This document shows positions 1 to 64,000 of a stretch of DNA of 64,000 bases, piece by piece (the first letter of the stretch is position 1; each line of letters opens with the position of its first letter). The stretch lies in NCBI RefSeq assembly GCF_003596405.1, contig NZ_QYUR01000002.1, forward strand, positions 2,496,501-2,560,500, read 5' to 3'. A program made the translations under genes and the position numbers. Under the pieces are notes generated by a model, which saw nothing but the letters and a program-made list of their open reading frames with translations, ran no database searches and had not been told where the DNA came from. The stretch comes from Pseudomonas cavernicola. GTDB lineage: Bacteria > Pseudomonadota > Gammaproteobacteria > Pseudomonadales > Pseudomonadaceae.

Positions 1-627
1 TCGTGCTCGCCGAGGCAGGCCTGCTCGACGGTCGCCAAGCCACCACCCACTGGGCCTGGGCCGAAGTATTCGCCGAACGCTACCCCGCAGTGCAGGTGGA
101 TGCCGATGTGCTCTACGTGGACGACGGCTGCCTTCTCACCTCGGCCGGCACCGCCGCCGCCATCGACTGCTGCCTGCACCTGCTGCGCCAGCACAGCGGC
201 GCCGAGATGGCGAACAAGGTGGCGCGACGCCTGGTGGTGCCGCCCCATCGCCAGGGTGGGCAAGCGCAGTTCATCGAACAACCGCTGCCGGCCACGGCGC
301 GCGACGACCGTCTCTCCGACCTAACTCGACTGGGTACGCGCCAACCTGGACAAGCCGCATAGCCTGGACAGCCTGGCGGAAAAATCGCTGATGAGCCGAA
401 GAACCTTCACCCGTCACTTCCGCCAACTCACCGGCACCACAGTGGGCGACTGGCTACTGGCCGAGCGCCTGGCCCTGAGTCAGCGCCTGCTGGAGCGCAC
501 CGACCAGCCCATCGACGCCATCGCCGGGCTGGCCGGGTTCGGCTCGCCGGTATCGCTGCGGCACCATTTCGCCAAGGCGCTGGGTGTATCGCCAAGCGCC
601 TACCGGCAGACTTTTCAGAGCGCCTGA
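1..627 (+). pseudogene. GlxA/FtrA-like AraC-family regulator, 5' cut by window edge and frameshifted
   Basis: The first part reads as the end of a DJ-1/PfpI-like domain (CLLTSAGTAAAIDCCLHL, then ARRLVVPPHRQGGQAQF), which is typical of FtrA/GlxA transcription factors. From about position 322 the frame changes, and a normal AraC-type double helix-turn-helix follows (LDWVRANLDKPHSLDSLAEK, MSRRTFTRHFRQLTG) to a stop at 625-627. The shift lies in GACCTAACTCGACTGG at about 318-333; removing one A restores D-L-L-D-W. Upstream coding continues beyond base 1. A one-base insertion in the strain or a sequencing error are equally possible, but the decayed gene next to it favours real decay. Family call confident; functional state uncertain. 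Confidence 0.8.
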
Positions 628-681
628 TCAGCGTCCTGCAGAAGCTCGATCCAGGCGCGCAGGTTGGCACCGAGCATGCCC

Positions 682-984
682 GCCTGCGTCTGCTCGGCGG
701 GCTGTAGGCCTGCGTGCTGCTCTACGGTGGGCCGCTCCTCGCCGGCATGCAGCTGGTGATGCAATACGCCCGTGAGCTGGCCCCGCAATCGCCCCCGGCA
801 GAACGCCGGCCTGCTGACCACCGGCTTCGCCATCGGGCAATTGCTCGGCCCCCTGCTGGCGGCGCTTCGCAGTCACTTCAGCAGCGGCTTGCAGCCGGCT
901 CTGCTGCTTGCCGGGTTGGGTCTGTTGGTTGCCGGCGGTTTGCTGGTGCCGCAACTGAGCCACCAGCGGGCCTGCCTGGCGTGA
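682..984 (+). pseudogene. MFS transporter C-terminal remnant (YbfB/YjiJ-like)
   Basis: The frame from about 709 reads ACVLLYGGPLLAGMQLVMQ followed by YARELAPQS, and the neighbouring frame continues NAGLLTTGFAIGQLLGPLLA and LQPALLLAGLGLLVAGGLLV. This resembles the last transmembrane helices of a YbfB/YjiJ-type major facilitator. The halves are separated by a frameshift in a C-run at 792-796. An in-frame TAG at 706-708 falls where a tyrosine codon would fit, and the N-terminal two thirds are missing. It directly follows the frameshifted FtrA-like gene, so both look like parts of one decaying locus. Whether 628-700 holds coding remains is unclear. Confidence 0.6.
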
Positions 985-988
985 GCGC

Positions 989-1915
989 TTATGACCCTCG
1001 GCGGAACCCGCGCCAGCCGCTGGCCAGGAGGATGCCGAGCAGCACCAGCACTGCGCCGATCAAGAAGCTTATGGTCAGCGGCTCGCCAAGCAGCAGCGCG
1101 CCGAAGGTGACGCCAAACAATGGCGTCATGAACGAGAACACCGCGAGGTTCGAGGCGAGGTAGCGGCGCAACAACCAGAACCAGGCGAAATAGCTGATAA
1201 AGGACACCAGCACGCCCTGAAACAACAGACTGCCGATGCTGATCGGGGTCAATTCGACCTTGCCGATCTGCCCGGTGGCCGCAGCAATTGCCAGCAGTAC
1301 GACGAATCCCACGAACAGTTGGTAGAACAAGGTCAGGGTCGGCGGCGCTTCCGACAACTTCGATGCCCGCACCACCACCGTGGTGGCGCCCCAAGCCATA
1401 CCGCCGAGGACACCCAGCGCATCGCCGATGAGTATCTGTGTGTCGATTTCCGACATCAGCATGCCCGCACCGAAGGCCACGGCGATACCGATGAAGCACA
1501 CACCGATTCCCAGCCATTGCTGCGCGCACAAACGCTCGCTCGGCAACAGAAAGTGCAGACCCAGCGCGGAGAAGATCGGCGCGGTATAGAGGAACACCGC
1601 CATGTGCGAGGCCGTGGTGTATTGCAGGCCCACGGCGATCAGCAGGAACTCCAGGGCAAACAAGCCGCCGGCGAGCAAACCGGCGCCCAGGGTGTCCCTC
1701 CTCATCCTCGCCCAGCCACCGCGCCAGCACATCAGCAGGCCCACCAGCAGCGCGGCGATACCGGAACGTCCGGCGGCCTGCATGATCGGCACGATATCCG
1801 CTGCGGCCAATTTGATCGCCACCTGCTGCATGCCCCAGATCACGCAGAGAACCGTCATCAGCTGAAAGGCGAAGACATCGGCTCCGCGCCGCTGGGCGCT
1901 CATGGCTGGCTGCAA
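989..1915 (-). CDS. EamA (DMT superfamily) transporter
   Basis: A 308-residue hydrophobic protein with the EamA/RhaT pattern: two repeats of about 140 residues, each with five predicted membrane helices. Recognisable pieces are VLCVIWGMQQVAIKLAA near the N-terminus, LQYTTASHMAVFLYTAPIFS at the end of repeat 1, GMAWGATTVVVRAS at the start of repeat 2 and FMTPLFGVTFGALLLGEPL near the end. Such proteins usually export metabolites or drugs across the inner membrane; the substrate cannot be read from sequence. It is a monocistronic minus-strand gene. Length is normal for the family, and there is no sign of damage despite the decayed neighbours upstream in the window. Confidence 0.9.
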   Translation of the reverse strand: MQPAMSAQRRGADVFAFQLMTVLCVIWGMQQVAIKLAAADIVPIMQAAGRSGIAALLVGLLMCWRGGWARMRRDTLGAGLLAGGLFALEFLLIAVGLQYTTASHMAVFLYTAPIFSALGLHFLLPSERLCAQQWLGIGVCFIGIAVAFGAGMLMSEIDTQILIGDALGVLGGMAWGATTVVVRASKLSEAPPTLTLFYQLFVGFVVLLAIAAATGQIGKVELTPISIGSLLFQGVLVSFISYFAWFWLLRRYLASNLAVFSFMTPLFGVTFGALLLGEPLTISFLIGAVLVLLGILLASGWRGFRRGS

Positions 1916-1983
1916 CCATCAGCTAAGTGCAGGGATACAGCGCAGACAGACCGCTTCATTGCAGGGACTCGGCAGGCTAGTGA

Positions 1984-2131
1984 AAAGGCTATGTCTGAGT
2001 TAGCTGTTGCAGAAAGTGCTTTCGAAAAGCACATAACCTGTAGGAGCGAGCTCTGCTCGCGATGCTCTTGCCTGAAGAGCTTCGCGAGCAGAGCTCGCTC
2101 CTACGAAGAACTGAAACCCAGCTCAACAATG
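1984..2131. repeat. REPIN-like element with a perfect 23-bp inverted repeat (copy 1)
   Basis: The perfect arms lie at 2040-2062 and 2082-2104 around a 19-nt loop. Each arm starts GTAGGAGCGAGC and itself folds as GCGAGC-TCT-GCTCGC, the architecture of Pseudomonas REP doublets. Both flanks are shared with the copy at 41938-42085: AAGGCT(A/C)TGTCTGAGT on the left and CCCAGCTCAACA on the right. The repeated unit is therefore about 148 bp, longer than the hairpin alone. It sits in the 414-base gap between the EamA gene and the PotF-like gene, where I see no other feature. Confidence 0.85.
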
Positions 2132-2329
2132 GCGGAATTATCCGATTAAGCTGGCCGAGGTTGCCAAGCAGAAACCGACATCGATGGCGACAAAGGCGTC
2201 GGTTCCGGCAAACACCCAGCTGGACGCGAGGGAAACTCCGGGGCTGAGTCATCTGACTGGCTCCCGCAACGTCCCTCAGCCGGCCAACTCAACTGGCCAC
2301 CCCATCCCGAAGCGTGCAGAAATCGCCCG

Positions 2330-4491
<2,162 letters not shown>

Positions 4492-4678
4492 AGGGAAACC
4501 TCACGCAGTTCTAATAGGGGCGCAGCCACTTGCTGCACAAAGTGTTGGGCAGCTTGAGCCACCGGCCTGAGGCACATTCTGTACACACAAGCGCACTGAC
4601 AAGAACGGCGTGCACGGCCAAAAGGGGATTGATATGGCCAATAACTTTGGCCAGCAGGGTACGGCGGCTGCCCGTTCC

Positions 4679-4922
4679 GATTCGTAGGGTGGGCTTTAGC
4701 CCACCATGGTGCCTGGGCTGGTGGGCTGAAGCCCACCCTATGGGGCTTTATCTGGATGCGCGGTTCAGACGCGGAAATGACTGGGCGGCTGCCCGCTCCA
4801 GATTCGTAGGGTGGGCTTTAGCCCACCATGGTGCCTGGGCTGGTGGGCTGAAGCCCACCCTACGGGGCTTTATCTGGATGCGCGGTTCAGACGCGGAAGT
4901 GACTGGGCGGCTGCCCGCTCCA
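4679..4922. repeat. Tandem duplication of a 122-bp unit carrying a palindrome and the 3' end of the AraC gene
   Basis: Unit 1 is 4679-4800 and unit 2 is 4801-4922. They differ at only a few bases. Each contains a REPIN-like hairpin, 4684-4741 and 4806-4863, with arms GTAGGGTGGGCTTTAGCCCACC and its near complement. Unit 2 ends inside the AraC-type gene and encodes its last twelve or so codons plus stop; unit 1 repeats those codons as a non-coding copy. A short third match, GGCGGCTGCCCG(T/C)TCC, lies just left of unit 1 at about 4665-4678. The rest of the gap, 4492-4664, shows nothing else I can support. Confidence 0.9.
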
Positions 4923-5906
4923 GCGCTGGAAGGCATGCCGCAGGCTGGCGGTTTCGCTGAAGCCAAGCTCCTCGGCGATGCGGTAGATCGGCATCTCGCC
5001 CTGCTGCAGCAACTCCTTGGCGCGGGCGAAGCGCAGCTCATCGAGCAATTGCTGGTAGCTGGTCTGCTGCTGTTGCAGGTAACGGCGCAGGCTGCGGGCC
5101 GAGCAGTTCATCTGCCGCGCCAGTTCCTCCAGTCCCGGTGGTTGCTGCAAGCGCTGCGCGAGCAAGCCGCGCACGCGCTCGAGCCAGGCGCGCTTGGCAG
5201 CGAACTCGACATTCTGCCGACGGCATTGTTCGAGCATTTCCAGGTGGGTCACCGGGTCGGCCAACGGCAAGGGCTGTTCCAGCCAGCGCGCAGCAAAGCC
5301 GATGGCACTGCGCGGCTGCTCGAACTGCAGCGCGCAAGCGAAGCCTTGCCCGTAGGCCTCACACAATCCAGGGGACTCGGGGTAGTCCAGCTGAGTAGCT
5401 TCCAGCGGCAGCGGCTGGCCAAGCAGGTCGGCGCAAATCACCTTCAGCGAGCCCAGACACAGCTCGGTATTGAACGGGCGCAAGGCCTCGTCCTCGCCAT
5501 AACCGGTGGCTACCAGCCAGGCGCGCTCACCCTCGACTTGCAGGCTTAAGTGGAAGTAGGTGCCGAGCAACACCGGGTAACTCAGACCGATGCGCAGCGC
5601 TTCACCGAGGGTTGGCGCGGACAGCAGCGCATAACCGAGCAGGCCATAAGCGGAGACCCGCGTACGCAGGCCGAGGCGCATGCCCAGCGCCGGCTGTGGG
5701 CTCAAGCGCAGGGCATTGGCGAACACCTGCTGCTCCTGCCTGGGGCTGATCAACCGCTTCAGCCCGCGCAGGTCGGCTTCGGAGATACCGCTGCCCTCGA
5801 GCAGCGCACCGGCCGAGTGGCCCTCGCCTTGCAGCATCGCCACGGTCAGCGAGGACATATGCAGCGAGTTGAGCCAGGACGAGCGGGAAAAGATCGGATC
5901 GGGCAT
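4887..5906 (-). CDS. AraC-family regulator with arabinose-binding-type N-terminal domain (OruR-like)
   Basis: A 339-residue AraC/XylS regulator. The N-terminal two thirds (GEGHSAGALLEGSGIS, GLRTRVSAYGLLGYALLSA) match the Arabinose_bd domain found in OruR/ArgR-like regulators. The C-terminal part has two helix-turn-helices, LEELARQMNCSARSLRRYL and IYRIAEELGFSETASLRHAF. It lies upstream of the deacetylase/PotF pair on the same strand and is a plausible regulator of that pair, as OruR-like proteins respond to amino acids and amines; this is inference. No clear ribosome-binding site precedes the chosen ATG. Its 3' end is duplicated in the tandem repeat immediately downstream. Confidence 0.9.
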   Translation of the reverse strand: MPDPIFSRSSWLNSLHMSSLTVAMLQGEGHSAGALLEGSGISEADLRGLKRLISPRQEQQVFANALRLSPQPALGMRLGLRTRVSAYGLLGYALLSAPTLGEALRIGLSYPVLLGTYFHLSLQVEGERAWLVATGYGEDEALRPFNTELCLGSLKVICADLLGQPLPLEATQLDYPESPGLCEAYGQGFACALQFEQPRSAIGFAARWLEQPLPLADPVTHLEMLEQCRRQNVEFAAKRAWLERVRGLLAQRLQQPPGLEELARQMNCSARSLRRYLQQQQTSYQQLLDELRFARAKELLQQGEMPIYRIAEELGFSETASLRHAFQRWSGQPPSHFRV

Positions 5907-5942
5907 GGCGTGCTCAGCTCAGCGAAAACGGCGCGGCAGAAC

Positions 5943-7664
5943 TCAGTTCAGTTGCTCCTTGCGCCGATAGGGGAATACGTCGATCACCTTGCCAGCACGA
6001 ATCGCCTCCTGCAGCCCCTGCCAGTATTCGGCTTGATACAAATCGCCGTGCAGTTGGCTGAATAGACGGCGCTGGCCCATGTCCGCGAACAGGAACGGCG
6101 GAAACTCCTCCGGGAACACATCCAGCGGGCCGATCGAATACCACGGCTCGGAGGCCATTTCGTCCTCCGGGTAGCGCGGCGGCGGAATGCGGCGGAAGTT
6201 CGCTTCGGTCAGGTGGCAGATTTCGTCGTAATCGTAGAACACCACGCGGCCATGCCGGGTGACGCCAAAGTTCTTCAGCAGCATATCGCCGGGGAAGATA
6301 TTCGCCGCCGCCAGTTGCTTGATCGCCAGCCCGTAGTCCTCCAATGCCTCAAGCACTTGCGCCTCGTTGGCGTGCTCAAGATAGATGTTCAGCGGGGTCA
6401 TCCGCCGTTCTGTCCAGCAATGGCGGATCAGCACGATATCGCCTTCCAGCTCGACGGTGGATGCCGCCACTTCCAGCAGTTCGGCCAGGCATTCCGGCTC
6501 GAACTTGGCTTTCGGGAAGCGGAAATCGGCGAATTCCTGGGTATCGGCCATGCGCCCGACGCGGTCGACGCTTTTGACCATACGGTACTTCTCGATCACC
6601 GTGGCGCGGTCGACGTTCTTCGACGGCGAGAAGCGATCCTTGATGATCTTGAACACCGTATTGAAGCCCGGCAGGGTAAACACGCTCATGACCATGCCGC
6701 GCACGCCGGGGGCCATGATGAAGCGGTCGTCGGTATTCGCCAGGTGGTTGATCAGCGCACGGTAGAACTCCGACTTACCGTGCTTGTAGAAACCGATCGA
6801 GGTGTACAGCTCGGCGATGTGCTTGCCCGGCAGGATGCGCTTGAGAAAGCCGACGAACTCCGCCGGAATCGCCACATCGACCATGAAATAGGAACGGGTG
6901 AAGGAGAAGATGATCGACACCTCCGCCTCGTCGGTGATCAACGCATCGACCTGCACGCCCTGCCCTTCGCGGTGCAACAGCGGAATCACCAGCGGCCACT
7001 GCTCATCGCGGGTGTAGATGCGCCCGACCAGATAAGCACCCTTGTTGCGATAGAGCACCGAGGAAAACAGTTCGATACACAGCTCCGGGTCTTTGCAGAC
7101 CCAGTCCGGCAGGCTGGTACGCAATTGCGTTTCCAGGCGCCGCAGGTCACGCGGCAGGTCTTCATACGGCACGCTGAAGCGGTAGTCGGCGAATACTTGC
7201 TCAAGCATGCCGCCCAGGTTGATCTGCGGCAGGTAACTGCGGGTTTGCGCGGCACGCTCATGGCTGCGCAGCGACGGCCGCGTGGTGTGGATAAACATGC
7301 AACCGTCGCTGATGCAGTCATGGCTGAACAGCCCGCAGAAGATCGAGTTGAACCAGGTTTCCGCCAGTTCGTCGTCGAAACGGGTGTCGATCAAATTGAT
7401 ATAGGCACTCTTCACCAAGGGCCAGAACTGCACATCCAGCAACACCTCGGCGCTGATCGCCTGGTGCAGGCGTGCGCCGACCTCGCTGACTTTTTCCTCA
7501 TACAGATTGATCCGCGCGGCCGAGGCCTGCTGTGTTTCCTGCCACTGCGCCTGCTCAAAACGCGTCCGCGCGCCATCGGTGATCTGGCGGAAATGCTCGC
7601 GATAGTCGTCGAAGCCGTCGAGGATCAAACGGGCGATATCGGCGGCCGGCCATTGCTGTGGCAT
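5943..7664 (-). CDS. aceK: Isocitrate dehydrogenase kinase/phosphatase AceK
   Basis: A 573-residue protein, full length for AceK, the bifunctional enzyme that phosphorylates and dephosphorylates isocitrate dehydrogenase to control flux between the TCA cycle and the glyoxylate shunt. Diagnostic segments are [38 protein letters not shown] and [19 protein letters not shown] in the regulatory and substrate region, then [19 protein letters not shown] and a DYDE motif near residue 476 that belongs to the kinase-like catalytic centre. It is cytoplasmic and intact. No aceA or aceB lies beside it here; stand-alone aceK is usual in pseudomonads. Confidence 0.97.
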
Positions 7665-7726
7665 AAGAAAGTCTCTGCTGGGAAACGAACGCCGAGCTTA
7701 GCCAGTGGCCGCCGCCTAGGAAAGCC

Positions 7727-8641
7727 TCAACTGAGTCCGCGCGCGCCGAGAAAGGCCGTTAGATGCTCGATAAAGGCCCGCACCTTGTGCGTAGAGCGCC
7801 GGTGACTGAGGTACAGGGCATGCACCCAAGGGCCGAGAGCATCCGGTTCGAGGCGGTATTCGCCGAGCAGCTGCACCAGCTGCCCACTGGCCAAATAGGG
7901 GGCCGCGCTCCACTGCGGACAGAACTGCAGGCCCTGACCGGCCAGCAGGTGCGCCAGCAGGAAGTCATAGCTGTCGCTGGTCAGCCGCGGCGCGGGTTGC
8001 TCGATACGCAGGCGTTGCTCGCCCAACCTCAGCCACCAGTAATTGCGGTTCAGCGCGGGATGCCGATAAATCAGCCAGTCGTGTTGGGCGAAGGTCTCCG
8101 GCAGCACCGGGAGCGGGTTGCGTTGCAGATAGTCCGGGCTGGCGCACAGCAGGATACGGTTCTCGGTAAGTGGGCGGGCGATCAGGCCCGGCAGATCGAT
8201 GGGGCCATCGCGCAGGGCCAGGTCATAGCCGCCCTCGACCAGATCGACGAACGCCTCATTCAGATCGACCTGCAGCCTGATCTGCGGATGCGCCCTGAGG
8301 AAGCCGATGCTGGCCTCGTTGAGAAAGGCCGGGCCGAACGACGGCGGCGCGCTCAAGCGCAAGCTGCCACGCAACTCGGACTGCAACTGGTCGATTTCGT
8401 CGGCCGCCTCATGCAGGTTCTGCAGGGCCTGGCGGGCGCCTTCCAAGTAGATATGCCCGGCTTCGGTCAGTGCCATGCGCCGCGTCGAGCGCTCGAACAG
8501 GCGCGCCCCGAGCTCGCCTTCCAGATGCGCCACGGCCTTGGTCAGCGCCGAGGGCGTCTTACCCAAGTGCTCGGCGGCGCGGCTGAAACTGCCGTGGTCG
8601 GCGGTGGCGACGAACATGGTCAGGGCACTCAGTTTGTCCAT
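7727..8641 (-). CDS. LysR-family regulator (module copy 1)
   Basis: A 304-residue LysR protein: N-terminal helix-turn-helix (SFSRAAEHLGKTPSALTKAV, then HLEGELGARLFERSTRR) and a substrate-binding domain (GSLRLSAPPSFGPAFLNEA to the C-terminus). It is transcribed away from the amidohydrolase at 8750 with 108 bp between them, the usual layout for a LysR protein that controls its divergent neighbour. It is a clear paralogue of the 304-residue LysR at 11688-12602: same length, near-identical recognition helix region and shared GGYDLA, GLIA(R/K)PL and CASP motifs. The inducer is unknown. The highly similar recognition helices suggest both bind similar operators. Confidence 0.93.
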   Translation of the reverse strand: MDKLSALTMFVATADHGSFSRAAEHLGKTPSALTKAVAHLEGELGARLFERSTRRMALTEAGHIYLEGARQALQNLHEAADEIDQLQSELRGSLRLSAPPSFGPAFLNEASIGFLRAHPQIRLQVDLNEAFVDLVEGGYDLALRDGPIDLPGLIARPLTENRILLCASPDYLQRNPLPVLPETFAQHDWLIYRHPALNRNYWWLRLGEQRLRIEQPAPRLTSDSYDFLLAHLLAGQGLQFCPQWSAAPYLASGQLVQLLGEYRLEPDALGPWVHALYLSHRRSTHKVRAFIEHLTAFLGARGLS

Positions 8642-8749
8642 CGATTATTTCCTGTCAGGCACAGAAGTTGTGCGCAATAGCGGCTTTCCGCCAGCCCCGG
8701 CGCTTCGCTAGTCTCGCGGCTATTCCAAGAAAAACAAAGAGGTATCCCG
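8642..8749. promoter_or_regulatory. Divergent LysR/amidohydrolase control region (copy 1)
   Basis: This 108-bp spacer aligns by eye with the equivalent spacer of copy 2 (12603-12724). Shared pieces are TTTCCT-T-GGCA, TTGTGCGC or TTTTGCGC, and GCGCTAGTCTGGCGGC or its near match GCTAGTCTCGCGGC. The last could hold a -10 element (TAGTCT). Retention in two otherwise diverged copies suggests a LysR operator and promoter. AGAGG precedes the ATG at 8750 as ribosome-binding site. Confidence 0.5.
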
Positions 8750-10492
8750 ATGCGCAGGTTTCTTCCCAAGGTGCTGAGCGCCGCACTGGCTTTTTCCTCT
8801 CTACAGGCCATGGCTGCCGCCGACCTGGTGCTACTCAACGGCAAGGTGTTCACCGCCGAACCCGGCCAGCCGCTGGCCCAGGCGGTGGCGGTGGAGAACG
8901 GCAAGATCCTCAAGGTCGGCTCCAACGCCGAGATCAAGGCCCTGGCCGAGAGCGGCGCCAAGACCATCGACCTGGGCGGCAGAGTGCTGATGCCAGGCCT
9001 GATCGACAGCCACTCCCACGCCATCATGGGCGGCTTGGAGCTGGCCTCCGCCAATATGGCCAGCGAGCAGGTCAGCCTGGAGGAGCTGGAACAGCGCCTG
9101 CGCAAATGGCGTGACGACGGCAGCGCCAAACATGGCGACATCCTCAGCGTCGGCGGCATGCACTCCAGCTACTGGAGCCAGATCGAAGGTTTCGCCGAGC
9201 GCTTCAATAAGGGCGAGTGGGCCGAACAGCCGCTGGTCTTCATCGGCTGGGATCACCATACCGGCTGGGCCAACGATGCCCTGCTGAAACATGCCGGGAT
9301 AGATGCGGCACGGGTCCGCGCCTTGCCGGAGGCCGAACGTGACACCATCGGTCACCGCGCAGACCTCAGCCCCAACGGCTTCCTCGCCGATGCCGGTCTC
9401 GACCCGGTGCTGGCCAAGCTACCCGCGGCTACCGACGCCGAGTTGCTCCACGCCGCCCAGGCGGCCGTGCGCTACAACAATGAACTCGGCATCACCGCCT
9501 GGATGGACCCGGCCGCCAACGCCGCACCGGGCGCGGCGCTGTTCGACCTGAAACCCACGGAGAAAACCGTCGGCGTGCTGCCGGTGTACAAGGCGCTGGC
9601 CGACAAGGGCGAGCTGAACGCCCACGTCGCGGCCCTGCTGGTGGCGCATCCGAAGAGCACTCCGGCCGATCTGGCGACCCTGGACAAGGTCCGCCAGCAG
9701 TTCCAGGGCATCCCCAACTTGAGCCTGCCGGGGATCAAGATCTTCGCCGACGGCGTACCCGAGTATCCTGCGCAGACGGCCGCGATGATTGATCCCTACA
9801 GCAACTCGCAGAAACGCGGCGAGCTGCTGATCGACCCGGCGCACTTTGGTGAACTGGTCAGCGCGGCGGACCAGCGCGGCTGGCTGGTGCATATCCATGC
9901 CCTCGGCGATCGCGCGGTGCGCGAGTCACTGAACGGCATCGAGCAGGCACGCAAGGACCGCCAGAGCGGCATTGCCCACTCGATCACCCACCTGCAAATG
10001 GTCAATCCCAAGGAGTTTGCGCGCTTCAAGCCGCTCGACGTGATCGCCTCCATGCAGCTGTACTGGGCCAGCGCGGATGACGTCACCATCGATCTGGTCA
10101 AACCCTATATCAACGCCCTCGCCTTCCATTACCAGTATCCGGCCCACTCGCTGCACGCCAAGGGCGCCACCATCGCCGGCGCCAGCGACTGGCCGGTGAC
10201 CACCCCAAACCCCTGGTACGCCATCTACCAGGCGGTAACCCGCAAGGGGCCGAAGGGGGTGCTTAACGAGGCCGAGCGTATCGACCGCGAGACCATGTTC
10301 TACGCCTACACCCGCAATGCCGCGCGCACCTTGGGTCTGGAGCAGCAGATCGGCTCCCTTGCCCCCGGCAAACAGGCCGATCTGATCCTGCTCGATCGCG
10401 ACGTGTTTGAGGTCCCCGCGCAAGCATTGAAAGATACCCAGGTCCTCAAGACCTTCTTCGCCGGCCGCGAAGTCTACTCGCGCGCCGAATAA
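8750..10492 (+). CDS. Secreted amidohydrolase, YtcJ-like (Amidohydrolase family 3), copy 1
   Basis: A 580-residue protein with a signal peptide ending near AMAAAD (residues 21-26), so probably periplasmic. Metal-dependent hydrolase features are LLNGKVFTAEPG in the N-terminal beta-sandwich, GLIDSHSHAIMGG with the metal-binding HxH near residue 87, HIHALGDRAVRESL near residue 383, GASDWPV near residue 480 and GSLAPGKQADLILLDRD at the C-terminus. Family members hydrolyse C-N bonds in amides, formamides or cyclic ureas; the substrate cannot be told. It is followed by a TorF porin and preceded by a divergent LysR gene, and has a same-length paralogue at 12725-14467. Confidence 0.92.
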   Translation: MRRFLPKVLSAALAFSSLQAMAAADLVLLNGKVFTAEPGQPLAQAVAVENGKILKVGSNAEIKALAESGAKTIDLGGRVLMPGLIDSHSHAIMGGLELASANMASEQVSLEELEQRLRKWRDDGSAKHGDILSVGGMHSSYWSQIEGFAERFNKGEWAEQPLVFIGWDHHTGWANDALLKHAGIDAARVRALPEAERDTIGHRADLSPNGFLADAGLDPVLAKLPAATDAELLHAAQAAVRYNNELGITAWMDPAANAAPGAALFDLKPTEKTVGVLPVYKALADKGELNAHVAALLVAHPKSTPADLATLDKVRQQFQGIPNLSLPGIKIFADGVPEYPAQTAAMIDPYSNSQKRGELLIDPAHFGELVSAADQRGWLVHIHALGDRAVRESLNGIEQARKDRQSGIAHSITHLQMVNPKEFARFKPLDVIASMQLYWASADDVTIDLVKPYINALAFHYQYPAHSLHAKGATIAGASDWPVTTPNPWYAIYQAVTRKGPKGVLNEAERIDRETMFYAYTRNAARTLGLEQQIGSLAPGKQADLILLDRDVFEVPAQALKDTQVLKTFFAGREVYSRAE

Positions 10493-10527
10493 ACAGGACT
10501 CCGCCTAGCCCCGTTCGCAAGAGGCTC

Positions 10528-10560
10528 GCTCCGCCCGGTTAGGACGGGGCCGGGCGGAGC
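10528..10560 (+). terminator. GC-rich hairpin between amidohydrolase and TorF porin
   Basis: Eleven-base arms GCTCCGCCCGG (10528-10538) and CCGGGCGGAGC (10550-10560) flank an 11-nt loop. No U-run follows, so it may act as an attenuator or mRNA-stability element within the amidohydrolase-porin transcript rather than as a strong intrinsic terminator. The equivalent spot in copy 2 (14500-14520) keeps a related but smaller stem. Confidence 0.45.
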
Positions 10561-10620
10561 CTTGCCCGCGCTCTGTCACACCGCTCTGCCTAAAACAATC
10601 ACAACAATGGGGAACCCCGC

Positions 10621-11361
10621 ATGAACCGCCTCACCCTGCTCTGCCTCGCCGGTCTGGCCCTGACACCGCTGACCTCGCAAGCGCTGACGCTCAACGATGA
10701 CTTCAGCCTGCAGATCGACCTGGCCGCGCTCAGCGACTATCGCACCCGTGGTATCAGCCAGACCCAAGGCGATCCCGCGGCCCAGGCCGGCGCCACGCTG
10801 CTGCACAGCAGCGGGCTGTATGCCGGGGCCTGGACCTCCAACGTGGATTTCGGCCTGGATCTCAAGACCCGCCAGGAGCTCGATCTCTACGCCGGTTACT
10901 ACTGGCAAGCGACCGACGCCGTCAGTCTCGATCTCGGCTACGTCAAATACAGCTACCCGAAGGAGAGCCAGTTCAACCAGAGCGAGGTCTACGCCATCCT
11001 CGACGCCTATGGCGTGCAACTCGCCGCCTATTACTCCAACGATGCGCCGAACCTCTTCGGCGTAGACCAGGACACCCTCTACACCTACCTCGGCTACAAG
11101 ACCACGCTGCCGGCCGAGCTGGGCCTGGAGTTGCGCTACGGGCGGATGGACTTCAAGGACCCGCTGTTCTGGACCAGCAGCGGCGAGAGCAGCGAGTCCT
11201 ACTACGAGTGGGAAGCCAAGCTGAGCCGCGACCTGTTCGGCGTCACCTGGGGCCTGAGCTACGTCGACACCGACATCTCGGAAAGCGAGTGCGCCAGCTT
11301 CTACGGCTTTACCGACGTCTGCACGGCGACTGTTGTCGCCAGCGTCAGCAAGAGTTTCTAA
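10621..11361 (+). CDS. TorF-family outer-membrane porin (copy 1)
   Basis: A 246-residue protein with a signal peptide (LTLLCLAGLALTPLTSQA). Its mature part is typical of the TorF/Gcw_chp putative-porin family: LAALSDYRTRGISQTQGDPA near the start, GLYAGAWTSNVDF, ELDLYAGYYWQ, and a C-terminal beta-strand ending in phenylalanine (VVASVSKSF), the signal for outer-membrane insertion. GGGGAA lies upstream of the ATG. It follows the amidohydrolase by 128 bp and is probably co-transcribed, serving as the outer-membrane entry route for the same compound. A 258-residue paralogue lies at 14577-15353. The stop codon abuts a dispersed repeat. Confidence 0.9.
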   Translation: MNRLTLLCLAGLALTPLTSQALTLNDDFSLQIDLAALSDYRTRGISQTQGDPAAQAGATLLHSSGLYAGAWTSNVDFGLDLKTRQELDLYAGYYWQATDAVSLDLGYVKYSYPKESQFNQSEVYAILDAYGVQLAAYYSNDAPNLFGVDQDTLYTYLGYKTTLPAELGLELRYGRMDFKDPLFWTSSGESSESYYEWEAKLSRDLFGVTWGLSYVDTDISESECASFYGFTDVCTATVVASVSKSF

Positions 11362-11518
11362 GACCCTGTCCAATATCTACTGCGCTTGGCCATGCTGCGT
11401 TGCAAACCGGCTCGGACGAGCGCTTGCGGGTGAACGTCCGCAGGACGGTCCTGCGGGCCAGCCTTCAGCTGTTACTCCGCTTTGCTGCGTTTGATCTGGT
11501 CAAACGATTCTGGACACC
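11361..11518. repeat. Dispersed repeat related to the AGAACCTGTTCA family (degenerate copy)
   Basis: It begins AGACCCTGTCCAATATCTACTG and continues CGCTTGGCCATGCTGCGTTG, closely matching the reverse complement of the right end of 54905-55208 and the left end of 39893-40034. An imperfect complementary end, GATTCTGGACA, occurs near 11508-11518. Its first base is the last base of the porin stop codon. The rest of the gap to 11687 holds a small hairpin (GGTGGAAAA with TTTTCCACC, 11523-11552) and no gene. Confidence 0.6.
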
Positions 11519-11687
11519 CCATGGTGGAAAACCGCTTTGCGGATTTTCCACCCTGCGCAACTGCATATCGCCTACGGCGTGCTCAAATCGGGGCAACCTT
11601 TTGATGCTCGACGGGCTCTTGTTCACTGACTAGAGAAACGGTATCTGCGGGGCAATCTGAACCTTAGTGGGGAAAAGCCCTATCCAC

Positions 11688-12602
11688 TCAGGCCAGGCCA
11701 CGCCTCTCGAGGAAAGCCGCGAGATAGTCGATAAACGCCAGCACCTTGCGCGTGGCGCGGCGGTGGCTGGGGTAGACGGCGAGGATCAGTGGGCCGAAAG
11801 CGTCCGGATCGAAGTCGTACTCCGTCATCACCTGCAGCAACTGACCACTCTCTAGATAGGGCTTCACGCTCCACAACGGACAGCAATACAGACCAGCCCC
11901 CATCAGGGTATTGGCCAGTAGCAGGTCGTAATTATCGCTTTGCAGGCGAGCCCCTGGCTGGGGGACGCGCATGCGCACCCCAGCCAGGGACATCCACCAG
12001 TAGCTCTGGTCTAGTGCCGGATGGCGGTAGATCAGCCACTGATGGCGGTCGAAGTTTTCCGGGCTGACCGGTGTCGGATTGGCGGCCAGATACGCAGGGC
12101 TGGCGCAAAGCACTATGCGGTTTTGCCCCAGAGGTTTGGCGATCAGCCCTGGCAAGTCACTGCGACCCTCGCGCATTGCCAGGTCGTAACCACCCTCGAC
12201 CAGATCAACGAAGGCATCGCACAGATCCACCCGCAGCTTAATCTGCGGATGGGCGACGAGAAAGCCGGCACAGACCTCATCGAGAAAGGCCCGGCCGAAG
12301 GCCAGCGGTGCGGTCAACCTCAGGTTGCCATGCAAACCGTGCTGCAACTGGCCGATCTCCTCACCGGCATCATGCAGACGCTGCAGCACCTGGCGGGCGG
12401 TTTCCAGATAGAGCCGGCCGGCCTCGGTCAACGCCGTGCGTCGGGTGCTGCGCTCGAACAGCTGCGCGCCCAGTTCGGCCTCCAGATGGCTGACGGCCTT
12501 GGTCAAAGCCGAGGGCGTCTTGCCCAGCTGCTCGGCCGCACGGCTGAAGCTGCCGTGCTCGGCGGTGGCGACAAACATGCTCAGGGCGCCGAGCTTGTCC
12601 AT
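11688..12602 (-). CDS. LysR-family regulator (module copy 2)
   Basis: A 304-residue LysR protein starting MDKLGALSMFVATAEHGS; an in-frame ATG seven codons upstream is possible, but this start matches the paralogue exactly. Helix-turn-helix SFSRAAEQLGKTPSALTKAV is followed by HLEAELGAQLFERSTRR, then an effector domain (GNLRLTAPLAFGRAFLDEV). It is divergent from the second amidohydrolase gene and has the same length as the LysR at 7727-8641. The DNA-binding part differs from that paralogue by only a few residues, whereas the effector domain has drifted more. This fits two regulators with similar operators but different inducers. A piece of a third such gene survives at 17081-17128. Confidence 0.93.
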   Translation of the reverse strand: MDKLGALSMFVATAEHGSFSRAAEQLGKTPSALTKAVSHLEAELGAQLFERSTRRTALTEAGRLYLETARQVLQRLHDAGEEIGQLQHGLHGNLRLTAPLAFGRAFLDEVCAGFLVAHPQIKLRVDLCDAFVDLVEGGYDLAMREGRSDLPGLIAKPLGQNRIVLCASPAYLAANPTPVSPENFDRHQWLIYRHPALDQSYWWMSLAGVRMRVPQPGARLQSDNYDLLLANTLMGAGLYCCPLWSVKPYLESGQLLQVMTEYDFDPDAFGPLILAVYPSHRRATRKVLAFIDYLAAFLERRGLA

Positions 12603-12724
12603 GTTGCTTTTCCTATTTGGCAAAAGGGTTTTGCGCTGCAGCGGTGTTCTGCCGGCCTGCGCCAGGCGCTAGTCTGGCGGCCAGCTCAATAAAAACAACT
12701 CAATAAAAACATGAGGCTGCCCCG
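12603..12724. promoter_or_regulatory. Divergent LysR/amidohydrolase control region (copy 2)
   Basis: The spacer shares GCGCTAGTCTGGCGGC and the TTTTGCGC block with copy 1. It differs by a 14-bp tandem repeat, CTCAATAAAAACAA then CTCAATAAAAACAT (12685-12712), just before the ribosome-binding site GAGG of the ATG at 12725. The repeat lengthens and A-enriches the leader relative to copy 1. Confidence 0.5.
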
Positions 12725-14467
12725 ATGCAACGATTTATTCCAAGCTTGTTGGCCACTGCGATGGCTTTTTCCTCGATGGAAGCAATGGCCGCCGCCGATC
12801 TACTGCTGTTCAACGGCAAGGTGTTCACCGCCGAACCTGGCCAGCCACTGGCCCAGGCGGTGGCGGTGGAGAACGGCAAGATCCTTAAGGTCGGTAGCGA
12901 TGCCGAGGTCAAGGCCCTGGCCGATGCCGATACGCAACGGATCGATCTCGCCGGCAAGGTCCTGATGCCCGGCATGATCGACACCCACAGCCATCCGGTG
13001 ATTGCCGCCTACGACAGCATGGGCTCCAACCTGTATGACACAGTAAAACCGCTACCCGACCTTGAGCAATGGATCATCGCCGAGGATCAGGCCGGTCACG
13101 CGCGCCTGGCTGACGTGGTCAGCATTGCCGGAGTTAGCTCGGCCTATTGGGAACAAAGCCGTGAACTCGGCAAGATCTTCAATCAGGGCCGCTGGGCCGA
13201 CCAACCTGTGGTGCTGAACGGCATCGACGGCCATACCGGCTGGGCCAATAACGCCATGCTCAAGCGCCTGAAGATCGACGCGGCGCTGGTAAAAAGCCTG
13301 CCGGAGAAAGAACGCAACTATATCGGCCACGCAGCCGACTTCACGCCCACTGGTTATTTATCTGAAAACGGCTGGGATCGGGTCCGCAGCCAGCTGCCCG
13401 GCCCCACTGAATCAGTCATGCTGAACGCCGCCCGCAAGGCCGTGAAAGTCAACAACCAATACGGCGTCACCGCCTGGATGGACGCGGCGGCTAATGCCGG
13501 CAGCGGCGATTCGCTGTTCGAGTTGCGCCCGACCGAGCAGAGCTTCGGTGTACTGCCGCTCTACCGCAAACTCGCGGAAGACGGCGAACTCAGCGCCCAC
13601 GTCGCCGCCCTGCTGATCACTCATCCGCAAAGCAAACCGGCTGATCTGCAAGTGCTGGCCAAGGTCATGCAGCAGTTCGAAGGCGTGCCAAACCTGACGT
13701 TCCCTGGCATCAAGATTTTTGCCGACGGCATTCTGGAATTTCCAGGGCAGACCGCCGCGGTTATTGACCCATTCAAAAACAGCCTCAAACAAGGAGAGCT
13801 GCTGATCGACCCGGCGCACTTTGGTGAGCTGGTGGTGGCGGCCGAAAAGCGCGACTGGATCGTGCACATGCATGCGGTCGGCGACCGCGCGGTGCGTGAG
13901 TCTTTGAATGGCTTTGAATATGCCCGCAAGCTCAACCCAACCCCGGTACCGCACAGCATCAGCCACCTGCAACTGGTCAACCCCAAGGAGTTTCCGCGCT
14001 TCAAACAGCTCGGCGTGATTGCGTCCATGCAGCTGCTCTGGGCCACCGCCGAGACCTACACGGAGGAGTTGGTCAAACCCTATATCAGCGCCTTCGCCTA
14101 CCAGTACCAGTATCCGGCCCGCTCGCTGCACAAGGCCGGCGCGACCATTGCCGGCGCCAGCGATTGGCCGGTGTCCAGCCCCAATCCGTGGAATGCCATC
14201 GCCCAGGCCAGCACCCGCAAAGGCCCGCTCGGCGTACTCAACAGTGCCGAGAGTATTGACCGCGAAAGCATGTTCTACGCCTACACCATCAACGCGGCCA
14301 AAGCCCTGCGCCTGGAGCAGCAGATCGGCTCCCTGGCACCTGGCAAACAGGCAGACCTGATCGTTCTCGACCGCGATGTATTCAAGGTCAGCGACAAAGA
14401 ACTGTCCGACACCCAGGTCCTGCAAACCTTTTTCGCCGGCAAACAGGTCTACGCCCCCGCGTCCTGA
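12725..14467 (+). CDS. Secreted amidohydrolase, YtcJ-like (Amidohydrolase family 3), copy 2
   Basis: A 580-residue paralogue of the gene at 8750, with the same signal peptide ending (AMAAAD) and the same landmarks: FNGKVFTAEPGQPLAQAV, GMIDTHSHPVIAAYDS (HxH), HMHAVGDRAVRESLNG, GASDWPVSSPNPW and GSLAPGKQADLIVLDRD. Base identity with copy 1 is extremely high in some blocks (12816-12897 differs at only about three positions from 8841-8922). The segment after the HxH (residues about 88-130) is almost unrelated. Metal ligands are kept in both, so both are probably active, and the divergent loop probably shapes the substrate pocket. Substrate unknown. Confidence 0.92.
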   Translation: MQRFIPSLLATAMAFSSMEAMAAADLLLFNGKVFTAEPGQPLAQAVAVENGKILKVGSDAEVKALADADTQRIDLAGKVLMPGMIDTHSHPVIAAYDSMGSNLYDTVKPLPDLEQWIIAEDQAGHARLADVVSIAGVSSAYWEQSRELGKIFNQGRWADQPVVLNGIDGHTGWANNAMLKRLKIDAALVKSLPEKERNYIGHAADFTPTGYLSENGWDRVRSQLPGPTESVMLNAARKAVKVNNQYGVTAWMDAAANAGSGDSLFELRPTEQSFGVLPLYRKLAEDGELSAHVAALLITHPQSKPADLQVLAKVMQQFEGVPNLTFPGIKIFADGILEFPGQTAAVIDPFKNSLKQGELLIDPAHFGELVVAAEKRDWIVHMHAVGDRAVRESLNGFEYARKLNPTPVPHSISHLQLVNPKEFPRFKQLGVIASMQLLWATAETYTEELVKPYISAFAYQYQYPARSLHKAGATIAGASDWPVSSPNPWNAIAQASTRKGPLGVLNSAESIDRESMFYAYTINAAKALRLEQQIGSLAPGKQADLIVLDRDVFKVSDKELSDTQVLQTFFAGKQVYAPAS

Positions 14468-14576
14468 TAACCACTCCACCCGCTCCGCCTGAACGGCCCG
14501 GCTCCTCGCTCTGCGAGGGGCTCGGCACAGCCTTGTCCGAATCTGCCCACATACTCATAACAACAGGGAAATTTGC

Positions 14577-15353
14577 ATGAATGCGCTACCCGCCCTAGCC
14601 CTTGCCAGCCTTGCACTGGCGCCACTGTGCAGCACCCAGGCGATTGAACTAAGTGATCAGTTCACCCTCAGCATCACCCCCACGATCATCAGCGATTACC
14701 GTGCCAGCGGCCTTTCGCAAACCCAAGGCGACCCGGCCGGGCAATTGAATATCGTGCTCAGCCATATCAGCGGCCTGTATGCCGGCGTGTGGACGTCCAA
14801 CGTCGACTTTGGCTATGAGTCCAAGACCCGCCAGGAAATCGAGTACTACGCCGGTTACTACTGGCAAATGACTGACGACATCAGCCTCGACACCTTCTAC
14901 ACCCAGTATGAATTCCCGCGCGAAAGCCAGTTCAACCAGAGCGACATCCAGGCCACCCTGGATATCTACGGCGTGCTGCTCGGCGGCAAATACGTCAGCA
15001 ACATAAAAGGCCCGGACTACGAGGATGAAGATGGCAATTGGCACACAGGCGCCCAGGACGAGGACCTGGCCTCGGCCTTTATTGGCTACCGCACCCAGCT
15101 GCCGGCCGAAATCGGCTTCGAAGCCCGCTACGAATACGTCGACTACAAGGACGACGTATTTTTCAGCGACGACGGCAGCAGCCGCCCCGACTATCGCAAC
15201 TGGGAAATCAAACTGAGCCGTGACCTGATCGGCGTGACCTGGGGCCTGAGCTATATCGACACCGACCTGTCGAAAACCGAGTGCCAGAGCTTTACGGGCT
15301 TCGACGACCTGTGCGGCGCGACGCTGGTGGCCAGCGCCAGCAAGACCTTCTAA
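14577..15353 (+). CDS. TorF-family outer-membrane porin (copy 2)
   Basis: A 258-residue TorF/Gcw_chp protein with a signal peptide (LALASLALAPLCSTQA). Shared family motifs are IISDYRASGLSQTQGDPAG, GLYAGVWTSNVDFGY, IEYYAGYYWQMTDD, DLIGVTWGLSYIDTDLS and a terminal ATLVASASKTF. It carries an insertion of acidic residues absent from copy 1 (GPDYEDEDGNWHTGAQDEDL, around residues 144-163), probably in an extracellular or pore loop. AGGGA precedes the ATG. It lies 109 bp after amidohydrolase copy 2 and repeats the arrangement of copy 1. Confidence 0.9.
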   Translation: MNALPALALASLALAPLCSTQAIELSDQFTLSITPTIISDYRASGLSQTQGDPAGQLNIVLSHISGLYAGVWTSNVDFGYESKTRQEIEYYAGYYWQMTDDISLDTFYTQYEFPRESQFNQSDIQATLDIYGVLLGGKYVSNIKGPDYEDEDGNWHTGAQDEDLASAFIGYRTQLPAEIGFEARYEYVDYKDDVFFSDDGSSRPDYRNWEIKLSRDLIGVTWGLSYIDTDLSKTECQSFTGFDDLCGATLVASASKTF

Positions 15354-15407
15354 CCGGCCGCTGCAAAACCACTGCGAGCTTCGTGCGCTAGGCGGCGTTG
15401 CAATCCG

Positions 15408-15512
15408 CCTCCCGAGCTGTCTGGCAATGCTGGCTTGGCTCTGATTGCAAGCTAAGCCAGCCACCATTTGGTAACGCTGGCCCTCAGTCAGCTGCCGGTA
15501 CGACGTAGTCAT
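15408..15512 (-). mobile_element. IS30-family transposase N-terminal remnant
   Basis: On the minus strand an ATG at 15510-15512 opens MTTSYRQLTEGQRYQM followed by VAGLACNQSQASIARQLGR, the N-terminal helix-turn-helix of IS30-type transposases. Homology stops after about 35 residues, and no catalytic DDE domain follows. It lies in the 254-bp gap between TorF copy 2 and the NCS1 permease gene. A shorter piece of the same kind of gene occurs at 32812-32859. Confidence 0.75.
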
Positions 15513-15607
15513 CAGCAGCAGGCGCGCAAGGCCGGCTGGAGTAGCAGTTTTCAATCCCACCCAACAAAAACAAGAGCATCAGTCTGTTCCTCAAGGAGAA
15601 CTCAGTA

Positions 15608-17020
15608 ATGACCAAGGTCAGCGATAGTCCGCAGCGAAGGCCCCTGATCGAGACACGTTCGATCGATTACATTCCCGAGGCTGAGCGCCATGGCAGCCTC
15701 TACAGTCAGTTCACCCTTTGGCTCGGCGCCAACTTGCAGATCACTGCGATAGTCACCGGTGCTCTGGCCGTGGTGCTGGGCGGCGATGTGCTCTGGTCAC
15801 TCATTGGGTTGCTGATCGGCCAACTGTTCGGCGGCGCGGTGGTTGCCCTGCATGCCGCGCAGGGGCCTAAGCTCGGGCTGCCGCAGATGATCTCCAGCCG
15901 CGTGCAGTTCGGGGTCTACGGTGCAGCCATCCCGATTGTGCTGGTGTGCCTGATGTATCTCGGCTTCAGCGCCACCGGCGCGGTATTGTCGGGACAGGCC
16001 ATCGCCCAGTTGATCGAGGTCAGCGACAGCGCCGGCATCCTGATTTTCGCCTCCTGCATCGCGTTCCTGACCATGTTCGGTTATCGGGTCATCCACCTGG
16101 TCGGCAAGGTCACCAGTGTGCTCGGCATCATTGCCTTCGTGTACTTGTTCACCCGGCTGATGACACTCAACGATATCGGCCTCTTGCTGGACAATCGCCA
16201 CTTCGGCTGGAGCTCCTTCCTGCTGGCGGTGTCCCTCTCCGCGTCCTGGCAGATCGCCTTCGGCCCCTATGTGGCCGACTATTCGCGCTACCTGCCGAGC
16301 AAGACCTCGTCCTGGAAGACCTTCACCGCCGTCGGCCTCGGCACCGTGCTAGGCGCCCAGGCCTCGATGGTGCTGGGGGTGTTCGCGGCGGCGTTGGCGG
16401 GCGCGAATTTCCGCGGCCACGAGGTGGCCACCATAGTCGGGCTGGGCAGCACCGGAGTGATGGCCGCTCTGCTGTATTTGAGCGTGGTGCTCGGCAAGGT
16501 CACGGTCTCCACTCTTAATGCCTATGGCAGCTTCATGTGCGTCGCCACCGTGATCAGCGGTTTCCGCGGTCGCCTGGAGATTTCACCCGTGCAGCGCATG
16601 CTGTTCATTCTGCTGATTGTCGGGGCTTCCACCACCATCGCTCTGCTCGGTCAGCACTCGTTTCTGAGTGCGTTCAAGTTCTTCATCCTGTTTCTGCTGA
16701 CCTTCTTCACGCCCTGGAGCGCGATCAACCTGGTGGACTATTACTTCGTCAACAAGGAGCGTTATGACGTGCAGGCGCTGTCCAACCCCGATGGCCGCTA
16801 CGGTCGCTGGAATGTGCTAGGGATCAGCGTCTATGTCACCGGTGTATTGATCCAGCTGCCCTTCGTCGACACCCACTTCTACACCGGGCCGATGGTCGCG
16901 CAACTCGGCGGCATCGATATTTCCTGGATCGTCGGCCTGCTGGTGCCGGGCATCCACTATTACCTGGTGGCCAAGACATCAGCCCTTGCCGTGCCGCCTG
17001 AACGTACCCAAGAGGCCTGA
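15608..17020 (+). CDS. NCS1-family nucleobase:cation symporter (cytosine-permease-like)
   Basis: A 470-residue integral membrane protein with about twelve helices and NCS1 features: SIDYIPEAERHGS before helix 1, FTLWLGANLQITAIVTGAL, GLPQMISSRVQFGVYGAAIP and FGPYVADYSRYLP. The C-terminal helices run through FFTPWSAINLVDYYFVNKER. NCS1 proteins import purines, pyrimidines, hydantoins, allantoin or related rings. AAGGAG stands before the ATG. Coming after the second amidohydrolase/TorF pair, it would complete a route from outer-membrane porin to periplasmic hydrolysis to inner-membrane import. The substrate class is inferred from family and context only. Confidence 0.9.
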   Translation: MTKVSDSPQRRPLIETRSIDYIPEAERHGSLYSQFTLWLGANLQITAIVTGALAVVLGGDVLWSLIGLLIGQLFGGAVVALHAAQGPKLGLPQMISSRVQFGVYGAAIPIVLVCLMYLGFSATGAVLSGQAIAQLIEVSDSAGILIFASCIAFLTMFGYRVIHLVGKVTSVLGIIAFVYLFTRLMTLNDIGLLLDNRHFGWSSFLLAVSLSASWQIAFGPYVADYSRYLPSKTSSWKTFTAVGLGTVLGAQASMVLGVFAAALAGANFRGHEVATIVGLGSTGVMAALLYLSVVLGKVTVSTLNAYGSFMCVATVISGFRGRLEISPVQRMLFILLIVGASTTIALLGQHSFLSAFKFFILFLLTFFTPWSAINLVDYYFVNKERYDVQALSNPDGRYGRWNVLGISVYVTGVLIQLPFVDTHFYTGPMVAQLGGIDISWIVGLLVPGIHYYLVAKTSALAVPPERTQEA

Positions 17021-17080
17021 ATGAAACTCCGCCGGCATGACTGTCACGCCGCGACCATGGCCGGCGGGCGTTGCTGGACC

Positions 17081-17128
17081 ATCGAGGAAGCCCGCGAGAT
17101 AGTCGATAAACGCCAGCACCTTGCGCGT
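17081..17128 (-). pseudogene. C-terminal tail of a third LysR copy
   Basis: The minus strand reads TRKVLAFIDYLAGFLD, the C-terminus of the LysR at 11688 (TRKVLAFIDYLAAFLE). A run of 35 bases, 17094-17128, is identical to 11719-11753, and weaker similarity (TGGCTGGGGT) continues to about 17140. Nothing upstream resembles the rest of a LysR gene. The scrap sits right after the NCS1 gene, so it marks an edge of an ancestral duplication or deletion. Confidence 0.75.
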
Positions 17129-17259
17129 CGATGGCTGGGGTGAAGCCGGATGAGGGGGTAAGCACAGGAGTGGCCGCCTCCCTCACTCCTGACCCTATCC
17201 CAACGGGAGAGGGTGTTTCTCGTACAGCTCCAATACTCGCGGAGTGCTCGCCCCACGCT

Positions 17260-17556
17260 TTACCAACTCACCCATACCCCCAAGGTTCCTTCCACCGCTT
17301 CCTGATCGAGGCTATCGATGTTGGCGCTGTAGTCGGCGGCCAGGTACAGGCTGACGTTGGTGGCGAGTTTGGCCACCAGGCCACCGCCAATATCCATGGT
17401 GCTGCTGTCGTGGTTGGTCTTGAGCGAGTCGACGCCATCGAAGGTCACCGTGTCGCGCCCACCGAAGCTGTGCCAGAGGTTGGCGCGCAAGTAAGGCTCC
17501 AGGGGCACATCTCCGGCCAGGTAAGCGCCCTTCAGTCGATCCCCCCACCGGCTCAT
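17260..17556 (-). pseudogene. Autotransporter beta-barrel C-terminal fragment
   Basis: The minus-strand frame of 98 residues reads like the last strands of an autotransporter barrel: LEPYLRANLWHSFGGRDTV, then TMDIGGGLVAKLATNVSLYL, ending EGTLGVWVSW. The terminal aromatic residue and alternating pattern are typical of outer-membrane barrels. Passenger domain, linker and most of the barrel are absent, and no signal peptide exists, so the piece cannot function alone. The flanks, 17129-17259 and 17557-17787, show no gene. Together with the LysR tail this marks 17.0-17.8 kb as a site of past rearrangement. Confidence 0.75.
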
Positions 17557-17787
17557 TTAGACCCAATATAGGACGGTCGCGGGGGACAAAAATCGGCCAG
17601 GAGCAGGCAGTCTAGTGTGACTACAAAGCTAGGGGCGATTCAGCAGGTAAGCGTTTCAGATCCTGCTTAAAACCAGTACCCATCTAGGTCAAGGTGAGAG
17701 CAAACAGATAAAGCGTCAACCGACCTCTTTGATGTGCCGGCCCAACGCGGTGATGTAGTTGCAGGCTGTCAGCCCTGTTGACCGCTT

Positions 17788-18708
17788 TTATGGCACTGCT
17801 GGTGGATCGGTTGGCAGGTTGTTATCGCCCGTTTGCTGGGCGAACCATTGCATGATCTGCGAACGCGCCGGGTGCAATGCGGCTGATGGTTGCAGGTACA
17901 TCGAATAGACCCCCTTGGTCTTCAAAGGAGAACCGAACGGGACGACCAGTACTCCGCGATCAATAGACTCCTGAGCCAGTGTCATGTCGGTCATGGCCAC
18001 CCCCAACCCTCGTGCCGCGGCGTCGAGCGCCAGCTCGTCGAGGTTGAACGGTATCTGCCTATAGTCCTCCAGTAGCAAGCCTCCATTGGCTGCCAGCCAA
18101 AGTTTCCAGTCGTGCTTGTCCGTCGAACGATGGATCAGGGGAAAGTGTGCAAGGTCCTCCACCGATTCAAGTGGTTGGGTCCCGCTGACCAGACCGGGGG
18201 CGCATAACGGAATCAGCGCTTCCTCGAACAGGTTCAGGCAGGTGGGATCGCTTGATGGCTCAGGTAGATAAAGGATGTAAGCGTCGCTGTCGCTGGACGG
18301 TTCGACGACTTCGGTCGCAACAGTCTCGATCGACAAGGATATGTCCGGGTAACGCCTATAGAAATCTGTCAGCTTCGGCAGCAACCAGCGGACCGCCAGC
18401 GACACATGCATGCGTATGCGAAAGGGGCGATCCTGCGGAGAAATCCGGCTCTCCAGTACTTTCAATTGCTCCAGAATTTTCTGCGCAGTGCTCAGGACCT
18501 GCTCGCCTTCCACAGTCAGACGGACGCTGCGGCTGTTCCTCACGAACATGGGGACGCCGAAGTGACTCTCCAGTTGTTGAATCTTTCGGCTCACTGCGCT
18601 CTGGGTCAAACAGAGCTCTTCTGCCGCTTGGGTGAAGCTGTCCGAAGCGGCAACTGCCACCAGCGCCTGCAAGGCCTGGAGAGAGGGCACGCGGTGAAGT
18701 TTATCCAT
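17788..18708 (-). CDS. LysR-family regulator (GcvA-like), divergent from the FAD oxidase
   Basis: A 306-residue LysR protein: helix-turn-helix DSFTQAAEELCLTQSAVSRK, then IQQLESHFGVPMFVRNSRSV, and an effector domain with the GcvA-type pattern RMHVSLAVRWLLPKL and ARGLGVAMTDMTLA. It is divergent from the oxidoreductase at 18904 with 195 bp between them and is the likely local regulator of that gene and the PotF-like gene after it. It is not closely related to the two module LysR proteins at 7.7 and 11.7 kb. A weak, AT-richer divergent promoter region separates the genes; I could not assign boxes with confidence. Confidence 0.9.
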   Translation of the reverse strand: MDKLHRVPSLQALQALVAVAASDSFTQAAEELCLTQSAVSRKIQQLESHFGVPMFVRNSRSVRLTVEGEQVLSTAQKILEQLKVLESRISPQDRPFRIRMHVSLAVRWLLPKLTDFYRRYPDISLSIETVATEVVEPSSDSDAYILYLPEPSSDPTCLNLFEEALIPLCAPGLVSGTQPLESVEDLAHFPLIHRSTDKHDWKLWLAANGGLLLEDYRQIPFNLDELALDAAARGLGVAMTDMTLAQESIDRGVLVVPFGSPLKTKGVYSMYLQPSAALHPARSQIMQWFAQQTGDNNLPTDPPAVP

Positions 18709-18903
18709 GCGTTTTGAGAATGGCTCAATGAGTTTATAGCGTTGGTTATATCACCCACGGCCTCGTAGATTCTAGCCATAGAGTCCGTCGCCAAAAAGGT
18801 TATGCATGCTTACACCGCATGTTGTCATCTTTCGGTCCGGCGCGGCGCGCAAGAGACGACAGGTTCTTGGCTAGTCCAGGGCGACAGTATGTGAGGCGAT
18901 GCT

Positions 18904-20205
18904 ATGAAGAATGAGTGTGGTTGGATTCCGCTGGCCGGGAACTCGCCCCGTCGTGAGTGTCTGAGCGGTACGGAAAAGGTCGACTGGCTGGTGATAGGTG
19001 CCGGTATCACCGGGCTTTCCGCTGCTCATGCGCTTGCTGACATGCATCCTCAGGCACGGATCGTGATCGTTGACCGGCAGCGGGCGGCGCGGGGGGCCTC
19101 GGCGCGCAATTCCGGATTCGTGGTGGCCCACGAACATCCTGGAGTCGATGAACTGGTCGGTAGCCGGGACTTCGCCGGTTACGAAGTGGATACTTCGATC
19201 TCGCGTGCCGCCAATGAGGAAGTACGAAAGCGTATTGCCCGTCAGGGCATCGAGTGCGAGTTCAGGGACTCCGGCTATTTCTTCGCGGTCAGCGATCCGC
19301 ACAAGCTGACGCATGTCGACGCTCGACTGGAAACGCTACGGGCCGTCGGCGCATCTGCGGAGTTCCTGGAAGGCGAACGCCTGGTGCAGAAGCTGGGAAC
19401 CCGGCATTACCGAGCGGCGATCTGGTGTGGTAACGGCAACGCCCTGCTGCAGCCGGCGAAATACGTGAAGGGCCTGCTGGATACGCTGCCAGACACTGTG
19501 ACCCTGTTCGAGGAGACCGATATCACTGGCCTGGAGCGTCTGGGCAGGGGGCGTCTGCGCGCCAATGGCCCTGGCGGCAGCATTGAGGCGAAGCAGGTAC
19601 TGGTCTGCCTGAATGCCTTTCTCCCCCGCGTGGGTGTACGGGACAGCGGGACCTTCCCGATGGAGCTTAGCGCCAGTCTCAGCCGGCAGTTGAGCGACGA
19701 GGAGTTCCGGAGCATCGGTGGTGTGGAATCTTGGGGCGTGCTGTCCACCCGTCCGCTCGGAGCCACCGTGCGGCTTACCCCGGATCGTCGCGTGCTGATC
19801 CGCAACACCGCCGAATACCGAACTCGGGATTTGTCCGGCAGTGAACTCTTGAGCCGCCGCAAACACCATCTGCTCGGTTTGCAGCGACGCTTCCCCTGGT
19901 TTGCCGAGCAGGACATCCAATACACCTGGACCGGGCACCTGAGCGCCTCGCGCTCCGGGCAGCCCTATTTCGCCAAGGTCGAAGAGGGATTGTTCGCCGT
20001 GGCCGGATGCAATGGTTCAGGCGTCGCACGCGGCACCCTCTGGGGGCGGCTGCTTGCCGAACTGGCATCGGGCGGCGACTCGCCAACCTTACGGTCGGTC
20101 ATGGACAGGGCCCAGCCTGGCTGGTTACCCCCACGTCCCTTGTTCGACATCGGCGCAATGCTGCGTATGCAAGTGGAGGCGGTTAGAGCAAGGACGGAAG
20201 TCTAG
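18904..20205 (+). CDS. FAD-dependent amine/amino-acid oxidase (DAO family, PuuB-like)
   Basis: A 433-residue FAD oxidoreductase of the DAO fold. The dinucleotide-binding motif is WLVIGAGITGLSAAHALAD near residue 30, followed by IVIVDRQRAARGASARNSGF, which fits the flavin-contacting segment of gamma-glutamylputrescine oxidase-type enzymes. The C-terminal FAD loop is AVAGCNGSGVARGTLWGRLL. These enzymes oxidise secondary or primary amines to imines. A PotF-like binding-protein gene follows after 55 bp, so an amine such as a polyamine or its glutamylated form is a likely substrate. No gamma-glutamylpolyamine synthetase gene is nearby. No signal peptide; cytoplasmic. Confidence 0.88.
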   Translation: MKNECGWIPLAGNSPRRECLSGTEKVDWLVIGAGITGLSAAHALADMHPQARIVIVDRQRAARGASARNSGFVVAHEHPGVDELVGSRDFAGYEVDTSISRAANEEVRKRIARQGIECEFRDSGYFFAVSDPHKLTHVDARLETLRAVGASAEFLEGERLVQKLGTRHYRAAIWCGNGNALLQPAKYVKGLLDTLPDTVTLFEETDITGLERLGRGRLRANGPGGSIEAKQVLVCLNAFLPRVGVRDSGTFPMELSASLSRQLSDEEFRSIGGVESWGVLSTRPLGATVRLTPDRRVLIRNTAEYRTRDLSGSELLSRRKHHLLGLQRRFPWFAEQDIQYTWTGHLSASRSGQPYFAKVEEGLFAVAGCNGSGVARGTLWGRLLAELASGGDSPTLRSVMDRAQPGWLPPRPLFDIGAMLRMQVEAVRARTEV

Positions 20206-20260
20206 AAAACTCGGCTATCACAACAAGAACGAAAGCTCTTCAACAAGAAGGTGACCGAAC

Positions 20261-21349
20261 ATGAACGTCAACAAGAACCTCCTGGTGGCAATGCTCACCA
20301 CGTTTTCGGCAACGACCTACGCAGCCGGAGACGTGATCATCTCCAACTGGAGCGGGTATATCGCCGACGATACCCTGAGCAATTTCACCAGGGACACTGG
20401 CATCAAGGCGACTTACGACATTCACGACAGCAACGAGGTTCTCGAGTCCAAGCTGATGACCGGCAATACCGGCTATGACGTGGTCAGTCCCTCGAACCAC
20501 TTTCTCTCCAAGCTGATCAAGGCGGGAGCAATTCAGAAGCTGGACAAGAGCCAGCTGCCTAATTGGAGCAACCTCGATCCGGTGCTGATGAAGGTGCTGG
20601 AGGTCAACGACCCGGGCAACCAGTATGGTTACCCCTACATGTGGGGTACCGTCGGCATTGGCTACAGCGTCGAGAAGATCAAGGCGATATTCGGCAGCAC
20701 CGAGATCACCCGCTCCTGGGGCATGTTGTTGGACGAGAACAACATCAAGAAGCTGAGCCAATGCGGTGTGGCGATGATCGACAACCCCACGCAGATCCTG
20801 CCGATTACCCTCAACTACCTGGGACTGCCCCACCATAGCCACGACCCAGCGGATTACCTCAAGGCCGAGCAGGCGCTGATGAAGATCAGGCCGTCCATCC
20901 AGTATTTTCAATCATCCAAGTACGTCGCTGACCTGGCTAACGGCGATATCTGCGCCGTCATCGGCTTCAACGGCGACATTCTGCAGGCGGCACGCAGCGC
21001 CAAGGAGGCGAAAAACGGGGTAGAAATTGCCTATTCGATCCCCGAGGAAGGCTCCACCCTGTGGTTCGACATGGTGGTCATGCCGAAGAACGCGCCGCAC
21101 GAAAAGAACGGCTATGCCTACATGAATTACCTGCTCGATCCAAAAGTCATCGCCGATATCAGCAACTCTATCAATTACGCCAACCCCAACACGGCAGCCG
21201 ATGTCTATGTCCACCCGTCCCTGAGGGCTGAACCGGCGGTTTATCCGCCGACAAAGGTGATGGACAAGCTATTCACCGTAGAGGAGCTGCCATTCAAAAT
21301 CGTGCGTCTGAGCACCCGCCTGTGGACCAAGCTGAAAACCGGTACCTAG
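20261..21349 (+). CDS. PotF-like periplasmic binding protein (paralogue 2)
   Basis: A 362-residue PotF/SpuD-family protein with a short signal peptide ending near TYAAGD. GAAGGTGA stands upstream of the ATG. It keeps the fold motifs (YDIHDSNEVLESKLMTGNTG, YPYMWGTVGIGYS, RLSTRLWTKLKTG). The ligand-pocket positions remembered from PotF are changed: NWSDY is NWSGY, the pocket tryptophan before GD is phenylalanine (IGFNGDI), and the acidic residue of PxEE/PTEV is glutamine (NPTQI). It has therefore lost two negative charges and probably binds something other than free putrescine or spermidine. It is probably co-transcribed with the FAD oxidase; no ABC permease genes are adjacent. Confidence 0.92.
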   Translation: MNVNKNLLVAMLTTFSATTYAAGDVIISNWSGYIADDTLSNFTRDTGIKATYDIHDSNEVLESKLMTGNTGYDVVSPSNHFLSKLIKAGAIQKLDKSQLPNWSNLDPVLMKVLEVNDPGNQYGYPYMWGTVGIGYSVEKIKAIFGSTEITRSWGMLLDENNIKKLSQCGVAMIDNPTQILPITLNYLGLPHHSHDPADYLKAEQALMKIRPSIQYFQSSKYVADLANGDICAVIGFNGDILQAARSAKEAKNGVEIAYSIPEEGSTLWFDMVVMPKNAPHEKNGYAYMNYLLDPKVIADISNSINYANPNTAADVYVHPSLRAEPAVYPPTKVMDKLFTVEELPFKIVRLSTRLWTKLKTGT

Positions 21350-21370
21350 ACGCTTTCGAGTGTCCGCGTT

Positions 21371-21402
21371 TGGCCGATCCCTGCCTGTCACGCGACTCAC
21401 AG
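21371..21402. repeat. 32-bp dispersed sequence (TGGCCGATC...GACTCACAG), copy 1
   Basis: It matches 53009-53040 at 29 of 32 bases by eye. A shorter related piece (CTTTTGGCCGATCTGA) occurs near 52024. It lies just after the PotF-like gene; I see no coding role. Confidence 0.6.
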
Positions 21403-21502
21403 CGGCGTAGGGCGTTCATGCCGCTTGCGGCTTGTCCGCCGCAGAAGCTGGACAGAACTTCGTTATGCCCCCCCCGACCCGGCTCCTCAAACCCCGCACA
21501 GC

Positions 21503-21528
21503 AAAAGGCCGCCCGCCGGCGGCCTCGA
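21503..21528 (-). terminator. Intrinsic terminator of cysK
   Basis: On the minus strand the hairpin GGCCGCC/GGCGGCC is followed by TTTTGC. It lies 15-40 bp after the cysK stop codon. Confidence 0.8.
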
Positions 21529-21543
21529 GCAAAGGAGCCGGCC

Positions 21544-22518
21544 TTACTGCACCAACTCCTGCTCGCTGAACATATCGCTGAACAGCATGCTGCTCAGGTA
21601 GCGTTCGCCGGAGTCGGGCAGGATCACCACGATGGTTTTGCTTTGCATTTCCGGGCGCTCGGCCAGGCGCACCGCTGCCGCCATCGCCGCGCCGCAGGAG
21701 ATACCACTGAGGATGCCTTCTTCGCGCATCAGCCGTAGCGCCATGGCCTTGGCCTCATCATCGCTGACCAGCTCGACCCGATCGACCATCGACAGGTCGA
21801 GGTTCTTCGGCACGAAACCGGCGCCAATACCCTGGATCTTATGCGGGCTCGGTTTGATTTCTTCACCCGCCAGCGCCTGGGTGATGACCGGAGAGCCGAG
21901 CGGCTCCACCGCCACCGAAACAATCGGCTTGCCACAGGTGTTTTTGATATAGCGCGACACGCCGGTAATAGTGCCGCCGGTGCCGACGCCAGATATCAGC
22001 ACATCAATCGCGCCGTCGGTGTCGTGCCAGATTTCCGGGCCGGTGGTCTTCTCGTGGATCGCCGGGTTGGCCGGGTTGTCGAACTGCTGCGGCAGGAAGT
22101 ACTTACTGGTGTCCGAGGCGGCAATTTCCGTGGCCTTGTCGATGGAGCCTTTCATACCTTTAGCGGGATCGGTCAACACCAGCTCGGCGCCGAGGGCTTT
22201 CAACACCTTGCGCCGCTCCAGGCTCATGGACGCCGGCATGGTCAGCAGCAGCTGGTAACCACGGGTAGCCGCGACGAAGGCCAGACCAATCCCGGTATTG
22301 CCGGAGGTTGGCTCGACAATAGTCATGCCCTTTTTGAGCACCCCACGTTCTTCGGCGTCCCAGACCATGCTGGCGCCAATCCGGCATTTAACCGAATAAG
22401 CCGGGTTACGCCCCTCGATCTTGGCCAGGATAGTCACGCCCTTCGGGCCTAGACGGTTGATCAACACCAACGGCGTGTTACCGATCGACTGGGCGTTGTC
22501 TGCGTAGATACGGCTCAT
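21544..22518 (-). CDS. cysK: Cysteine synthase A (O-acetylserine sulfhydrylase)
   Basis: A 324-residue PLP enzyme that makes cysteine from O-acetylserine and sulfide in the cytoplasm. [14 protein letters not shown] near residue 38 contains the PLP-binding lysine; [15 protein letters not shown] near residue 69 is the substrate-binding asparagine loop; [16 protein letters not shown] is the phosphate-binding loop; [15 protein letters not shown] lies near the C-terminus. Length is normal. It is a single-gene unit with a good terminator. Assignment to CysK rather than CysM rests on the SVKCRIG and C-terminal motifs. Confidence 0.96.
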
Positions 22519-22893
22519 GCGGTGTCCTTCTGCGTGTGCTGCCGGAAAAACTTCAAGCCTAAAACTACGCTGGGTGGGCGTCCAGTTCGCTCACCGAGAA
22601 GCAGTGACCTTTCTCACGCCTGGACTCTGCCACGCGCTATCCGGCCGTGCCTACACGAGCAGGAAGCCTCAACTGGCCACACCGATGAGCAGCACCCATC
22701 ACGGTGACAGCAGAGCGCTGACTCGCCATTCAGTGACTGAATGGCCCGTCTGCGTTCACAGTCGCGCCTCCCGCGCGTTATAGTCGGTTTTTTCGGCAGT
22801 GTTCGAACAGGTCGCGCGTGCGCTTGTTTTGAACCGCACCACTACTGAACCGCCGGCTTCTCTGCCCAGGCGTTACCGTTCGAGGATTTTCCG
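22519..22893. other. 375-base intergenic region between cysK and the MoxR gene
   Basis: The region contains the divergent promoters of cysK and the AAA ATPase gene. I see no gene, no strong hairpin and no repeat shared with the rest of the window. A ribosome-binding site for the ATG at 22894 is not obvious (GAGGATTTTCCG lies upstream). Confidence 0.5.
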
Positions 22894-23739
22894 ATGAAGT
22901 TCGAAGGCACCCAGTCTTACGTCGCCACCGACGATCTCAAGCTTGCAGTCAACGCCTCCATCACCCTGGAGCGCCCGCTGCTGGTCAAGGGTGAGCCCGG
23001 TACCGGCAAGACCATGCTCGCCGAGCAGTTGGCGGAATCCTTCGGCGCCAAGCTGATCACCTGGCACATCAAATCCACCACCAAGGCGCACCAGGGCCTC
23101 TACGAGTACGATGCGGTCAGCCGCCTGCGTGACTCGCAGCTAGATTCCGACAAGGTTCACGACGTTCGCAACTACATCAAGAAGGGCAAGCTCTGGGAGG
23201 CTTTCGAGAGCGATGAGCGGGTGATTCTGCTGATCGATGAAATCGACAAGGCCGACATCGAGTTCCCCAACGACCTGCTGCAAGAACTCGACAAGATGGA
23301 GTTCTACGTTTACGAGACCAACGAGACGATCAAAGCGAAGAAGCGCCCGATCATCATCATCACCTCGAACAACGAAAAAGAGCTGCCGGATGCCTTCCTG
23401 CGTCGCTGCTTCTTCCACTACATCGCCTTCCCGGACCGCGTCACGCTGCAGAAGATCGTCGATGTGCATTACCCGGACATCAAGAAAGATCTGGTCAGCG
23501 AAGCCCTCGACGTGTTCTTCGATGTGCGCAAGGTGCCGGGCCTGAAGAAGAAGCCCTCCACGTCCGAGCTGGTCGATTGGCTGAAGCTGCTGATGGCCGA
23601 CAACATCGGCGAAGCGGTACTGCGCGAACGCGATCCGACCAAGGCCATCCCGCCGCTGGCTGGTGCTCTGGTGAAGAACGAGCAGGACGTGCAGCTGCTT
23701 GAGCGTCTGGCCTTCATGAGCCGCCGCGCCAGCCGTTGA
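22894..23739 (+). CDS. MoxR-type AAA+ ATPase
   Basis: A 281-residue AAA+ protein. Walker A is KGEPGTGKTMLAEQLA near residue 40, Walker B is VILLIDEIDKAD near residue 112, sensor-1 asparagines lie in IIITSNNEKELPDAFLRR, and the arginine finger is in FLRRCFF. MoxR ATPases act as chaperones that assemble or activate metalloenzymes or complexes together with a von Willebrand factor A protein. The gene for such a partner follows at 23881, separated by a 141-bp gap that contains CCCTCTCCC-type inverted repeats. The client is unknown; no dehydrogenase or oxidase gene lies next to the pair. Confidence 0.93.
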   Translation: MKFEGTQSYVATDDLKLAVNASITLERPLLVKGEPGTGKTMLAEQLAESFGAKLITWHIKSTTKAHQGLYEYDAVSRLRDSQLDSDKVHDVRNYIKKGKLWEAFESDERVILLIDEIDKADIEFPNDLLQELDKMEFYVYETNETIKAKKRPIIIITSNNEKELPDAFLRRCFFHYIAFPDRVTLQKIVDVHYPDIKKDLVSEALDVFFDVRKVPGLKKKPSTSELVDWLKLLMADNIGEAVLRERDPTKAIPPLAGALVKNEQDVQLLERLAFMSRRASR

Positions 23740-23747
23740 AGCCTTTA

Positions 23748-23855
23748 GTCTCCCCTCTCCCGCTTGCGGGAGAGGGGCCGGGGGAGAGGGAGGGGAGCAG
23801 CACCGAAGTTGCCTGATTCACCCTCTCCCTAGCCCTCTCCCTCAAGGGAGAGGGG
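23748..23855. repeat. CTCTCCC/GGGAGAG inverted-repeat cluster
   Basis: Two hairpins built from CCCCTCTCCCGCTTGCGGGA and CCCTCTCCCTCAAGGGAGAG type arms fill the gap between the ATPase and vWA genes. Such CTCTCCC palindromes are widespread intergenic repeats in proteobacteria. They could act as partial terminator or processing sites within the operon. Confidence 0.75.
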
Positions 23856-23880
23856 ATGAATTCGCAAGTGAGGTGCAGCC

Positions 23881-25059
23881 ATGCTGCTCAACCTGTTCAA
23901 TGAAATGCGCGCCGCCAAAGTACCGGTTTCGGTACGCGAGCTGCTCGACCTGATCAACGCGCTGAAACACAACGTCGTGTTCGCCGATATGGACGAGTTC
24001 TACTTTCTCGCCCGCACCATCCTGGTCAAGGACGAGCGGCATTTCGATAAGTTCGACCGAGCTTTCGGCGCCTACTTCAAAGGCCTGGAAAACCTCAATC
24101 AGCACATCGAAGCACTCATCCCCGATGAATGGCTGCGCAAAGAGTTCGAGCGCATGCTGACCGATGAGGAACGGGCGAATATCCAGTCCCTCGGTGGCCT
24201 GGACAAGCTGATCGAAGAGTTCAAAAAGCGCCTCGAAGAGCAAAAGGAACGCCACGAAGGCGGCAGCAAGTGGATCGGCACCGGCGGCACCAGCCCGTTC
24301 GGTTCCGGCGGCTTCAACCCGGAAGGTATTCGCGTCGGCGATGCCGGCAAGCGCCAGGGCAAGGCGGTCAAGGTCTGGGATCAGCGCGAGTACAAAAACC
24401 TCGACGATCAGGTCGAACTCGGCACGCGCAACATCAAGGTCGCCCTGCGCCGCCTGCGCAAGTTCGCCCGCCAGGGTGCGCAGGACGAACTGGATCTGGA
24501 TGGCACCATCGACTTCACCGCCCGCGATGGCGGCCTGTTGAACATCCAGATGCGCCCGGAACGACGCAACAACGTGAAGCTGCTGATTCTGTTCGACATC
24601 GGCGGCTCGATGGACGCCCACGTCAAGGTCTGCGAGGAGCTGTTCTCGGCCTGCAAGACCGAGTTCAAGCACTTGGAGTACTTCTACTTCCACAACTTCG
24701 TCTACGAGTCGGTGTGGAAGAACAACCTGCGGCGCACCTCCGAGCGCTTCTCCACCCAGGATCTGCTGCACAAATACGGCGCCGATTACAAAGTGGTGTT
24801 CGTCGGCGATGCGGCCATGGCGCCTTACGAAATCACCCAGGCCGGCGGCAGCGTCGAGCACTGGAACGAGGAGCCGGGTTACGTCTGGATGCAGCGTTTC
24901 CGGGAGAAGTACAAGAAGCTCATCTGGATCAACCCCTACCCCAAGGACACCTGGAGCTACACCGCCTCGACCAACATCGTTCGCGATCTATTGGAAGACC
25001 AGATGTACCCGCTCAGCTTGCGTGGGCTGGAAGACGGGATGAAGTTTCTTTCCAAATGA
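23881..25059 (+). CDS. vWA domain protein, CoxE-like
   Basis: A 392-residue protein with a helical N-terminal region (FNEMRAAKVPVSVRELLDLI) and a glycine-rich linker around residue 140 (GTGGTSPFGSGGFNPEG). A von Willebrand factor A domain carries a metal-ion site in LLILFDIGGSMDAHVK near residue 240, where DIGGS replaces the canonical DxSxS. The C-terminus (MYPLSLRGLEDGMKFLSK) is conserved in the family. It works with MoxR ATPases in the cytoplasm to mature a target complex. It is the second gene of a two-gene unit and ends 2 bp before a strong intrinsic terminator. Confidence 0.92.
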   Translation: MLLNLFNEMRAAKVPVSVRELLDLINALKHNVVFADMDEFYFLARTILVKDERHFDKFDRAFGAYFKGLENLNQHIEALIPDEWLRKEFERMLTDEERANIQSLGGLDKLIEEFKKRLEEQKERHEGGSKWIGTGGTSPFGSGGFNPEGIRVGDAGKRQGKAVKVWDQREYKNLDDQVELGTRNIKVALRRLRKFARQGAQDELDLDGTIDFTARDGGLLNIQMRPERRNNVKLLILFDIGGSMDAHVKVCEELFSACKTEFKHLEYFYFHNFVYESVWKNNLRRTSERFSTQDLLHKYGADYKVVFVGDAAMAPYEITQAGGSVEHWNEEPGYVWMQRFREKYKKLIWINPYPKDTWSYTASTNIVRDLLEDQMYPLSLRGLEDGMKFLSK

Positions 25060-25061
25060 CC

Positions 25062-25084
25062 AACGGGCCCCATGGGGCCCGTTT
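25062..25084 (+). terminator. Intrinsic terminator after the vWA gene
   Basis: Hairpin AACGGGCCC-CATG-GGGCCCGTT followed by TCGTTT. It begins two bases after the stop codon of the vWA gene. Confidence 0.85.
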
Positions 25085-25125
25085 CGTTTAACCCTGGATA
25101 TGCCTGTAAACCTGAATATGCCTGC

Positions 25126-25234
25126 CGTAGGCTGGGTTTCATGAGGTGCATCCATGCACCTCACCCTACGGGCAGCTAAAGCTGTGCAAAACGGCGTTCC
25201 TGCCGTTTTGTCACTGCGTTCTACCCAGCCTACG
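25126..25234. repeat. Inverted repeat ending CGTAGGCTGGGTT / ACCCAGCCTACG
   Basis: Outer arms CGTAGGCTGGGTTTC and CTACCCAGCCTACG enclose a second hairpin, CAAAACGGC-GTTCCT-GCCGTTTTG (about 25187-25210). The latter could terminate the convergent transcripts. The outer arms match the element at 34232-34396. Confidence 0.65.
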
Positions 25235-25253
25235 TCTTGCAATCATTTCCCGC

Positions 25254-25787
25254 TCAGCGCCAGTGCCGCTGCTCATGCTGGATGATCTTGTGCTTGCGCC
25301 CCACGCCCAAAGTCCAGCCGGCGCCCAGCAGCAGGCATTCCACCAGCCAGGCCAGCAGCAACGCGCAGGCAATCCCCCAGGCAATCACTTCCGGTGCCAG
25401 CAGCACTTGGTAGCGGTAGCCCTGGTAGGTTTCTTCCAGCAACTCGGGGTCGGCCGCAGAGGCCACATGCCACGCTTTGGCGTACCAAGGGCCTTGCATG
25501 GCTCGCCATTCGCCATCAAGCAAACGAGACCGGTCAAGCAGCAGGTTCAAGCTATCGGCATCGCTGTTGAAGACCGGATCATCGCTGGCCTGGTAATGCG
25601 CCACCAGCGCCTCCAGATCACCCTTGAAGAAGTTCTTGGCCGTCTCGCGAAAACCCTTCAGGCCCTGCTCCGACTCCTGCCAATGCGCCTCGATGCGCTG
25701 GCTATAGTCGTTGATAAATCCCGGCACTTGCACGCCCAGCAATAAGCCCAGGGCAAACAACACTAACCGCAGATAATGTCTAAACAT
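25254..25787 (-). CDS. DUF2937-family membrane protein
   Basis: A 177-residue protein with an N-terminal membrane helix (RLVLFALGLLLGVQVPGFI), a soluble middle part of about 110 residues (GLKGFRETAKNFFKGDLEAL, SLNLLLDRSRLLDGEWRAM) and a second strongly hydrophobic helix near residue 140 (VIAWGIACALLLAWLVECLL), then a basic tail. This layout corresponds to DUF2937, an uncharacterised family common in Pseudomonas. The middle domain would face the periplasm. It follows the class II amidotransferase gene by 9 bp and probably shares its transcript. Function unknown. Confidence 0.82.
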   Translation of the reverse strand: MFRHYLRLVLFALGLLLGVQVPGFINDYSQRIEAHWQESEQGLKGFRETAKNFFKGDLEALVAHYQASDDPVFNSDADSLNLLLDRSRLLDGEWRAMQGPWYAKAWHVASAADPELLEETYQGYRYQVLLAPEVIAWGIACALLLAWLVECLLLGAGWTLGVGRKHKIIQHEQRHWR

Positions 25788-25796
25788 CCCACCTCC

Positions 25797-26570
25797 TCAA
25801 CTTCGCCCCTGGGCCACGCATTCGCCGCGCCGCCACAGGCTCCATTCACCCGGCTGGTACAAGGTCCAGTTCTCGTTTTCGGTCAACGGTTCGGTGGCCA
25901 GCACCGTCACCACATCGTTTGGCGTGGTTTCCGCCTGAAAATCCACGATCACATCGACATCTTTCAAGCGCGCCGGGCCAAAAGGGGCACGGCGGGTAAT
26001 CTGCGCCAACTTGCTCGAACAGAAGGCGAACAACCAGTCGCCATCACTCAGCAAGCAGTTGAACACACCTTGGCTACGGTAGGTGGCGCAGGCACTGACC
26101 AACGCGGGCAAGAGCAACTCCACCGCGACTGGCGCCGGGAAAGCCGTTCGCACCTGGTTGAGCAGATCGCAAAAGGCCGCCTCGCTATCGGTATCACCGA
26201 CCGGCCGGTAGAAGCTCGGGGTCGGCTGAAAATCCGCCAGCTGGCCGTTATGGGCGAAGCACCAGTTGCGCCCCCACAGTTCACGAACGAACGGATGGGT
26301 GTTGGACAAGCAGACCTTGCCGACATTGGCCTGGCGGATATGGCCAATCACCACCTCGCTCTTGATCGGGTAGCGCTGCACCAGCTTGGCCACTTCCGAG
26401 TCCACGCTCGCCGCCGGATCCTGGAACAGTCGCAAACCACGACCTTCATAGAAGCCGATACCCCAACCATCGCGGTGCGGGCCGGTACCGCCGCCACGCT
26501 GCATCAGCCCGGTGAAGCTGAAGACGATATCGGTCGGCACATTGGCGCTCATGCCCAGTAATTCACACAT
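25797..26570 (-). CDS. Class II glutamine amidotransferase (YafJ-like)
   Basis: A 257-residue N-terminal-nucleophile amidotransferase. It starts MCELLGMSANVPTD, so Cys2 becomes the nucleophile after methionine removal. HRDGWGIGFYEGRGL, VIGHIRQANVGKVCLSNTHP and WCFAHNGQLADF supply the arginine, asparagine and glycine of the glutamine pocket. There is no attached synthetase domain, so the acceptor reaction of this YafJ-like protein is unknown. It lies 3 bp downstream of the HIT gene, and the DUF2937 gene follows; the three probably form one operon. Confidence 0.9.
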   Translation of the reverse strand: MCELLGMSANVPTDIVFSFTGLMQRGGGTGPHRDGWGIGFYEGRGLRLFQDPAASVDSEVAKLVQRYPIKSEVVIGHIRQANVGKVCLSNTHPFVRELWGRNWCFAHNGQLADFQPTPSFYRPVGDTDSEAAFCDLLNQVRTAFPAPVAVELLLPALVSACATYRSQGVFNCLLSDGDWLFAFCSSKLAQITRRAPFGPARLKDVDVIVDFQAETTPNDVVTVLATEPLTENENWTLYQPGEWSLWRRGECVAQGRS

Positions 26571-26573
26571 GAC

Positions 26574-27020
26574 TCAAGATTCTCGCTTCAAGGCGTTACG
26601 CAACATTCCAGCTTCCGCATCCAAGCGGGCCTGCAGCGCCTGGCGGCCCAACGGCAGAAAACGGGTCAGTACTCGCCATGCGCCGCCGGCTAGATCGCCC
26701 GAGCGGCGCGGAATCAAATGCAAATGCAGGTGCGGCACATGCTGGTTGGCCGCCGGGCCGTCATTGATCAGCAGATTAATCCCTTCGCTGCCATAGCCCG
26801 AGCCACGCAACGCACGCGTCACCCGCTCAGCCAAGGTCAGCAAATGCTCGCGGGCGGCAGCAGACAGATCGCTCAAATAAGGGGCGTGCTCGCGGCTGAC
26901 GATCAGCACATGGGCTGGGCGCAAGGGGTAGATATCGAGGATGACGAGAAAGTGCTCGTCCTCAAACAGCTGATGGGCCGGCAGTTGGCCGGCCGCGATG
27001 GCGCAGAACACGCAGTCCAT
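26574..27020 (-). CDS. HIT-family nucleotide hydrolase
   Basis: A 148-residue protein with the histidine triad HVPHLHLHLIPRR near residue 95, in the N-terminal branch starting CVFCAIAAGQLPAHQLFED. HIT proteins hydrolyse or transfer nucleotidyl groups from substrates such as AMP-lysine, AMP-NH2 or dinucleoside polyphosphates. All three catalytic-motif histidines are present. First gene of the HIT-amidotransferase-DUF2937 unit. Cytoplasmic; physiological substrate unknown. Confidence 0.92.
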   Translation of the reverse strand: MDCVFCAIAAGQLPAHQLFEDEHFLVILDIYPLRPAHVLIVSREHAPYLSDLSAAAREHLLTLAERVTRALRGSGYGSEGINLLINDGPAANQHVPHLHLHLIPRRSGDLAGGAWRVLTRFLPLGRQALQARLDAEAGMLRNALKRES

Positions 27021-27127
27021 GGGCTTTCCTTATCACAGGTGGCCCATGCTGAACGGCTCGGCGGGTAGGTGCAAGATCGAATATGGGACGAATTAACCGT
27101 GAAATGATTTATTCGCCGTCCGCAAGG

Positions 27128-27604
27128 TTAGAGCCGCGGCTCGATGCGAAAACGGCGGTCGCCACTCTGGTCCAAACGGGTATCCACATGCGCTGCGTGG
27201 TCGCGATCCAGCACCTCACGCAAGCTCGGCTCGTCCTCGGCGATCGGTGCCGCCTTGGTATTGCGTGCCTTCCACCAGCGCTCGATCGGCCAACGCACAC
27301 CAACGAACAGCAGGTAGAGCGCGAAGGCAAGCAAGCCATACATCGCCAGATCCGCCACCGCACGCCAGGCGTTGTTGCCCACCTTGAAGAGCAAGTCCAG
27401 GGCCGTGATGGCGATAGCCGGAGCGAACAGCTCCTTGGTCGGATCGATGATGGTCGGGCTCAGCAACAACACCGCAACCAGCAGCCGCAGCGGTTCACGT
27501 AGCCAGCGCCACATCCAGCCCGTCAGACGAAACCACACCAGCAAACAGCCAAGCGCTGCGATTCCGTATGCGGCCCAAGCGAGCAGATAGTCGTTCTCGG
27601 TCAT
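27128..27604 (-). CDS. Small inner-membrane protein of unknown function
   Basis: A 158-residue protein starting MTENDYLLAWAAYGIAALGC. Four hydrophobic stretches are visible (LLAWAAYGIAALGCLLVW, LRLLVAVLLLSPTII, APAIAITALDLLFKVG, ADLAMYGLLAFALYLLFVG), followed by a charged cytoplasmic tail of about 50 residues (EDEPSLREVLDRDHAAHVD). A longer frame reads further upstream, but this ATG is 99 bp from the divergent oligopeptidase start and leaves room for promoters. I recall such a gene beside oligopeptidase B in other pseudomonads; no function is known to me. Confidence 0.75.
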   Translation of the reverse strand: MTENDYLLAWAAYGIAALGCLLVWFRLTGWMWRWLREPLRLLVAVLLLSPTIIDPTKELFAPAIAITALDLLFKVGNNAWRAVADLAMYGLLAFALYLLFVGVRWPIERWWKARNTKAAPIAEDEPSLREVLDRDHAAHVDTRLDQSGDRRFRIEPRL

Positions 27605-27703
27605 TAGTGTTCGTGGCGGAGCTGACAAAGGGGCGCTTATGATAACGGCTTTTCGTCGGCCCGGCGCGCTCGCCGTCGACCGCATCCGCTCTGGAGTTTC
27701 AGC

Positions 27704-29737
27704 ATGTCGCAAGCCCCCATCGCCCGAATAGAGAACGGCAACGACCCCTACCGCTGGCTGGAAAACCGCGACGCTGCGGAAGTACTCGAGCATCTCAAGG
27801 CGGAAAACACCTATTTAGAGGCGGAGCTGGCGGATCAGAGCGCACTGCGTGAGGCGTTGTTTCAGGAGATTAAAGGCCGCATCCGCGAGACCGATCTCTC
27901 ACTGCCCTCGCCCTGGGGCCCCTATCTGTATTACACCCGCACCACTGCCGGCGATGAATACCCACGGCATTACCGCTGCCCACGCCCGGCGGACGATTCA
28001 CTGAGCGTGGACGAAAGCCGTGAAGAGTTGCTGCTCGACCCCAACGCGCTGGCCGGCGGCGGTTTTCTCTCCCTCGGCGCCTTCAATGTCAGCCCGGATC
28101 ACACGCGCCTGGCCTACAGCCTGGATACCAGCGGCGACGAGATCTACCAGCTTTACGTCAAGGAGCTGGCCAGCGGCCAGATCACCGCGCTGCCCTTCGC
28201 CGATTGCGACGGCAGCCTGGCCTGGGCCAACGACAACCAGACGCTGTTCTTCGGCGAACTGGATGACACCCACCGCCCGCACAAGCTCTACCGCCACACC
28301 TTGGGCAACGCCGGCGCCGAGTTGGTGTTCGACGAGCCTGATGGGCGCTTCTTCCTCAATTGCTACCGCGCGAGCTCCGAACGGCAACTGGTACTACTGC
28401 TCAACAGCAAAACCACCAGCGAAGCCTGGGTGCTCGACGCCAATACACCGAACGGCGACTTCACCTGCCTGGCCCCCCGAGAGGAAGGCCACGAGTACTA
28501 CGTAGACCACGGCAAGTTCGATGGCGACTGGGCCTGGCTGATCCGCAGCAACCAGGCCGGCATCAACTTCGCCCTGTACCAGGCAAGCAGCGCCAGCACA
28601 CCAAGCCGAGCCGACTGGCAAAACCTGATCCCGCATAGCGATGCGCTGATGCTCGAGGGTGTCAGCCTGAACGCCAACGCCATCGTCCTCAGCCTGCGCG
28701 AAGGCGGCCTGCCGATCATCGAAGTCCACGCCCAAGGCCAAGCACCGGCGCGCGTGCAACTACCGGACGCGGCCTACAGCCTGCATGTGCAGGACAGCCT
28801 GGAGTTCGACAGCCCGGTCATCCGCCTGCGCTACGAGGCGCTGAATCGCCCCGCTCAAGTGCGCCAACTGAACCTGAGCAACGGCGAACAAAAAATATTG
28901 AAAGAAACCCCGGTGGAAGGCCCGTTCGACGCCGACGCCTACGTCAGCCAACGCCTTTGGGCTACGGCGGCAGACGGCAGCCAAGTGCCCATCAGCCTGG
29001 TGGCCAAGCGCGAAGTCCTCGGCCAACCCGCGCCGCTGTACCTGTATGGCTATGGTGCCTATGGCGAAAGCCTCGATCCCTGGTTCTCCCACGCCCGCCT
29101 GAGCCTGCTGGATCGCGGCTTCGTCTTCGCCATCGCCCATGTGCGCGGCGGCGGCGAACTGGGCGAAGCCTGGTATCGCGCCGGCAAGCTGGAACACAAA
29201 GCCAACACCTTCGGCGACTTTATCGCCTGCACCGAACACCTGATCGCCACGGGTTATACCAACCCGCAACAGCTGGCCATCAGCGGCGGCAGCGCGGGTG
29301 GCCTGCTTATCGGCGCGGTGCTCAATCAACGCCCGGAGCTGTTTGCTGCGGCGATTGCCGAAGTGCCCTTCGTCGACGTGCTCAACACCATGCAGAACCC
29401 CGACCTGCCGCTGACCATCACCGAATACGATGAATGGGGCGACCCGCATGACCCTGAAGTCTTCGCACGGATAAAAGCTTACGCCCCCTACGAAAACGTC
29501 AGCGCCCAGCCCTACCCGGCGATTCTCGCCGTGGCCGGCTACAACGACAGCCGCGTGCAGTACTGGGAAGCCGCCAAATGGGTGGCGAAACTGCGCGCCA
29601 ACAAGACTGACCACAACCTGCTGCTGCTCAAGACCGACCTCGGTGCCGGGCATGGCGGGATGAGTGGGCGCTATCAGGGCTTGAAGGATGTGGCGTTGGA
29701 GTATGGCTTTTTGTTGAAGGTGTTGGGGTTAGCCTGA
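27704..29737 (+). CDS. ptrB: Oligopeptidase B (S9 prolyl-oligopeptidase family)
   Basis: A 677-residue serine peptidase. The N-terminal beta-propeller begins IENGNDPYRWLENRDAAEVL. The catalytic alpha/beta-hydrolase domain carries LAISGGSAGGLLIGAVLNQR (nucleophile Ser near residue 527), AGYNDSRVQYWEAAKW (Asp near 610) and GAGHGGMSGRYQ (His near 648). Oligopeptidase B cleaves short peptides after basic residues. LYLYGYGAYGESLDPWFS is also typical of the family. No signal peptide, so cytosolic. The propeller is of normal length and there is no damage. Confidence 0.93.
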   Translation: MSQAPIARIENGNDPYRWLENRDAAEVLEHLKAENTYLEAELADQSALREALFQEIKGRIRETDLSLPSPWGPYLYYTRTTAGDEYPRHYRCPRPADDSLSVDESREELLLDPNALAGGGFLSLGAFNVSPDHTRLAYSLDTSGDEIYQLYVKELASGQITALPFADCDGSLAWANDNQTLFFGELDDTHRPHKLYRHTLGNAGAELVFDEPDGRFFLNCYRASSERQLVLLLNSKTTSEAWVLDANTPNGDFTCLAPREEGHEYYVDHGKFDGDWAWLIRSNQAGINFALYQASSASTPSRADWQNLIPHSDALMLEGVSLNANAIVLSLREGGLPIIEVHAQGQAPARVQLPDAAYSLHVQDSLEFDSPVIRLRYEALNRPAQVRQLNLSNGEQKILKETPVEGPFDADAYVSQRLWATAADGSQVPISLVAKREVLGQPAPLYLYGYGAYGESLDPWFSHARLSLLDRGFVFAIAHVRGGGELGEAWYRAGKLEHKANTFGDFIACTEHLIATGYTNPQQLAISGGSAGGLLIGAVLNQRPELFAAAIAEVPFVDVLNTMQNPDLPLTITEYDEWGDPHDPEVFARIKAYAPYENVSAQPYPAILAVAGYNDSRVQYWEAAKWVAKLRANKTDHNLLLLKTDLGAGHGGMSGRYQGLKDVALEYGFLLKVLGLA

Positions 29738-29847
29738 ACGTAGCTCGACTACAGCCGTAGGTGTGATCCGGGGGCTTCCTCGGATTACATGGCTAACGCT
29801 ACCCCAACCCGGAGACTCACCAGGCTGGTGCCAGGAGAAGGAATCAA

Positions 29848-30171
29848 GTGCAACGCTTACTCTTTATCTGTAGCCAGAATCGCCTGCGTAGCCCCACTGC
29901 GGAACTGCTGTTCAGCATGGAGCCGAACCTGGAAACCCTGTCGGCCGGGATAAGCAACGAGGCGGAGAATCCCCTTACTCCCGAAGCCCTGGAGTGGGCG
30001 GACCTGATCTTCGTGATGGAGCAAGCCCATAAGCGCAAGCTGACACGGCGCTTTGCCCCCTACTTGAAGGATAAGCAGGTGATCTGCCTGGATATTAGGG
30101 ATGTCTACGCCTACATGGACCCGGAACTGATCCAACTGCTGCTGGCCAAGGTCAGTCCCTTTCTCAAATAA
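29848..30171 (+). CDS. Low-molecular-weight protein-tyrosine-phosphatase-like protein
   Basis: A 107-residue protein starting with GTG, preceded by GGAGAAGG. The phosphate-binding loop CSQNRLRSPTAE near residue 8 keeps the C-x5-R-S signature of low-molecular-weight phosphatases. The protein is shorter than classical members (about 150 residues), and the usual DPY/DPW general-acid loop is replaced by DIRDVYAYMDPEL. Several bacteria carry this compact subfamily; it may dephosphorylate tyrosine or another small substrate. It is convergent with the GGDEF/EAL gene, with a shared hairpin between them. Confidence 0.85.
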   Translation: MQRLLFICSQNRLRSPTAELLFSMEPNLETLSAGISNEAENPLTPEALEWADLIFVMEQAHKRKLTRRFAPYLKDKQVICLDIRDVYAYMDPELIQLLLAKVSPFLK

Positions 30172-30211
30172 CGCCGAAGGTTCAACGCAAGACCGTAACC
30201 TGCATTCGGCG
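30172..30211. terminator. Hairpin between convergent genes
   Basis: Arms CGCCGAAGGTT and AACCTGCATTCGGCG form an interrupted stem between the phosphatase stop (30171) and the GGDEF/EAL stop (30225). No long U-run is present on either strand, so efficiency is uncertain. Confidence 0.45.
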
Positions 30212-30224
30212 CAATGCGCTGCGC

Positions 30225-32741
30225 TTATTGGTAATGACCACAATTGCCTTTAATTGGGCAATCAGCGCTCGACATTAATCTTGCGTGAACAAATGCCTTA
30301 AATTGGTCGGCTGGCAGTGGTCGGGAAAACAGATAGCCTTGATGGACATAGCAGCCATGATTGACCAGAAAGGTGCGCTGAGCCTCTGTCTCCACACCTT
30401 CGGCAATCACCGCAAGACCCAAACTCTGGCTCAAGCTTACAATCGCGCAGGCGATGGCAGCATCGTTAGGGTCAATCAGCACATCCCTGACGAAGGACTG
30501 GTCGATTTTAAGTTCATCTAACGGAAGGCTCTTCAGGTAGGACAGCGACGAGTAGCCGGTTCCGAAATCGTCTAAGGAGAGACCTATGCCGTTCTCTTTC
30601 AATTCGACCATCTTGGCGATGGTATTTTCTACATCCTCTATCAGCAAACCTTCGGTCAGCTCCAGTTTCAATTTCTCCGGATCGGCACCGGTGTATTTCA
30701 GTACTGAGAGCACTTCCTCAACGAAGTCCGGATGGTGAAACTGACGGGCGCTGACATTCACTGCCATGCTCAGCCGGGCGGTTTCCGGATGCTTTGCCCA
30801 AGCTACCAACTGAGCGCAAGCAGTTTCCAGCACCCAGCGGCCTAACGGCAGAATTAGCCCTGTTTCCTCCGCCACTGGAATGAACTCAACTGGCGATACG
30901 GTTCCGCGTTCAGGATGCTGCCAGCGCACAAGCGCCTCCGCGCCTATGATAGTGCCCTCATTATTCAACTGCGGCTGGAAATGCAGCAGGAATTCCTTTC
31001 TCTGGAAGCCTTGGCGTAAGTCTGCTTCCAGTCTGACGCGTGCCGTGGCAACTGCCTGCATTTCCGGATCGAAGAAGCGCATGGTATTACGGCCCGCCGC
31101 CTTGGCGCGATACATCGCCAGGTCAGCGCGTTTCATAATATCGTCCACAGTGTTTAGCTGACCCTGGAACAGGGCAATGCCGACGCTGGGGGTGCTGTGA
31201 TGCTCATAACCATCCAGTTGGTAGGAAATGTTGAGCGAAGTGAGAATTTTCTCGCCGATAGCCTTGGCCTGGACAGCTGCTTCTGGAGGGTTCTCATTAA
31301 GACTTTCCAGCAAGACCACGAACTCATCTCCGCCCAGGCGGGCCACGGTGTCGCTCTCGCGTATGCAGCCGGAGAGACGCAGAGCAACTTGCCGCAGCAA
31401 CATGTCGCCTCTGTCATGCCCCAGCGTGTCGTTCAGCGCCTTGAAGTTATCTAGATCAATAAGTACTACCGCACTCGTATGTAGACTGCGGGCGCTGCCC
31501 GCCAGCGCGTGCTGTAATCGGTCCAACATAAGTCGCCTGTTGGCCAGCCCGGTCAACTGATCGTAGAAGGCCAAACGCTTGACCTCTTGCTCAGCTGCCT
31601 TGCGGTGGGTGATGTCGGTGTTAATCGACAGAACCGACTGCGGTTGGCCACGCTCGTCCCGCACTAGGGTCCGGTGGCTTTCAAGTGTGATGGTGCAGCC
31701 ATCCTGGCGGCGAAGCGTGACCTCACCAGCCCAATCGCCAGTTTCTATCAAGCTATCGGTGGCCACATTGAAAGCGCTATGGCCTGGGTAGAGTAACTCC
31801 TGTGCCGATTTGCCGAGTGCCTCTTCCTTTGACAAACCGTAGAGACGCTCAGCACTCTTGTTCCAGTACAAAATGCGCTGATCCATCCCGTGAACGACAA
31901 TGGCATCCTGGGCCTTGTCCAGCAACGATGCTTGCTGGCGGAACTGCTTCTCGCTTTCGCGCAGCTCTACAAGGTAGCCCTCCCTTTCGGCTGCATGCGA
32001 CTCCATTTCGCGCCTGATCTTGCGACCGTAAGTAACGGCCGCACTGACCATTAGCAGCACGAACGCCATAATTGCATACTCGACCCGGCGCAGTACCTCG
32101 ACCGATTCCAGCTCTTCCTCTAGCAGCTTGCCTTGAATTAGGCCGACGCGCTCCCGCACCGTAGCGAGTGAGGCGAGCAACTCGGCATACTTCCTATCCA
32201 TGGTTGCCATGCGCTTGCCGGCATTGTCCGACTGCCCCTCCCTGAAGTAGGAAAATATCAGCAAGGCCTCGTTCACCATTTCAGCCATCGCAACGTCGAC
32301 TGCATCCACCTCTTCCTTCAATGCAAGAGTGAAGGTTTGGATGTCTGCACTGCGCTCAACTTGATTGGCGATCCGAGTTTGTAGCTGTTCTTTGGCCATT
32401 GCCAAATGCTCGTTGAAGGCGCGCAGCGCTTCACTCATGCTCCGTGATTCGGATTCGACCTCATGTGTATCGAACACATTGTTGCCCGGCGCATTGACTT
32501 CGGAAGCCAAGCTGCCCAGCGTTGAATAGCTCGACAGCTGTTGGACCCACGATTGGTTTGCCTTGATGGAACGGTGATAAGTGCCAACGATCTGGTGATT
32601 CAAGAGCACGCCCAGCACAACAACCAGCACGTCGAAACCCGCAAGGAAAAAATACATCCGGTGCCATTTTTTCGAGCTCGAATTATTTGGGCTGGCGAGC
32701 ATGTTTTGCTTTGCGGCGCTTTCATTTTTGAAAAAATCCAT
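30225..32741 (-). CDS. Membrane-bound PAS-GGDEF-EAL cyclic-di-GMP enzyme
   Basis: An 838-residue protein. TM1 lies near residues 28-47 (MYFFLAGFDVLVVVLGVLL), a periplasmic helical sensor region of about 165 residues follows, and TM2 lies near residue 215 (YAIMAFVLLMVSAAVTYG). A PAS domain covers about 260-380 (AQDAIVVHGMDQRILYWNKS). The GGDEF domain has an intact RLGGDEFVVLLE near residue 470, and the EAL domain has intact GAEALVRWQHPERG near residue 601 with DDFGTGYSSLSYLKSLP later. Both catalytic motifs are complete, so it could both make and break cyclic-di-GMP; which activity dominates cannot be read. Monocistronic. Confidence 0.95.
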   Translation of the reverse strand: MDFFKNESAAKQNMLASPNNSSSKKWHRMYFFLAGFDVLVVVLGVLLNHQIVGTYHRSIKANQSWVQQLSSYSTLGSLASEVNAPGNNVFDTHEVESESRSMSEALRAFNEHLAMAKEQLQTRIANQVERSADIQTFTLALKEEVDAVDVAMAEMVNEALLIFSYFREGQSDNAGKRMATMDRKYAELLASLATVRERVGLIQGKLLEEELESVEVLRRVEYAIMAFVLLMVSAAVTYGRKIRREMESHAAEREGYLVELRESEKQFRQQASLLDKAQDAIVVHGMDQRILYWNKSAERLYGLSKEEALGKSAQELLYPGHSAFNVATDSLIETGDWAGEVTLRRQDGCTITLESHRTLVRDERGQPQSVLSINTDITHRKAAEQEVKRLAFYDQLTGLANRRLMLDRLQHALAGSARSLHTSAVVLIDLDNFKALNDTLGHDRGDMLLRQVALRLSGCIRESDTVARLGGDEFVVLLESLNENPPEAAVQAKAIGEKILTSLNISYQLDGYEHHSTPSVGIALFQGQLNTVDDIMKRADLAMYRAKAAGRNTMRFFDPEMQAVATARVRLEADLRQGFQRKEFLLHFQPQLNNEGTIIGAEALVRWQHPERGTVSPVEFIPVAEETGLILPLGRWVLETACAQLVAWAKHPETARLSMAVNVSARQFHHPDFVEEVLSVLKYTGADPEKLKLELTEGLLIEDVENTIAKMVELKENGIGLSLDDFGTGYSSLSYLKSLPLDELKIDQSFVRDVLIDPNDAAIACAIVSLSQSLGLAVIAEGVETEAQRTFLVNHGCYVHQGYLFSRPLPADQFKAFVHARLMSSADCPIKGNCGHYQ

Positions 32742-32811
32742 TTCACGGTCTCCAAATACAATCTCTCTAAATGGGCCAATAAAAGTGGTTTTCGGAAACT
32801 AATTAATCCTC

Positions 32812-32859
32812 AATTTGGTAACGTTGGCCCTGAGTCAACTGCCGGTAAGGCGCAGTCAT
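32812..32859 (-). mobile_element. IS30-family transposase N-terminal scrap
   Basis: The minus strand from the ATG at 32857-32859 reads MTAPYRQLTQGQRYQIE, the first residues of IS30-type transposases, and then loses homology. It corresponds to the start of the remnant at 15408-15512 (MTTSYRQLTEGQRYQM). Only about 16 codons remain. Confidence 0.65.
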
Positions 32860-32964
32860 CTGCGCTTGAATCCTTCGGCGTGAGAGCCTGGATGCTATTG
32901 CCCTGCCAGACTAAGCCTCAGCGTAGCCTAGTTGGGCCGCCATACCGGACTTTAGTCTGAATCG

Positions 32965-33031
32965 CCCCCCGCTCCGGTAGACATTTCCCGGCCTCATAAT
33001 GAGGCCGGGAAATGTCTACCGGAGCGGGGGG
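32965..33031. repeat. Perfect palindrome, 33-bp arms around a single base
   Basis: The left arm starts CCCCCCGCTCCGGTAGACAT (32965) and the right arm ends in its exact complement at 33031, with one unpaired A at 32998. It lies 7 bp beyond the stop codon of the small secreted-protein gene on the minus strand and about 105 bp from an IS30 scrap. No U-run follows on either strand, so it is not a standard intrinsic terminator. A second, smaller inverted pair, CAGACTAAG with TTTAGTCTG, lies just left (about 32909-32960). Confidence 0.95.
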
Positions 33032-33038
33032 AGTACAG

Positions 33039-33362
33039 TCAGTCCCTTTGGGGGGTTCGTTCAGGCGGCAAACTCTTACTATTGCGCTGCAACTGCTGCT
33101 CCAGCAACGGAATAGCCTGACCCCGCGGATTAACCGAGTCGGCTCGCGGCAGGCGGCTAGTGTTGTTGTTCAACAGTCGCGGAAGGTTCGGCGCCACTTC
33201 TGGCGCGCTGTGCGGCGTCACTTGCTGATAGGGGGTGGGCGTCGCCGTACCCGGTGAGCCGGGGGGCGGAGTACCTGGGGGGCGCAGCAAGTACTCCTGC
33301 GCGTAAGCCCCGGCAGAGCACAACGCGGCGAGGGTAAGCGCCGCGAGAATCTGGGTTCGCAT
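33039..33362 (-). CDS. Small secreted proline-rich protein of unknown function
   Basis: A 107-residue protein with a clear signal peptide (ILAALTLAALCSAGAYAQ). The mature part is rich in proline, threonine and glycine (LLRPPGTPPPGSPGTATPTP), followed by a polar segment (QAIPLLEQQLQRNSKSLPPE). It is probably unstructured and located in the periplasm or cell envelope. It is divergent from the methyltransferase-like gene at 33556. I do not recognise a family. The very strong palindrome begins 7 bp after its stop codon. Confidence 0.7.
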   Translation of the reverse strand: MRTQILAALTLAALCSAGAYAQEYLLRPPGTPPPGSPGTATPTPYQQVTPHSAPEVAPNLPRLLNNNTSRLPRADSVNPRGQAIPLLEQQLQRNSKSLPPERTPQRD

Positions 33363-33555
33363 GACGGGCCTCCGTAACGCACCGAGGGCGCGAGCATTTG
33401 GCAGTGGCCAAAGAGCATGAGTGCCAGGCGCTGACGGTGCCCTGCATCACAGCCTGATCAGGCGCCTGCTTGTCACGTTAGACTATGCACCCGCAGCGCT
33501 TTGCCCGCATCACTTCGCTCAGCCCCGCACCCCAACCGTCAATCCCGAGACCGCT

Positions 33556-34236
33556 ATGAAGCGCTTTGTACTGCTCGACACCGTAGATATCCCCAATAAC
33601 GGCGGTGCGCTGTGCCTGTTCGAATACGGCGAGGATTTCGTGATCAAGATCCAGGGCGGCGACGGTGGTCAGTTGATGAACACCCGCATGCACGGCTCGG
33701 AAGATGCACTGGCAGAGATCCCCTGCAAGAAAGTCGCCCATCGCCCACAGCCGCGCGTGCTGATCGGCGGGCTGGGTATGGGCTTTACCCTGGCCTCGGC
33801 CCTCAAGCACCTGGGTGACAACGCCACGGTGCTGGTGGCCGAACTGGTGCCGGGGGTGATCGAGTGGAATCGCGGGCCGCTCGGCGCCAAGGCCGGCCAG
33901 CCGATTCTGGATAAACGCGCCGAGGTGCGGGCCATCGATGTAGCCAAGGTGCTGCAAGCCGAGCCGCAAGGCTTCGATGCGATCATGCTGGACGTGGATA
34001 ACGGCCCCGAGGGGCTGACCCAAAAGGGCAATACCTGGCTGTACTCGATGGAAGGGTTGAATGCCTGCCATACAGCGCTGCGACCAGCAGGCATACTCGC
34101 GGTATGGTCGGCCAGTGCCGATCGCAAGTTCTCGGAAAAGGTGCGTAAGGCCGGCTTCAAGGTCGAAGAGGTGCAGGTGTATGCCCACGGCAATAAAGGC
34201 ACCCGGCATACCATCTGGATTGCGGAAAAAACGTAG
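33556..34236 (+). CDS. Spermidine-synthase-like methyltransferase-fold protein
   Basis: A 226-residue protein starting MKRFVLLDTVDIPNNGGALC. The Rossmann-fold pattern is PRVLIGGLGMGFTLASALKH, then VLVAELVPGVIEWNRGPLG and FDAIMLDVDNGPEGLTQKGN, as in SpeE-like aminopropyl- or methyltransferases. The motif GGLGMGFT differs from the GGGDG of true spermidine synthases, and the N-terminal beta domain is shortened. It therefore probably belongs to the uncharacterised SpeE-like family rather than making spermidine. I chose the ATG at 33556 over upstream starts because conservation-like sequence begins there. Single-gene unit followed by inverted repeats. Confidence 0.8.
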   Translation: MKRFVLLDTVDIPNNGGALCLFEYGEDFVIKIQGGDGGQLMNTRMHGSEDALAEIPCKKVAHRPQPRVLIGGLGMGFTLASALKHLGDNATVLVAELVPGVIEWNRGPLGAKAGQPILDKRAEVRAIDVAKVLQAEPQGFDAIMLDVDNGPEGLTQKGNTWLYSMEGLNACHTALRPAGILAVWSASADRKFSEKVRKAGFKVEEVQVYAHGNKGTRHTIWIAEKT

Positions 34237-34472
34237 GCTGGGTTAGGCGCGCCCCTGGTTGTAGCTGTGCGGCAATCCCTGACGCGCCATAACCCAGCGA
34301 TACACCGGCGCCAATGCCATCGCAATGCTGGGTTACGCGGCGGTTGCATTCGCGTGGGTTGTTGCGCATTTGCTTGTGCCGCTAACCCAGCCTACACGCT
34401 GGCAAGCCCACATGGCCGTATGACGGGTCGTAGCGGAACGGTGGATTACGCCGCTGCGCGGCTAATCCACCC
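34232..34472. repeat. Nested TAACCCAGC/GCTGGGTTA palindromes and a second hairpin
   Basis: Outer arms CGTAGGCTGGGTTAG (34232) and CTAACCCAGCCTACA (to about 34396) enclose an inner pair, ATAACCCAGC and GCTGGGTTAC. A separate hairpin, GTGGATTACGCCGC-TGC-GCGGCTAATCCAC, spans 34441-34470. The left arm overlaps the methyltransferase-like stop codon. This fills most of the 327-base gap before the HNH gene; no other gene seen. Confidence 0.75.
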
Positions 34473-34563
34473 TACGGGCTCGATTACTGGCGAGTGGCTA
34501 CAGCGCAAAGAGAGAAAGCGCTAAGCTTTAACAAAGTGATTAGACGATTTAACAGGTGACAGC

Positions 34564-34935
34564 ATGAGCACGGAAAAATCTGCGGCGACCCAAAAGACCG
34601 ACCGCATCCTCGCTGAGGCCCAACGCAGCCGTGAAGAAGGCTACCGGGAAAAGGCCCTGAAAATGTATCCGTGGGTCTGCGGTCGTTGCGCGCGCGAATT
34701 CAGCGGCAAGCGCGTGAGTGAGCTGACCGTCCATCACCGCGACCACAATCACGATAACAACCCGCAGGATGGCTCGAACTGGGAGCTGCTGTGCCTTTAC
34801 TGCCACGACAATGAGCACTCGCGCTATACCGACCAGCAATATTTTGCCGAGGGCTCGACGGCCAGCCCGCAAGGGCCGAAGTCGACCCACAAGGCCTTCG
34901 CCGATCTGGCTGCTTTGCTGAAAAGCAAAGAGTAG
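34564..34935 (+). CDS. YajD-like HNH nuclease
   Basis: A 123-residue protein with a charged N-terminal helix and an HNH core: CGRCAREFSGK near residue 39 (zinc cysteines), LTVHHRDHNHDNNPQDGSNW (catalytic histidine and asparagine) and LLCLYCHDNEHSRY (second cysteine pair). It matches the small YajD-type HNH family found in many gammaproteobacteria. The catalytic and zinc positions are complete. The cellular role is not established. It stands alone, upstream of the RNA methyltransferase gene. Confidence 0.88.
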   Translation: MSTEKSAATQKTDRILAEAQRSREEGYREKALKMYPWVCGRCAREFSGKRVSELTVHHRDHNHDNNPQDGSNWELLCLYCHDNEHSRYTDQQYFAEGSTASPQGPKSTHKAFADLAALLKSKE

Positions 34936-35024
34936 CCGGCGCTGTTTGCAGGCCCCGACACCTCAACCGTCCACGCCTGCAAACGCGATCATCACCTGCC
35001 CGCCACTGGTTGCAGCCAAGCCCG

Positions 35025-35030
35025 TATAAT
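35025..35030 (+). promoter_or_regulatory. -10 box TATAAT for the RNA methyltransferase gene
   Basis: A consensus TATAAT stands 27 bp upstream of the GTG at 35058. It lies downstream of an in-frame TTG at 35010, which argues against starting translation there. No good -35 box is visible at the usual spacing. Confidence 0.45.
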
Positions 35031-35057
35031 CGCGGCTTTCTTCAAGAGCACGTACAC

Positions 35058-35531
35058 GTGGCGAACAGACGGTACAGCTGCATCGGGTTATTCAACCCCA
35101 AATCCCCGGAAAACGTCGGCTCAGTAATGCGCGCAGCGGGCTGCTACAACGTCAACTCGGTGTTCTACACCGGTAAGCGTTATGCCCGCGCGCAAGACTT
35201 CATCACCGACACCAAGAAGATTCATCAGGATATTCCGCTGATCGGTATCGATGATCTGCAGAAAATCATCCCGCTCGGCTGCACGCCGGTCGCGGTCGAG
35301 ATGGTCGAAGGTGCTCGGCCATTGCCGGACTACACCCACCCGGACCGCGCCATTTACATCTTCGGCCCGGAAGACGGCTCGCTGGGTAAAGACGTCCTGG
35401 CCTGGTGTGACGATGTGATCTATATCCCCACCAGCGGCTGCATGAACCTGGCGGCGACGGTCAACGTAGTGCTCTACGACCGCCTGGCGAAAGGCAACAA
35501 CACCAAATCCGGCCCCCAGTTTTCGCGCTAG
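35058..35531 (+). CDS. RNA methyltransferase, SpoU/TrmH-like
   Basis: A 157-residue SPOUT-class protein starting (V)ANRRYSCIGLFNPKSPENV. The SAM-binding knot is formed by AIYIFGPEDGSLGKDVLAW and IYIPTSGCMNLAATVNVVLY, equivalent to SpoU motifs 2 and 3. SPENVGSVMRAAGCYN is motif 1, with its asparagine and arginine. Such proteins 2'-O-methylate tRNA or rRNA; the target is not clear because this short form lacks the N-terminal RNA-binding domain of TrmH. The GTG start is chosen because a TATAAT lies between it and the next upstream in-frame start. Confidence 0.85.
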   Translation: MANRRYSCIGLFNPKSPENVGSVMRAAGCYNVNSVFYTGKRYARAQDFITDTKKIHQDIPLIGIDDLQKIIPLGCTPVAVEMVEGARPLPDYTHPDRAIYIFGPEDGSLGKDVLAWCDDVIYIPTSGCMNLAATVNVVLYDRLAKGNNTKSGPQFSR

Positions 35532-35673
35532 TGGCCTGTACGGCTAGTTGGTTAACTCAAGTTCGGATGCCTGGAATCAGGCGCGACGAGTCATAACAGC
35601 AACGCCGTATCAGGGCCGGATTGGCTTAGAGCGGCGCTTGCAGCTGACGTTACCCGCCTGAGCCCCTCCCATC

Positions 35674-36303
35674 TCAACGGCGCTCGGTAAAGGCCAGCCC
35701 CACGCCCATCGCCATGATCACCGCCCCCGCGCCGGTCTGCTGCCAGCGGCGCCAGCTCGGCCGGCTGCCCAAGCGGTTGCCGAAATGCCCACAGAGCACG
35801 GCCACCCCAGCGTTGACCAGGGTGCCGCAGAGGTTGAACAACAGCCCCAGCGCCAGCACTTCCCAGACAAAATGCGGCGAGCCAGCGTGGGCGAACTGCG
35901 GTAGAAAGGCCAGAAAGAACAGCGCCACCTTGGGGTTGAAGATATTGACCAGGGCGCCCTGTAGAAAGATCTGCCGCAAACTGGCTGGCGCCAGCGCCTG
36001 ACTGCTCTGCTCGCGCGCGCCTGCACGAATCAGCTGGATACCGAGCCAGATCAGGTACAGCACCCCGGCCCACTTGACCAGGCTGAAGGCTAGCGCCGAC
36101 ATCATCAGCAAGGCCGACAAACCAAAAGCGGCAGCCACCGCATGGAGCAAGCAGCCGGCGCCGATCCCCAGGCTGGAAACCAGCCCCGCCGAAGTACCCT
36201 GGGCGCTGGAGCGCGAGGCGATATAGAGCATATCCGGCCCCGGCGTGAGGTTGAGCGCCAGAGTAGCGGCGAGAAACAGACCGAGATGTTCGAGGCCAAG
36301 CAT
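35674..36303 (-). CDS. LysE/RhtB-family amino-acid exporter
   Basis: A 209-residue membrane protein with six hydrophobic segments. The start reads FLAATLALNLTPGPDMLYIA, the diagnostic N-terminal motif of LysE/RhtB exporters, followed by GLVSSLGIGAGCLLHAVAAAF. Loop 2 contains FLQGALVNIFNPKVALFFLA. The family exports amino acids such as lysine, threonine or homoserine lactone; the substrate cannot be read here. Monocistronic, intact, normal length. Confidence 0.92.
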   Translation of the reverse strand: MLGLEHLGLFLAATLALNLTPGPDMLYIASRSSAQGTSAGLVSSLGIGAGCLLHAVAAAFGLSALLMMSALAFSLVKWAGVLYLIWLGIQLIRAGAREQSSQALAPASLRQIFLQGALVNIFNPKVALFFLAFLPQFAHAGSPHFVWEVLALGLLFNLCGTLVNAGVAVLCGHFGNRLGSRPSWRRWQQTGAGAVIMAMGVGLAFTERR

Positions 36304-36421
36304 GGGCTAGCTCCTGCACAGGATTGTGCTGAGCATAGAGGGCGCGTGTTTGGGCGGGAAGTGCAAACCGTCCGATATGGCTCGACAGGATCGAACAGCG
36401 AACGCAGAGCGTCCGTGGCGG

Positions 36422-36447
36422 GGTTCCCACGCGGGTGCGTGGGAACC
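36422..36447. repeat. Hairpin GGTTCCCACGC-GGGT-GCGTGGGAACC
   Basis: Perfect 11-bp arms around a 4-nt loop. It lies 8 bp left of a larger palindromic repeat, in the gap between the LysE-like and PotF-like genes. Confidence 0.8.
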
Positions 36448-36454
36448 ATCAAAA

Positions 36455-36586
36455 GTAGGTTAGTGCTGAACGCAGTGATGCCCAACAAGGAGTCGCCCTG
36501 CGACTCCCTCTTCACGGTCTCGAACCTGAAAGCCCGGCCTTGCAGGCCGGTTGTTGGGCATCGCCTTTGGCTCAGCACCAACCTAC
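36455..36586. repeat. Palindromic repeat GTAGGTT...AACCTAC, copy A (132 bp)
   Basis: Ends GTAGGTTAGTGCTGAACGCA and TTTGGCTCAGCACCAACCTA(C). Internal mini-hairpins GGAGTCGCCCTGCGACTCC and GCCCGGCCTTGCAGGCCGG are separated by a unique spacer, and CCCAACAA/TTGTTGGG pair across the centre. The copy at 45913-46043 has the same orientation; the copy at 43109-43229 is reversed. The rest of the 357-base gap (36304-36421, 36587-36660) shows no gene. Confidence 0.9.
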
Positions 36587-36660
36587 CGTCTGCGCTCTCC
36601 TGATAGATTTACAGAGCACCCGCACACTTCTCTGAGCGGCATTACCCTTCTAACCCGTCT

Positions 36661-37755
36661 CTATAGCCCCGACTTCAACCGGCTAAACGCCCGAGTCAGC
36701 GCGCGGTTGAACTCGCGCGCATTGTCGTTCTTGGTATAGAGCGTTGCGCGCACCGCTTGCGGCGGGTAGGTGCCAGGGTCATTGAGGATCGCCGCATCGA
36801 CCGTCGCGGCTGCCGCCGGCACGGCGTTGGCGTAGTAAATAGTGTTGGTGATCGCGCCGATGATTTCCGGAGTCATCAGGTGATCCATCAGTGCCAGGGC
36901 GGCCTCGGGGTGCGGAGCATCCTTGGGGATGACCATGGCATCGAACCAGAGCAACGTGCCTTCCTTGGGTATCTGGTATTTCAGGCTGAACGGCTTGCCG
37001 GCCTGCTCGGCCTGAGCGGCGGCGATCGCGACGTTGCCGTTCCAGGACATCGCCAGGCAGGTGTTGCCGTTGGCCAGGTCGTTGATGTTGCGGTCGTTAT
37101 CGAAATAACGGATATACGGGCGGATTTTCGCCAGATGCGCCTCGGCGGCCTTCAGGTCATCCAGGTTCTGCCGGTTGATGTCCAGGCCCAGGTAGCGCAT
37201 GGCGGCGGCGAACACCTCATTGGGATCGTTGAGGTAGCTCACCCCGCAGTCGGCGAAGCGCGCCACCACGTGCGGGTCGAACAACATCGACCAGCTGTCC
37301 ACCGGCGCGTCGACCATCCGCGCCTCGATCGCCTGCTGCTGATAACCGATGCCGGTAGTGCCCCAGACGTACAGCCCGGCGTAGCGGTTGTCCGGATCGA
37401 AGCTCGCCATGTGCTTGGCGAACTCCGGATCGAGCCCTTGGAAATGCGGCAGCTGCGACTTATCCAATGGCTGCAGGGCGCCGCTGGTGATGGCCCGGGT
37501 CAGATGCTGGCCAGCGGTCAGCACCAGGTCATAGCCGCTGCGACCGGTGAGCAGCTTGGTTTCGACGGTTTCCAGCGAGTCGAAGTGATCGGCCACCACG
37601 TGGATGCCGGTCTTGGCTTCGAACGCAGTCAGAGTGTCCGGCGCCAGGTATTCATTCCAGATGTACAGATTGACCTGAGGCTGGTCGGTTGCCGCCTGCG
37701 CGCCTGCCGCGACAAGGCCGAGGCAGGCGCTGGTGAGCAGAGTACGAAGGTTCAT
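36661..37755 (-). CDS. PotF-like periplasmic binding protein (paralogue 3)
   Basis: A 364-residue PotF/SpuD-family protein with a signal peptide ending near AGAQAA. The mature start is QVNLYIWNEYLAPDTLTAFE, so the NWSDY pocket motif reads IWNEY (Ser to Asn, Asp to Glu). The WAGD motif reads WNGN (Asp to Asn), while the acidic residue in DPNEVFAA is kept. Fold motifs (AGLYVWGTTGIGYQQ, RALTRAFSRLKSGL) are normal. It lies 12 bp after the agmatine-deiminase gene, so agmatine or a related guanidino or amine compound is a plausible ligand. No permease genes are nearby. Confidence 0.92.
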   Translation of the reverse strand: MNLRTLLTSACLGLVAAGAQAATDQPQVNLYIWNEYLAPDTLTAFEAKTGIHVVADHFDSLETVETKLLTGRSGYDLVLTAGQHLTRAITSGALQPLDKSQLPHFQGLDPEFAKHMASFDPDNRYAGLYVWGTTGIGYQQQAIEARMVDAPVDSWSMLFDPHVVARFADCGVSYLNDPNEVFAAAMRYLGLDINRQNLDDLKAAEAHLAKIRPYIRYFDNDRNINDLANGNTCLAMSWNGNVAIAAAQAEQAGKPFSLKYQIPKEGTLLWFDAMVIPKDAPHPEAALALMDHLMTPEIIGAITNTIYYANAVPAAAATVDAAILNDPGTYPPQAVRATLYTKNDNAREFNRALTRAFSRLKSGL

Positions 37756-37767
37756 CGCCGTGCTCCT

Positions 37768-38895
37768 CTAGTCGTGGGTGGCGGAGGCGTGGGTGGCGGC
37801 CGCGTATTGCGGCATGGTGATGCAGGCGACGTTGCCGCCGCCGAGAAGGATTTCGCGCGAGTTGTCGATGCCGATAATCCGGTGCTGGGGGAACAACTCG
37901 GCCAGGGTCGCCTGCGCCACACGATCGTTGGCATCGCCGAACAGCGGCAGCACGATCACCGAGTTGCCAGCGTAGTAGTTGATATAGGAGGCGCAGATCT
38001 TGGTGCCCGCCTGGCGCAGGTGCGTGCCATCGTTCTGATCCAGCCCGGCCGCCTCTTGCGCCGTCCACTCCAGCGCCCGCGGTTGCGGCAGCTTATGCAC
38101 GATCAATTCACGACCACGGGCGTCACGGGTGCTGCGCAGGATGTCGTAGGCCTCTTGATAGATTTCCCACTGTGGGTCGTCGCGTTCGTCGGTCCACTGC
38201 AACACCACCTCACCGGGGCGGACGAAGCAGGCCAGATCATCGACGTGGCCGTCGGTTTCATCGAACTTGCACCCGCGCGGCAGCCAGATCACCTGCTCGG
38301 CGCCGAGGTAATCGGTCAGCCGCCTGGTCACTTCGGCTTTGCCCAACTCGGCATTGCGATTGCGGTTGAGCAGGCATTGCTCGGTGGTGAGGATGCTGCC
38401 CTGGCCATCACTCTGGATGCCACCAAGCTCGGCAATCAATGGCGCGCGATAGCGGTCGAAGCGCTCGATTTCGAGGATCTTCTGCGCGATCTGGTCGTCC
38501 TTGTCCCAGGGATAGTAGAGGCCGCCGTCGAGGCCGCCATAAGCGTTGAACTCGAAGTCCACGCCACGCACTTCGCCCGTCGCGTCGTTGACCACGAAGC
38601 ACGGCCCGCTGTCGCGGAACCAGGTGTCGTTGCAGGTCATTTCCACCACACGGATGTGCGCCGGCAACAGGCGGCGGGCGTTGGCGTATTGGCTGCTGGA
38701 GGCGCAGATGGTCACCGGCTCGCTCTCGGCAATCGCGCTGGCGATCTGCACCCAGACCTGCTGCGCCGGCTTGCCGCCATTGCGCCAGACGTCCGGACGT
38801 TCCGGCCAGCCCAGCCAGCAGCCAGCCTTGCGCTCGAACTCGCCGGGTAGACGGAAGCCATCGGCCTTGGGAGTGGAAGTCAGGGAACGTGCCAT
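37768..38895 (-). CDS. Agmatine deiminase family protein (AguA-like)
   Basis: A 375-residue protein of the peptidyl-arginine/agmatine deiminase fold, which converts agmatine to N-carbamoylputrescine. Motifs: MTCNDTWFRDSGPCFVVND, DFEFNAYGGLDGGLYYPW, KFDETDGHVDDLACFVRPG (catalytic His and Asp) and REILLGGGNVACITMPQYA (catalytic Cys). The last motif differs from classical AguA (GGGNIHCITQQ): His before Cys is Ala and the two glutamines are missing. The enzyme may be a divergent paralogue with another guanidino substrate. The downstream PotF-like gene (12 bp) and upstream LysR gene (100 bp) are on the same strand. aguB is absent here. Confidence 0.87.
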   Translation of the reverse strand: MARSLTSTPKADGFRLPGEFERKAGCWLGWPERPDVWRNGGKPAQQVWVQIASAIAESEPVTICASSSQYANARRLLPAHIRVVEMTCNDTWFRDSGPCFVVNDATGEVRGVDFEFNAYGGLDGGLYYPWDKDDQIAQKILEIERFDRYRAPLIAELGGIQSDGQGSILTTEQCLLNRNRNAELGKAEVTRRLTDYLGAEQVIWLPRGCKFDETDGHVDDLACFVRPGEVVLQWTDERDDPQWEIYQEAYDILRSTRDARGRELIVHKLPQPRALEWTAQEAAGLDQNDGTHLRQAGTKICASYINYYAGNSVIVLPLFGDANDRVAQATLAELFPQHRIIGIDNSREILLGGGNVACITMPQYAAATHASATHD

Positions 38896-38995
38896 CGAAC
38901 ACCTCGGTTTTATTGTTGTGGAGAGATGTCCAGACAGTACGCGCCGCTCAGGGCGGGCTTCCAATGACGATTTTCGCGGAATCCTTGAATTTAAT

Positions 38996-39883
38996 TCAGG
39001 AGTTTGCCAGCTGATCACTCAGCCAATCCAAGAACTGCAGTACCGCGGGTTTCTCCAGACGGATGCGCTCACAGACCAACGCGTACTGCCCGAGCGAGGT
39101 CACGCTGGCCGCGAAAGGCCTGACCAGGCGACCGCTGGCCAGGTCTTCGGCGGCCGTCAAGTTGTCGCCCATGGCTACGCCCTGCCCTTGCGCGGCAGCC
39201 TCCAAAGCCAGGCCGGCATGGGGGAAGTACAGCTGGCGACTGGCCTGGATATCACCGGCGTGGGTGGTCAGCCAGGCCATCCAGGTCTTACCGTCCTGAT
39301 CGTCATGCAGCAGGCAATGCCGGGCCAGGTCGCGCGGCTGTTTCAGGCTGCCCTGGTTGAACAGGCTGGGGCTGCACACGGGAAAGAACAGCAGGGTCGG
39401 CAGCGGCCGCACGAAGTAGCCACTGGCATCCTCCGGGCCGGTGCCATAGGTGATTGCCAGATCGATATCGTTACCCGGCAAGCGGCCTTCCAGCGCCTGC
39501 TCGTGCAGGTGCAGGGTGATATGCGGGAAGCGTGCGCTGAAGTCGGCCAAGCGGCTGACCAGCCATTTTTGCGCCAGTTCGGCGGTGACCGCGACGCGCA
39601 GTTGCGCTTGCGAGCCGGGGTCGCGCAACTCGTCGCAGGCTTCGCCAATCAGCTCGAAGGCTTGCTGCACGCTCTGCAACAAACGCTGCGCCGCCGGCGT
39701 CGGGCTGACCTGACGGCCTTCGCGGACGAACAAACTGGCGCCGAGTTGCTCCTCCAATTGGCGAATCTGATGGCTGACGGCACTATCGGTCACGCAGAGT
39801 TCGGCGGCAGCGCGACCGAAATGCGCGTGGCGGGCGGCACACTCGAACGTGCGCAGGGCGGTGAGCGATGGTAGGCGGCGCAT
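38996..39883 (-). CDS. LysR-family regulator (GcvA-like) upstream of the agmatine-deiminase-like gene
   Basis: A 295-residue LysR protein: HAHFGRAAAELCVTDSAVSH is the helix-turn-helix, followed by QIRQLEEQLGASLFVREGRQ, and an effector domain with LRVAVTAELAQKWLVSRLAD and AAAQGQGVAMGDNLTA, the GcvA-type signature. It lies directly upstream of aguA-like and potF-like genes in the same direction, an unusual non-divergent arrangement. It could control them from the 100-bp spacer. Its start codon is only 10 bp from the end of a dispersed AGAACCTGTTCA repeat, so the native promoter has been separated from the gene or is inside that repeat. Confidence 0.9.
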   Translation of the reverse strand: MRRLPSLTALRTFECAARHAHFGRAAAELCVTDSAVSHQIRQLEEQLGASLFVREGRQVSPTPAAQRLLQSVQQAFELIGEACDELRDPGSQAQLRVAVTAELAQKWLVSRLADFSARFPHITLHLHEQALEGRLPGNDIDLAITYGTGPEDASGYFVRPLPTLLFFPVCSPSLFNQGSLKQPRDLARHCLLHDDQDGKTWMAWLTTHAGDIQASRQLYFPHAGLALEAAAQGQGVAMGDNLTAAEDLASGRLVRPFAASVTSLGQYALVCERIRLEKPAVLQFLDWLSDQLANS

Positions 39884-39892
39884 AGGAACCTC

Positions 39893-40034
39893 AGAACCTG
39901 TTCATGATCTGCTGCGCGTCGGCCATGCGGCGTTGAAATCGGGCTCAAAATGCTCATTTACCGTTCGTAAACTGCGCTTTTTCGCCCTATTTCGCCTTGC
40001 CTGACCTTAGCTCGCGAGATCGTGAACAGGCTCT
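39893..40034. repeat. AGAACCTGTTCA-type element, 142 bp
   Basis: It starts AGAACCTGTTCATGATCTGC and ends CGCGAGATCGTGAACAGGCTCT, giving imperfect terminal inverted repeats. Internal blocks GCATGCGGCGTTGAAA-like, AATGCTCATTTACC and CGTAAACTGCGCTT match the reverse complement of 54905-55208, which is longer. It separates the LysR gene from the convergent end of the peptidase-like gene. Confidence 0.85.
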
Positions 40035-40098
40035 CCGGGACGCGTGCGCCGAATCCTCGCCCAGCGCGGCTATGACGTCCAGGCTTAACAGGCTTCTG

Positions 40099-41322
40099 TT
40101 AACGCAGTAGCGAGCTATCCAGCACCTTGGACGGCTCGCCCATCAGCTCCTCGCTGACCTCGATAAAGTCCTTGGTGCTGACCAGATCCATGCGCATCAG
40201 ACCGCGGCTGACGTCATCCAGCGAGCGCTGATTCTCGGTGCGCTGGCGGATTTCCCGATCCAACTCTTGCAACAACAACACCGCCCTGGCAGTCGTTGCG
40301 CCGCTCACGTTCTCGCCGCGCAGGCTGCTGACCTGGCTACTCCATTTGCTCAAGTTGGCACGCACCGCCTGATAGCGCTCTTCACTCATGCCACCGGCAC
40401 GACGGACCAGTTCGATGGCGTAATACTCAGCCAAACCTTCGCTGATCCAGTCGCTCTTGTCGGTGTCGCGGATGCGGCTGAACACATGCACCAGCTCATG
40501 TACCAGGGAACTGGTGCCGTTCTCGCTGACCAGCGGCCGGTCGGCGTGCATGAATAAGGAGTTGGACGCCGACAAGCCGCCACGCCACATCGGATTGCCA
40601 GCGCCAACTACCAGCAGTTTGGCCGGGTCACGCGGGAATACCGCCCGCACTTCGGGCCAGACAAAGGTCAGCAGAGTGAGGATGTCCATCCGCCGCATAC
40701 CGGCACCGATGGGCGCAGCGATGGTGACCTCGGTTTCACCGAGTTTGCTGCGACGGGTGCCGATTTTACCGGCGAGTATCCAACCGGTCGGGCGGTCGAA
40801 CAGGCGTGAGGGGTTGTCGATCCGAAAGCGATTTTTGCCGATCCGCGGCCAGCCGGTTTCAACGCTTTTCCAGCCTTTGGGCAGTTCGAATTGGAGGCGC
40901 GAGACCAGCGCGATAGCGTTTTTCTGATTCAGTTGCGCGCTGGGCACCAGGTCATCGCCACGCAGCAACGCCCAGTCCTCGGTCATCCGCGCATCGAAGC
41001 TGCCGGATTTGCGCGGATGGCTGATACGCACGCGATAGCTCAGGCTGGCCTTGCCGGCTGCCGGCTGCCAGATGCCGCGCTCGGCGCCCTGCTGCTGCCA
41101 GTTGCCGTCGGCCTTGAAGTCGCTGTAGTAGCCCTTGTTGCCGAGATCAAAGCTCAGGCTTCTGACAGCCTCGCCCTGTTCCAGGGTCAGGCGTACTTCG
41201 GCCTGATCGCTCTGTGGCAAGAAACGTACGTGGTAATCCAGATCAACCTTTTGCACGGCCCACAACGGCGTACTCAAGGCCAGCAAGACGATAGACAGCA
41301 GCAGATTCAAGCGGATGGGCAT
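40099..41322 (-). CDS. Secreted gluzincin-like peptidase family protein
   Basis: A 407-residue protein with a signal peptide (LNLLLSIVLLALSTPLWA). An N-terminal beta-rich domain (LDYHVRFLPQSDQAEVRLTL) resembles that of M1/M61 peptidases. Near residue 275 it has SLVHELVHVFSR followed by WISEGLAEYYAIELVRRAG, the HExxH-plus-glutamate zinc site of gluzincins. The protein is shorter than true M1 aminopeptidases. It is probably an active periplasmic metallopeptidase, but the substrate is unknown. I chose the ATG at 41322 because it begins directly at the signal peptide. It is followed by the AGAACCTGTTCA-type repeat. Confidence 0.8.
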   Translation of the reverse strand: MPIRLNLLLSIVLLALSTPLWAVQKVDLDYHVRFLPQSDQAEVRLTLEQGEAVRSLSFDLGNKGYYSDFKADGNWQQQGAERGIWQPAAGKASLSYRVRISHPRKSGSFDARMTEDWALLRGDDLVPSAQLNQKNAIALVSRLQFELPKGWKSVETGWPRIGKNRFRIDNPSRLFDRPTGWILAGKIGTRRSKLGETEVTIAAPIGAGMRRMDILTLLTFVWPEVRAVFPRDPAKLLVVGAGNPMWRGGLSASNSLFMHADRPLVSENGTSSLVHELVHVFSRIRDTDKSDWISEGLAEYYAIELVRRAGGMSEERYQAVRANLSKWSSQVSSLRGENVSGATTARAVLLLQELDREIRQRTENQRSLDDVSRGLMRMDLVSTKDFIEVSEELMGEPSKVLDSSLLR

Positions 41323-41398
41323 TGCAGAGGGTTCCTTGGATGACGCAGCGCAGTTCATTCCCTATGACTCGGCCGGCTTCGATTGATTCAGCGCTGAC

Positions 41399-41848
41399 TC
41401 AACCGGAGCGAAAAATCATGTAGTCCTCCCAGTCATCCTCGGCCACGCTGTTTTCACTGAGCATGTTGCCGGCCTGGGAAATGCCGGCGTTGTGCACCAT
41501 CTCCGGGTCGCCGCAGACCAGCGGGTGCCAATGATGCAGGTCCTTGCCTTCGGCCACCAGGCGGTAACCGCAGGTCGGCGGTAGCCACTGGAACTCATTG
41601 GCCTGCCCCGGTGTGAGCTGGATGCAGTCCGGCACGAACTTGCGTCGATTGCTGTAATCGGTGCAGCGACAGCTTTTCAGGTCGAGCAACTTACAGGCGA
41701 TGCGCGTGTAATAGACGCTGCCGTCGTCCTCGTCTTCGAGCTTTTGCAGGCAGCACAGGCCGCAGCCGTCGCACAGCGATTCCCACTCGTCCTGATCGAG
41801 CTGGTCGAGGGTTTTGCGTTTCCAGAAGGGTTCGACTTTGGCGGCCAT
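41399..41848 (-). CDS. YcgN-family cysteine-cluster protein
   Basis: A 149-residue protein with [20 protein letters not shown], then a cysteine cluster [49 protein letters not shown] and [19 protein letters not shown]. This is the YcgN (UPF0260) family, widespread in gammaproteobacteria and probably metal-binding; function unknown. The ATG at 41846-41848 gives the normal family length; upstream in-frame starts would add sequence unlike the family. In enterobacteria ycgN is near ycgL, which also occurs a short way upstream here. Confidence 0.9.
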
Positions 41849-41937
41849 GAGAGGGTACGGAGTGACTGGTGAAAAGGCCGGCAGTCTAGCTCGGCACCAC
41901 GACCCGGCCAAGGCCGCGACGCCGAACGGTTTTAAGT

Positions 41938-42085
41938 AAGGCTCTGTCTGAGTCGGATGTTGCACAAAAGCCTGGGAGCAACGCCGACCCAGTAGGAGCT
42001 AGCTCTGCTAGCGAATGCAGACAACGCAAAGGCTTCGCTAGCAGAGCTAGCTCCTACAAAAAGCGGCAGCCCAGCTCAACACTTA
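41938..42085. repeat. REPIN-like element with a perfect 24-bp inverted repeat (copy 2)
   Basis: Arms at 41992-42015 and 42034-42057 are perfect complements. They begin GTAGGAGCTAGC, whereas copy 1 (2040-2104) begins GTAGGAGCGAGC. Both arms carry the matching change, so pairing is kept. Left flank AAGGCTCTGTCTGAGT and right flank CCCAGCTCAACA are shared with copy 1. It lies between ycgN and the dehydrogenase gene. Confidence 0.85.
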
Positions 42086-42100
42086 ACGAGTACACAGCCT

Positions 42101-43033
42101 TTAATAACCGCGGGCGAAATCCACCTGACCGCGCAAGGCTTCGCCGGCCTGATAACGCTTGAGGTTGTCGAGGAACAGCTGCGCCATCAGGCTGGGCTGC
42201 GTCGGTGCCGAGCTGTGGCCGGTCAGCAGCAAGCCGAACGCGGTCCAGAATGGGTGGCGGGCGGGCAGCGGCTCCTGGCGACAAACGTCGATCACCGCAC
42301 CCGCCAGATGGCCTTCGCGGAGCGCGGCGACCAAGTCGGCGTCCACCACGGCGACGCCGCGCCCGGCGTTGATGAACAGGGCGCTGGGTTTGAACTGGGC
42401 GAACAGTGCGGCGTTGTAGATGTCCTGGGTGGCCGGGGTATCCGGCAAGAGGTTGATCACGTAATCGGCCTGCGCCACCAACCGACCGAGATCAGCCAAC
42501 CCGGCGACTTCCACAAAGGGCGCCAGAGTCCGCGGCTCGCGGGCTACACCGAGCAACTCGATGGCAAAAGGCGCGAGGAACTGCGCCACGCTCAAACCAA
42601 TATCGCCGGTGCCGACGATCAGCACGCGGCGCCCGGCGAGGCTGTGCGGCAAGCGGCTGTCCCAATGCCGCTCGACCTGGCTGGCCAAACGCGCCAGCAA
42701 TTCGCGCTCGTGGGCGAGCATGTAGGTCAGCACATACTCGGCCATCACCTGGCCGAAGATACCGACCGCACGAGTCAATCGATAATCGTGCGGAAGGCCC
42801 TTCACCAATAACGGCGTAATGCCAGCCCAAGTCGACTGCAGCCACTGCGGCTGGAGGCCTTTGCGCAACAGGGGCGCAAGCAAATCCGGCTGCCCCAGCC
42901 AGAGTGGGCAGTCGGCGGCCAGTTGCGCCAACTCGGTAGGATCATCGCTGGCCCGCACTTCCAGCTCCGGCTGCGCACGACGCAGTAAGTCGGCATAGGT
43001 AGCGTGGTGGTGCTCGGCAATCAGAACGCGCAT
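42101..43033 (-). CDS. D-2-hydroxyacid dehydrogenase
   Basis: A 310-residue NAD(P)-dependent dehydrogenase. It starts MRVLIAEHHHATYADLLRRA. The nucleotide-binding loop is RRVLIVGTGDIGLSVAQFLA near residue 130. The catalytic residues lie in INAGRGVAVVDADLV (Arg), DVCRQEPLPARHPFW (Glu) and LLLTGHSSAPTQP (His). The sequence is closest to the GhrA-like glyoxylate/hydroxypyruvate reductase branch, but the substrate is not fixed by motif. Upstream in-frame starts run into the palindromic repeat at 43109-43229 and are unlikely. Confidence 0.9.
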   Translation of the reverse strand: MRVLIAEHHHATYADLLRRAQPELEVRASDDPTELAQLAADCPLWLGQPDLLAPLLRKGLQPQWLQSTWAGITPLLVKGLPHDYRLTRAVGIFGQVMAEYVLTYMLAHERELLARLASQVERHWDSRLPHSLAGRRVLIVGTGDIGLSVAQFLAPFAIELLGVAREPRTLAPFVEVAGLADLGRLVAQADYVINLLPDTPATQDIYNAALFAQFKPSALFINAGRGVAVVDADLVAALREGHLAGAVIDVCRQEPLPARHPFWTAFGLLLTGHSSAPTQPSLMAQLFLDNLKRYQAGEALRGQVDFARGY

Positions 43034-43108
43034 AACTTGAAAACCTTTCCAAAACAGAGATAGCAGCCAGCGACAGGCAAGAGACTGTCCGTAGGCTTTG
43101 TGATGACC

Positions 43109-43229
43109 GTAGGTTGGTGCTGAGCCCAACAACCGGCCTGCAAGGCCGGGCTTCAATTTGCTTGGGACCGAGCACTGGGAGCCGCGGTGCGACTCCTTGT
43201 TGGGCATTACTGCACTAAGCGCCAACCTA
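43109..43229. repeat. Palindromic repeat GTAGGTT...AACCTAA, copy B (121 bp, reversed)
   Basis: Starts GTAGGTTGGTGCTGAGCCCA and contains ACCGGCCTGCAAGGCCGGG and GTGCGACTCCTTGTTGGGCA, matching the reverse complement of copy A (36455-36586) with a short internal deletion near the left end. It lies in the 229-bp gap between the dehydrogenase and ycgL genes. Confidence 0.88.
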
Positions 43230-43262
43230 AGCATCAACCTCCGGCTTGTGCTGACCTACCAC

Positions 43263-43556
43263 TTACATCGGATCGTTGCGGCGCAGTAGCTCTTCCGGCA
43301 GATGCTCGATGTACTCGTCTTCGGCCGGCGGCATTTGCAGGTGATAGCCCTGGCTGTCGAGGTTCGCCAACACCTTGTGGATGTCCTCGCGGGCCAGTTG
43401 CCGCTCGGGGTTGAGCACCAGGTCGAAGGTGTGCTGCGGCGCGCCAAACGCCGTGAGTAGCGACTCTGGCACCCGCTTCAGCGCATCCGCTTTCAGCACG
43501 TAGAGGTACATCTCGTTCTTGCGCGGGCTTTTATAAATCGAGCAAATACGTTTCAT
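43263..43556 (-). CDS. ycgL: YcgL-domain protein
   Basis: A 97-residue protein starting [20 protein letters not shown], followed by [40 protein letters not shown] and LLRRNDPM. This matches the YcgL (UPF0745) family in length and sequence. Its start overlaps the stop of the RNase D gene by 4 bp (ATGA), so the two are translationally coupled, a pairing conserved in gammaproteobacteria. The function is poorly defined; a ribonuclease activity has been proposed for some members. Confidence 0.93.
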
Positions 43557-44692
43557 GCCTGTTCTTCCTGGGGTTGCGCAGCCAAGCTGTCGAGCAGTGC
43601 CTGGCCCATCAATTCACGCCGCCAACCGCGCAGGGACTCGGGCAATTGGTAAGGGCCGTTGGGGTAGCCGCTTTTCAGCAGCGCTTCGAGGGTCTTCTTG
43701 CGCAGCATCAGCTCTGGCGCCATGTCCAGCCGCTCGGCTTCGCGCTGGCCGATGGCGCGCAGTTCCTTGAGGAGCGCCGCGGCTTCCATCGGCAGCGGCT
43801 CGGGCAGCGCCTGTGGCCACTCGCTTGCTGGCGTGGCGGCCACTTGCTTGATCAGTGTGAGAATGAACTCGCCATCCTGACGCACGGTCTTGGGGTGCAT
43901 GTCGTCGATACGCGCCAGCGCGACCAGATTGTCCGGCTGCGTGCGGGCCAGCGGCCACAGCGAGTTTTCCCGAATGATCCGATTGCGCGGCTGATTCCTC
44001 GCCCGCGCCTCTCGCTCACGCCAGGCGCACAGCTCACGTAGCACCGCGAGCTGGGCCGGCGAAAGTTTCCAGGCCAGTTTCGCCTCGCGGTAGACCTCAT
44101 CTGGATCGATCTCGCGGCGCAGGTTGACGACCAACTCGGCACCGTCCTCCAGCAGCCAGGCGGTTTTCTCGGCCGACAGTTTGGGCCGCAAGGCCTCAAA
44201 GACCTCCGCCAAGTGCAAGGCATCTTCGGCGGCGTAGCTGATTTGCGTCTGCGAGAGCGGGCGCTGCAGCCAGTCAGAGCGGGTCTCACCTTTAGGCAGG
44301 TCAATCCCCAGCACGGCCTGCACCAGGCGCGAATAGCCCATGGAGAAGCCGAGGTTGAGGTAGGCGGCGGCCAGCTGGGTATCGAACAGCGGCACCGGCA
44401 AGCTGCCGGTGAGCCGCAAAAACACTTCCAGATCCTCGCTGCAGGCATGCAGCACCTTGATCACCGCCGGGTCTTCCAACAGTGCGGTAAAAGCCGTCCA
44501 ATCCTGAATCAGCAAGGGGTCAAGCAGATAAACCCGTGCACCGTCGCAGATCTGCAGCAAGCCGGCGATCGGGTAGAAGGTGTCAACCCGCATGAATTCG
44601 GTATCGAGGGCCACGTAAGGCAGACGCTGCCATTCGGCACAATGCTGCGCCAAGCTGACGTCGTCACGAATCCAATGAATATCGATGGCCAC
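43553..44692 (-). CDS. rnd: Ribonuclease D
   Basis: A 379-residue 3'-5' exoribonuclease that trims tRNA and other stable RNAs. The DEDD exonuclease domain starts with [17 protein letters not shown] (Asp and Glu metal ligands), continues [18 protein letters not shown] and [17 protein letters not shown], and is followed by two HRDC domains ([18 protein letters not shown], and [20 protein letters not shown]). Length and motif order are normal. It forms a coupled unit with ycgL. Divergent from the SMP-30-like gene at 44827. Confidence 0.95.
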
Positions 44693-44826
44693 ATGACTCT
44701 CCTTAAATAATGGCGCGCAGTATATATCGACCCCGCCGCTTGCCGGGCATTCACGGCTTGCCGTGTGCCATACGGCCTCCTATGCTGCCGGCGCTTGTCC
44801 GACAAGAATCAGAACAAGGATATGTC

Positions 44827-45888
44827 ATGAAAAAGCTTCTGGGCTCGATTGCCCTGCTGCTCGCCGCCGCAGCCATCTACCTCGTCGTCACCCCCAGCCT
44901 GATCGATCCGCTGGCCTGGGACGCGCCGAAAGCACCGGCCATGATCGGTGTGCTGGAACCTAACGACACCCTGATGAAAGCCGAGCTGCTTGCCCAGGGG
45001 CAGGTCCATGGCCCGGAAGATACCGCCGTCGATGCCCAGGGCCGACTTTACGCCGGCCTGCATGACGGCAATATCGTGCGGATCAAGGCCGATGGCAGCC
45101 TGGAAACCTTTGCCGACAGCCAAGGCCGCCCGCTGGGCATGGACTTCGATGCCAACGGCAACCTGATCGTCGCCGACGCCTATAAAGGTTTGCTCAGCAT
45201 CGACCCGCAAGGGCAGATCAAAGTGCTCAGCACGCAAGCCGAGGGGCAGGCATTCCGTTTCACCGATGATGTAGATATCGCCAGCGACGGACGGTTCTAC
45301 TTCTCCGATGCCTCGAGCAAGTTCGAGCAACCGGATTACCTGCTCGACCTGCTCGAAGCCCGCCCCCATGGTCGCCTGCTGCGCTACGACCCTGCGACCG
45401 GCAAGACCGAAGTGCTGCTCAAAGACCTGTACTTCGCCAACGGTGTCGCCCTGTCGGCCAAGGAAGACTTCGTGCTGGTCAACGAAACCTACCGCTACCG
45501 CATCACCCGCTACTGGCTGAGCGGAGAAAAAGCCGGTACTCACGATATCTTCATCGACAATCTGCCGGGCCTGCCGGACAACCTGCAAGGCGATCGCGCC
45601 GGCACTTTTTGGGTCGCCCTACCTTCCGCGCGCAAAGCCGACGCCGATTTCCTGCACCAACATCCGTGGCTGAAAGCGCAGATCAGCAAACTGCCGCGCA
45701 GCATGTGGCCGCAGGTGGTTCCCTATGGCTTGGTCATCGCCCTCAACGAGAAGGGCGAAATCCTCCGCAGCCTGCACGACACCAGCGGCGCGCACCTGCG
45801 CATGATCACCTCGGCCAAGCCGGTGGGGGGCTACCTGTACTTCGGCAGCCTGGACAACGACCGGATCGGCAAGCTGAAAATCGACTGA
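44827..45888 (+). CDS. SMP-30/strictosidine-synthase-like beta-propeller protein
   Basis: A 353-residue protein with an N-terminal membrane anchor or signal (LLGSIALLLAAAAIYLVVTP), then a six-bladed propeller: GPEDTAVDAQGRLYAGLHDG, GRPLGMDFDANGNLIVADAY, TDDVDIASDGRFYFSDASSK, YFANGVALSAKEDFVLVNET and GLPDNLQGDRAGTFWVALPS. The repeated xD..G.lyv pattern and the NET/PDN motifs fit the SMP-30/strictosidine synthase superfamily, often lactonases or esterases. Substrate unknown. The ATG at 44827 is preceded by AAGGATATGTC; an ATG five bases earlier stops at once. A palindromic repeat follows 24 bp after the stop. Confidence 0.87.
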   Translation: MKKLLGSIALLLAAAAIYLVVTPSLIDPLAWDAPKAPAMIGVLEPNDTLMKAELLAQGQVHGPEDTAVDAQGRLYAGLHDGNIVRIKADGSLETFADSQGRPLGMDFDANGNLIVADAYKGLLSIDPQGQIKVLSTQAEGQAFRFTDDVDIASDGRFYFSDASSKFEQPDYLLDLLEARPHGRLLRYDPATGKTEVLLKDLYFANGVALSAKEDFVLVNETYRYRITRYWLSGEKAGTHDIFIDNLPGLPDNLQGDRAGTFWVALPSARKADADFLHQHPWLKAQISKLPRSMWPQVVPYGLVIALNEKGEILRSLHDTSGAHLRMITSAKPVGGYLYFGSLDNDRIGKLKID

Positions 45889-45912
45889 ACCTGCCGACTG
45901 CCCCCACCGCCC

Positions 45913-46043
45913 GTAGGTTGGCGCTGAGCGCAGCGATGCCCAACAAGGAGTCGCCCCGCGACTCCCTGTGCTCGGTCTCGCGCATGGAAGCCCGACCTTG
46001 CAGCCGGTTGTTGGGCATCGCCTTCGGCTCAGCGCCAACCTAC
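45913..46043. repeat. Palindromic repeat GTAGGTTGGCGCTGAG...CTCAGCGCCAACCTAC, copy C (131 bp)
   Basis: Long near-perfect arms: GTAGGTTGGCGCTGAGCGCA on the left, and TTCGGCTCAGCGCCAACCTA(C) on the right. Inner CCCAACAA/TTGTTGGG pair as in copies A and B. It fills most of the gap between the SMP-30-like and sulfurtransferase genes. Confidence 0.9.
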
Positions 46044-46122
46044 GATATTCCCCCAATTGTCACTTCCCACTTTGCCTGCGCTTATGATGCGCACTGACCT
46101 CGATACGACTCAGGAGCCCGTC

Positions 46123-46977
46123 ATGCCCCTCGCGCAACTGCTCAGCCCCCAGCAACTGGCCACCCGTCTGGGCCGACCCAACGTGTTGATTCTCGACTGC
46201 CGATTCGCTCTCGATGACGCTGCCTATGGTCAACGCAGTTACGCCGAAGGGCATATCGCCGGCGCTCAATTCGCCGATCTGGAGCGTGACCTCTCCGGGC
46301 CGATCGTCAAAGGCCTCACCGGCCGCCATCCACTGCCAGATCCGGCGGTGCTGATTGAGAGCTTGCGCAGTTGGGGCCTGGACACTGCCAGCGAGGTGGT
46401 TCTGTATGACGACGGCCCTGGCGCCTTTGCCGCACGCGCTTGGTGGCTGCTGGCCTGGCTGGGCAAGCGCGACGGCGTGTTCCTGCTGGATGGCGGCTTG
46501 AAGGCCTGGCGCGAAGCGGGCCTGGCGTTGACTGCCGAGCCGACTGCCGCCAACCGGGGCAATTTTCACGGCCAGCCTGACGCCAGGCTGCTAGTAAGCG
46601 CCGAGCAGTTGCAGCAGCGTTTTGGCGATCCACAGCTGACCCTGCTGGATGCGCGCGCCCTGCCGCGCTTTCGCGGCGAAGTGGAGCCGATCGATCCAGT
46701 TGCCGGACATATCCCCGGCGCGCAATGTGCGGTGTTTACCGACAACCTCGGTGCTGATGGTCGTTTCCTGCCGGCCGAACAGTTGCGTCAGCGCTTCGCC
46801 AACCAATTAGGTCAGCGCTCGCCGGCCGGCCTGGTGGCCTATTGCGGCTCCGGCGTGACAGCCTGTCATAACCTGTTTGCCCTGAGTCTGGCCGGCTATG
46901 CGCTGGCACCGCTGTATGCCGGCTCCTGGAGCGAATGGATTACCGACCCACAGCGCCCTGTCGCCAAAGGCGAGTGA
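46123..46977 (+). CDS. sseA: 3-mercaptopyruvate/thiosulfate sulfurtransferase (two-domain rhodanese)
   Basis: A 284-residue two-domain rhodanese. The inactive N-terminal domain has LILDCRFALDDAAYGQRSYA, GHIAGAQFADLERDLSGP and GRHPLPDPAVLIESLRSWGL. The C-terminal domain carries the active cysteine near residue 241 in LVAYCGSGVTACHNLFAL; the CGSGVTA loop is the 3-mercaptopyruvate sulfurtransferase type. It transfers sulfur to acceptors such as cyanide or thiols in the cytoplasm. The ATG at 46123 is preceded by AGGAGCCCGTC. Monocistronic. Confidence 0.92.
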   Translation: MPLAQLLSPQQLATRLGRPNVLILDCRFALDDAAYGQRSYAEGHIAGAQFADLERDLSGPIVKGLTGRHPLPDPAVLIESLRSWGLDTASEVVLYDDGPGAFAARAWWLLAWLGKRDGVFLLDGGLKAWREAGLALTAEPTAANRGNFHGQPDARLLVSAEQLQQRFGDPQLTLLDARALPRFRGEVEPIDPVAGHIPGAQCAVFTDNLGADGRFLPAEQLRQRFANQLGQRSPAGLVAYCGSGVTACHNLFALSLAGYALAPLYAGSWSEWITDPQRPVAKGE

Positions 46978-47249
46978 GGCGTAGTGCCGATAGGTCGCCC
47001 TGGTGCTCGCCTGGAGGCTCTAGCAGGCCATCTGCCACTTTTGCCGTGAGAACCGCCTGCTAAGCACCAAGCGTAATATCGACAATAACCAAAAGCTGGA
47101 AATGATTTAAAAACAGCTCTTTACAGCTGAAAGATCGCACTAGACTTCAACATGAGCGGCTAACCCCGCTCCCGGTGGGGCCTTTCTAGAACAATGAGTA
47201 GAAGCTGCCATGCGCCCTGGCCCTGCCGGTAACCTTTCGCGAGGCTTAT

Positions 47250-47729
47250 ATGGGCATTGCCGCCAGCGAGTTACGTCAGCACGTTATCCGCCCTACCCTC
47301 CTCTACTTGGGGCGTCACTCAGCTAGCGCCGAAGCCCTTTTGCTCGGTGCCGCCGCCAGCCAGTCGGCACTCGGCTCAGCCCTTGACGACCGCCGTGGTC
47401 ACGGTCTCTACCGCATCGCCGAACTGCGTCATCAACTGCTCTGGGATCGCCATCTGGCCCTTGATCCAGAGCTGGCCAGCCAAGTGCGTGGCCTGGCCAG
47501 CCAACATGCTTTCCTGGCTGCGCCGCACCTCGAGCTGACGGTGAATCTGCGCTACGCCACCGCCATCGCCTGGCTGCTAGTGGAAGCCGAAAAAACGCCG
47601 TTGCCTGCCGAAGACGACCTGCTCGGCTTGGCCCGGGTATGGCGCCAAGTGTTCCAGCCGCAAGGCCGCTTACGCGACTTTATGACGGCTTGGCAGCACT
47701 ACATTGGCAACTTCAGCCGGGTCGCTTAA
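47250..47729 (+). CDS. Conserved hypothetical protein
   Basis: A 159-residue helical protein without signal peptide or membrane segment. Visible features are IRPTLLYLGRHSASAEALLL near the start, HGLYRIAELRHQLLWDRHLA, and ELTVNLRYATAIAWLLVEAE. The tryptophan-rich C-terminal region reads LARVWRQVFQPQGRLRDFM, then WQHYIGNFSRVA. I recall a similar small gene near the FadL porin gene in other pseudomonads and know no function. The gap before it (46978-47249) has a small hairpin, CCCCGCTCCCGGTGGGG, near 47166 and nothing else notable. Confidence 0.72.
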   Translation: MGIAASELRQHVIRPTLLYLGRHSASAEALLLGAAASQSALGSALDDRRGHGLYRIAELRHQLLWDRHLALDPELASQVRGLASQHAFLAAPHLELTVNLRYATAIAWLLVEAEKTPLPAEDDLLGLARVWRQVFQPQGRLRDFMTAWQHYIGNFSRVA

Positions 47730-47939
47730 GCCACCGCTTTAGCTCCTCAGCAACCGCTGGCGATGAGCCTGAACGTGCCGCAAGCGCGTAGGCGGCGTCG
47801 TGCAGTATCGCAGCAAATGCCATCATTTTAACTTCAATTGTCCGACAAAACCGCTCTAGATCGCGGCTTTTAGCGACTGGCCAGAGCCTGGAAATCCTGC
47901 TAATTTTCGCGCCCCGCGATACCCCACAGGAATTTTCCG

Positions 47940-49205
47940 ATGAAACAAGCCTGGTTCAAGACCACCCTCGCCCTGGCCATCGGCGCCGTTTCCAGCTACA
48001 GCCTGGCCGGCGGCTTTGCCCTCAACGAACAAAGCATCAGCAATATGGGCACGGCCTTTGCCGGGCGCTCCTCTTCCGCCGACGACGCCACCACCGTCTT
48101 CGGCAACCCAGCCGGCATGTCCCGCCTGAAGCGCGAACAAGTCAGCGGCGGCCTGGCCCTGCTGGACGCGAAGACCGATATCGACGATGCCAGCGGACGT
48201 TTCGCCGGCAGCAACGACGGCGACATGGTGCCGTTCATCGGCGTGCCCATGGGCTACTACGTCAAACCGCTGGACGACCAGTGGACCTTCGGCCTGGGCG
48301 TATACGCCCCCTTCGGCCTGGTGACTGACTATGAAAGCGGCTTCCAGGGCCGTTATTACGGCGACCGCAGTGAAGTGCGCGTCATGACCCTGCAGCCGAC
48401 CCTCAGCTACCAAATCAATGATCAGCTCTCGGTTGGTTTTGGCCCGACCATCAACCGTATCGACGGCGAGCTGACTTCGGCAGTGCGCAACCCGGTGCCC
48501 GGCGGCGCTGACGGCGAAGTGAAGATCGCAGGTGACGACGTTGCCGTAGGCTTCAACGCTGGCGTGCTGTACGAGATGACCCCGCACACCCGCCTGGGTA
48601 TGACCTACCACTCGATGGTCGACTACACCCTCGAAGGCGATACCAAGATTTCCGGCAGCGGCCCTGCCCTCGCAAGCGCCGCTGGCAAGTACGACGCCAC
48701 CCTGGATCTGAAAACCCCGGAGTCGGTTGATCTCTCCGTGACCCATGACCTCAATGACAGCTGGACGATCTACGCCGGCAGTACCTGGACGCGTTGGAGC
48801 CGCCTGGAAGAAATCACCGTCAACAGCGAAGGCATCAGAGGCCCATTGGCACCTGCGTTCGGCACCATCACCGAAGAACAAAAGTGGCATGACACCTGGT
48901 CCTATGCGGTCGGCGCGGCCTACAAGCTGAACCAGCAATGGCTCCTGCGCGCCGGCCTGGCCTACGACCAGGCGCCAACCAACAACCAATTCCGCTCGCC
49001 GCGCATCCCGACTGACGACCGCAAGATCCTCAGCCTCGGCGCAGCCTGGAGCCCCAACGATGACATCACCGTCGACCTGGCTTACTCCTATCTGAAAGAA
49101 GATGACGCGGATATCGACCTGAACGCCCCAGGTAAGGGCACCTACAGTTCCACCTACAAAAACTCCGCGCACGGCTTCGGCACGCAAGCGACCTACCGTT
49201 TCTAA
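47940..49205 (+). CDS. FadL/OmpP1-type outer-membrane long-chain fatty acid transporter
   Basis: A 421-residue outer-membrane protein. Signal peptide TTLALAIGAVSSYSLAG, then the N-terminal hatch GGFALNEQSISNMGTAFAGR and the family motif TTVFGNPAGMSRLKREQV. The 14-strand barrel includes YYVKPLDDQWTFGLGVYAPF and DLAYSYLKEDDADIDLN, ending HGFGTQATYRF with the terminal phenylalanine needed for insertion. FadL homologues take up long-chain fatty acids or other hydrophobic compounds. CAGGAATTTTCCG precedes the ATG. Intact and of normal length. Confidence 0.93.
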   Translation: MKQAWFKTTLALAIGAVSSYSLAGGFALNEQSISNMGTAFAGRSSSADDATTVFGNPAGMSRLKREQVSGGLALLDAKTDIDDASGRFAGSNDGDMVPFIGVPMGYYVKPLDDQWTFGLGVYAPFGLVTDYESGFQGRYYGDRSEVRVMTLQPTLSYQINDQLSVGFGPTINRIDGELTSAVRNPVPGGADGEVKIAGDDVAVGFNAGVLYEMTPHTRLGMTYHSMVDYTLEGDTKISGSGPALASAAGKYDATLDLKTPESVDLSVTHDLNDSWTIYAGSTWTRWSRLEEITVNSEGIRGPLAPAFGTITEEQKWHDTWSYAVGAAYKLNQQWLLRAGLAYDQAPTNNQFRSPRIPTDDRKILSLGAAWSPNDDITVDLAYSYLKEDDADIDLNAPGKGTYSSTYKNSAHGFGTQATYRF

Positions 49206-49849
49206 GCGCTTAAACACGGATTGCGCTGCACTCACGCGGCGGCCATAAACCTGAATAGCGGGGCTTCTTTGTCAGTCACCGATTAGGGGCGTAACTGCAC
49301 CTCACATGACCTGTTTGCATTGCCACTGACCAGTTATTTTCTTTCGATCTGACCACGCATTTGCAAACGGGATAATCACTTCCGCGGGGCACCTGACCGT
49401 CTCAAAACGACCCAAAGTTGCCGGTGGGAACCGGCAGAATCCGGGCAGAAGAAGACCATGGGCTAAGGTTTCGCGGAGGCTATCGAAGCCTAGGGCGCCG
49501 TCCTGAACGAAGACGAAAATGAGCAGAGGGCGAAGACAGAAACCGCCAGTATCAAAGGCATCGGGAGTCAAACGAAGTCGCTCAAGCACAGGCAGAGAAT
49601 AGCTATAACGAACAGTGGAGCAGATACAGCTATCCAGCATAGACTGCCGTCGGCGCGGGTCAGGATCGTGGGGAGACCGCACCTCGCCTAAACCGATGAC
49701 ATCAGCCTTTTGCAGACACATTAGTACCTATGACATTAATCGCTGCGGGCAAAGCATATGCTTGCCAGTGTGTGATGGCGTTTGGCTTAATGCGTGCTAG
49801 CTTGCAGAATTCGGATTGCAAGCATCCAAGGACTAGGAATACACGAAAA
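49206..49849. other. 644-base region of uncertain content
   Basis: Base composition is more AT-rich than the flanks. The only sizeable open frame is on the minus strand, 49302-49721 (139 residues, LERLRLTPDAFDTGGFCLRP, LLLPGFCRFPPATLGRFETV). I do not recognise it; its cysteine-rich, low-order sequence and lack of a ribosome-binding site make it doubtful. No tRNA or clear attachment site is visible. It begins the patchwork that ends at about 53.1 kb. Confidence 0.4.
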
Positions 49850-50342
49850 ATGTGGTTAGGCCGCTGGATTGCCCTGTTAACGATTACGCTAAGCCCTTTG
49901 GCATTCTCGTCTGAGATTAGCTGCAAGGTGGTCGCCATCAGCGATGGCGACACCTTCACATGCCTTGATGCGTCACGATCCCAGATCAAAGTACGCATGG
50001 CCAATATCGACACCCCCGAAAGCAAGCAGCCTTACGGCCAAAAGGCCAAACAAGAGCTCAGCGAGCTGCTGTTTGGAAAGAGGCGGAAGCAAAGACAGGT
50101 ACGGGCGCACTATCGGGCATGCCTATGTTGACGGCGTACATGCCAACCGAGAAATGGTTGCCCGGGGTGCCGCTTGGGTGTATCGCCAATACAACAGCGA
50201 TCAATCCCTGATAGACCTGGAGCAGTCCGCTAAGGCCGCACGGCTCGGCCTATGGGGGTTATCAGAGGCTGAAGTAATGCCGCCATGGGAATGGCGAAAA
50301 GCAGGTAAAACAACTACAGGCCACCTTCGGGTGGCCTTTTAG
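49850..50342 (+). pseudogene. Thermonuclease-family (SNase-like) protein, frameshifted
   Basis: The first frame encodes a signal peptide (LGRWIALLTITLSPLAFS) and the nuclease start SCKVVAISDGDTFTCLDASR, IKVRMANIDTPESKQPYGQK. From about 50075-50095 coding continues in another frame: DRYGRTIGHAYVDGVHANRE, MVARGAAWVYRQYNSDQSLI and SAKAARLGLWGLSEAEVMPP. The segment between the two normally reads GKTVxVxxVDxDRYGRT; here it is shortened and shifted, so both a small deletion and a frameshift have occurred. Calcium and arginine positions of the nuclease (ANIDTPE, DRYGR) are visible in both halves. The gene is probably inactive. Its last codons run into the terminator. Confidence 0.82.
50319..50340 (+). 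terminator. Intrinsic terminator after the nuclease pseudogene
   Basis: Stem GGCCACC-TTCG-GGTGGCC followed by TTTT. A textbook terminator with a UUCG tetraloop, overlapping the final codons of the second nuclease frame. Confidence 0.9.
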
Positions 50343-50412
50343 CATTAGCGGGTAATACTTCTCTGTATAGGTGGGCGTGTTGCTGGTGGCGCGCGCCGCG
50401 GGGAGGTGTGAG

Positions 50413-51342
50413 GTGAACAAGCTATCAATTGTGGGTGCCGGTATGGTGGGTGAGGCGGCGGCTCAGATCATCGCCCGGGAAGAGTTCTGTCGTGAGTTGA
50501 TGTTGATTGATGTGCAGGGTGAGTTGGCACAGGGCAAGGCGCTGGACGTCTGGCAGGCGGCAGTTGAGTCAGGTTCTGATACCTGGGTTTACGGCGGGTC
50601 CAATGCCGAATTGCTGCAGGATTCTGACCTGGTGGTGATTACGGCGGGTGTGCCCCGCAAGCCTGGTCAGTCGCGTCAGGATGTATTGAGTATCAATCTG
50701 CCAATTCTCGATAGCATCATGCTGGATATTAATCGTCATGCTCCGGCGGCGACGGTGTTGGTGGTGTCGAACCCGGTCGACGTGCTGACCTATCGGGCTT
50801 GGTGTCTCAGTGGGCTGGGACGCGACAGGGTGTTCGGGCAGGCGGGGGTGCTGGATACAGCGCGCATGAAGTGTTTCATTGCCGAGGAGACAGGGTTTTC
50901 TGCTCGGGATATCACGGCGCTGGTGCTGGGAGGGCATGGCGATAGCATGGTGCCGCTGATGCGATACTGTGCGGTCGGTTCGGTGCCGCTGTCTCACTTC
51001 CTGTCCAGTCAGCAGATAGAGCGGATTGTGGAGCGCACACGTCAGGGTGGCGGCGAGATTCTGGGTTTGAAGAAGCTGGGGAGCGCCTGCGATGCGCCGG
51101 GCGTGGCAATTGCACAGATGGTGGATGCTATCGCCAATGGGCGAAACCGCATTTTGCCGGCGGTCGCGATTCTCGAGGGCGAGTACGGGCGAACAGGTAT
51201 TGCCATGGGTGTCCCCTGTGTGCTGGCAGAGGGGGGGGTTGCGCGGGTGATCGAGTTGTCTCTGGATGCGCAGGAGCAGGCGATGTTCGACCGCTCTGCA
51301 GATCAGGTGGTGCGTGATATTGCTGAAATGAATGCTTTGTGA
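50413..51342 (+). CDS. LDH-type malate dehydrogenase
   Basis: A 309-residue NAD-dependent dehydrogenase beginning (V)NKLSIVGAGMVGEAAAQ, with the glycine motif at residues 7-12. DLVVITAGVPRKPGQSRQDV contains the substrate-binding arginines typical of malate-specific enzymes (RKPGQSR), VLVVSNPVDVLTYRAW the conserved NPVD, and ALVLGGHGDSMVPLMRY the catalytic histidine. It belongs to the LDH-like (type 3) malate dehydrogenase group and oxidises malate to oxaloacetate. GTG start with GGGAGGTG upstream. Codon use is richer in G-ending codons (GTG, GGG, TTG) than the flanking genes, which suggests acquisition. It ends just before a truncated histidine kinase. Confidence 0.9.
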   Translation: MNKLSIVGAGMVGEAAAQIIAREEFCRELMLIDVQGELAQGKALDVWQAAVESGSDTWVYGGSNAELLQDSDLVVITAGVPRKPGQSRQDVLSINLPILDSIMLDINRHAPAATVLVVSNPVDVLTYRAWCLSGLGRDRVFGQAGVLDTARMKCFIAEETGFSARDITALVLGGHGDSMVPLMRYCAVGSVPLSHFLSSQQIERIVERTRQGGGEILGLKKLGSACDAPGVAIAQMVDAIANGRNRILPAVAILEGEYGRTGIAMGVPCVLAEGGVARVIELSLDAQEQAMFDRSADQVVRDIAEMNAL

Positions 51343-51366
51343 GCGGGGGTATATGAGGGGGTTTTG

Positions 51367-51664
51367 CGCTTCCTCGCGGTCACTCGGTTCGGCGGCGTCC
51401 AGGGCGTTCTGCGCATGGATGCGCAGCACCGCCAGCGGGGTGCGCAACTCATGAGCGGCATCGGCGATAAAGCGCTTCTCCTGGTCGAGCAACTGGTTGA
51501 CTTGCAGCAGCAGACGATTGAGCGACGCGCTGATCGGTTCCAGCTCACTCGGCAGCGGAGCCAGCAGCGGTGCATAGACCCCGCCGATATTTTCCAGCAG
51601 GGTCGCCAGCGGCAACACGCAGAGGTGCCGTTGCTCCTGGCAGGAGGCGTTGGCCCGATACAGG
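51367..51664 (-). pseudogene. Sensor histidine kinase fragment (QseC/PmrB-like)
   Basis: The minus strand encodes PLATLLENIGGVYAPLLAPL, PSELEPISASLNRLLLQVNQ and the H-box KRFIADAAHELRTPLAVLRI with its phospho-accepting histidine, then LDAAEPSDREEA, where homology stops abruptly at about 51367. The upstream sensor domain and membrane segments and the whole ATP-binding domain are absent. The break on the C-terminal side lies only about 25 bp after the malate dehydrogenase stop, so that gene's insertion or a deletion cut the kinase. It cannot work as a kinase. Confidence 0.82.
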
Positions 51665-52331
51665 CAGTCGCGACGGTGAATCAGGGACGTGATATCGCAG
51701 CATTCAAGCGACTGGCTGCGACGGGTAAGTCACTCGATGAGGCAGCGCTTTGCAATAGTTCAACACCGCTTCGTAGTCTTCTCTAACCTCCAAGCGCATC
51801 CAGTGCGCGCAAATATGGCGCCCTCGAGCTAAGGGGGCGCCTGAGTTTCTGCTTTAACTTCAGCGCACATTACGGGTGTTCGATGCTCGTCGAGTGTTCT
51901 CTGTGGTGCTGACCCTGTGCGGCGCGGCTCGACCAACATAATCCTTCATGTTGCAGCGTGGTATGACGATGATCGCCACGGTGTGTGAATCGCCCCTGAA
52001 TAAGTGGACATTCGATGGCCGCTTTTGGCCGATCTGAGACAGTTGGCGACGAGCTGGATCGTAACAAGTGGCAGATTTCGATTGGAAAGGCTGGTGGGTT
52101 TGACACAGGAATCACCGGCGATTTTTATCGGAATACGCAGGCTGCAAAGGTCGGACGCCGGGTTTCACCCAGCGTCGCCTCAGGATACGGGATACGGATC
52201 CGGCCCACCGCTGCCGTGGAAGGCGATCACGGGTTGGTGCTCCGGCGCACTTCTTGCGCTCCAAGCGGGGCACGACATGCACCCCTCCCTCAAGAGCCCC
52301 TACCGTGTTGTGGAAGACGGATCACTACCTA
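51665..52331. other. Patchwork DNA without a convincing gene
   Basis: Short open frames exist on both strands but none shows recognisable motifs. Near 52004-52036 the sequence AGTGGACATTCGATGGCCGC then TTTTGGCCGATCTGA resembles a degenerate intergenic motif that recurs as TGGCCGATC at 21371 and 53009. I see no intact transposase, integrase or RNA gene. Confidence 0.4.
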
Positions 52332-52619
52332 CTACAACGTACCCAGAAACTCCTTCCATGGTGTGCCTTGCAGGGTTTCGGTCGTCGAATGCCCATAAGC
52401 GCGGATGAGCATGGCCGCTTTCTCGACCTGCTTGACGTCACTCGCCTCCACGATATCGACCACATCGAACCGCCCGAGCGTGGCGTAGCTTTCCTTCCAA
52501 GTGACCTCGGGGCATTCGCTCCTGATCTTTTCCGCCACGGTGGCGGCCAGTTGTTTGAAGTCGTTTGGATCGCGGAATGCGTCTGGGGAAAAACGGCTGA
52601 GAATCACGTACGTAGCCAT
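52332..52619 (-). CDS. GYD-domain protein
   Basis: A 95-residue protein starting MATYVILSRFSPDAFRDPND, with EKIRSECPEVTWKESYATLG and RFDVVDIVEASDVKQVEKAA. The sequence ALLxxxG-like core and the GRFDVVDIVEA strand match GYD-domain proteins, small dimeric ferredoxin-like proteins of unknown function. GGAGGTG lies 5-6 bp before the ATG at 52617-52619. It stands alone within the patchwork region and looks intact, unlike its neighbours. Confidence 0.8.
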   Translation of the reverse strand: MATYVILSRFSPDAFRDPNDFKQLAATVAEKIRSECPEVTWKESYATLGRFDVVDIVEASDVKQVEKAAMLIRAYGHSTTETLQGTPWKEFLGTL

Positions 52620-52815
52620 GGAACACCTCCATTCGGCTGAGGGACGTGGGAACGTGCGTCGTCGGGACGAGCGCACGGGAGGGGCGAATCTGCTGGCAAA
52701 GAGCGATGCCTCCCCACCTCACTTTTTATTGTAACCGTTGCGGGAATAGTGCACCGAATAACCCTTCAGCCGGCAACCTCGCCGAGCCTTGGTTGCTGAG
52801 TGACGGAGGCGCCGC

Positions 52816-52911
52816 ATGCGGATGCACCACTACGGCCATCCGATGATCGTGGCGAACTGCGGCGGCGCCGAACGCATTGCATCCGGATCAAGCACACAGC
52901 ATGCGCACTAA
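52816..52911 (+). CDS. Possible 31-residue peptide
   Basis: ATG at 52816 is preceded by GGAGG with 6-bp spacing and opens a frame MRMHHYGHPMIVANCGGAER ending SSTQHAH. It is rich in histidine. The ribosome-binding site is the only support; it could equally be a scrap of a lost gene. The rest of 52620-53123 shows only the 32-bp repeat at 53009. Confidence 0.25.
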   Translation: MRMHHYGHPMIVANCGGAERIASGSSTQHAH

Positions 52912-53008
52912 ACAAACCTATCCGGATTGGATACTTTTCACTCCATGACAATCGTCATTTGACGAGAGGACCAGTGCAAATTTTTGTGTTTCGGTGACAG
53001 GCTGCTGC

Positions 53009-53040
53009 TGGCCGATCTCTGCCTGTCACTTGACTCACAG
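53009..53040. repeat. 32-bp dispersed sequence (TGGCCGATC...GACTCACAG), copy 2
   Basis: Matches 21371-21402 at 29 of 32 bases, in the same orientation. It marks the right-hand edge of the patchwork region, 84 bp before the DUF2167 gene end. Confidence 0.6.
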
Positions 53041-53123
53041 ACATGATGGTCTAGTCGGATGCAGACAGCTGGTCAGATGGCATGCAAGCACTTGGTCAAG
53101 TCCATGCAATTGCGCCATCAGGG

Positions 53124-54143
53124 CTACGTGGGCTTCTCGTCGTTATTCAAGTCCAGCACGGTGCTCGCCGGGGCCGTTGGCGGCGCTGGCGGCTCCTGGC
53201 TGGCCAGCGGTTCGGCAACCGGCAGTGACTTGGCCTGCTTGCCACGCAACCGATTGATCAGCCAGATGCCACCGGCAATCACAATGAACCAGAACTTCTT
53301 CAGCAGCAGCAACGCCCCCGCCAGCAACCCTACCTTGGCCGCTACCTTGCCGGCGATCAGCGCACCCAGGCCATACGCGGCAACCTTGTCCAACTCCGGA
53401 TTGAAGTCGGCGTAGCGGTTGCCATCGTTGAACTCGGTCATGGCCAAAACGCCCGGCAGGTTCTGCTCGATAGCGGCCAGTTGCCCCATGTCGGCGACAA
53501 AGTTCAGCACCAGCACGCCCTTACGGCCGAGCACGCGAATGTTGTAGTTGAGGGTGTTGTGCTCAGCCTCGCCGAATTTCAGCTCCTTGGCCCAGTACAA
53601 TTTTTTGCCTTCAGCGTCGTAATGCGGCTTGGCCGCCCAGCCGATCAGGGCAACTGGCTCGTAACCCTGTTCACTGCGCCATTGGTTGTTGGCGATCGAG
53701 TCTTCCTGCATGCCTTTGAGCATTTCGTCATAGTCGATGTCCGCCGCGTCCTCGTCGGAGACGTAGCCGTTTTCCTCGTACTCGATGGTCACAGCCCACG
53801 ACTCGCCCTCTAGCGGGGAAATTCCGGCGGGCAAGATCATGCCCAACGGCAACGGTTCACTCGGCGGGTTACCCCAAGCCTCTGTCAGTACCCGCTCGGC
53901 ATCAGCACTATCGAGGAAAACAAATTGCTCCGGCAGATCCAGAGTGGCCAGGTTATCGCCGATGACGACTTTCCCCGTCTGTGGGTGCAGGCTCTTGACG
54001 AACTGCTCGGCCGTCAGGGGCGGGTCTTGTTCGGCGGCACTGTCAGCGGCCTGTTCGGCAGGTTCTTCTGCGGCTTGACTGGTGAGGGCAAAGGGAATGG
54101 CTGCAGCCAATAAGCCAGCCAGGATCAGCTCCTTGATCGACAT
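53124..54143 (-). CDS. DUF2167 membrane protein
   Basis: A 339-residue protein. Signal peptide ELILAGLLAAAIPFALTSQA, an acidic linker (EEPAEQAADSAAEQDPPLTA), then the DUF2167 domain: GKVVIGDNLATLDLPEQFVF, GMILPAGISPLEGESWAVTI, YVSDEDAADIDYDEMLKGM and GWAAKPHYDAEGKKLYWAKE. Two C-terminal helices (AGKVAAKVGLLAGALLLLKK, FWFIVIAGGIWLINRLRG) and a proline-rich tail follow. The family is uncharacterised. The start MSIKEL is preferred because GGAG sits 6 bp before it; the ATG four codons upstream lacks a ribosome-binding site. Glutathione peroxidase is upstream on the same strand. Confidence 0.87.
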   Translation of the reverse strand: MSIKELILAGLLAAAIPFALTSQAAEEPAEQAADSAAEQDPPLTAEQFVKSLHPQTGKVVIGDNLATLDLPEQFVFLDSADAERVLTEAWGNPPSEPLPLGMILPAGISPLEGESWAVTIEYEENGYVSDEDAADIDYDEMLKGMQEDSIANNQWRSEQGYEPVALIGWAAKPHYDAEGKKLYWAKELKFGEAEHNTLNYNIRVLGRKGVLVLNFVADMGQLAAIEQNLPGVLAMTEFNDGNRYADFNPELDKVAAYGLGALIAGKVAAKVGLLAGALLLLKKFWFIVIAGGIWLINRLRGKQAKSLPVAEPLASQEPPAPPTAPASTVLDLNNDEKPT

Positions 54144-54258
54144 CGGTAACTCCATGGTAGGGGGAATAAAGCAGTAGAAAAGCTTAGCAAAACCGGCAAC
54201 TGTCAGCCGGCAGAGCACAGTATCAGGCTCGGCACGCTGTTGGCCTACGCGGCCAGCA

Positions 54259-54810
54259 TCAGGGCTGTGAGGCGATGGCCTTCTCCACTGCGGCAAGCAA
54301 ATCTTCGTCATCCGGTTTGGTCAAGCTGGAGAAGCTGGCAATCACCTTACCCTGGCGATCGACTACATATTTGTAGAAGTTCCAGCGTGGTGCACCGCTC
54401 TGCTGGGTCAGGTCTTTGAACAGCGGGATGGCCTGATCTCCGGTGACCTGCTGTGGCTCGGTCATGGCAAAGGTGACGCCGTAATTGACGTAGCAGATTT
54501 TGGCGGTCTCGGTAGAGTCGGCGGCTTCCTGCTTGAAGTCGTCCGAAGGCACACCGAGTACCTCCAGGCCCTGCCCCTGATAGCGCTTATACACGGCTTC
54601 CAGCCCCTTGAACTGCGGAGCAAAACCGCAATGGCTGGCGGTATTGACCACCAGCAAGGGTTTGCCGGCAAAGCGCTGACAGAGGTCGATGCTCTCCTTG
54701 GCCCGCAGTTTTGGCAGCTCGCCCTGCAACAATGGCGGACACTCGGCAGCCGACAACGGGCCGGCCAGAGCAGCGAGCAACAGTGAGAAGACAAACTTAC
54801 CCAAGGTCAT
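54259..54810 (-). CDS. Glutathione-peroxidase-family protein, exported
   Basis: A 183-residue thioredoxin-fold peroxidase with a signal peptide ([18 protein letters not shown]), so probably periplasmic. The catalytic cysteine lies in [20 protein letters not shown] near residue 61; [15 protein letters not shown] and [17 protein letters not shown] supply further active-site positions (the WNF motif with Trp and Asn). The usual glutamine of the FPxxQFG motif is replaced by DDFKQ. Such cysteine-type GPx proteins reduce peroxides, usually with thioredoxin. It is 115 bp from the DUF2167 gene and may share its promoter. Confidence 0.9.
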
Positions 54811-54904
54811 GACTTACATCCTGGAAGAGCGAACTGGTAAGCAACGCTACTCGCCCTCTCCCGTCACAGCAATCGGCCGCATGTAACTCGCTGGGCACGG
54901 CCTA

Positions 54905-55208
54905 AGAACCTGTTCAAGATCGTCGCGAGCGCAGGTCAGGGCCGCACCCGTTCTCGAAAATGCTCCCGGCATTTTTCCTACCTCCCCCATCCATGGGGTC
55001 GCCTACGGGTAGCGGCATTCCCCACATCCATGTGGGTCACAAGGCGTAACAACAACAGGCAAGGAAGCGGAGTTTACGCGTGGTAAATGAGCATGACTCG
55101 CTTCGCTCGCCCCTGCGGGGCCGCGCTAAAGCGCGTTAGCCGCAAGCGGCCTGCCGAGCCTGTTTTCAACGCCGCATGACCAAGCGCAGCAGATATTGAA
55201 CAGGTTCT
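54905..55208. repeat. AGAACCTGTTCA-type element, 304 bp
   Basis: Terminal inverted repeats AGAACCTGTTCAAGATC and GATATTGAACAGGTTCT. Read on the minus strand, blocks CTGCTGCGCTTGGTCATGCG, ATGCTCATTTACC and CGTAAACTCCGCTT match the 142-bp element at 39893-40034 in order. Extra hairpin-rich sequence fills the centre (CCCCATCCATGGGG, CCCACATCCATGTGGG, GCGCTAAAGCGC). Its right end supplies part of the stop codon of the 40-residue membrane protein. Confidence 0.88.
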
Positions 55209-55329
55209 AACAGGCACCCATGCCCAACTGCAGCAACGCCAGCCCGCCACGCTGCCAGCCCCACCAAATCAACGTCAGCACGATCAGCACGCCAGCGAGC
55301 CCGAGCGACCAGCCTATCGAACGTTTCAT
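55207..55329 (-). CDS. 40-residue single-helix membrane protein, translationally coupled to the MFS gene
   Basis: The start ATG at 55327-55329 overlaps the TGA of the MFS gene (ATGA). GGAGGTG stands 8 bp upstream, inside the last codons of that gene. The peptide is MKRSIGWSLGLAGVLIVLTL, IWWGWQRGGLALLQLGMGAC: a basic start, one hydrophobic helix of about 17 residues with a tryptophan belt, then a glycine-rich tail. The TAG stop is shared with the end of the dispersed repeat at 54905-55208. The strong ribosome-binding site and coupling suggest it is made together with the transporter, perhaps as an accessory subunit. The tail may have been altered by the repeat. Confidence 0.75.
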   Translation of the reverse strand: MKRSIGWSLGLAGVLIVLTLIWWGWQRGGLALLQLGMGAC

Positions 55330-56534
55330 GCCGTACTCACCTCCGCTTGCAAACGCGCCACCGGCTGCTCCCGCACCGGCCAGTTGAGCGCCGCCGCGAC
55401 CACGCTGAGGAAAATGGCAATCTGCCAGACCAGATCATAACTGCCGGTACGGTCATACAGATAACCGCCCAGCCAGCCGCCGAGGAAGGCGCCCAACTGG
55501 TGGAAGAGGAAGACGATGCCGCCGAGCATCGACAAGTTACGCACGCCAAACAGCGTCGCCACTGTGCCATTGGTCAGCGGTACGGTGGACAGCCACAGCA
55601 ACCCCATCGCGATACCAAAGGCGTAGGCACTCCAGACGTTCAATGGCGCCAGGAAAAACCCGGCAATTACCAGCGCCCGCGCCAGGTACAGCGCGGTAAG
55701 CAGGCGCGGTTTCGACATCCGCCCGCCGAGCCAGCCAGCGATGTAAGTCCCAAATATATTGAACAACCCGACCAGCGCCAGCACCGTGGTCCCCGCCTGC
55801 GCCGGCAGATGTTGATCGACCAGGTAAGCCGGCAGGTGCACCCCGATAAACACCACCTGAAAACCGCAGACGAAAAAGCCCAGTGCCAGCAGCCAGAAAC
55901 CGGAATGGCCGGCTGCCTCTTGCAACGCCTCCCGCAAGGTCTGCTCATGGCCCAACAGCGGCAACGGCCGATCACGCAACATACCCACCAGCGGCACGAT
56001 CAGCGCGACCAATGCGCCAAGGGCTAGCAGAGCCGCCGACCAGCCCAGCCAACCGAGCAAACCCAACGTGCCCGGCAGCATGGCGAATTGGCCGAAAGAG
56101 CCCGCGGCACTGGCGATGCCCATGGCCATGCTGCGTTTCTCGGCCGGCACCGCGCGGCCAACTACCCCGAGCAGCACCGAAAAGGAGGTGCCGGACAGGC
56201 CAATCCCGATCAGCAGACCGGCACTCAACGACAGCGACCAGGGCGAGTCAGCCAGCCCCATCAACACCAGCCCGGCGGCATACAAAACGCCACCGACCAG
56301 CACTACCCGCGACGCGCCAAAACGGTCGGCCAACGCCCCGGTAAAGGGCTGCGACAAGCCCCAGATCAGATTCTGCAAAGCGATGGCGAAGGCAAATACC
56401 TCACGCCCCCAGCCAAATTCCGCACTCATCGGCGCGAGGAATAGGCCAAAGCCATGGCGGATGCCCAGCGACAACGCCAGAATCAGCGCCGCGCCGACTA
56501 GAATCCATGCACTTGCCCGCCAGGTTGCCGTCAT
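55326..56534 (-). CDS. MFS transporter controlled by MarR
   Basis: A 402-residue major facilitator with twelve helices. It starts MTATWRASAWILVGAALILA; GGAG is 6 bp before this ATG and only 3 bp before the adjacent ATG. Motifs: FGWGREVFAFAIALQNLIWG, LADRFGASRVVLVGGVLYAA (motif A, loop 2-3) and LSGTSFSVLLGVVGRAVPAE. It resembles the oxalate/formate-type and related MFS groups (YbfB-like), with no certain substrate. It lies 46 bp downstream of the marR gene, with an operator palindrome between them, and its stop overlaps the start of a small membrane protein gene. Confidence 0.9.
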   Translation of the reverse strand: MTATWRASAWILVGAALILALSLGIRHGFGLFLAPMSAEFGWGREVFAFAIALQNLIWGLSQPFTGALADRFGASRVVLVGGVLYAAGLVLMGLADSPWSLSLSAGLLIGIGLSGTSFSVLLGVVGRAVPAEKRSMAMGIASAAGSFGQFAMLPGTLGLLGWLGWSAALLALGALVALIVPLVGMLRDRPLPLLGHEQTLREALQEAAGHSGFWLLALGFFVCGFQVVFIGVHLPAYLVDQHLPAQAGTTVLALVGLFNIFGTYIAGWLGGRMSKPRLLTALYLARALVIAGFFLAPLNVWSAYAFGIAMGLLWLSTVPLTNGTVATLFGVRNLSMLGGIVFLFHQLGAFLGGWLGGYLYDRTGSYDLVWQIAIFLSVVAAALNWPVREQPVARLQAEVSTA

Positions 56535-56549
56535 CATCTTCTCCAAATA

Positions 56550-56563
56550 CGGGTATATACCCG
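56550..56563. promoter_or_regulatory. MarR operator upstream of the MFS gene
   Basis: Perfect palindrome CGGGTATATACCCG, 16 bp before the MFS start codon. It is matched by GCGTGTATATACCCGC upstream of the marR gene itself (56999-57014). It also contains a TATA core that could be the -10 region, so a bound repressor would block RNA polymerase. Confidence 0.8.
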
Positions 56564-56580
56564 CGTAATCGCGCAAAAAA

Positions 56581-56994
56581 TTAAACGATGTTTTCCAAAT
56601 CATCCAGCAGCAACATCAGTGCTTCGCGCTTGCCCTCGCCCAGACGCGAGGCCAACTGCGCCTGGGCGCTCTTCCAGGCCACCTGCGCCTGAGCGATGCG
56701 CTCACGTCCGCTGGAGCTGATCTGCACCAGGCGACTACGTTGATCCTCGCCATCACCCAGAACAATCAGACCTTCGGCTTGCAACAGCTTGAGATTGCGC
56801 CCTAGCGTGCTGCGATCCAGGCCCATGGCTACGGCCAGCTCGGAAATGCTCGGCTGGTCCAGCCGCTGTAAATGGCTCAGCAGGGAATACTGCGCAACAC
56901 TCAAGCCGATATCGCGCAGGGCATCGTCATAGAGTCTGCTCACGCTACGAGCCGCGCGGCGCAGTTTGGTGCAAAGGCATTGGGTCATCAACAT
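56581..56994 (-). CDS. MarR-family repressor
   Basis: A 137-residue winged-helix regulator. It starts MLMTQCLCTKLRRAARSVSR. The recognition region is PSISELAVAMGLDRSTLGRN, the wing is GDGEDQRSRLVQISSSGRER, and the dimerisation helices lie at both ends (ALMLLLDDLENIV). Two cysteines near the N-terminus (QCLCTK) could sense oxidants or electrophiles. It probably represses itself and the MFS gene through the matched TATATA palindromes. No Shine-Dalgarno is visible before ATG 56992-56994, and the upstream palindrome is only 4 bp away, so the mRNA may be nearly leaderless. Confidence 0.92.
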   Translation of the reverse strand: MLMTQCLCTKLRRAARSVSRLYDDALRDIGLSVAQYSLLSHLQRLDQPSISELAVAMGLDRSTLGRNLKLLQAEGLIVLGDGEDQRSRLVQISSSGRERIAQAQVAWKSAQAQLASRLGEGKREALMLLLDDLENIV

Positions 56995-56998
56995 AACT

Positions 56999-57014
56999 GC
57001 GTGTATATACCCGC
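56999..57014. promoter_or_regulatory. MarR operator upstream of marR
   Basis: GCGTGTATATACCCGC, one mismatch from the palindrome at 56550-56563. It ends 4 bp before the marR start codon, so repressor bound here would overlap the promoter or the start of the transcript. Confidence 0.78.
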
Positions 57015-57066
57015 AATCTACAGCAGGTCAAGCCTAAACAGCTTGATCGTCGACCCAGGTTGTCGC

Positions 57067-57807
57067 TCAGCGGTAAGCCAATGCCAAGCTCAGCAATACC
57101 GCACACTCAACCAGTTCCACCATCGCCCCCGCCGTATCACCGGTGGTGCCGCCAAGCCGGACGATCATCCGCCGCCGCAGCCAGGCAAACAGCAGCAACG
57201 CGCAAGCCAGCGCCAGTAATCCCACCCAGCCCAACAGCAGCATGGCCAAGCCATGTGCGCCGAGCACCCACGGCAGCGTCTGCCGCGGCAAATGCTCAGC
57301 CAGCGCCTGCCCCAGGCCACCGGCGCGCACATAGGGCGTGCAGAGGAACAGCAACGGCAGCAGCGCCCGTGCCAGCCAGGGTGCCAGCAGCAACGCCGGC
57401 CCCTGGCCTTGCTCGAGCAGCGCCACCAGTGCGGCGAACTTGAGCAACAGCAGCAGTACCAGCGTGACCACCGCGACAGGCCCACTGCGTGGGTCTTTCA
57501 TGATCGTCAGGGTGCGTTCCCGATCGCCCAGACCGCCGAGCCAGGCATCGGCCGTGTCCGCCAGACCATCCAGGTGCAGCGCCCCACTCAACATCACCCA
57601 AACCGCCAACAACAAGGCCGCGTGCAACAGCAGCGGAGCGTCGCTGAGCACTGCGCTCAAGCCCCAGAGCAACGCGCCCAGCACTACACCCACGGCGGGA
57701 TACCAGAGCAGCGAGCGCCCCAGTTGTTCTGGCGTCGGCATGCCAGCCAGGCGAATCGGCAGACAAGTGAGAAATTGCAGGGCGATCAAGAGTGGCTGCA
57801 TCGACAT
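57067..57807 (-). CDS. cobS: Cobalamin synthase (adenosylcobinamide-GDP ribazoletransferase)
   Basis: A 246-residue membrane protein that joins alpha-ribazole or its phosphate to adenosylcobinamide-GDP, the last assembly step of B12. Start LLIALQFLTCLPIRLAGMPT, then GALHLDGLADTADAWLGGLG with the acidic metal-binding residues, and DPRSGPVAVVTLVLLLLLKF. Hydrophobic helices fill the C-terminal half (ALLLAPWLARALLPLLFL), followed by VRLGGTTGDTAGAMVELVE. Last gene of the minus-strand cob operon, 3 bp after cobC. In Pseudomonas nomenclature it is called cobV. Confidence 0.95.
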   Translation of the reverse strand: MSMQPLLIALQFLTCLPIRLAGMPTPEQLGRSLLWYPAVGVVLGALLWGLSAVLSDAPLLLHAALLLAVWVMLSGALHLDGLADTADAWLGGLGDRERTLTIMKDPRSGPVAVVTLVLLLLLKFAALVALLEQGQGPALLLAPWLARALLPLLFLCTPYVRAGGLGQALAEHLPRQTLPWVLGAHGLAMLLLGWVGLLALACALLLFAWLRRRMIVRLGGTTGDTAGAMVELVECAVLLSLALAYR

Positions 57808-57810
57808 GTT

Positions 57811-58383
57811 TTAGTGCTCGTGTAGAGCAAAAGGAGTGACGACGCCCAACTGGAACAGAGCGCCGTGCCCTACTTCCACCTGCAACAACTGCTCACGCGG
57901 CAGACCGCGCGCTTGGGCCAGTAGCAGCCGCATCACGCCACCATGGGTAACCAGCAGCAGGCGCTGACCGGCGAAACGGGCCGCCAAACGCTCGATGGCT
58001 GCCAGCACGCGTTCGGCGAACTGCTGCATGGATTCGCCCTCGGGTGGCGTGAAGGCGTAGGGATCGGCCCAGAACAACCCGAGTTCCTCGGCCTGCGTGT
58101 CCATCAATGCCGCCGCACTGCGACCTTCCCAGGCGCCGAAATGCAGTTCGCGCAGATCGTTTTCCAGTTGCAACTGCACACCTTGCTGCTTCGCCAGTTC
58201 TCGGGCGAAGGCCGCACAGCGTTGCAGCGGCGAGCTGACGATCAGATCCCAAGGCCCGGCGTCAGCGACCGCCGCGCGCATCTGCGCCCAGCCGCTGGCG
58301 GTCAGCGCGTCGTCCAGACTGCCGCGAAAGCCGCCGCCCAGTTCGGTTTCACCGTGGCGCAACAAATCCAGCTGCAGGGTCAT
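57811..58383 (-). CDS. cobC: Alpha-ribazole-phosphatase-like histidine phosphatase
   Basis: A 190-residue histidine phosphatase. It has [17 protein letters not shown] with the phospho-accepting histidine near residue 10, [37 protein letters not shown] and [19 protein letters not shown] with the second histidine. In B12 synthesis it removes phosphate from alpha-ribazole-5'-phosphate or from adenosylcobalamin phosphate. Its start overlaps the cobT stop by 4 bp and cobS follows after 3 bp, so the context fixes the role well. Confidence 0.92.
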
Positions 58384-59435
58384 GCCGGGCGATCAGCCAC
58401 AGCGGCTTCGGCAAAGGTCGCCATGTCGCTGTGCAGACGACAGGCCAGTTGCAACAGCGGCACCGCCAAAGCCGCCCCGCTGCCCTCGCCCAGGCGCAAG
58501 CTGAGCTGCAACAACGGCTGCGCCTGCAGGGCTTCCAGCACCGCCTGATGCCCCGGCTCAGCGCCGCGATGGGCGAACAACAACCACTGCCGGCAAGCGG
58601 GATTGATGCGCACCGCAAGCAGTGCCGCCACGCTGCAGATAAAACCATCCACCAGCACCGCCAGACCCTGCTGGGCGCAGGCCAGGTAGGCACCGACCAG
58701 CGCGGCGATTTCAAAACCGCCGAGGTGTTGCAACAGCGCCAGCGGCTCGCCCAGATGGGCCTGATGCAGCGCCAGCGCGCGCTCGATCACCGCCGTTTTA
58801 TGCGCGACGCCAGCCACATCCAAGCCTGTGCCGGGTCCGACCATGAGCCGCGCTGGGCAGCCCAACAAGGCACAGGCCAGAGCACTGGCAGAGCTGGTGT
58901 TGCCAATCCCCATCTCGCCGCCGATGTACAGCTGGGCGCCGGCATCCAGGGCCCGCCGCACGCTGTCGCGCCCGGCTTCCAGGGCGATCAAGGCTTGTGC
59001 CCGAGTCATCGCCGGGCCTTGGGCAAAATTCTGCGTACCGGCACCAACCTGCAAATGCCGCACGTTCGACAAGGGCTCCAGCGGCACCGCGGTGCCCAGG
59101 TCGATGACCTCCAGGGCGGCGTCCAACTGCCGCGCCAGCACGCTGATGGCCGCGCCACCGGCCACGAAGTTGCGCAGCATCTGCCCGGTGACCGCTTGCG
59201 GATAGGCCGAAACACCCTCCGCCACCACGCCGTGATCAGCGGCAAAAATCGCGATCCACAGGCTATCGACGCTGGGCCGCTCGCGCCCCTGCATGCCAGC
59301 CAGGTCAATCGCTACCTGCTCCAATTGGCCGAGCGAGCCGGTCGGTTTGGTCAACTGCTGCTGGCGCGCCGAGGCCTTGTTGCTGGCGATAGCATCCAAC
59401 GACTGACACGGTGCATCCCACCAGGACAGACTCAT
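58380..59435 (-). CDS. cobT: Nicotinate-nucleotide:dimethylbenzimidazole phosphoribosyltransferase
   Basis: A 351-residue enzyme that makes alpha-ribazole-5'-phosphate from DMB and nicotinate mononucleotide. Motifs: [80 protein letters not shown] and [40 protein letters not shown] precedes the C-terminal part. The glutamate base of the family lies near the end ([15 protein letters not shown]). Length is normal. Start and stop overlap its neighbours by 4 bp on both sides. Called cobU in Pseudomonas nomenclature. Confidence 0.95.
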
Positions 59436-59953
59436 AACGGCACTCCTTTCAAAATCATGGGTAAGCCGGCCACGCTGAAAATCACCCGTTGACAGCGTTC
59501 GGCCAGGGCCTGATGCAGCCAGCCCGCCTCATCGACATAACGGCGGGTCAGCTCGCCCAGCGGCACCACACCCAGGCCGGTTTCGTTGCTGACCAGGATG
59601 ATCCGCCCTGGCAGTCGCTCGATAGCGGCCAACAGCGCCTCACGTTCAGCCGCCAACCGTGCCAGGTCGTCCAGCATCAGCAGATTGGTCAGCCAGAGCG
59701 TCAGGCAGTCGACCAGCAGACACCGGCCCTCGGCGGCGTTTTCAGCCAGCACACGAGCCAGTTCCAGCGGTTCTTCGATCAGCCCCCACGCCAGCGGGCG
59801 GCGTTCGCGGTGGTGCTGGATACGTGCACTCATCTCGCCGTCATGCGCTTGCGAGGTGGCGATATAGGTCACCGGTAGGCCGCTCTCTGCCGCCAGCCGC
59901 TCGGCCAAACGACTTTTGCCGGAGCGCGCACCGCCAAGGATCAGTTCAAGCAT
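59432..59953 (-). CDS. cobU: Adenosylcobinamide kinase / adenosylcobinamide-phosphate guanylyltransferase
   Basis: A 173-residue bifunctional enzyme. The P-loop is [20 protein letters not shown] near residue 8; [20 protein letters not shown] follows, with the histidine (HHRERRP) that carries GMP; then [16 protein letters not shown] and [20 protein letters not shown]. It phosphorylates adenosylcobinamide and converts the product to adenosylcobinamide-GDP. It overlaps cobT by 4 bp. A 91-bp gap with a palindromic repeat separates it from cobQ upstream, the only such break in the operon. Called cobP in Pseudomonas nomenclature. Confidence 0.95.
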
Positions 59954-59967
59954 CTAAAAGCTTCTCC

Positions 59968-60035
59968 GTAGGGTGGGTGCAACCCACCATGGCATTCACA
60001 TGAAAGCTCGGATTGGTGGGTTGCACCCACCCTAC
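59968..60035. repeat. REPIN-like palindrome inside the cob operon
   Basis: Perfect arms GTAGGGTGGGTGCAACCCAC(C) and the complement, GGTGGGTTGCACCCACCCTA(C), separated by 26 bp. It is related to the 4684 and 4806 hairpins, with the inner G:C pair (GGGC/GCCC) changed to T:A (GGGT/ACCC). Situated between cobQ and cobU transcripts, it could reduce read-through or stabilise the cobQ mRNA end. Confidence 0.85.
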
Positions 60036-60044
60036 AGTTCCCGA

Positions 60045-61502
60045 TTACCCAGACAGGCCACACAGTTCGCGCAACCGCAAGCAGTCCAAGTGTTCCTCGA
60101 CCAGATCGGCCAGCCGCTCAAGATCGCGCTCGCGCAGGGCGTGGTAATCGACCGGCTGGACGTCGCGCAAACCGGCCCAGCGCAACAAGGCACTGCAGGC
60201 TGCCGGCGCTTCAAACAGGCCGTGCAGGTAGGTGCCGAGAATCTGCCCATCCACACTCTGCGCGCCATCGCTGCGACCATCGCTCAGGCGCACCGCGGCA
60301 GAATCCAGCGCTGGACCGCTAGTGACGCCGGCATGGATTTCGTAACCGCTCACCGGCGCATCCTCCAGACACAAACGGCCCTGGACATTGCGCAGCTGTT
60401 TTTCCGCTGCCAGCACGGTGTCGAACTCCATCAGGCCGAAACCCGGGCTGGAGCCCGCCGCGCCTTCCAACCCGAGCGGGTCGTGCAGGTTGCGGCCGAG
60501 CATCTGCAAGCCGCCGCAAATCCCCAGCAGTTTGCCGCCATAACGCAGATGCCGTTGCAGCGTTTCTTCCCAGCCATTGGCTCGCAGAAACGCCAGGTCG
60601 GCACGCACGCTTTTCGAACCGGGCAGGATGACCAAATCCGCCGGCGGAATCGGCTGCCCCGGCGCAACGAACTGCAAGTCGACCTGCGGGTGCAGGCGCA
60701 GCGGGTCGAAGTCGGTGTGGTTGCTGATCCGCGGCAGCACCGGCACCACCACCCTCAGCACGCGCTCGGCCTTTGGCGTCTGGCGTGTGTCGATGGCGTC
60801 TTCGGCTTCCAGATGCAGATCGCTGAGGTACGGCAGCACGCCGAGCACCGGCTTGCCGGTCCGCTGTTCGAGCCAGTCGAGGCCCGGTTGCAGCAGGCTC
60901 AACGCACCGCGAAAACGATTGATCACGAAACCCTGGACGCGCGCCTGCTCGCTTTCGGACAACAACTCCAAGGTGCCAACCAAGTGCGCGAACACCCCAC
61001 CCCTGTCGATATCGGCAATCAGGATCACCGGGCAGTCAACCGCTTCGGCAAAGCCCATATTGGCGATGTCGCCAGCCCGCAGGTTGATCTCCGCTGGCGA
61101 GCCGGCGCCCTCCACCATCACCACCTGGTAAGTGGCACTCAAGCGTTGATGGGATTGCAGCACGGCCTGCATCGCGACCTTTTTGTAGCCGTGATAAGCC
61201 GCCGCTTCCATGCTGCTGATGGCGCGGCCGTGGATGATCACTTGCGCGCCGGTGTCGCTGTTGGGTTTCAGCAGCACCGGGTTCATATCGGTGTGCGGCG
61301 CCAGACCACACGCCTGAGCTTGCACCGCCTGAGCGCGACCGATTTCACCGCCGTCGGCCGTCACCGCGCTGTTAAGCGCCATGTTCTGCGGTTTGAACGG
61401 AGCCACCGCGACGCCCTGGCGTTGCAGCCAGCGGCACAGCGCGGCGACCAGGGTGCTTTTACCGGCATCCGAGGTCGTGCCCTGGACCATTAAGCTATTC
61501 AT
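60045..61502 (-). CDS. cobQ: Cobyric acid synthase
   Basis: A 485-residue amidotransferase that adds four amide groups (at b, d, e and g) to adenosylcobyrinic acid a,c-diamide. N-terminal ATP-binding domain: [40 protein letters not shown], and [21 protein letters not shown]-terminal type I glutamine amidotransferase: [40 protein letters not shown] (Cys near residue 330) and [20 protein letters not shown] (His). Length is full. Its start overlaps the cobD stop by 4 bp. Confidence 0.96.
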
Positions 61503-62512
61503 GAAAGCTCCAGCCGATAGGCCTGCAACGCTTGCTCGAGACGGGCCCAGCCCGCCTCATCCGCCGGCAGGCCAAAACGCAGGCTGCTGCTTTGCACTTT
61601 TTCTACAAGCGGCTGCACGAACAGCCTGACCAGGATCCCGCGCCGGGCGAGAAAATCCTGCAACACTTGCGCCTCGGCGCTCGGCAACCATTGGAACAAC
61701 GCACAACCACCGACAGGCGCAAAACCATAGCGCCCGAGCAACCCGGCCAGGCGCTGACTGGCCTGGGCCGCGCGCTGGCGCTGCAGCAGATGCCCGTTAC
61801 CATCGCGCAGGCAGGCTGCGCCAAGCACTCGGGTCGGACCGTTGATAGTCCAGGGCCCCAGTTGTTCAGCGAGCGCCTGCAACAGTTTGTTTGGGCCCAG
61901 GACAAAACCAAGCCGGGCACCGGCCAGGCCGAAGAACTTGCCGAACGAACGCAACACGATCAGCCCGTCTCGGCCGCTGCTGGTGGCCAGACTCTGTTCC
62001 GGCGTGTTGTCCATGAAGGCTTCATCGACCACCAGCCAGCCACCCCGGCGGGCCAGACGCGCATGCCAGTCGAGCAGCTGTGCCCGCTCGATGAGCCGGC
62101 CGGTGGGGTTGTTCGGATTGACCAGCACCAACACGTCGAGGCCGTCGAGGAAGAAGTCGACCTCATCCTCGCTGAGCTCACGGACGATATGCCCGCCCTT
62201 GCGCCAGGCCTCGGCATGTTCGGCGTAGCAGGGCGACAGCACGCCAACTTTGCCAGCGCGACGCAGACGCGGCAGCATCTGGATCGCGGCTTGCGAGCCA
62301 GCTACCGGCAACAGCTGCGCGGCGCCGTAATAGGCGCGGGCAGCGGCCTCCAGGCCGTCTTCGGTCTCCGGCAGTCGGGCCCAGGCGCGCAGGGAAATCT
62401 CCGGCAGCGGCCACGGCCAGGGCGCAATACCGGTAGAGAGATCGAGCCAGTCGGTCTCGGCAATCCCGTACTGACGCGCAGCCAGCTGCAAACGCCCGCC
62501 GTGTTCAAGCAT
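61499..62512 (-). CDS. cobD: Threonine-phosphate decarboxylase (aminotransferase fold)
   Basis: A 337-residue PLP enzyme that makes (R)-1-aminopropan-2-ol phosphate, the nucleotide-loop linker of B12. Start [20 protein letters not shown], then [77 protein letters not shown]; and [19 protein letters not shown], where the PLP lysine lies near residue 194. It overlaps cbiB by 8 bp upstream and cobQ by 4 bp downstream. Called cobC in Pseudomonas nomenclature. Note that in Salmonella naming used here cobC denotes the phosphatase. Confidence 0.93.
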
Positions 62513-63470
62513 AGAGTCGGCCTCCCACCAGCAAGATCAGCAGCCAGAGCAGCACGCCACGGCGCACCAGGCTGACCGCCCGTTCGATAGTTTCCGCACC
62601 AGCCGCCGGCCCTTCTCCCAGGCGCGGGCGCTGGTGTAACACTCCGTGGTAAACCGCCGGTCCACCAAGGGCCACACCGAGCGCACCGGCACCTGCAGCC
62701 ATCACCGGGCCGGCGTTTGGGCTGTCCCAGGTCGGCGCCTGAGTGCGCCAGCAATGCAATGCCAGCCGGGTTTTGCCGAGCAGCGCGTACGTCAGCGCAA
62801 CCAGCCGGGCGGGGAGGTAATTGAGTACGTCATCGATCCGCGCGGCGGCCCAGCCGAAGCGCTCGAAGCGCGCGTTGCGATAACCCCACATGGCGTCCAG
62901 GGTATTGCTCAGGCGGTACAGCACCACGCCCGGCGCGCCGAGCAACACGAACCAGAACAGCGCGGCGTAGACCGCATCGCTGCCGTTCTCCAACACCGAT
63001 TCGGTGGCGGCACGGGCGACGGCCTCGTGATCCAGCTCGGCGGTCTGCCGGCTGACCATGTAACCGACACGCTTGCGCGCCTCCGGCAGATCATCCTGGC
63101 GCAGCGCCCGGGCCACCGGCTCGGCATGCTCGGCCAGGCTCTTCAAGCCGATTGCCGCATACAGCGCCAGCACCTCGACCAGCCAACCGACAGTGGGCAG
63201 CAGGCTCAACAGATAGGCCATCAGCGTCAGCGGCAACACCGCCAACACCCAGGCCGTGACCCCATGGCTGCGCCAGCCGCGACCGATGTCTTCATGCCTC
63301 ATCTGGTTGTGCACATCACCTTCTGCCAAAGGGGGAGCGAATGGCCGGTTGAAGCGTCTTTCAAGTGCATCAGCAAGGCGCCCGAAAGCCACCAGCGGGT
63401 GCCAGCTTTTCGGCTCGCCCAACACGGCATCCAGCGCCACACCAGCCACACTCAACAGGGCGATGCTCAT
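62505..63470 (-). CDS. cbiB: Adenosylcobinamide-phosphate synthase
   Basis: A 321-residue membrane protein that attaches aminopropanol phosphate to adenosylcobyric acid. The start at 63470 ([20 protein letters not shown]) overlaps the bluB stop by 4 bp; an earlier in-frame ATG lies within bluB and is rejected. Motifs: [60 protein letters not shown], and [19 protein letters not shown]. Several hydrophobic helices ([35 protein letters not shown]) place it in the inner membrane. Called cobD in Pseudomonas nomenclature. Confidence 0.95.
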
Positions 63471-64000
63471 GTCCGCTCGCCCCGCTGCCGCTCTTCCCAC
63501 TGCCGCTCTTCCCACTGATTGTCGAACACCAGTTCGGCCAGCGGCCTCGGCGTGGCCCAACCTTCCTGCTGCAACATCGGCACCGGATAAAACTCCGGCA
63601 CCGGGCCCAGGCAGAGCACCGCCACCGGTTTCGCCCCAGCCGGCAAGTGGAGCAGCGCGGCCAAGGCCTCGGGGTCAAACAACGACACCCAGCCCATGCC
63701 CAGGCCCTCCGCACGAGCAGCGAGCCAGAGGTTCTGAATCGCGCAGGCAACCGAAGCCAGGTCCATTTCCGGCAAGGTGCGGCGGCCAAACACATGCGCC
63801 TCGCGGCCTTCCATCAGCGCCATCACCAGCAACTCGGCGCAGTCACGCACACCCTCGACCTTGAGCCGCATGAATTCATCCGAGCGCTGCTGCAATGCCT
63901 CGGCCGTGCGCACCCGCTCCTCTTCCACCAAGCCATGAATGGCGCTGCGCAAGCCGGCCTGGGTGATGCGGATAAACCGCCAAGGCTGCATCAACCCGAC
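63467..64000 (-). CDS. bluB: 5,6-dimethylbenzimidazole synthase BluB, N-terminus beyond window
   Basis: The reading frame enters at the right edge and runs 177 codons to the stop. (VGL)[18 protein letters not shown] is the flavin-binding segment that in full-length BluB lies about 50 residues in, so the first part of the gene is outside the window; the internal ATG is not the real start. [20 protein letters not shown] and [20 protein letters not shown] follow. BluB splits reduced FMN with oxygen to yield DMB, the lower ligand of B12. The C-terminus ends in a short repeat ([16 protein letters not shown]) from a duplicated 15-bp unit. First visible gene of the operon. Confidence 0.93.

Follow-up and report, generated by a model that had tools for sequence, protein, structure and literature searches.

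Paired LysR–amidohydrolase–TorF units with an optional NCS1 permease form a conserved module in Pseudomonas

A module composed of a LysR regulator, a predicted exported YtcJ-like amidohydrolase (Ami) and a TorF putative porin, joined in some lineages by an NCS1 permease, is real, conserved and built of known families. In the window, by which we mean the whole 64-kb stretch of Pseudomonas cavernicola DNA analysed, the two units and the single NCS1 gene described by the initial annotation were confirmed, with the open reading frames where it had put them. The features are arranged as follows.

7727..8641, minus strand: LysR1, regulator of unit 1, class with Met56 (304 aa; Pfam HTH_1 and LysR_substrate)
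8659..8673, unstranded: putative operator 1, a GCACA-N5-TGTGC palindrome (position matches palindromes in other LysR–Ami gaps)
8686..8714, plus strand: possible sigma-70-type promoter of unit 1, TTCCGC, 17 nt, TAGTCT (by eye, in a conserved block)
8750..10492, plus strand: Ami1, predicted exported YtcJ-like (Amidohydro_3) amidohydrolase, type 1 (580 aa; Pfam, tree, metal ligands)
10621..11361, plus strand: Tor1, TorF/Gcw_chp putative porin (246 aa; TIGR02001 above cut-off)
11688..12602, minus strand: LysR2, regulator of unit 2 (304 aa from ATG; 94% identical to L060; Pfam, tree)
12620..12634, unstranded: putative operator 2, a GCAAAA-N3-TTTTGC palindrome (gap alignment; single genome site)
12647..12675, plus strand: possible sigma-70-type promoter of unit 2, TTCTGC, 17 nt, TAGTCT (by eye)
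12725..14467, plus strand: Ami2, predicted exported YtcJ-like amidohydrolase, type 2 (580 aa; Pfam, tree, structure model)
14577..15353, plus strand: Tor2, TorF/Gcw_chp putative porin, a 12-strand barrel in the model (258 aa; TIGR02001, model)
15608..17020, plus strand: NCS1 permease of the module clade, closely related to the hut-operon permease (470 aa; Pfam Transp_cyt_pur)
17082..17128, minus strand: remnant of a LysR 3' end, 45/47 bases identical to LysR2 (DNA comparison)

Both LysR proteins score above cut-off for PF00126 (HTH) and PF03466 (co-inducer domain). The ORF lister begins LysR2 at TTG 12623, giving 311 aa; the ATG at 12602 is the better start because the TTG would fall within operator 2. 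The neighbouring LysR3–FAD oxidase–PotF block (17788-21349) was rejected as a member of the module. Among 27 oxidase-bearing genomes, coordinates inspected by eye placed the FAD oxidase near Ami or NCS1 in P. cavernicola only.

The amidohydrolase profile PF07969 (Amidohydro_3; cut-off 29.7 bits) matches Ami1 at 242.7 and Ami2 at 222.9 bits. The dizinc ligands H88, H90, K330, H383, H414 and D480 are invariant across 58 sequences, H170, at the place of the catalytic His, is kept in 90% or more of them, and ligands and H170 alike are identical throughout 57 Ami copies. Retention of this ligand set is consistent with the earlier proposal of a periplasmic C–N hydrolase. Judged by eye, both N-termini carry a Sec-type signal (AMA-A) with neither a lipobox nor a clear Tat motif, and both proteins are probably exported. 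The structure model of Ami2 (pLDDT 93.9) has a fold like 3igh and 3icj. Among the structural matches listed, Arg carboxypeptidase (3be7, 3mtw) and Xaa-Pro dipeptidase (2qs8) rank next behind the YtcJ structures and a Thermonema amidohydrolase; prolidase and ochratoxinase come lower. These best non-YtcJ folds, together with a Peptidase_M14 gene upstream in one lineage, favour an alternative that we consider rather unlikely: Ami would be a periplasmic dipeptidase or carboxypeptidase, or an N-acyl-amino-acid hydrolase, releasing an amino acid (possibly histidine) from peptides or conjugates taken in through TorF, and nearby permeases would import the amino-acid-related products. Ami1 and Ami2 also differ beside the catalytic residues. 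As the two units are divergent paralogues with such differences, two specificities seem more likely than one pathway present twice.

For the porins, TIGR02001 (TorF family putative porin; cut-off 47.15 bits) matches Tor1 at 155.7 and Tor2 at 129.9 bits. A model of Tor2 alone (pLDDT 86.9) predicts 12 strands with structural matches to porins, and a PDB sequence search returned no relative of TorF. The suggestion of an outer-membrane porin is borne out by this modelled porin-like barrel, and TorF would function as a channel. Channels of the KdgM/NanC type serve the periplasmic breakdown of a specific nutrient. TorF is 7-12% identical to these outer-membrane channels, and it is partnered by an amidohydrolase in place of a lyase or sugar enzyme.

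Next, we determined how tightly the parts are linked. Among 149 genomes of the genus, 47 had an Ami match at E <= 1e-60; once 13 rows belonging to c6, a weaker type of amidohydrolase, had been excluded, 49 Ami copies in 46 genomes remained. The association of Ami with TorF is genuine: TorF lies directly 3' of Ami in 43 of these 49 copies and, after removal of TorF matches below 161 bits, 43 of the 60 strong matches (161 bits or more) lie directly 3' of Ami. Some TorF occurs at E <= 1e-8 in 105/149 genomes, and the family is therefore far wider than the Ami–TorF module. A contig scan confirmed at least 352 loci, of which 80 were kept. The fetched loci hold 83 distinct Ami copies at 55% identity or more (lineages overlap and copies are non-independent). 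Here TorF is directly 3' in 72/83. Upstream of the 83 copies we found a divergent LysR (54), a c6 amidohydrolase (10), LuxR (6), an FAD oxidase (5) or no tested gene (8). We looked for Ami and TorF in unrelated contexts, and for NCS1 consistently in another operon, and found neither. Tblastn with the window proteins found no TorF or NCS1 of the module kind in the 37-49% identical relatives L111-L126 (L117 excepted; enterobacterial, Aeromonas, Acinetobacter, acidobacterial and others); some of these contigs are short, and distant homologues would escape such a search.

The gene after TorF varies. In the 72 pairs it is NCS1 (15), EamA (14), an opposite-strand LysR that is the next unit of an array (10), a same-strand LysR-like match (3) or PotF (2), and 28 pairs have no tested gene there. 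All 15 Ami copies followed by NCS1 are nearest to Ami2, and no type-1 copy among the 83 has NCS1. Across the 149 genomes, NCS1 accompanies only 8/43 Ami–TorF pairs and is thus an optional part, whose place EamA or PotF fills elsewhere. Of 14 NCS1 relatives at 87% or more in the same genomes, eight follow Ami–TorF, five directly follow c6 and one follows a 293-aa c6 piece; c6 proteins with a complete start have a lipoprotein-like or Sec-like N-terminus by eye. The NCS1 clade goes with exported YtcJ-type amidohydrolases in 13/14 genomes, and in the 14th it stands beside the c6 fragment. The initial annotation had treated trio and permease as one set: this holds in so far as the NCS1 clade keeps company with these enzymes, but the trio mostly occurs without NCS1.

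EamA proteins are often exporters. The EamA genes, the 28 pairs with no tested gene after TorF and a dedicated LysR, which suits inducible defence, could be taken to mean that the module serves protection or signal modification, destroying a harmful or signalling amide outside the cytoplasm, with product uptake secondary. We regard this as quite unlikely, because defence would be an odd role for a module whose porin lets the substrate in, and the NCS1, PotF and GlnA/DAO contexts suggest food use. In one such context (L064, L094, L097, L098 and L099), AraC, a glutamine-synthetase-fold ligase, PotF, an FAD oxidase, an Ami2-type enzyme and TorF stand in series. This looks like amine use, although members of the ligase, oxidase and PotF clusters match the models for gamma-glutamylputrescine synthetase, pipecolate oxidase and PotF at scores under the respective cut-offs. 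Amine context and NCS1 context together would fit an amide-splitting enzyme in lineages that import different halves of its substrate.

The kinship of NCS1 points to one of these halves. The window permease is 70-80% identical to the hut-operon copies examined, and the NCS1 proteins of the module group in a single clade (100/100) next to them. The next relatives outside the clade are 69-80% identical; of the six examined, four lie in a hut operon (L157, L159, L160, L163) and two beside molybdenum-cofactor-type genes by eye (L158, L162). Curated profiles identify the NCS1 neighbours in L157 and L160 as hutU and hutH, and in L157 also hutF; the hut operons of L159 and L163 were assigned by eye. 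Three further copies did not serve as urocanate yardsticks: L161 (59%, other context), L164 (the 40% copy of P. cavernicola itself) and L165 (interrupted by a stop, close to hut-like ORFs), of which L161 and L164 were kept in the NCS1 tree. The interval from hutU to hutH in L157 holds NCS1, three ABC-type ORFs and a hutH-like ORF. In SBW25 the same interval holds five genes, hutTu (urocanate), hutXWV and hutH1; the review, in the sections cited here, calls hutTh and hutTu hutT orthologues and leaves the protein family of HutTu unstated (PMC8871633). By elimination, and from gene position alone, NCS1 would therefore be hutTu. The two are then NCS1 permeases of 70-80% identity that differ in setting, the window gene following Tor2 in the company of predicted exported amidohydrolases, not lying between hutU and hutH, and belonging to its own clade.

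In P. cavernicola some 12 bp separate the hutU-like from the hutH-like match, and NCS1 was not found between them. The second-best NCS1 of this genome is 40% identical, and the window gene may be its sole such permease. Given the kinship to the hut permease and a hut operon without its own NCS1, a urocanate-like cargo is the best guess. These same two observations, the genome's only close hut-permease relative and the hut operon that lacks one, would also suit a relocated urocanate permease that is a chance neighbour of the array and serves the hut pathway alone. Further in favour of relocation, comparison of 20 module with 4 hut NCS1 proteins gave 253/470 positions common to all and 9 fixed differently, namely six hydrophobic swaps and A269R, T382N and S421D. 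We nevertheless judge relocation very unlikely: 11/14 genomes with a module NCS1 carry a separate 71-75% copy too, and a free gene would not be expected beside an exported YtcJ enzyme in 13/14. The window NCS1 fell far below all cut-offs of the named NCS1 models tried, and a PDB sequence search gave a chance hit only and no relative. Kinship to pyrimidine permeases was rejected, as the neighbourhoods of the relatives show hut genes. A hydantoin, pyrimidine or purine route was likewise dropped, the nearest NCS1 kin being hut permeases; a search of the P. cavernicola genome gave no dihydropyrimidinase match above cut-off, which argues against a hydantoin or pyrimidine route.

We then considered whether the two units are controlled together. 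When 31 divergent LysR–Ami gaps were aligned, a 15-mer with 5 or 6 of 6 arm positions matching lay at a similar place in 30, the sole exception being L069; each 15-mer was picked as the best within a short stretch of its gap, a choice that favours finding one. A promoter-like block follows the palindrome in the aligned gaps. The palindrome is GCACAGAAGTTGTGC in unit 1 and GCAAAAGGGTTTTGC in unit 2. At exact match, the unit-1 pattern GCACANNNGTTGTGC occurs once in the 5.6-Mb genome, as does its reversed control; the unit-2 pattern also occurs once, and no site matches its reversed control. With one mismatch allowed, a joint pattern found these two operators only in the 64-kb window, and 10/100 shuffles gave two or more. 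In view of the control and shuffle outcomes, we place weight on palindrome conservation, not on site counts.

Operators and regulators vary together. Of 53 LysR–Ami gaps, 33 belong to an A/T class, 11 to a C/G class (with L069 poorly placed) and 9 to other forms. LysR position 56 is Met in 11/11 of the C/G class, Ile or Thr in 33/33 of the A/T class, and Met (6) or Ile (3) in the other forms; position 52 is Thr in 10/11 of the C/G class (the exception being LysR1 of the window) and Ser in 33/33 of the A/T class. Common descent accounts for part of this co-variation. In all ten arrays examined, one unit pairs a LysR1-type regulator with a TGTGC half-site and the other a LysR2-type regulator with TTTTGC, in either order. 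Since operator and regulator classes differ in each array, the two units look separately controlled. The idea of one dedicated regulator per copy fits the two putative private operators. Palindrome conservation and the co-variation with LysR residues 52 and 56 lend indirect support to binding of each LysR at the palindrome in its own gap.

The trio had been called duplicated. Two like units are indeed present, but the copy was not made here: recent tandem duplication was rejected on the Ami, TorF and LysR trees, which show old paralogues. Protein identity between units is 67% for LysR, 63% for Ami and 57% for Tor. Long DNA repeats between the units stand in register at an offset of 3,959-3,975 bp, and the repeat is therefore far beyond chance. 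In a quick tree, 57 distinct Ami proteins fall into two clades with full SH-aLRT support, type 1 (22 rows, with Ami1) and type 2 (35 rows, with Ami2). The TorF and LysR trees match these types in part, with 2 and 4 label changes, respectively (the Tor tree includes L052, the genome's own TorF without Ami, labelled type 2 by default), from which it follows that units exchanged parts. The LysR1 clade holds the first-unit copies of L071 and L084, plus L069. At Ami codons about 1-75, DNA identity between the units is 80-82%, compared with 69% overall. This stretch is possibly a local gene-conversion patch, a weak case because the C-terminal third of Ami also reaches 81%.

By coordinates and by eye, two of the 49 Ami copies lie side by side in P. 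cavernicola only among the 149 genomes. A family search of 198 genomes gave an Ami match in 49 and pairs <5 kb apart in 12, namely P. cavernicola and 11/17 matching genomes of g12, a sister genus group. The ten arrays comprise the window, L071 (P. resinovorans), L084 (Pseudomonas sp. BN411) and L204-L210 (g12). The gene aceK adjoins 10/10. The other flank is a PALP-fold gene in the window, L084 and L204-L209; the PALP match of L210 is only 38%, and the L071 stretch stops short of that side. In L223 (g12) a single unit stands between aceK and PALP, and in L206, L208 and L210 one of the two units is without TorF. One place in the window array is taken by the type-2 unit with NCS1, while in the other nine arrays both Ami are nearest Ami1. 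The 47-bp LysR 3' end after NCS1 stands where a further unit would begin, so that recombination has probably both expanded and contracted the array.

Among the closest described systems is BwBSH1, the Bilophila metallo bile salt hydrolase, also an exported YtcJ/Amidohydro_3 protein with the same kind of six metal residues and a catalytic His. According to the sections of the preprint cited here, it cuts an N-acyl amide bond outside the cytoplasm, has adjacent homologous copies, and is 945 aa long with an extra C-terminal domain and sulfonate-binding residues (Ser194, Gln381, Asn443, His544); those sections describe no link to TorF, LysR or NCS1 (PMC13081902). At 580 aa, Ami1 and Ami2 do not have this long form with its C-terminal domain. 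By residue offset only, Asp168 and Glu338 of Ami stand at two of the sulfonate-residue places, Glu338 for Gln381. In P. aeruginosa, PA2699 is described in the portions cited as a Tat-dependent YtcJ-like exoprotein, its role unassigned (PMC4899797). Compared by description only, it is likewise an exported Amidohydro_3 protein, and it differs in Tat dependence from Ami1 and Ami2, whose signals show no clear Tat motif by eye. A ytcJ mutant of P. putida JBC17 inhibits fungal conidia more strongly, as the cited part of that study reports (PMC8766522). The listings from our searches of open-licence papers showed no description of a LysR/amidohydrolase/TorF/NCS1 module, and absence there is weak evidence.

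Herein, we propose that the locus is a modular periplasmic amide-scavenging system in two insulated versions, with NCS1 importing the acid half in unit 2, a proposal in which our confidence is evenly divided; its general plan of porin, periplasmic hydrolase and importer is likely. TorF, a small 12-strand outer-membrane channel, would admit an amide-bonded conjugate, and the exported dizinc YtcJ-type amidohydrolase would cleave the amide bond of this conjugate in the periplasm. The NCS1 of unit 2 would then import the acid half. Its likeliest identity would be urocanate or a urocanate-like aryl or imidazole acrylate, which the hut pathway could use. Elsewhere, linked genes would take the amine half (PotF binding protein, glutamine-synthetase-fold ligase, FAD oxidase). 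Each LysR would govern its own unit alone via its own palindrome; with one private palindrome per LysR, the two units would likely be induced by two different conjugates. Several findings weigh against this scavenging proposal. No gene of the window completes the pathway, the amine-context ligase, oxidase and PotF stay below curated equivalog cut-offs, the peptide-type fold neighbours suit a peptide substrate equally, and NCS1 is a non-fixed part. To our knowledge, no natural urocanate amide is an obvious substrate. In a broader and unlikely form of the proposal, a two-channel system would cut amide conjugates such as plant hydroxycinnamic or urocanic acid amides outside the cytoplasm and import one half. 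Around a fixed core of porin and YtcJ enzyme, the half-carrier would be swappable, either a HutTu-like NCS1 for the acid or PotF with a glutamylation/oxidation pathway for the amine. The regulator pair, with its different, co-varying operators, would separate the two substrate channels within one array.

We know of very few substrates assigned to TorF porins or exported YtcJ amidohydrolases. The tight Ami–TorF linkage, the importer swaps and the closeness of NCS1 to the hut permease yield a short, testable substrate list. In addition, the two regulator/operator classes paired in arrays are a neat natural case of paralogue insulation.

Directly after the NCS1 permease gene of the window, the sequence continues with a gene remnant and then with a block that separates the permease from the PALP-fold gene bordering the array:
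17082-17128, short leftover piece of a LysR gene (3' end), with 96% identity to LysR2, the regulator of unit 2
17788-21349, LysR, FAD oxidase-like and PotF-like genes, between the NCS1 and PALP genes

No intact gene follows the LysR remnant; up to about 17600, the sequence also contains a fragment resembling, by eye, the terminal part of an outer-membrane barrel protein. The FAD oxidase of the block was present in 27 of the 149 genomes of the genus set; on inspection of these genomes by eye, it was seen near an Ami amidohydrolase gene in none but the window's own.

Two further family members lie elsewhere in that genome:
L052:8307-9035, third TorF gene, 62% identical to Tor1 (the unit 1 porin), with no adjoining Ami gene
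L051 (G000:C2:2477000-2496600), further NCS1 gene, 25% identity, some 10 kb to the window's left

At five loci (L065, L066, L100, L101 and L117; L065 shares its genome with L095), a LuxR-type gene took the place of LysR, in the gene row Peptidase_M14 (634–636 aa), LuxR-type, Ami2-type, TorF. At ten loci (L072-L077, L079, L080, L082 and L110), the neighbors of the type-1 unit included an ImuB-like gene with an IMS domain and a long ORF of about 1,030–1,120 aa, with a LexA-like gene also present in 9/10; this set is apparently a mutagenesis cassette.

NCS1 copies with 75% identity to the window's permease were found at L158 and L162, among neighbors that, judged by eye, resemble molybdenum-cofactor-type genes. 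This neighborhood is a third context for the NCS1 permease family.
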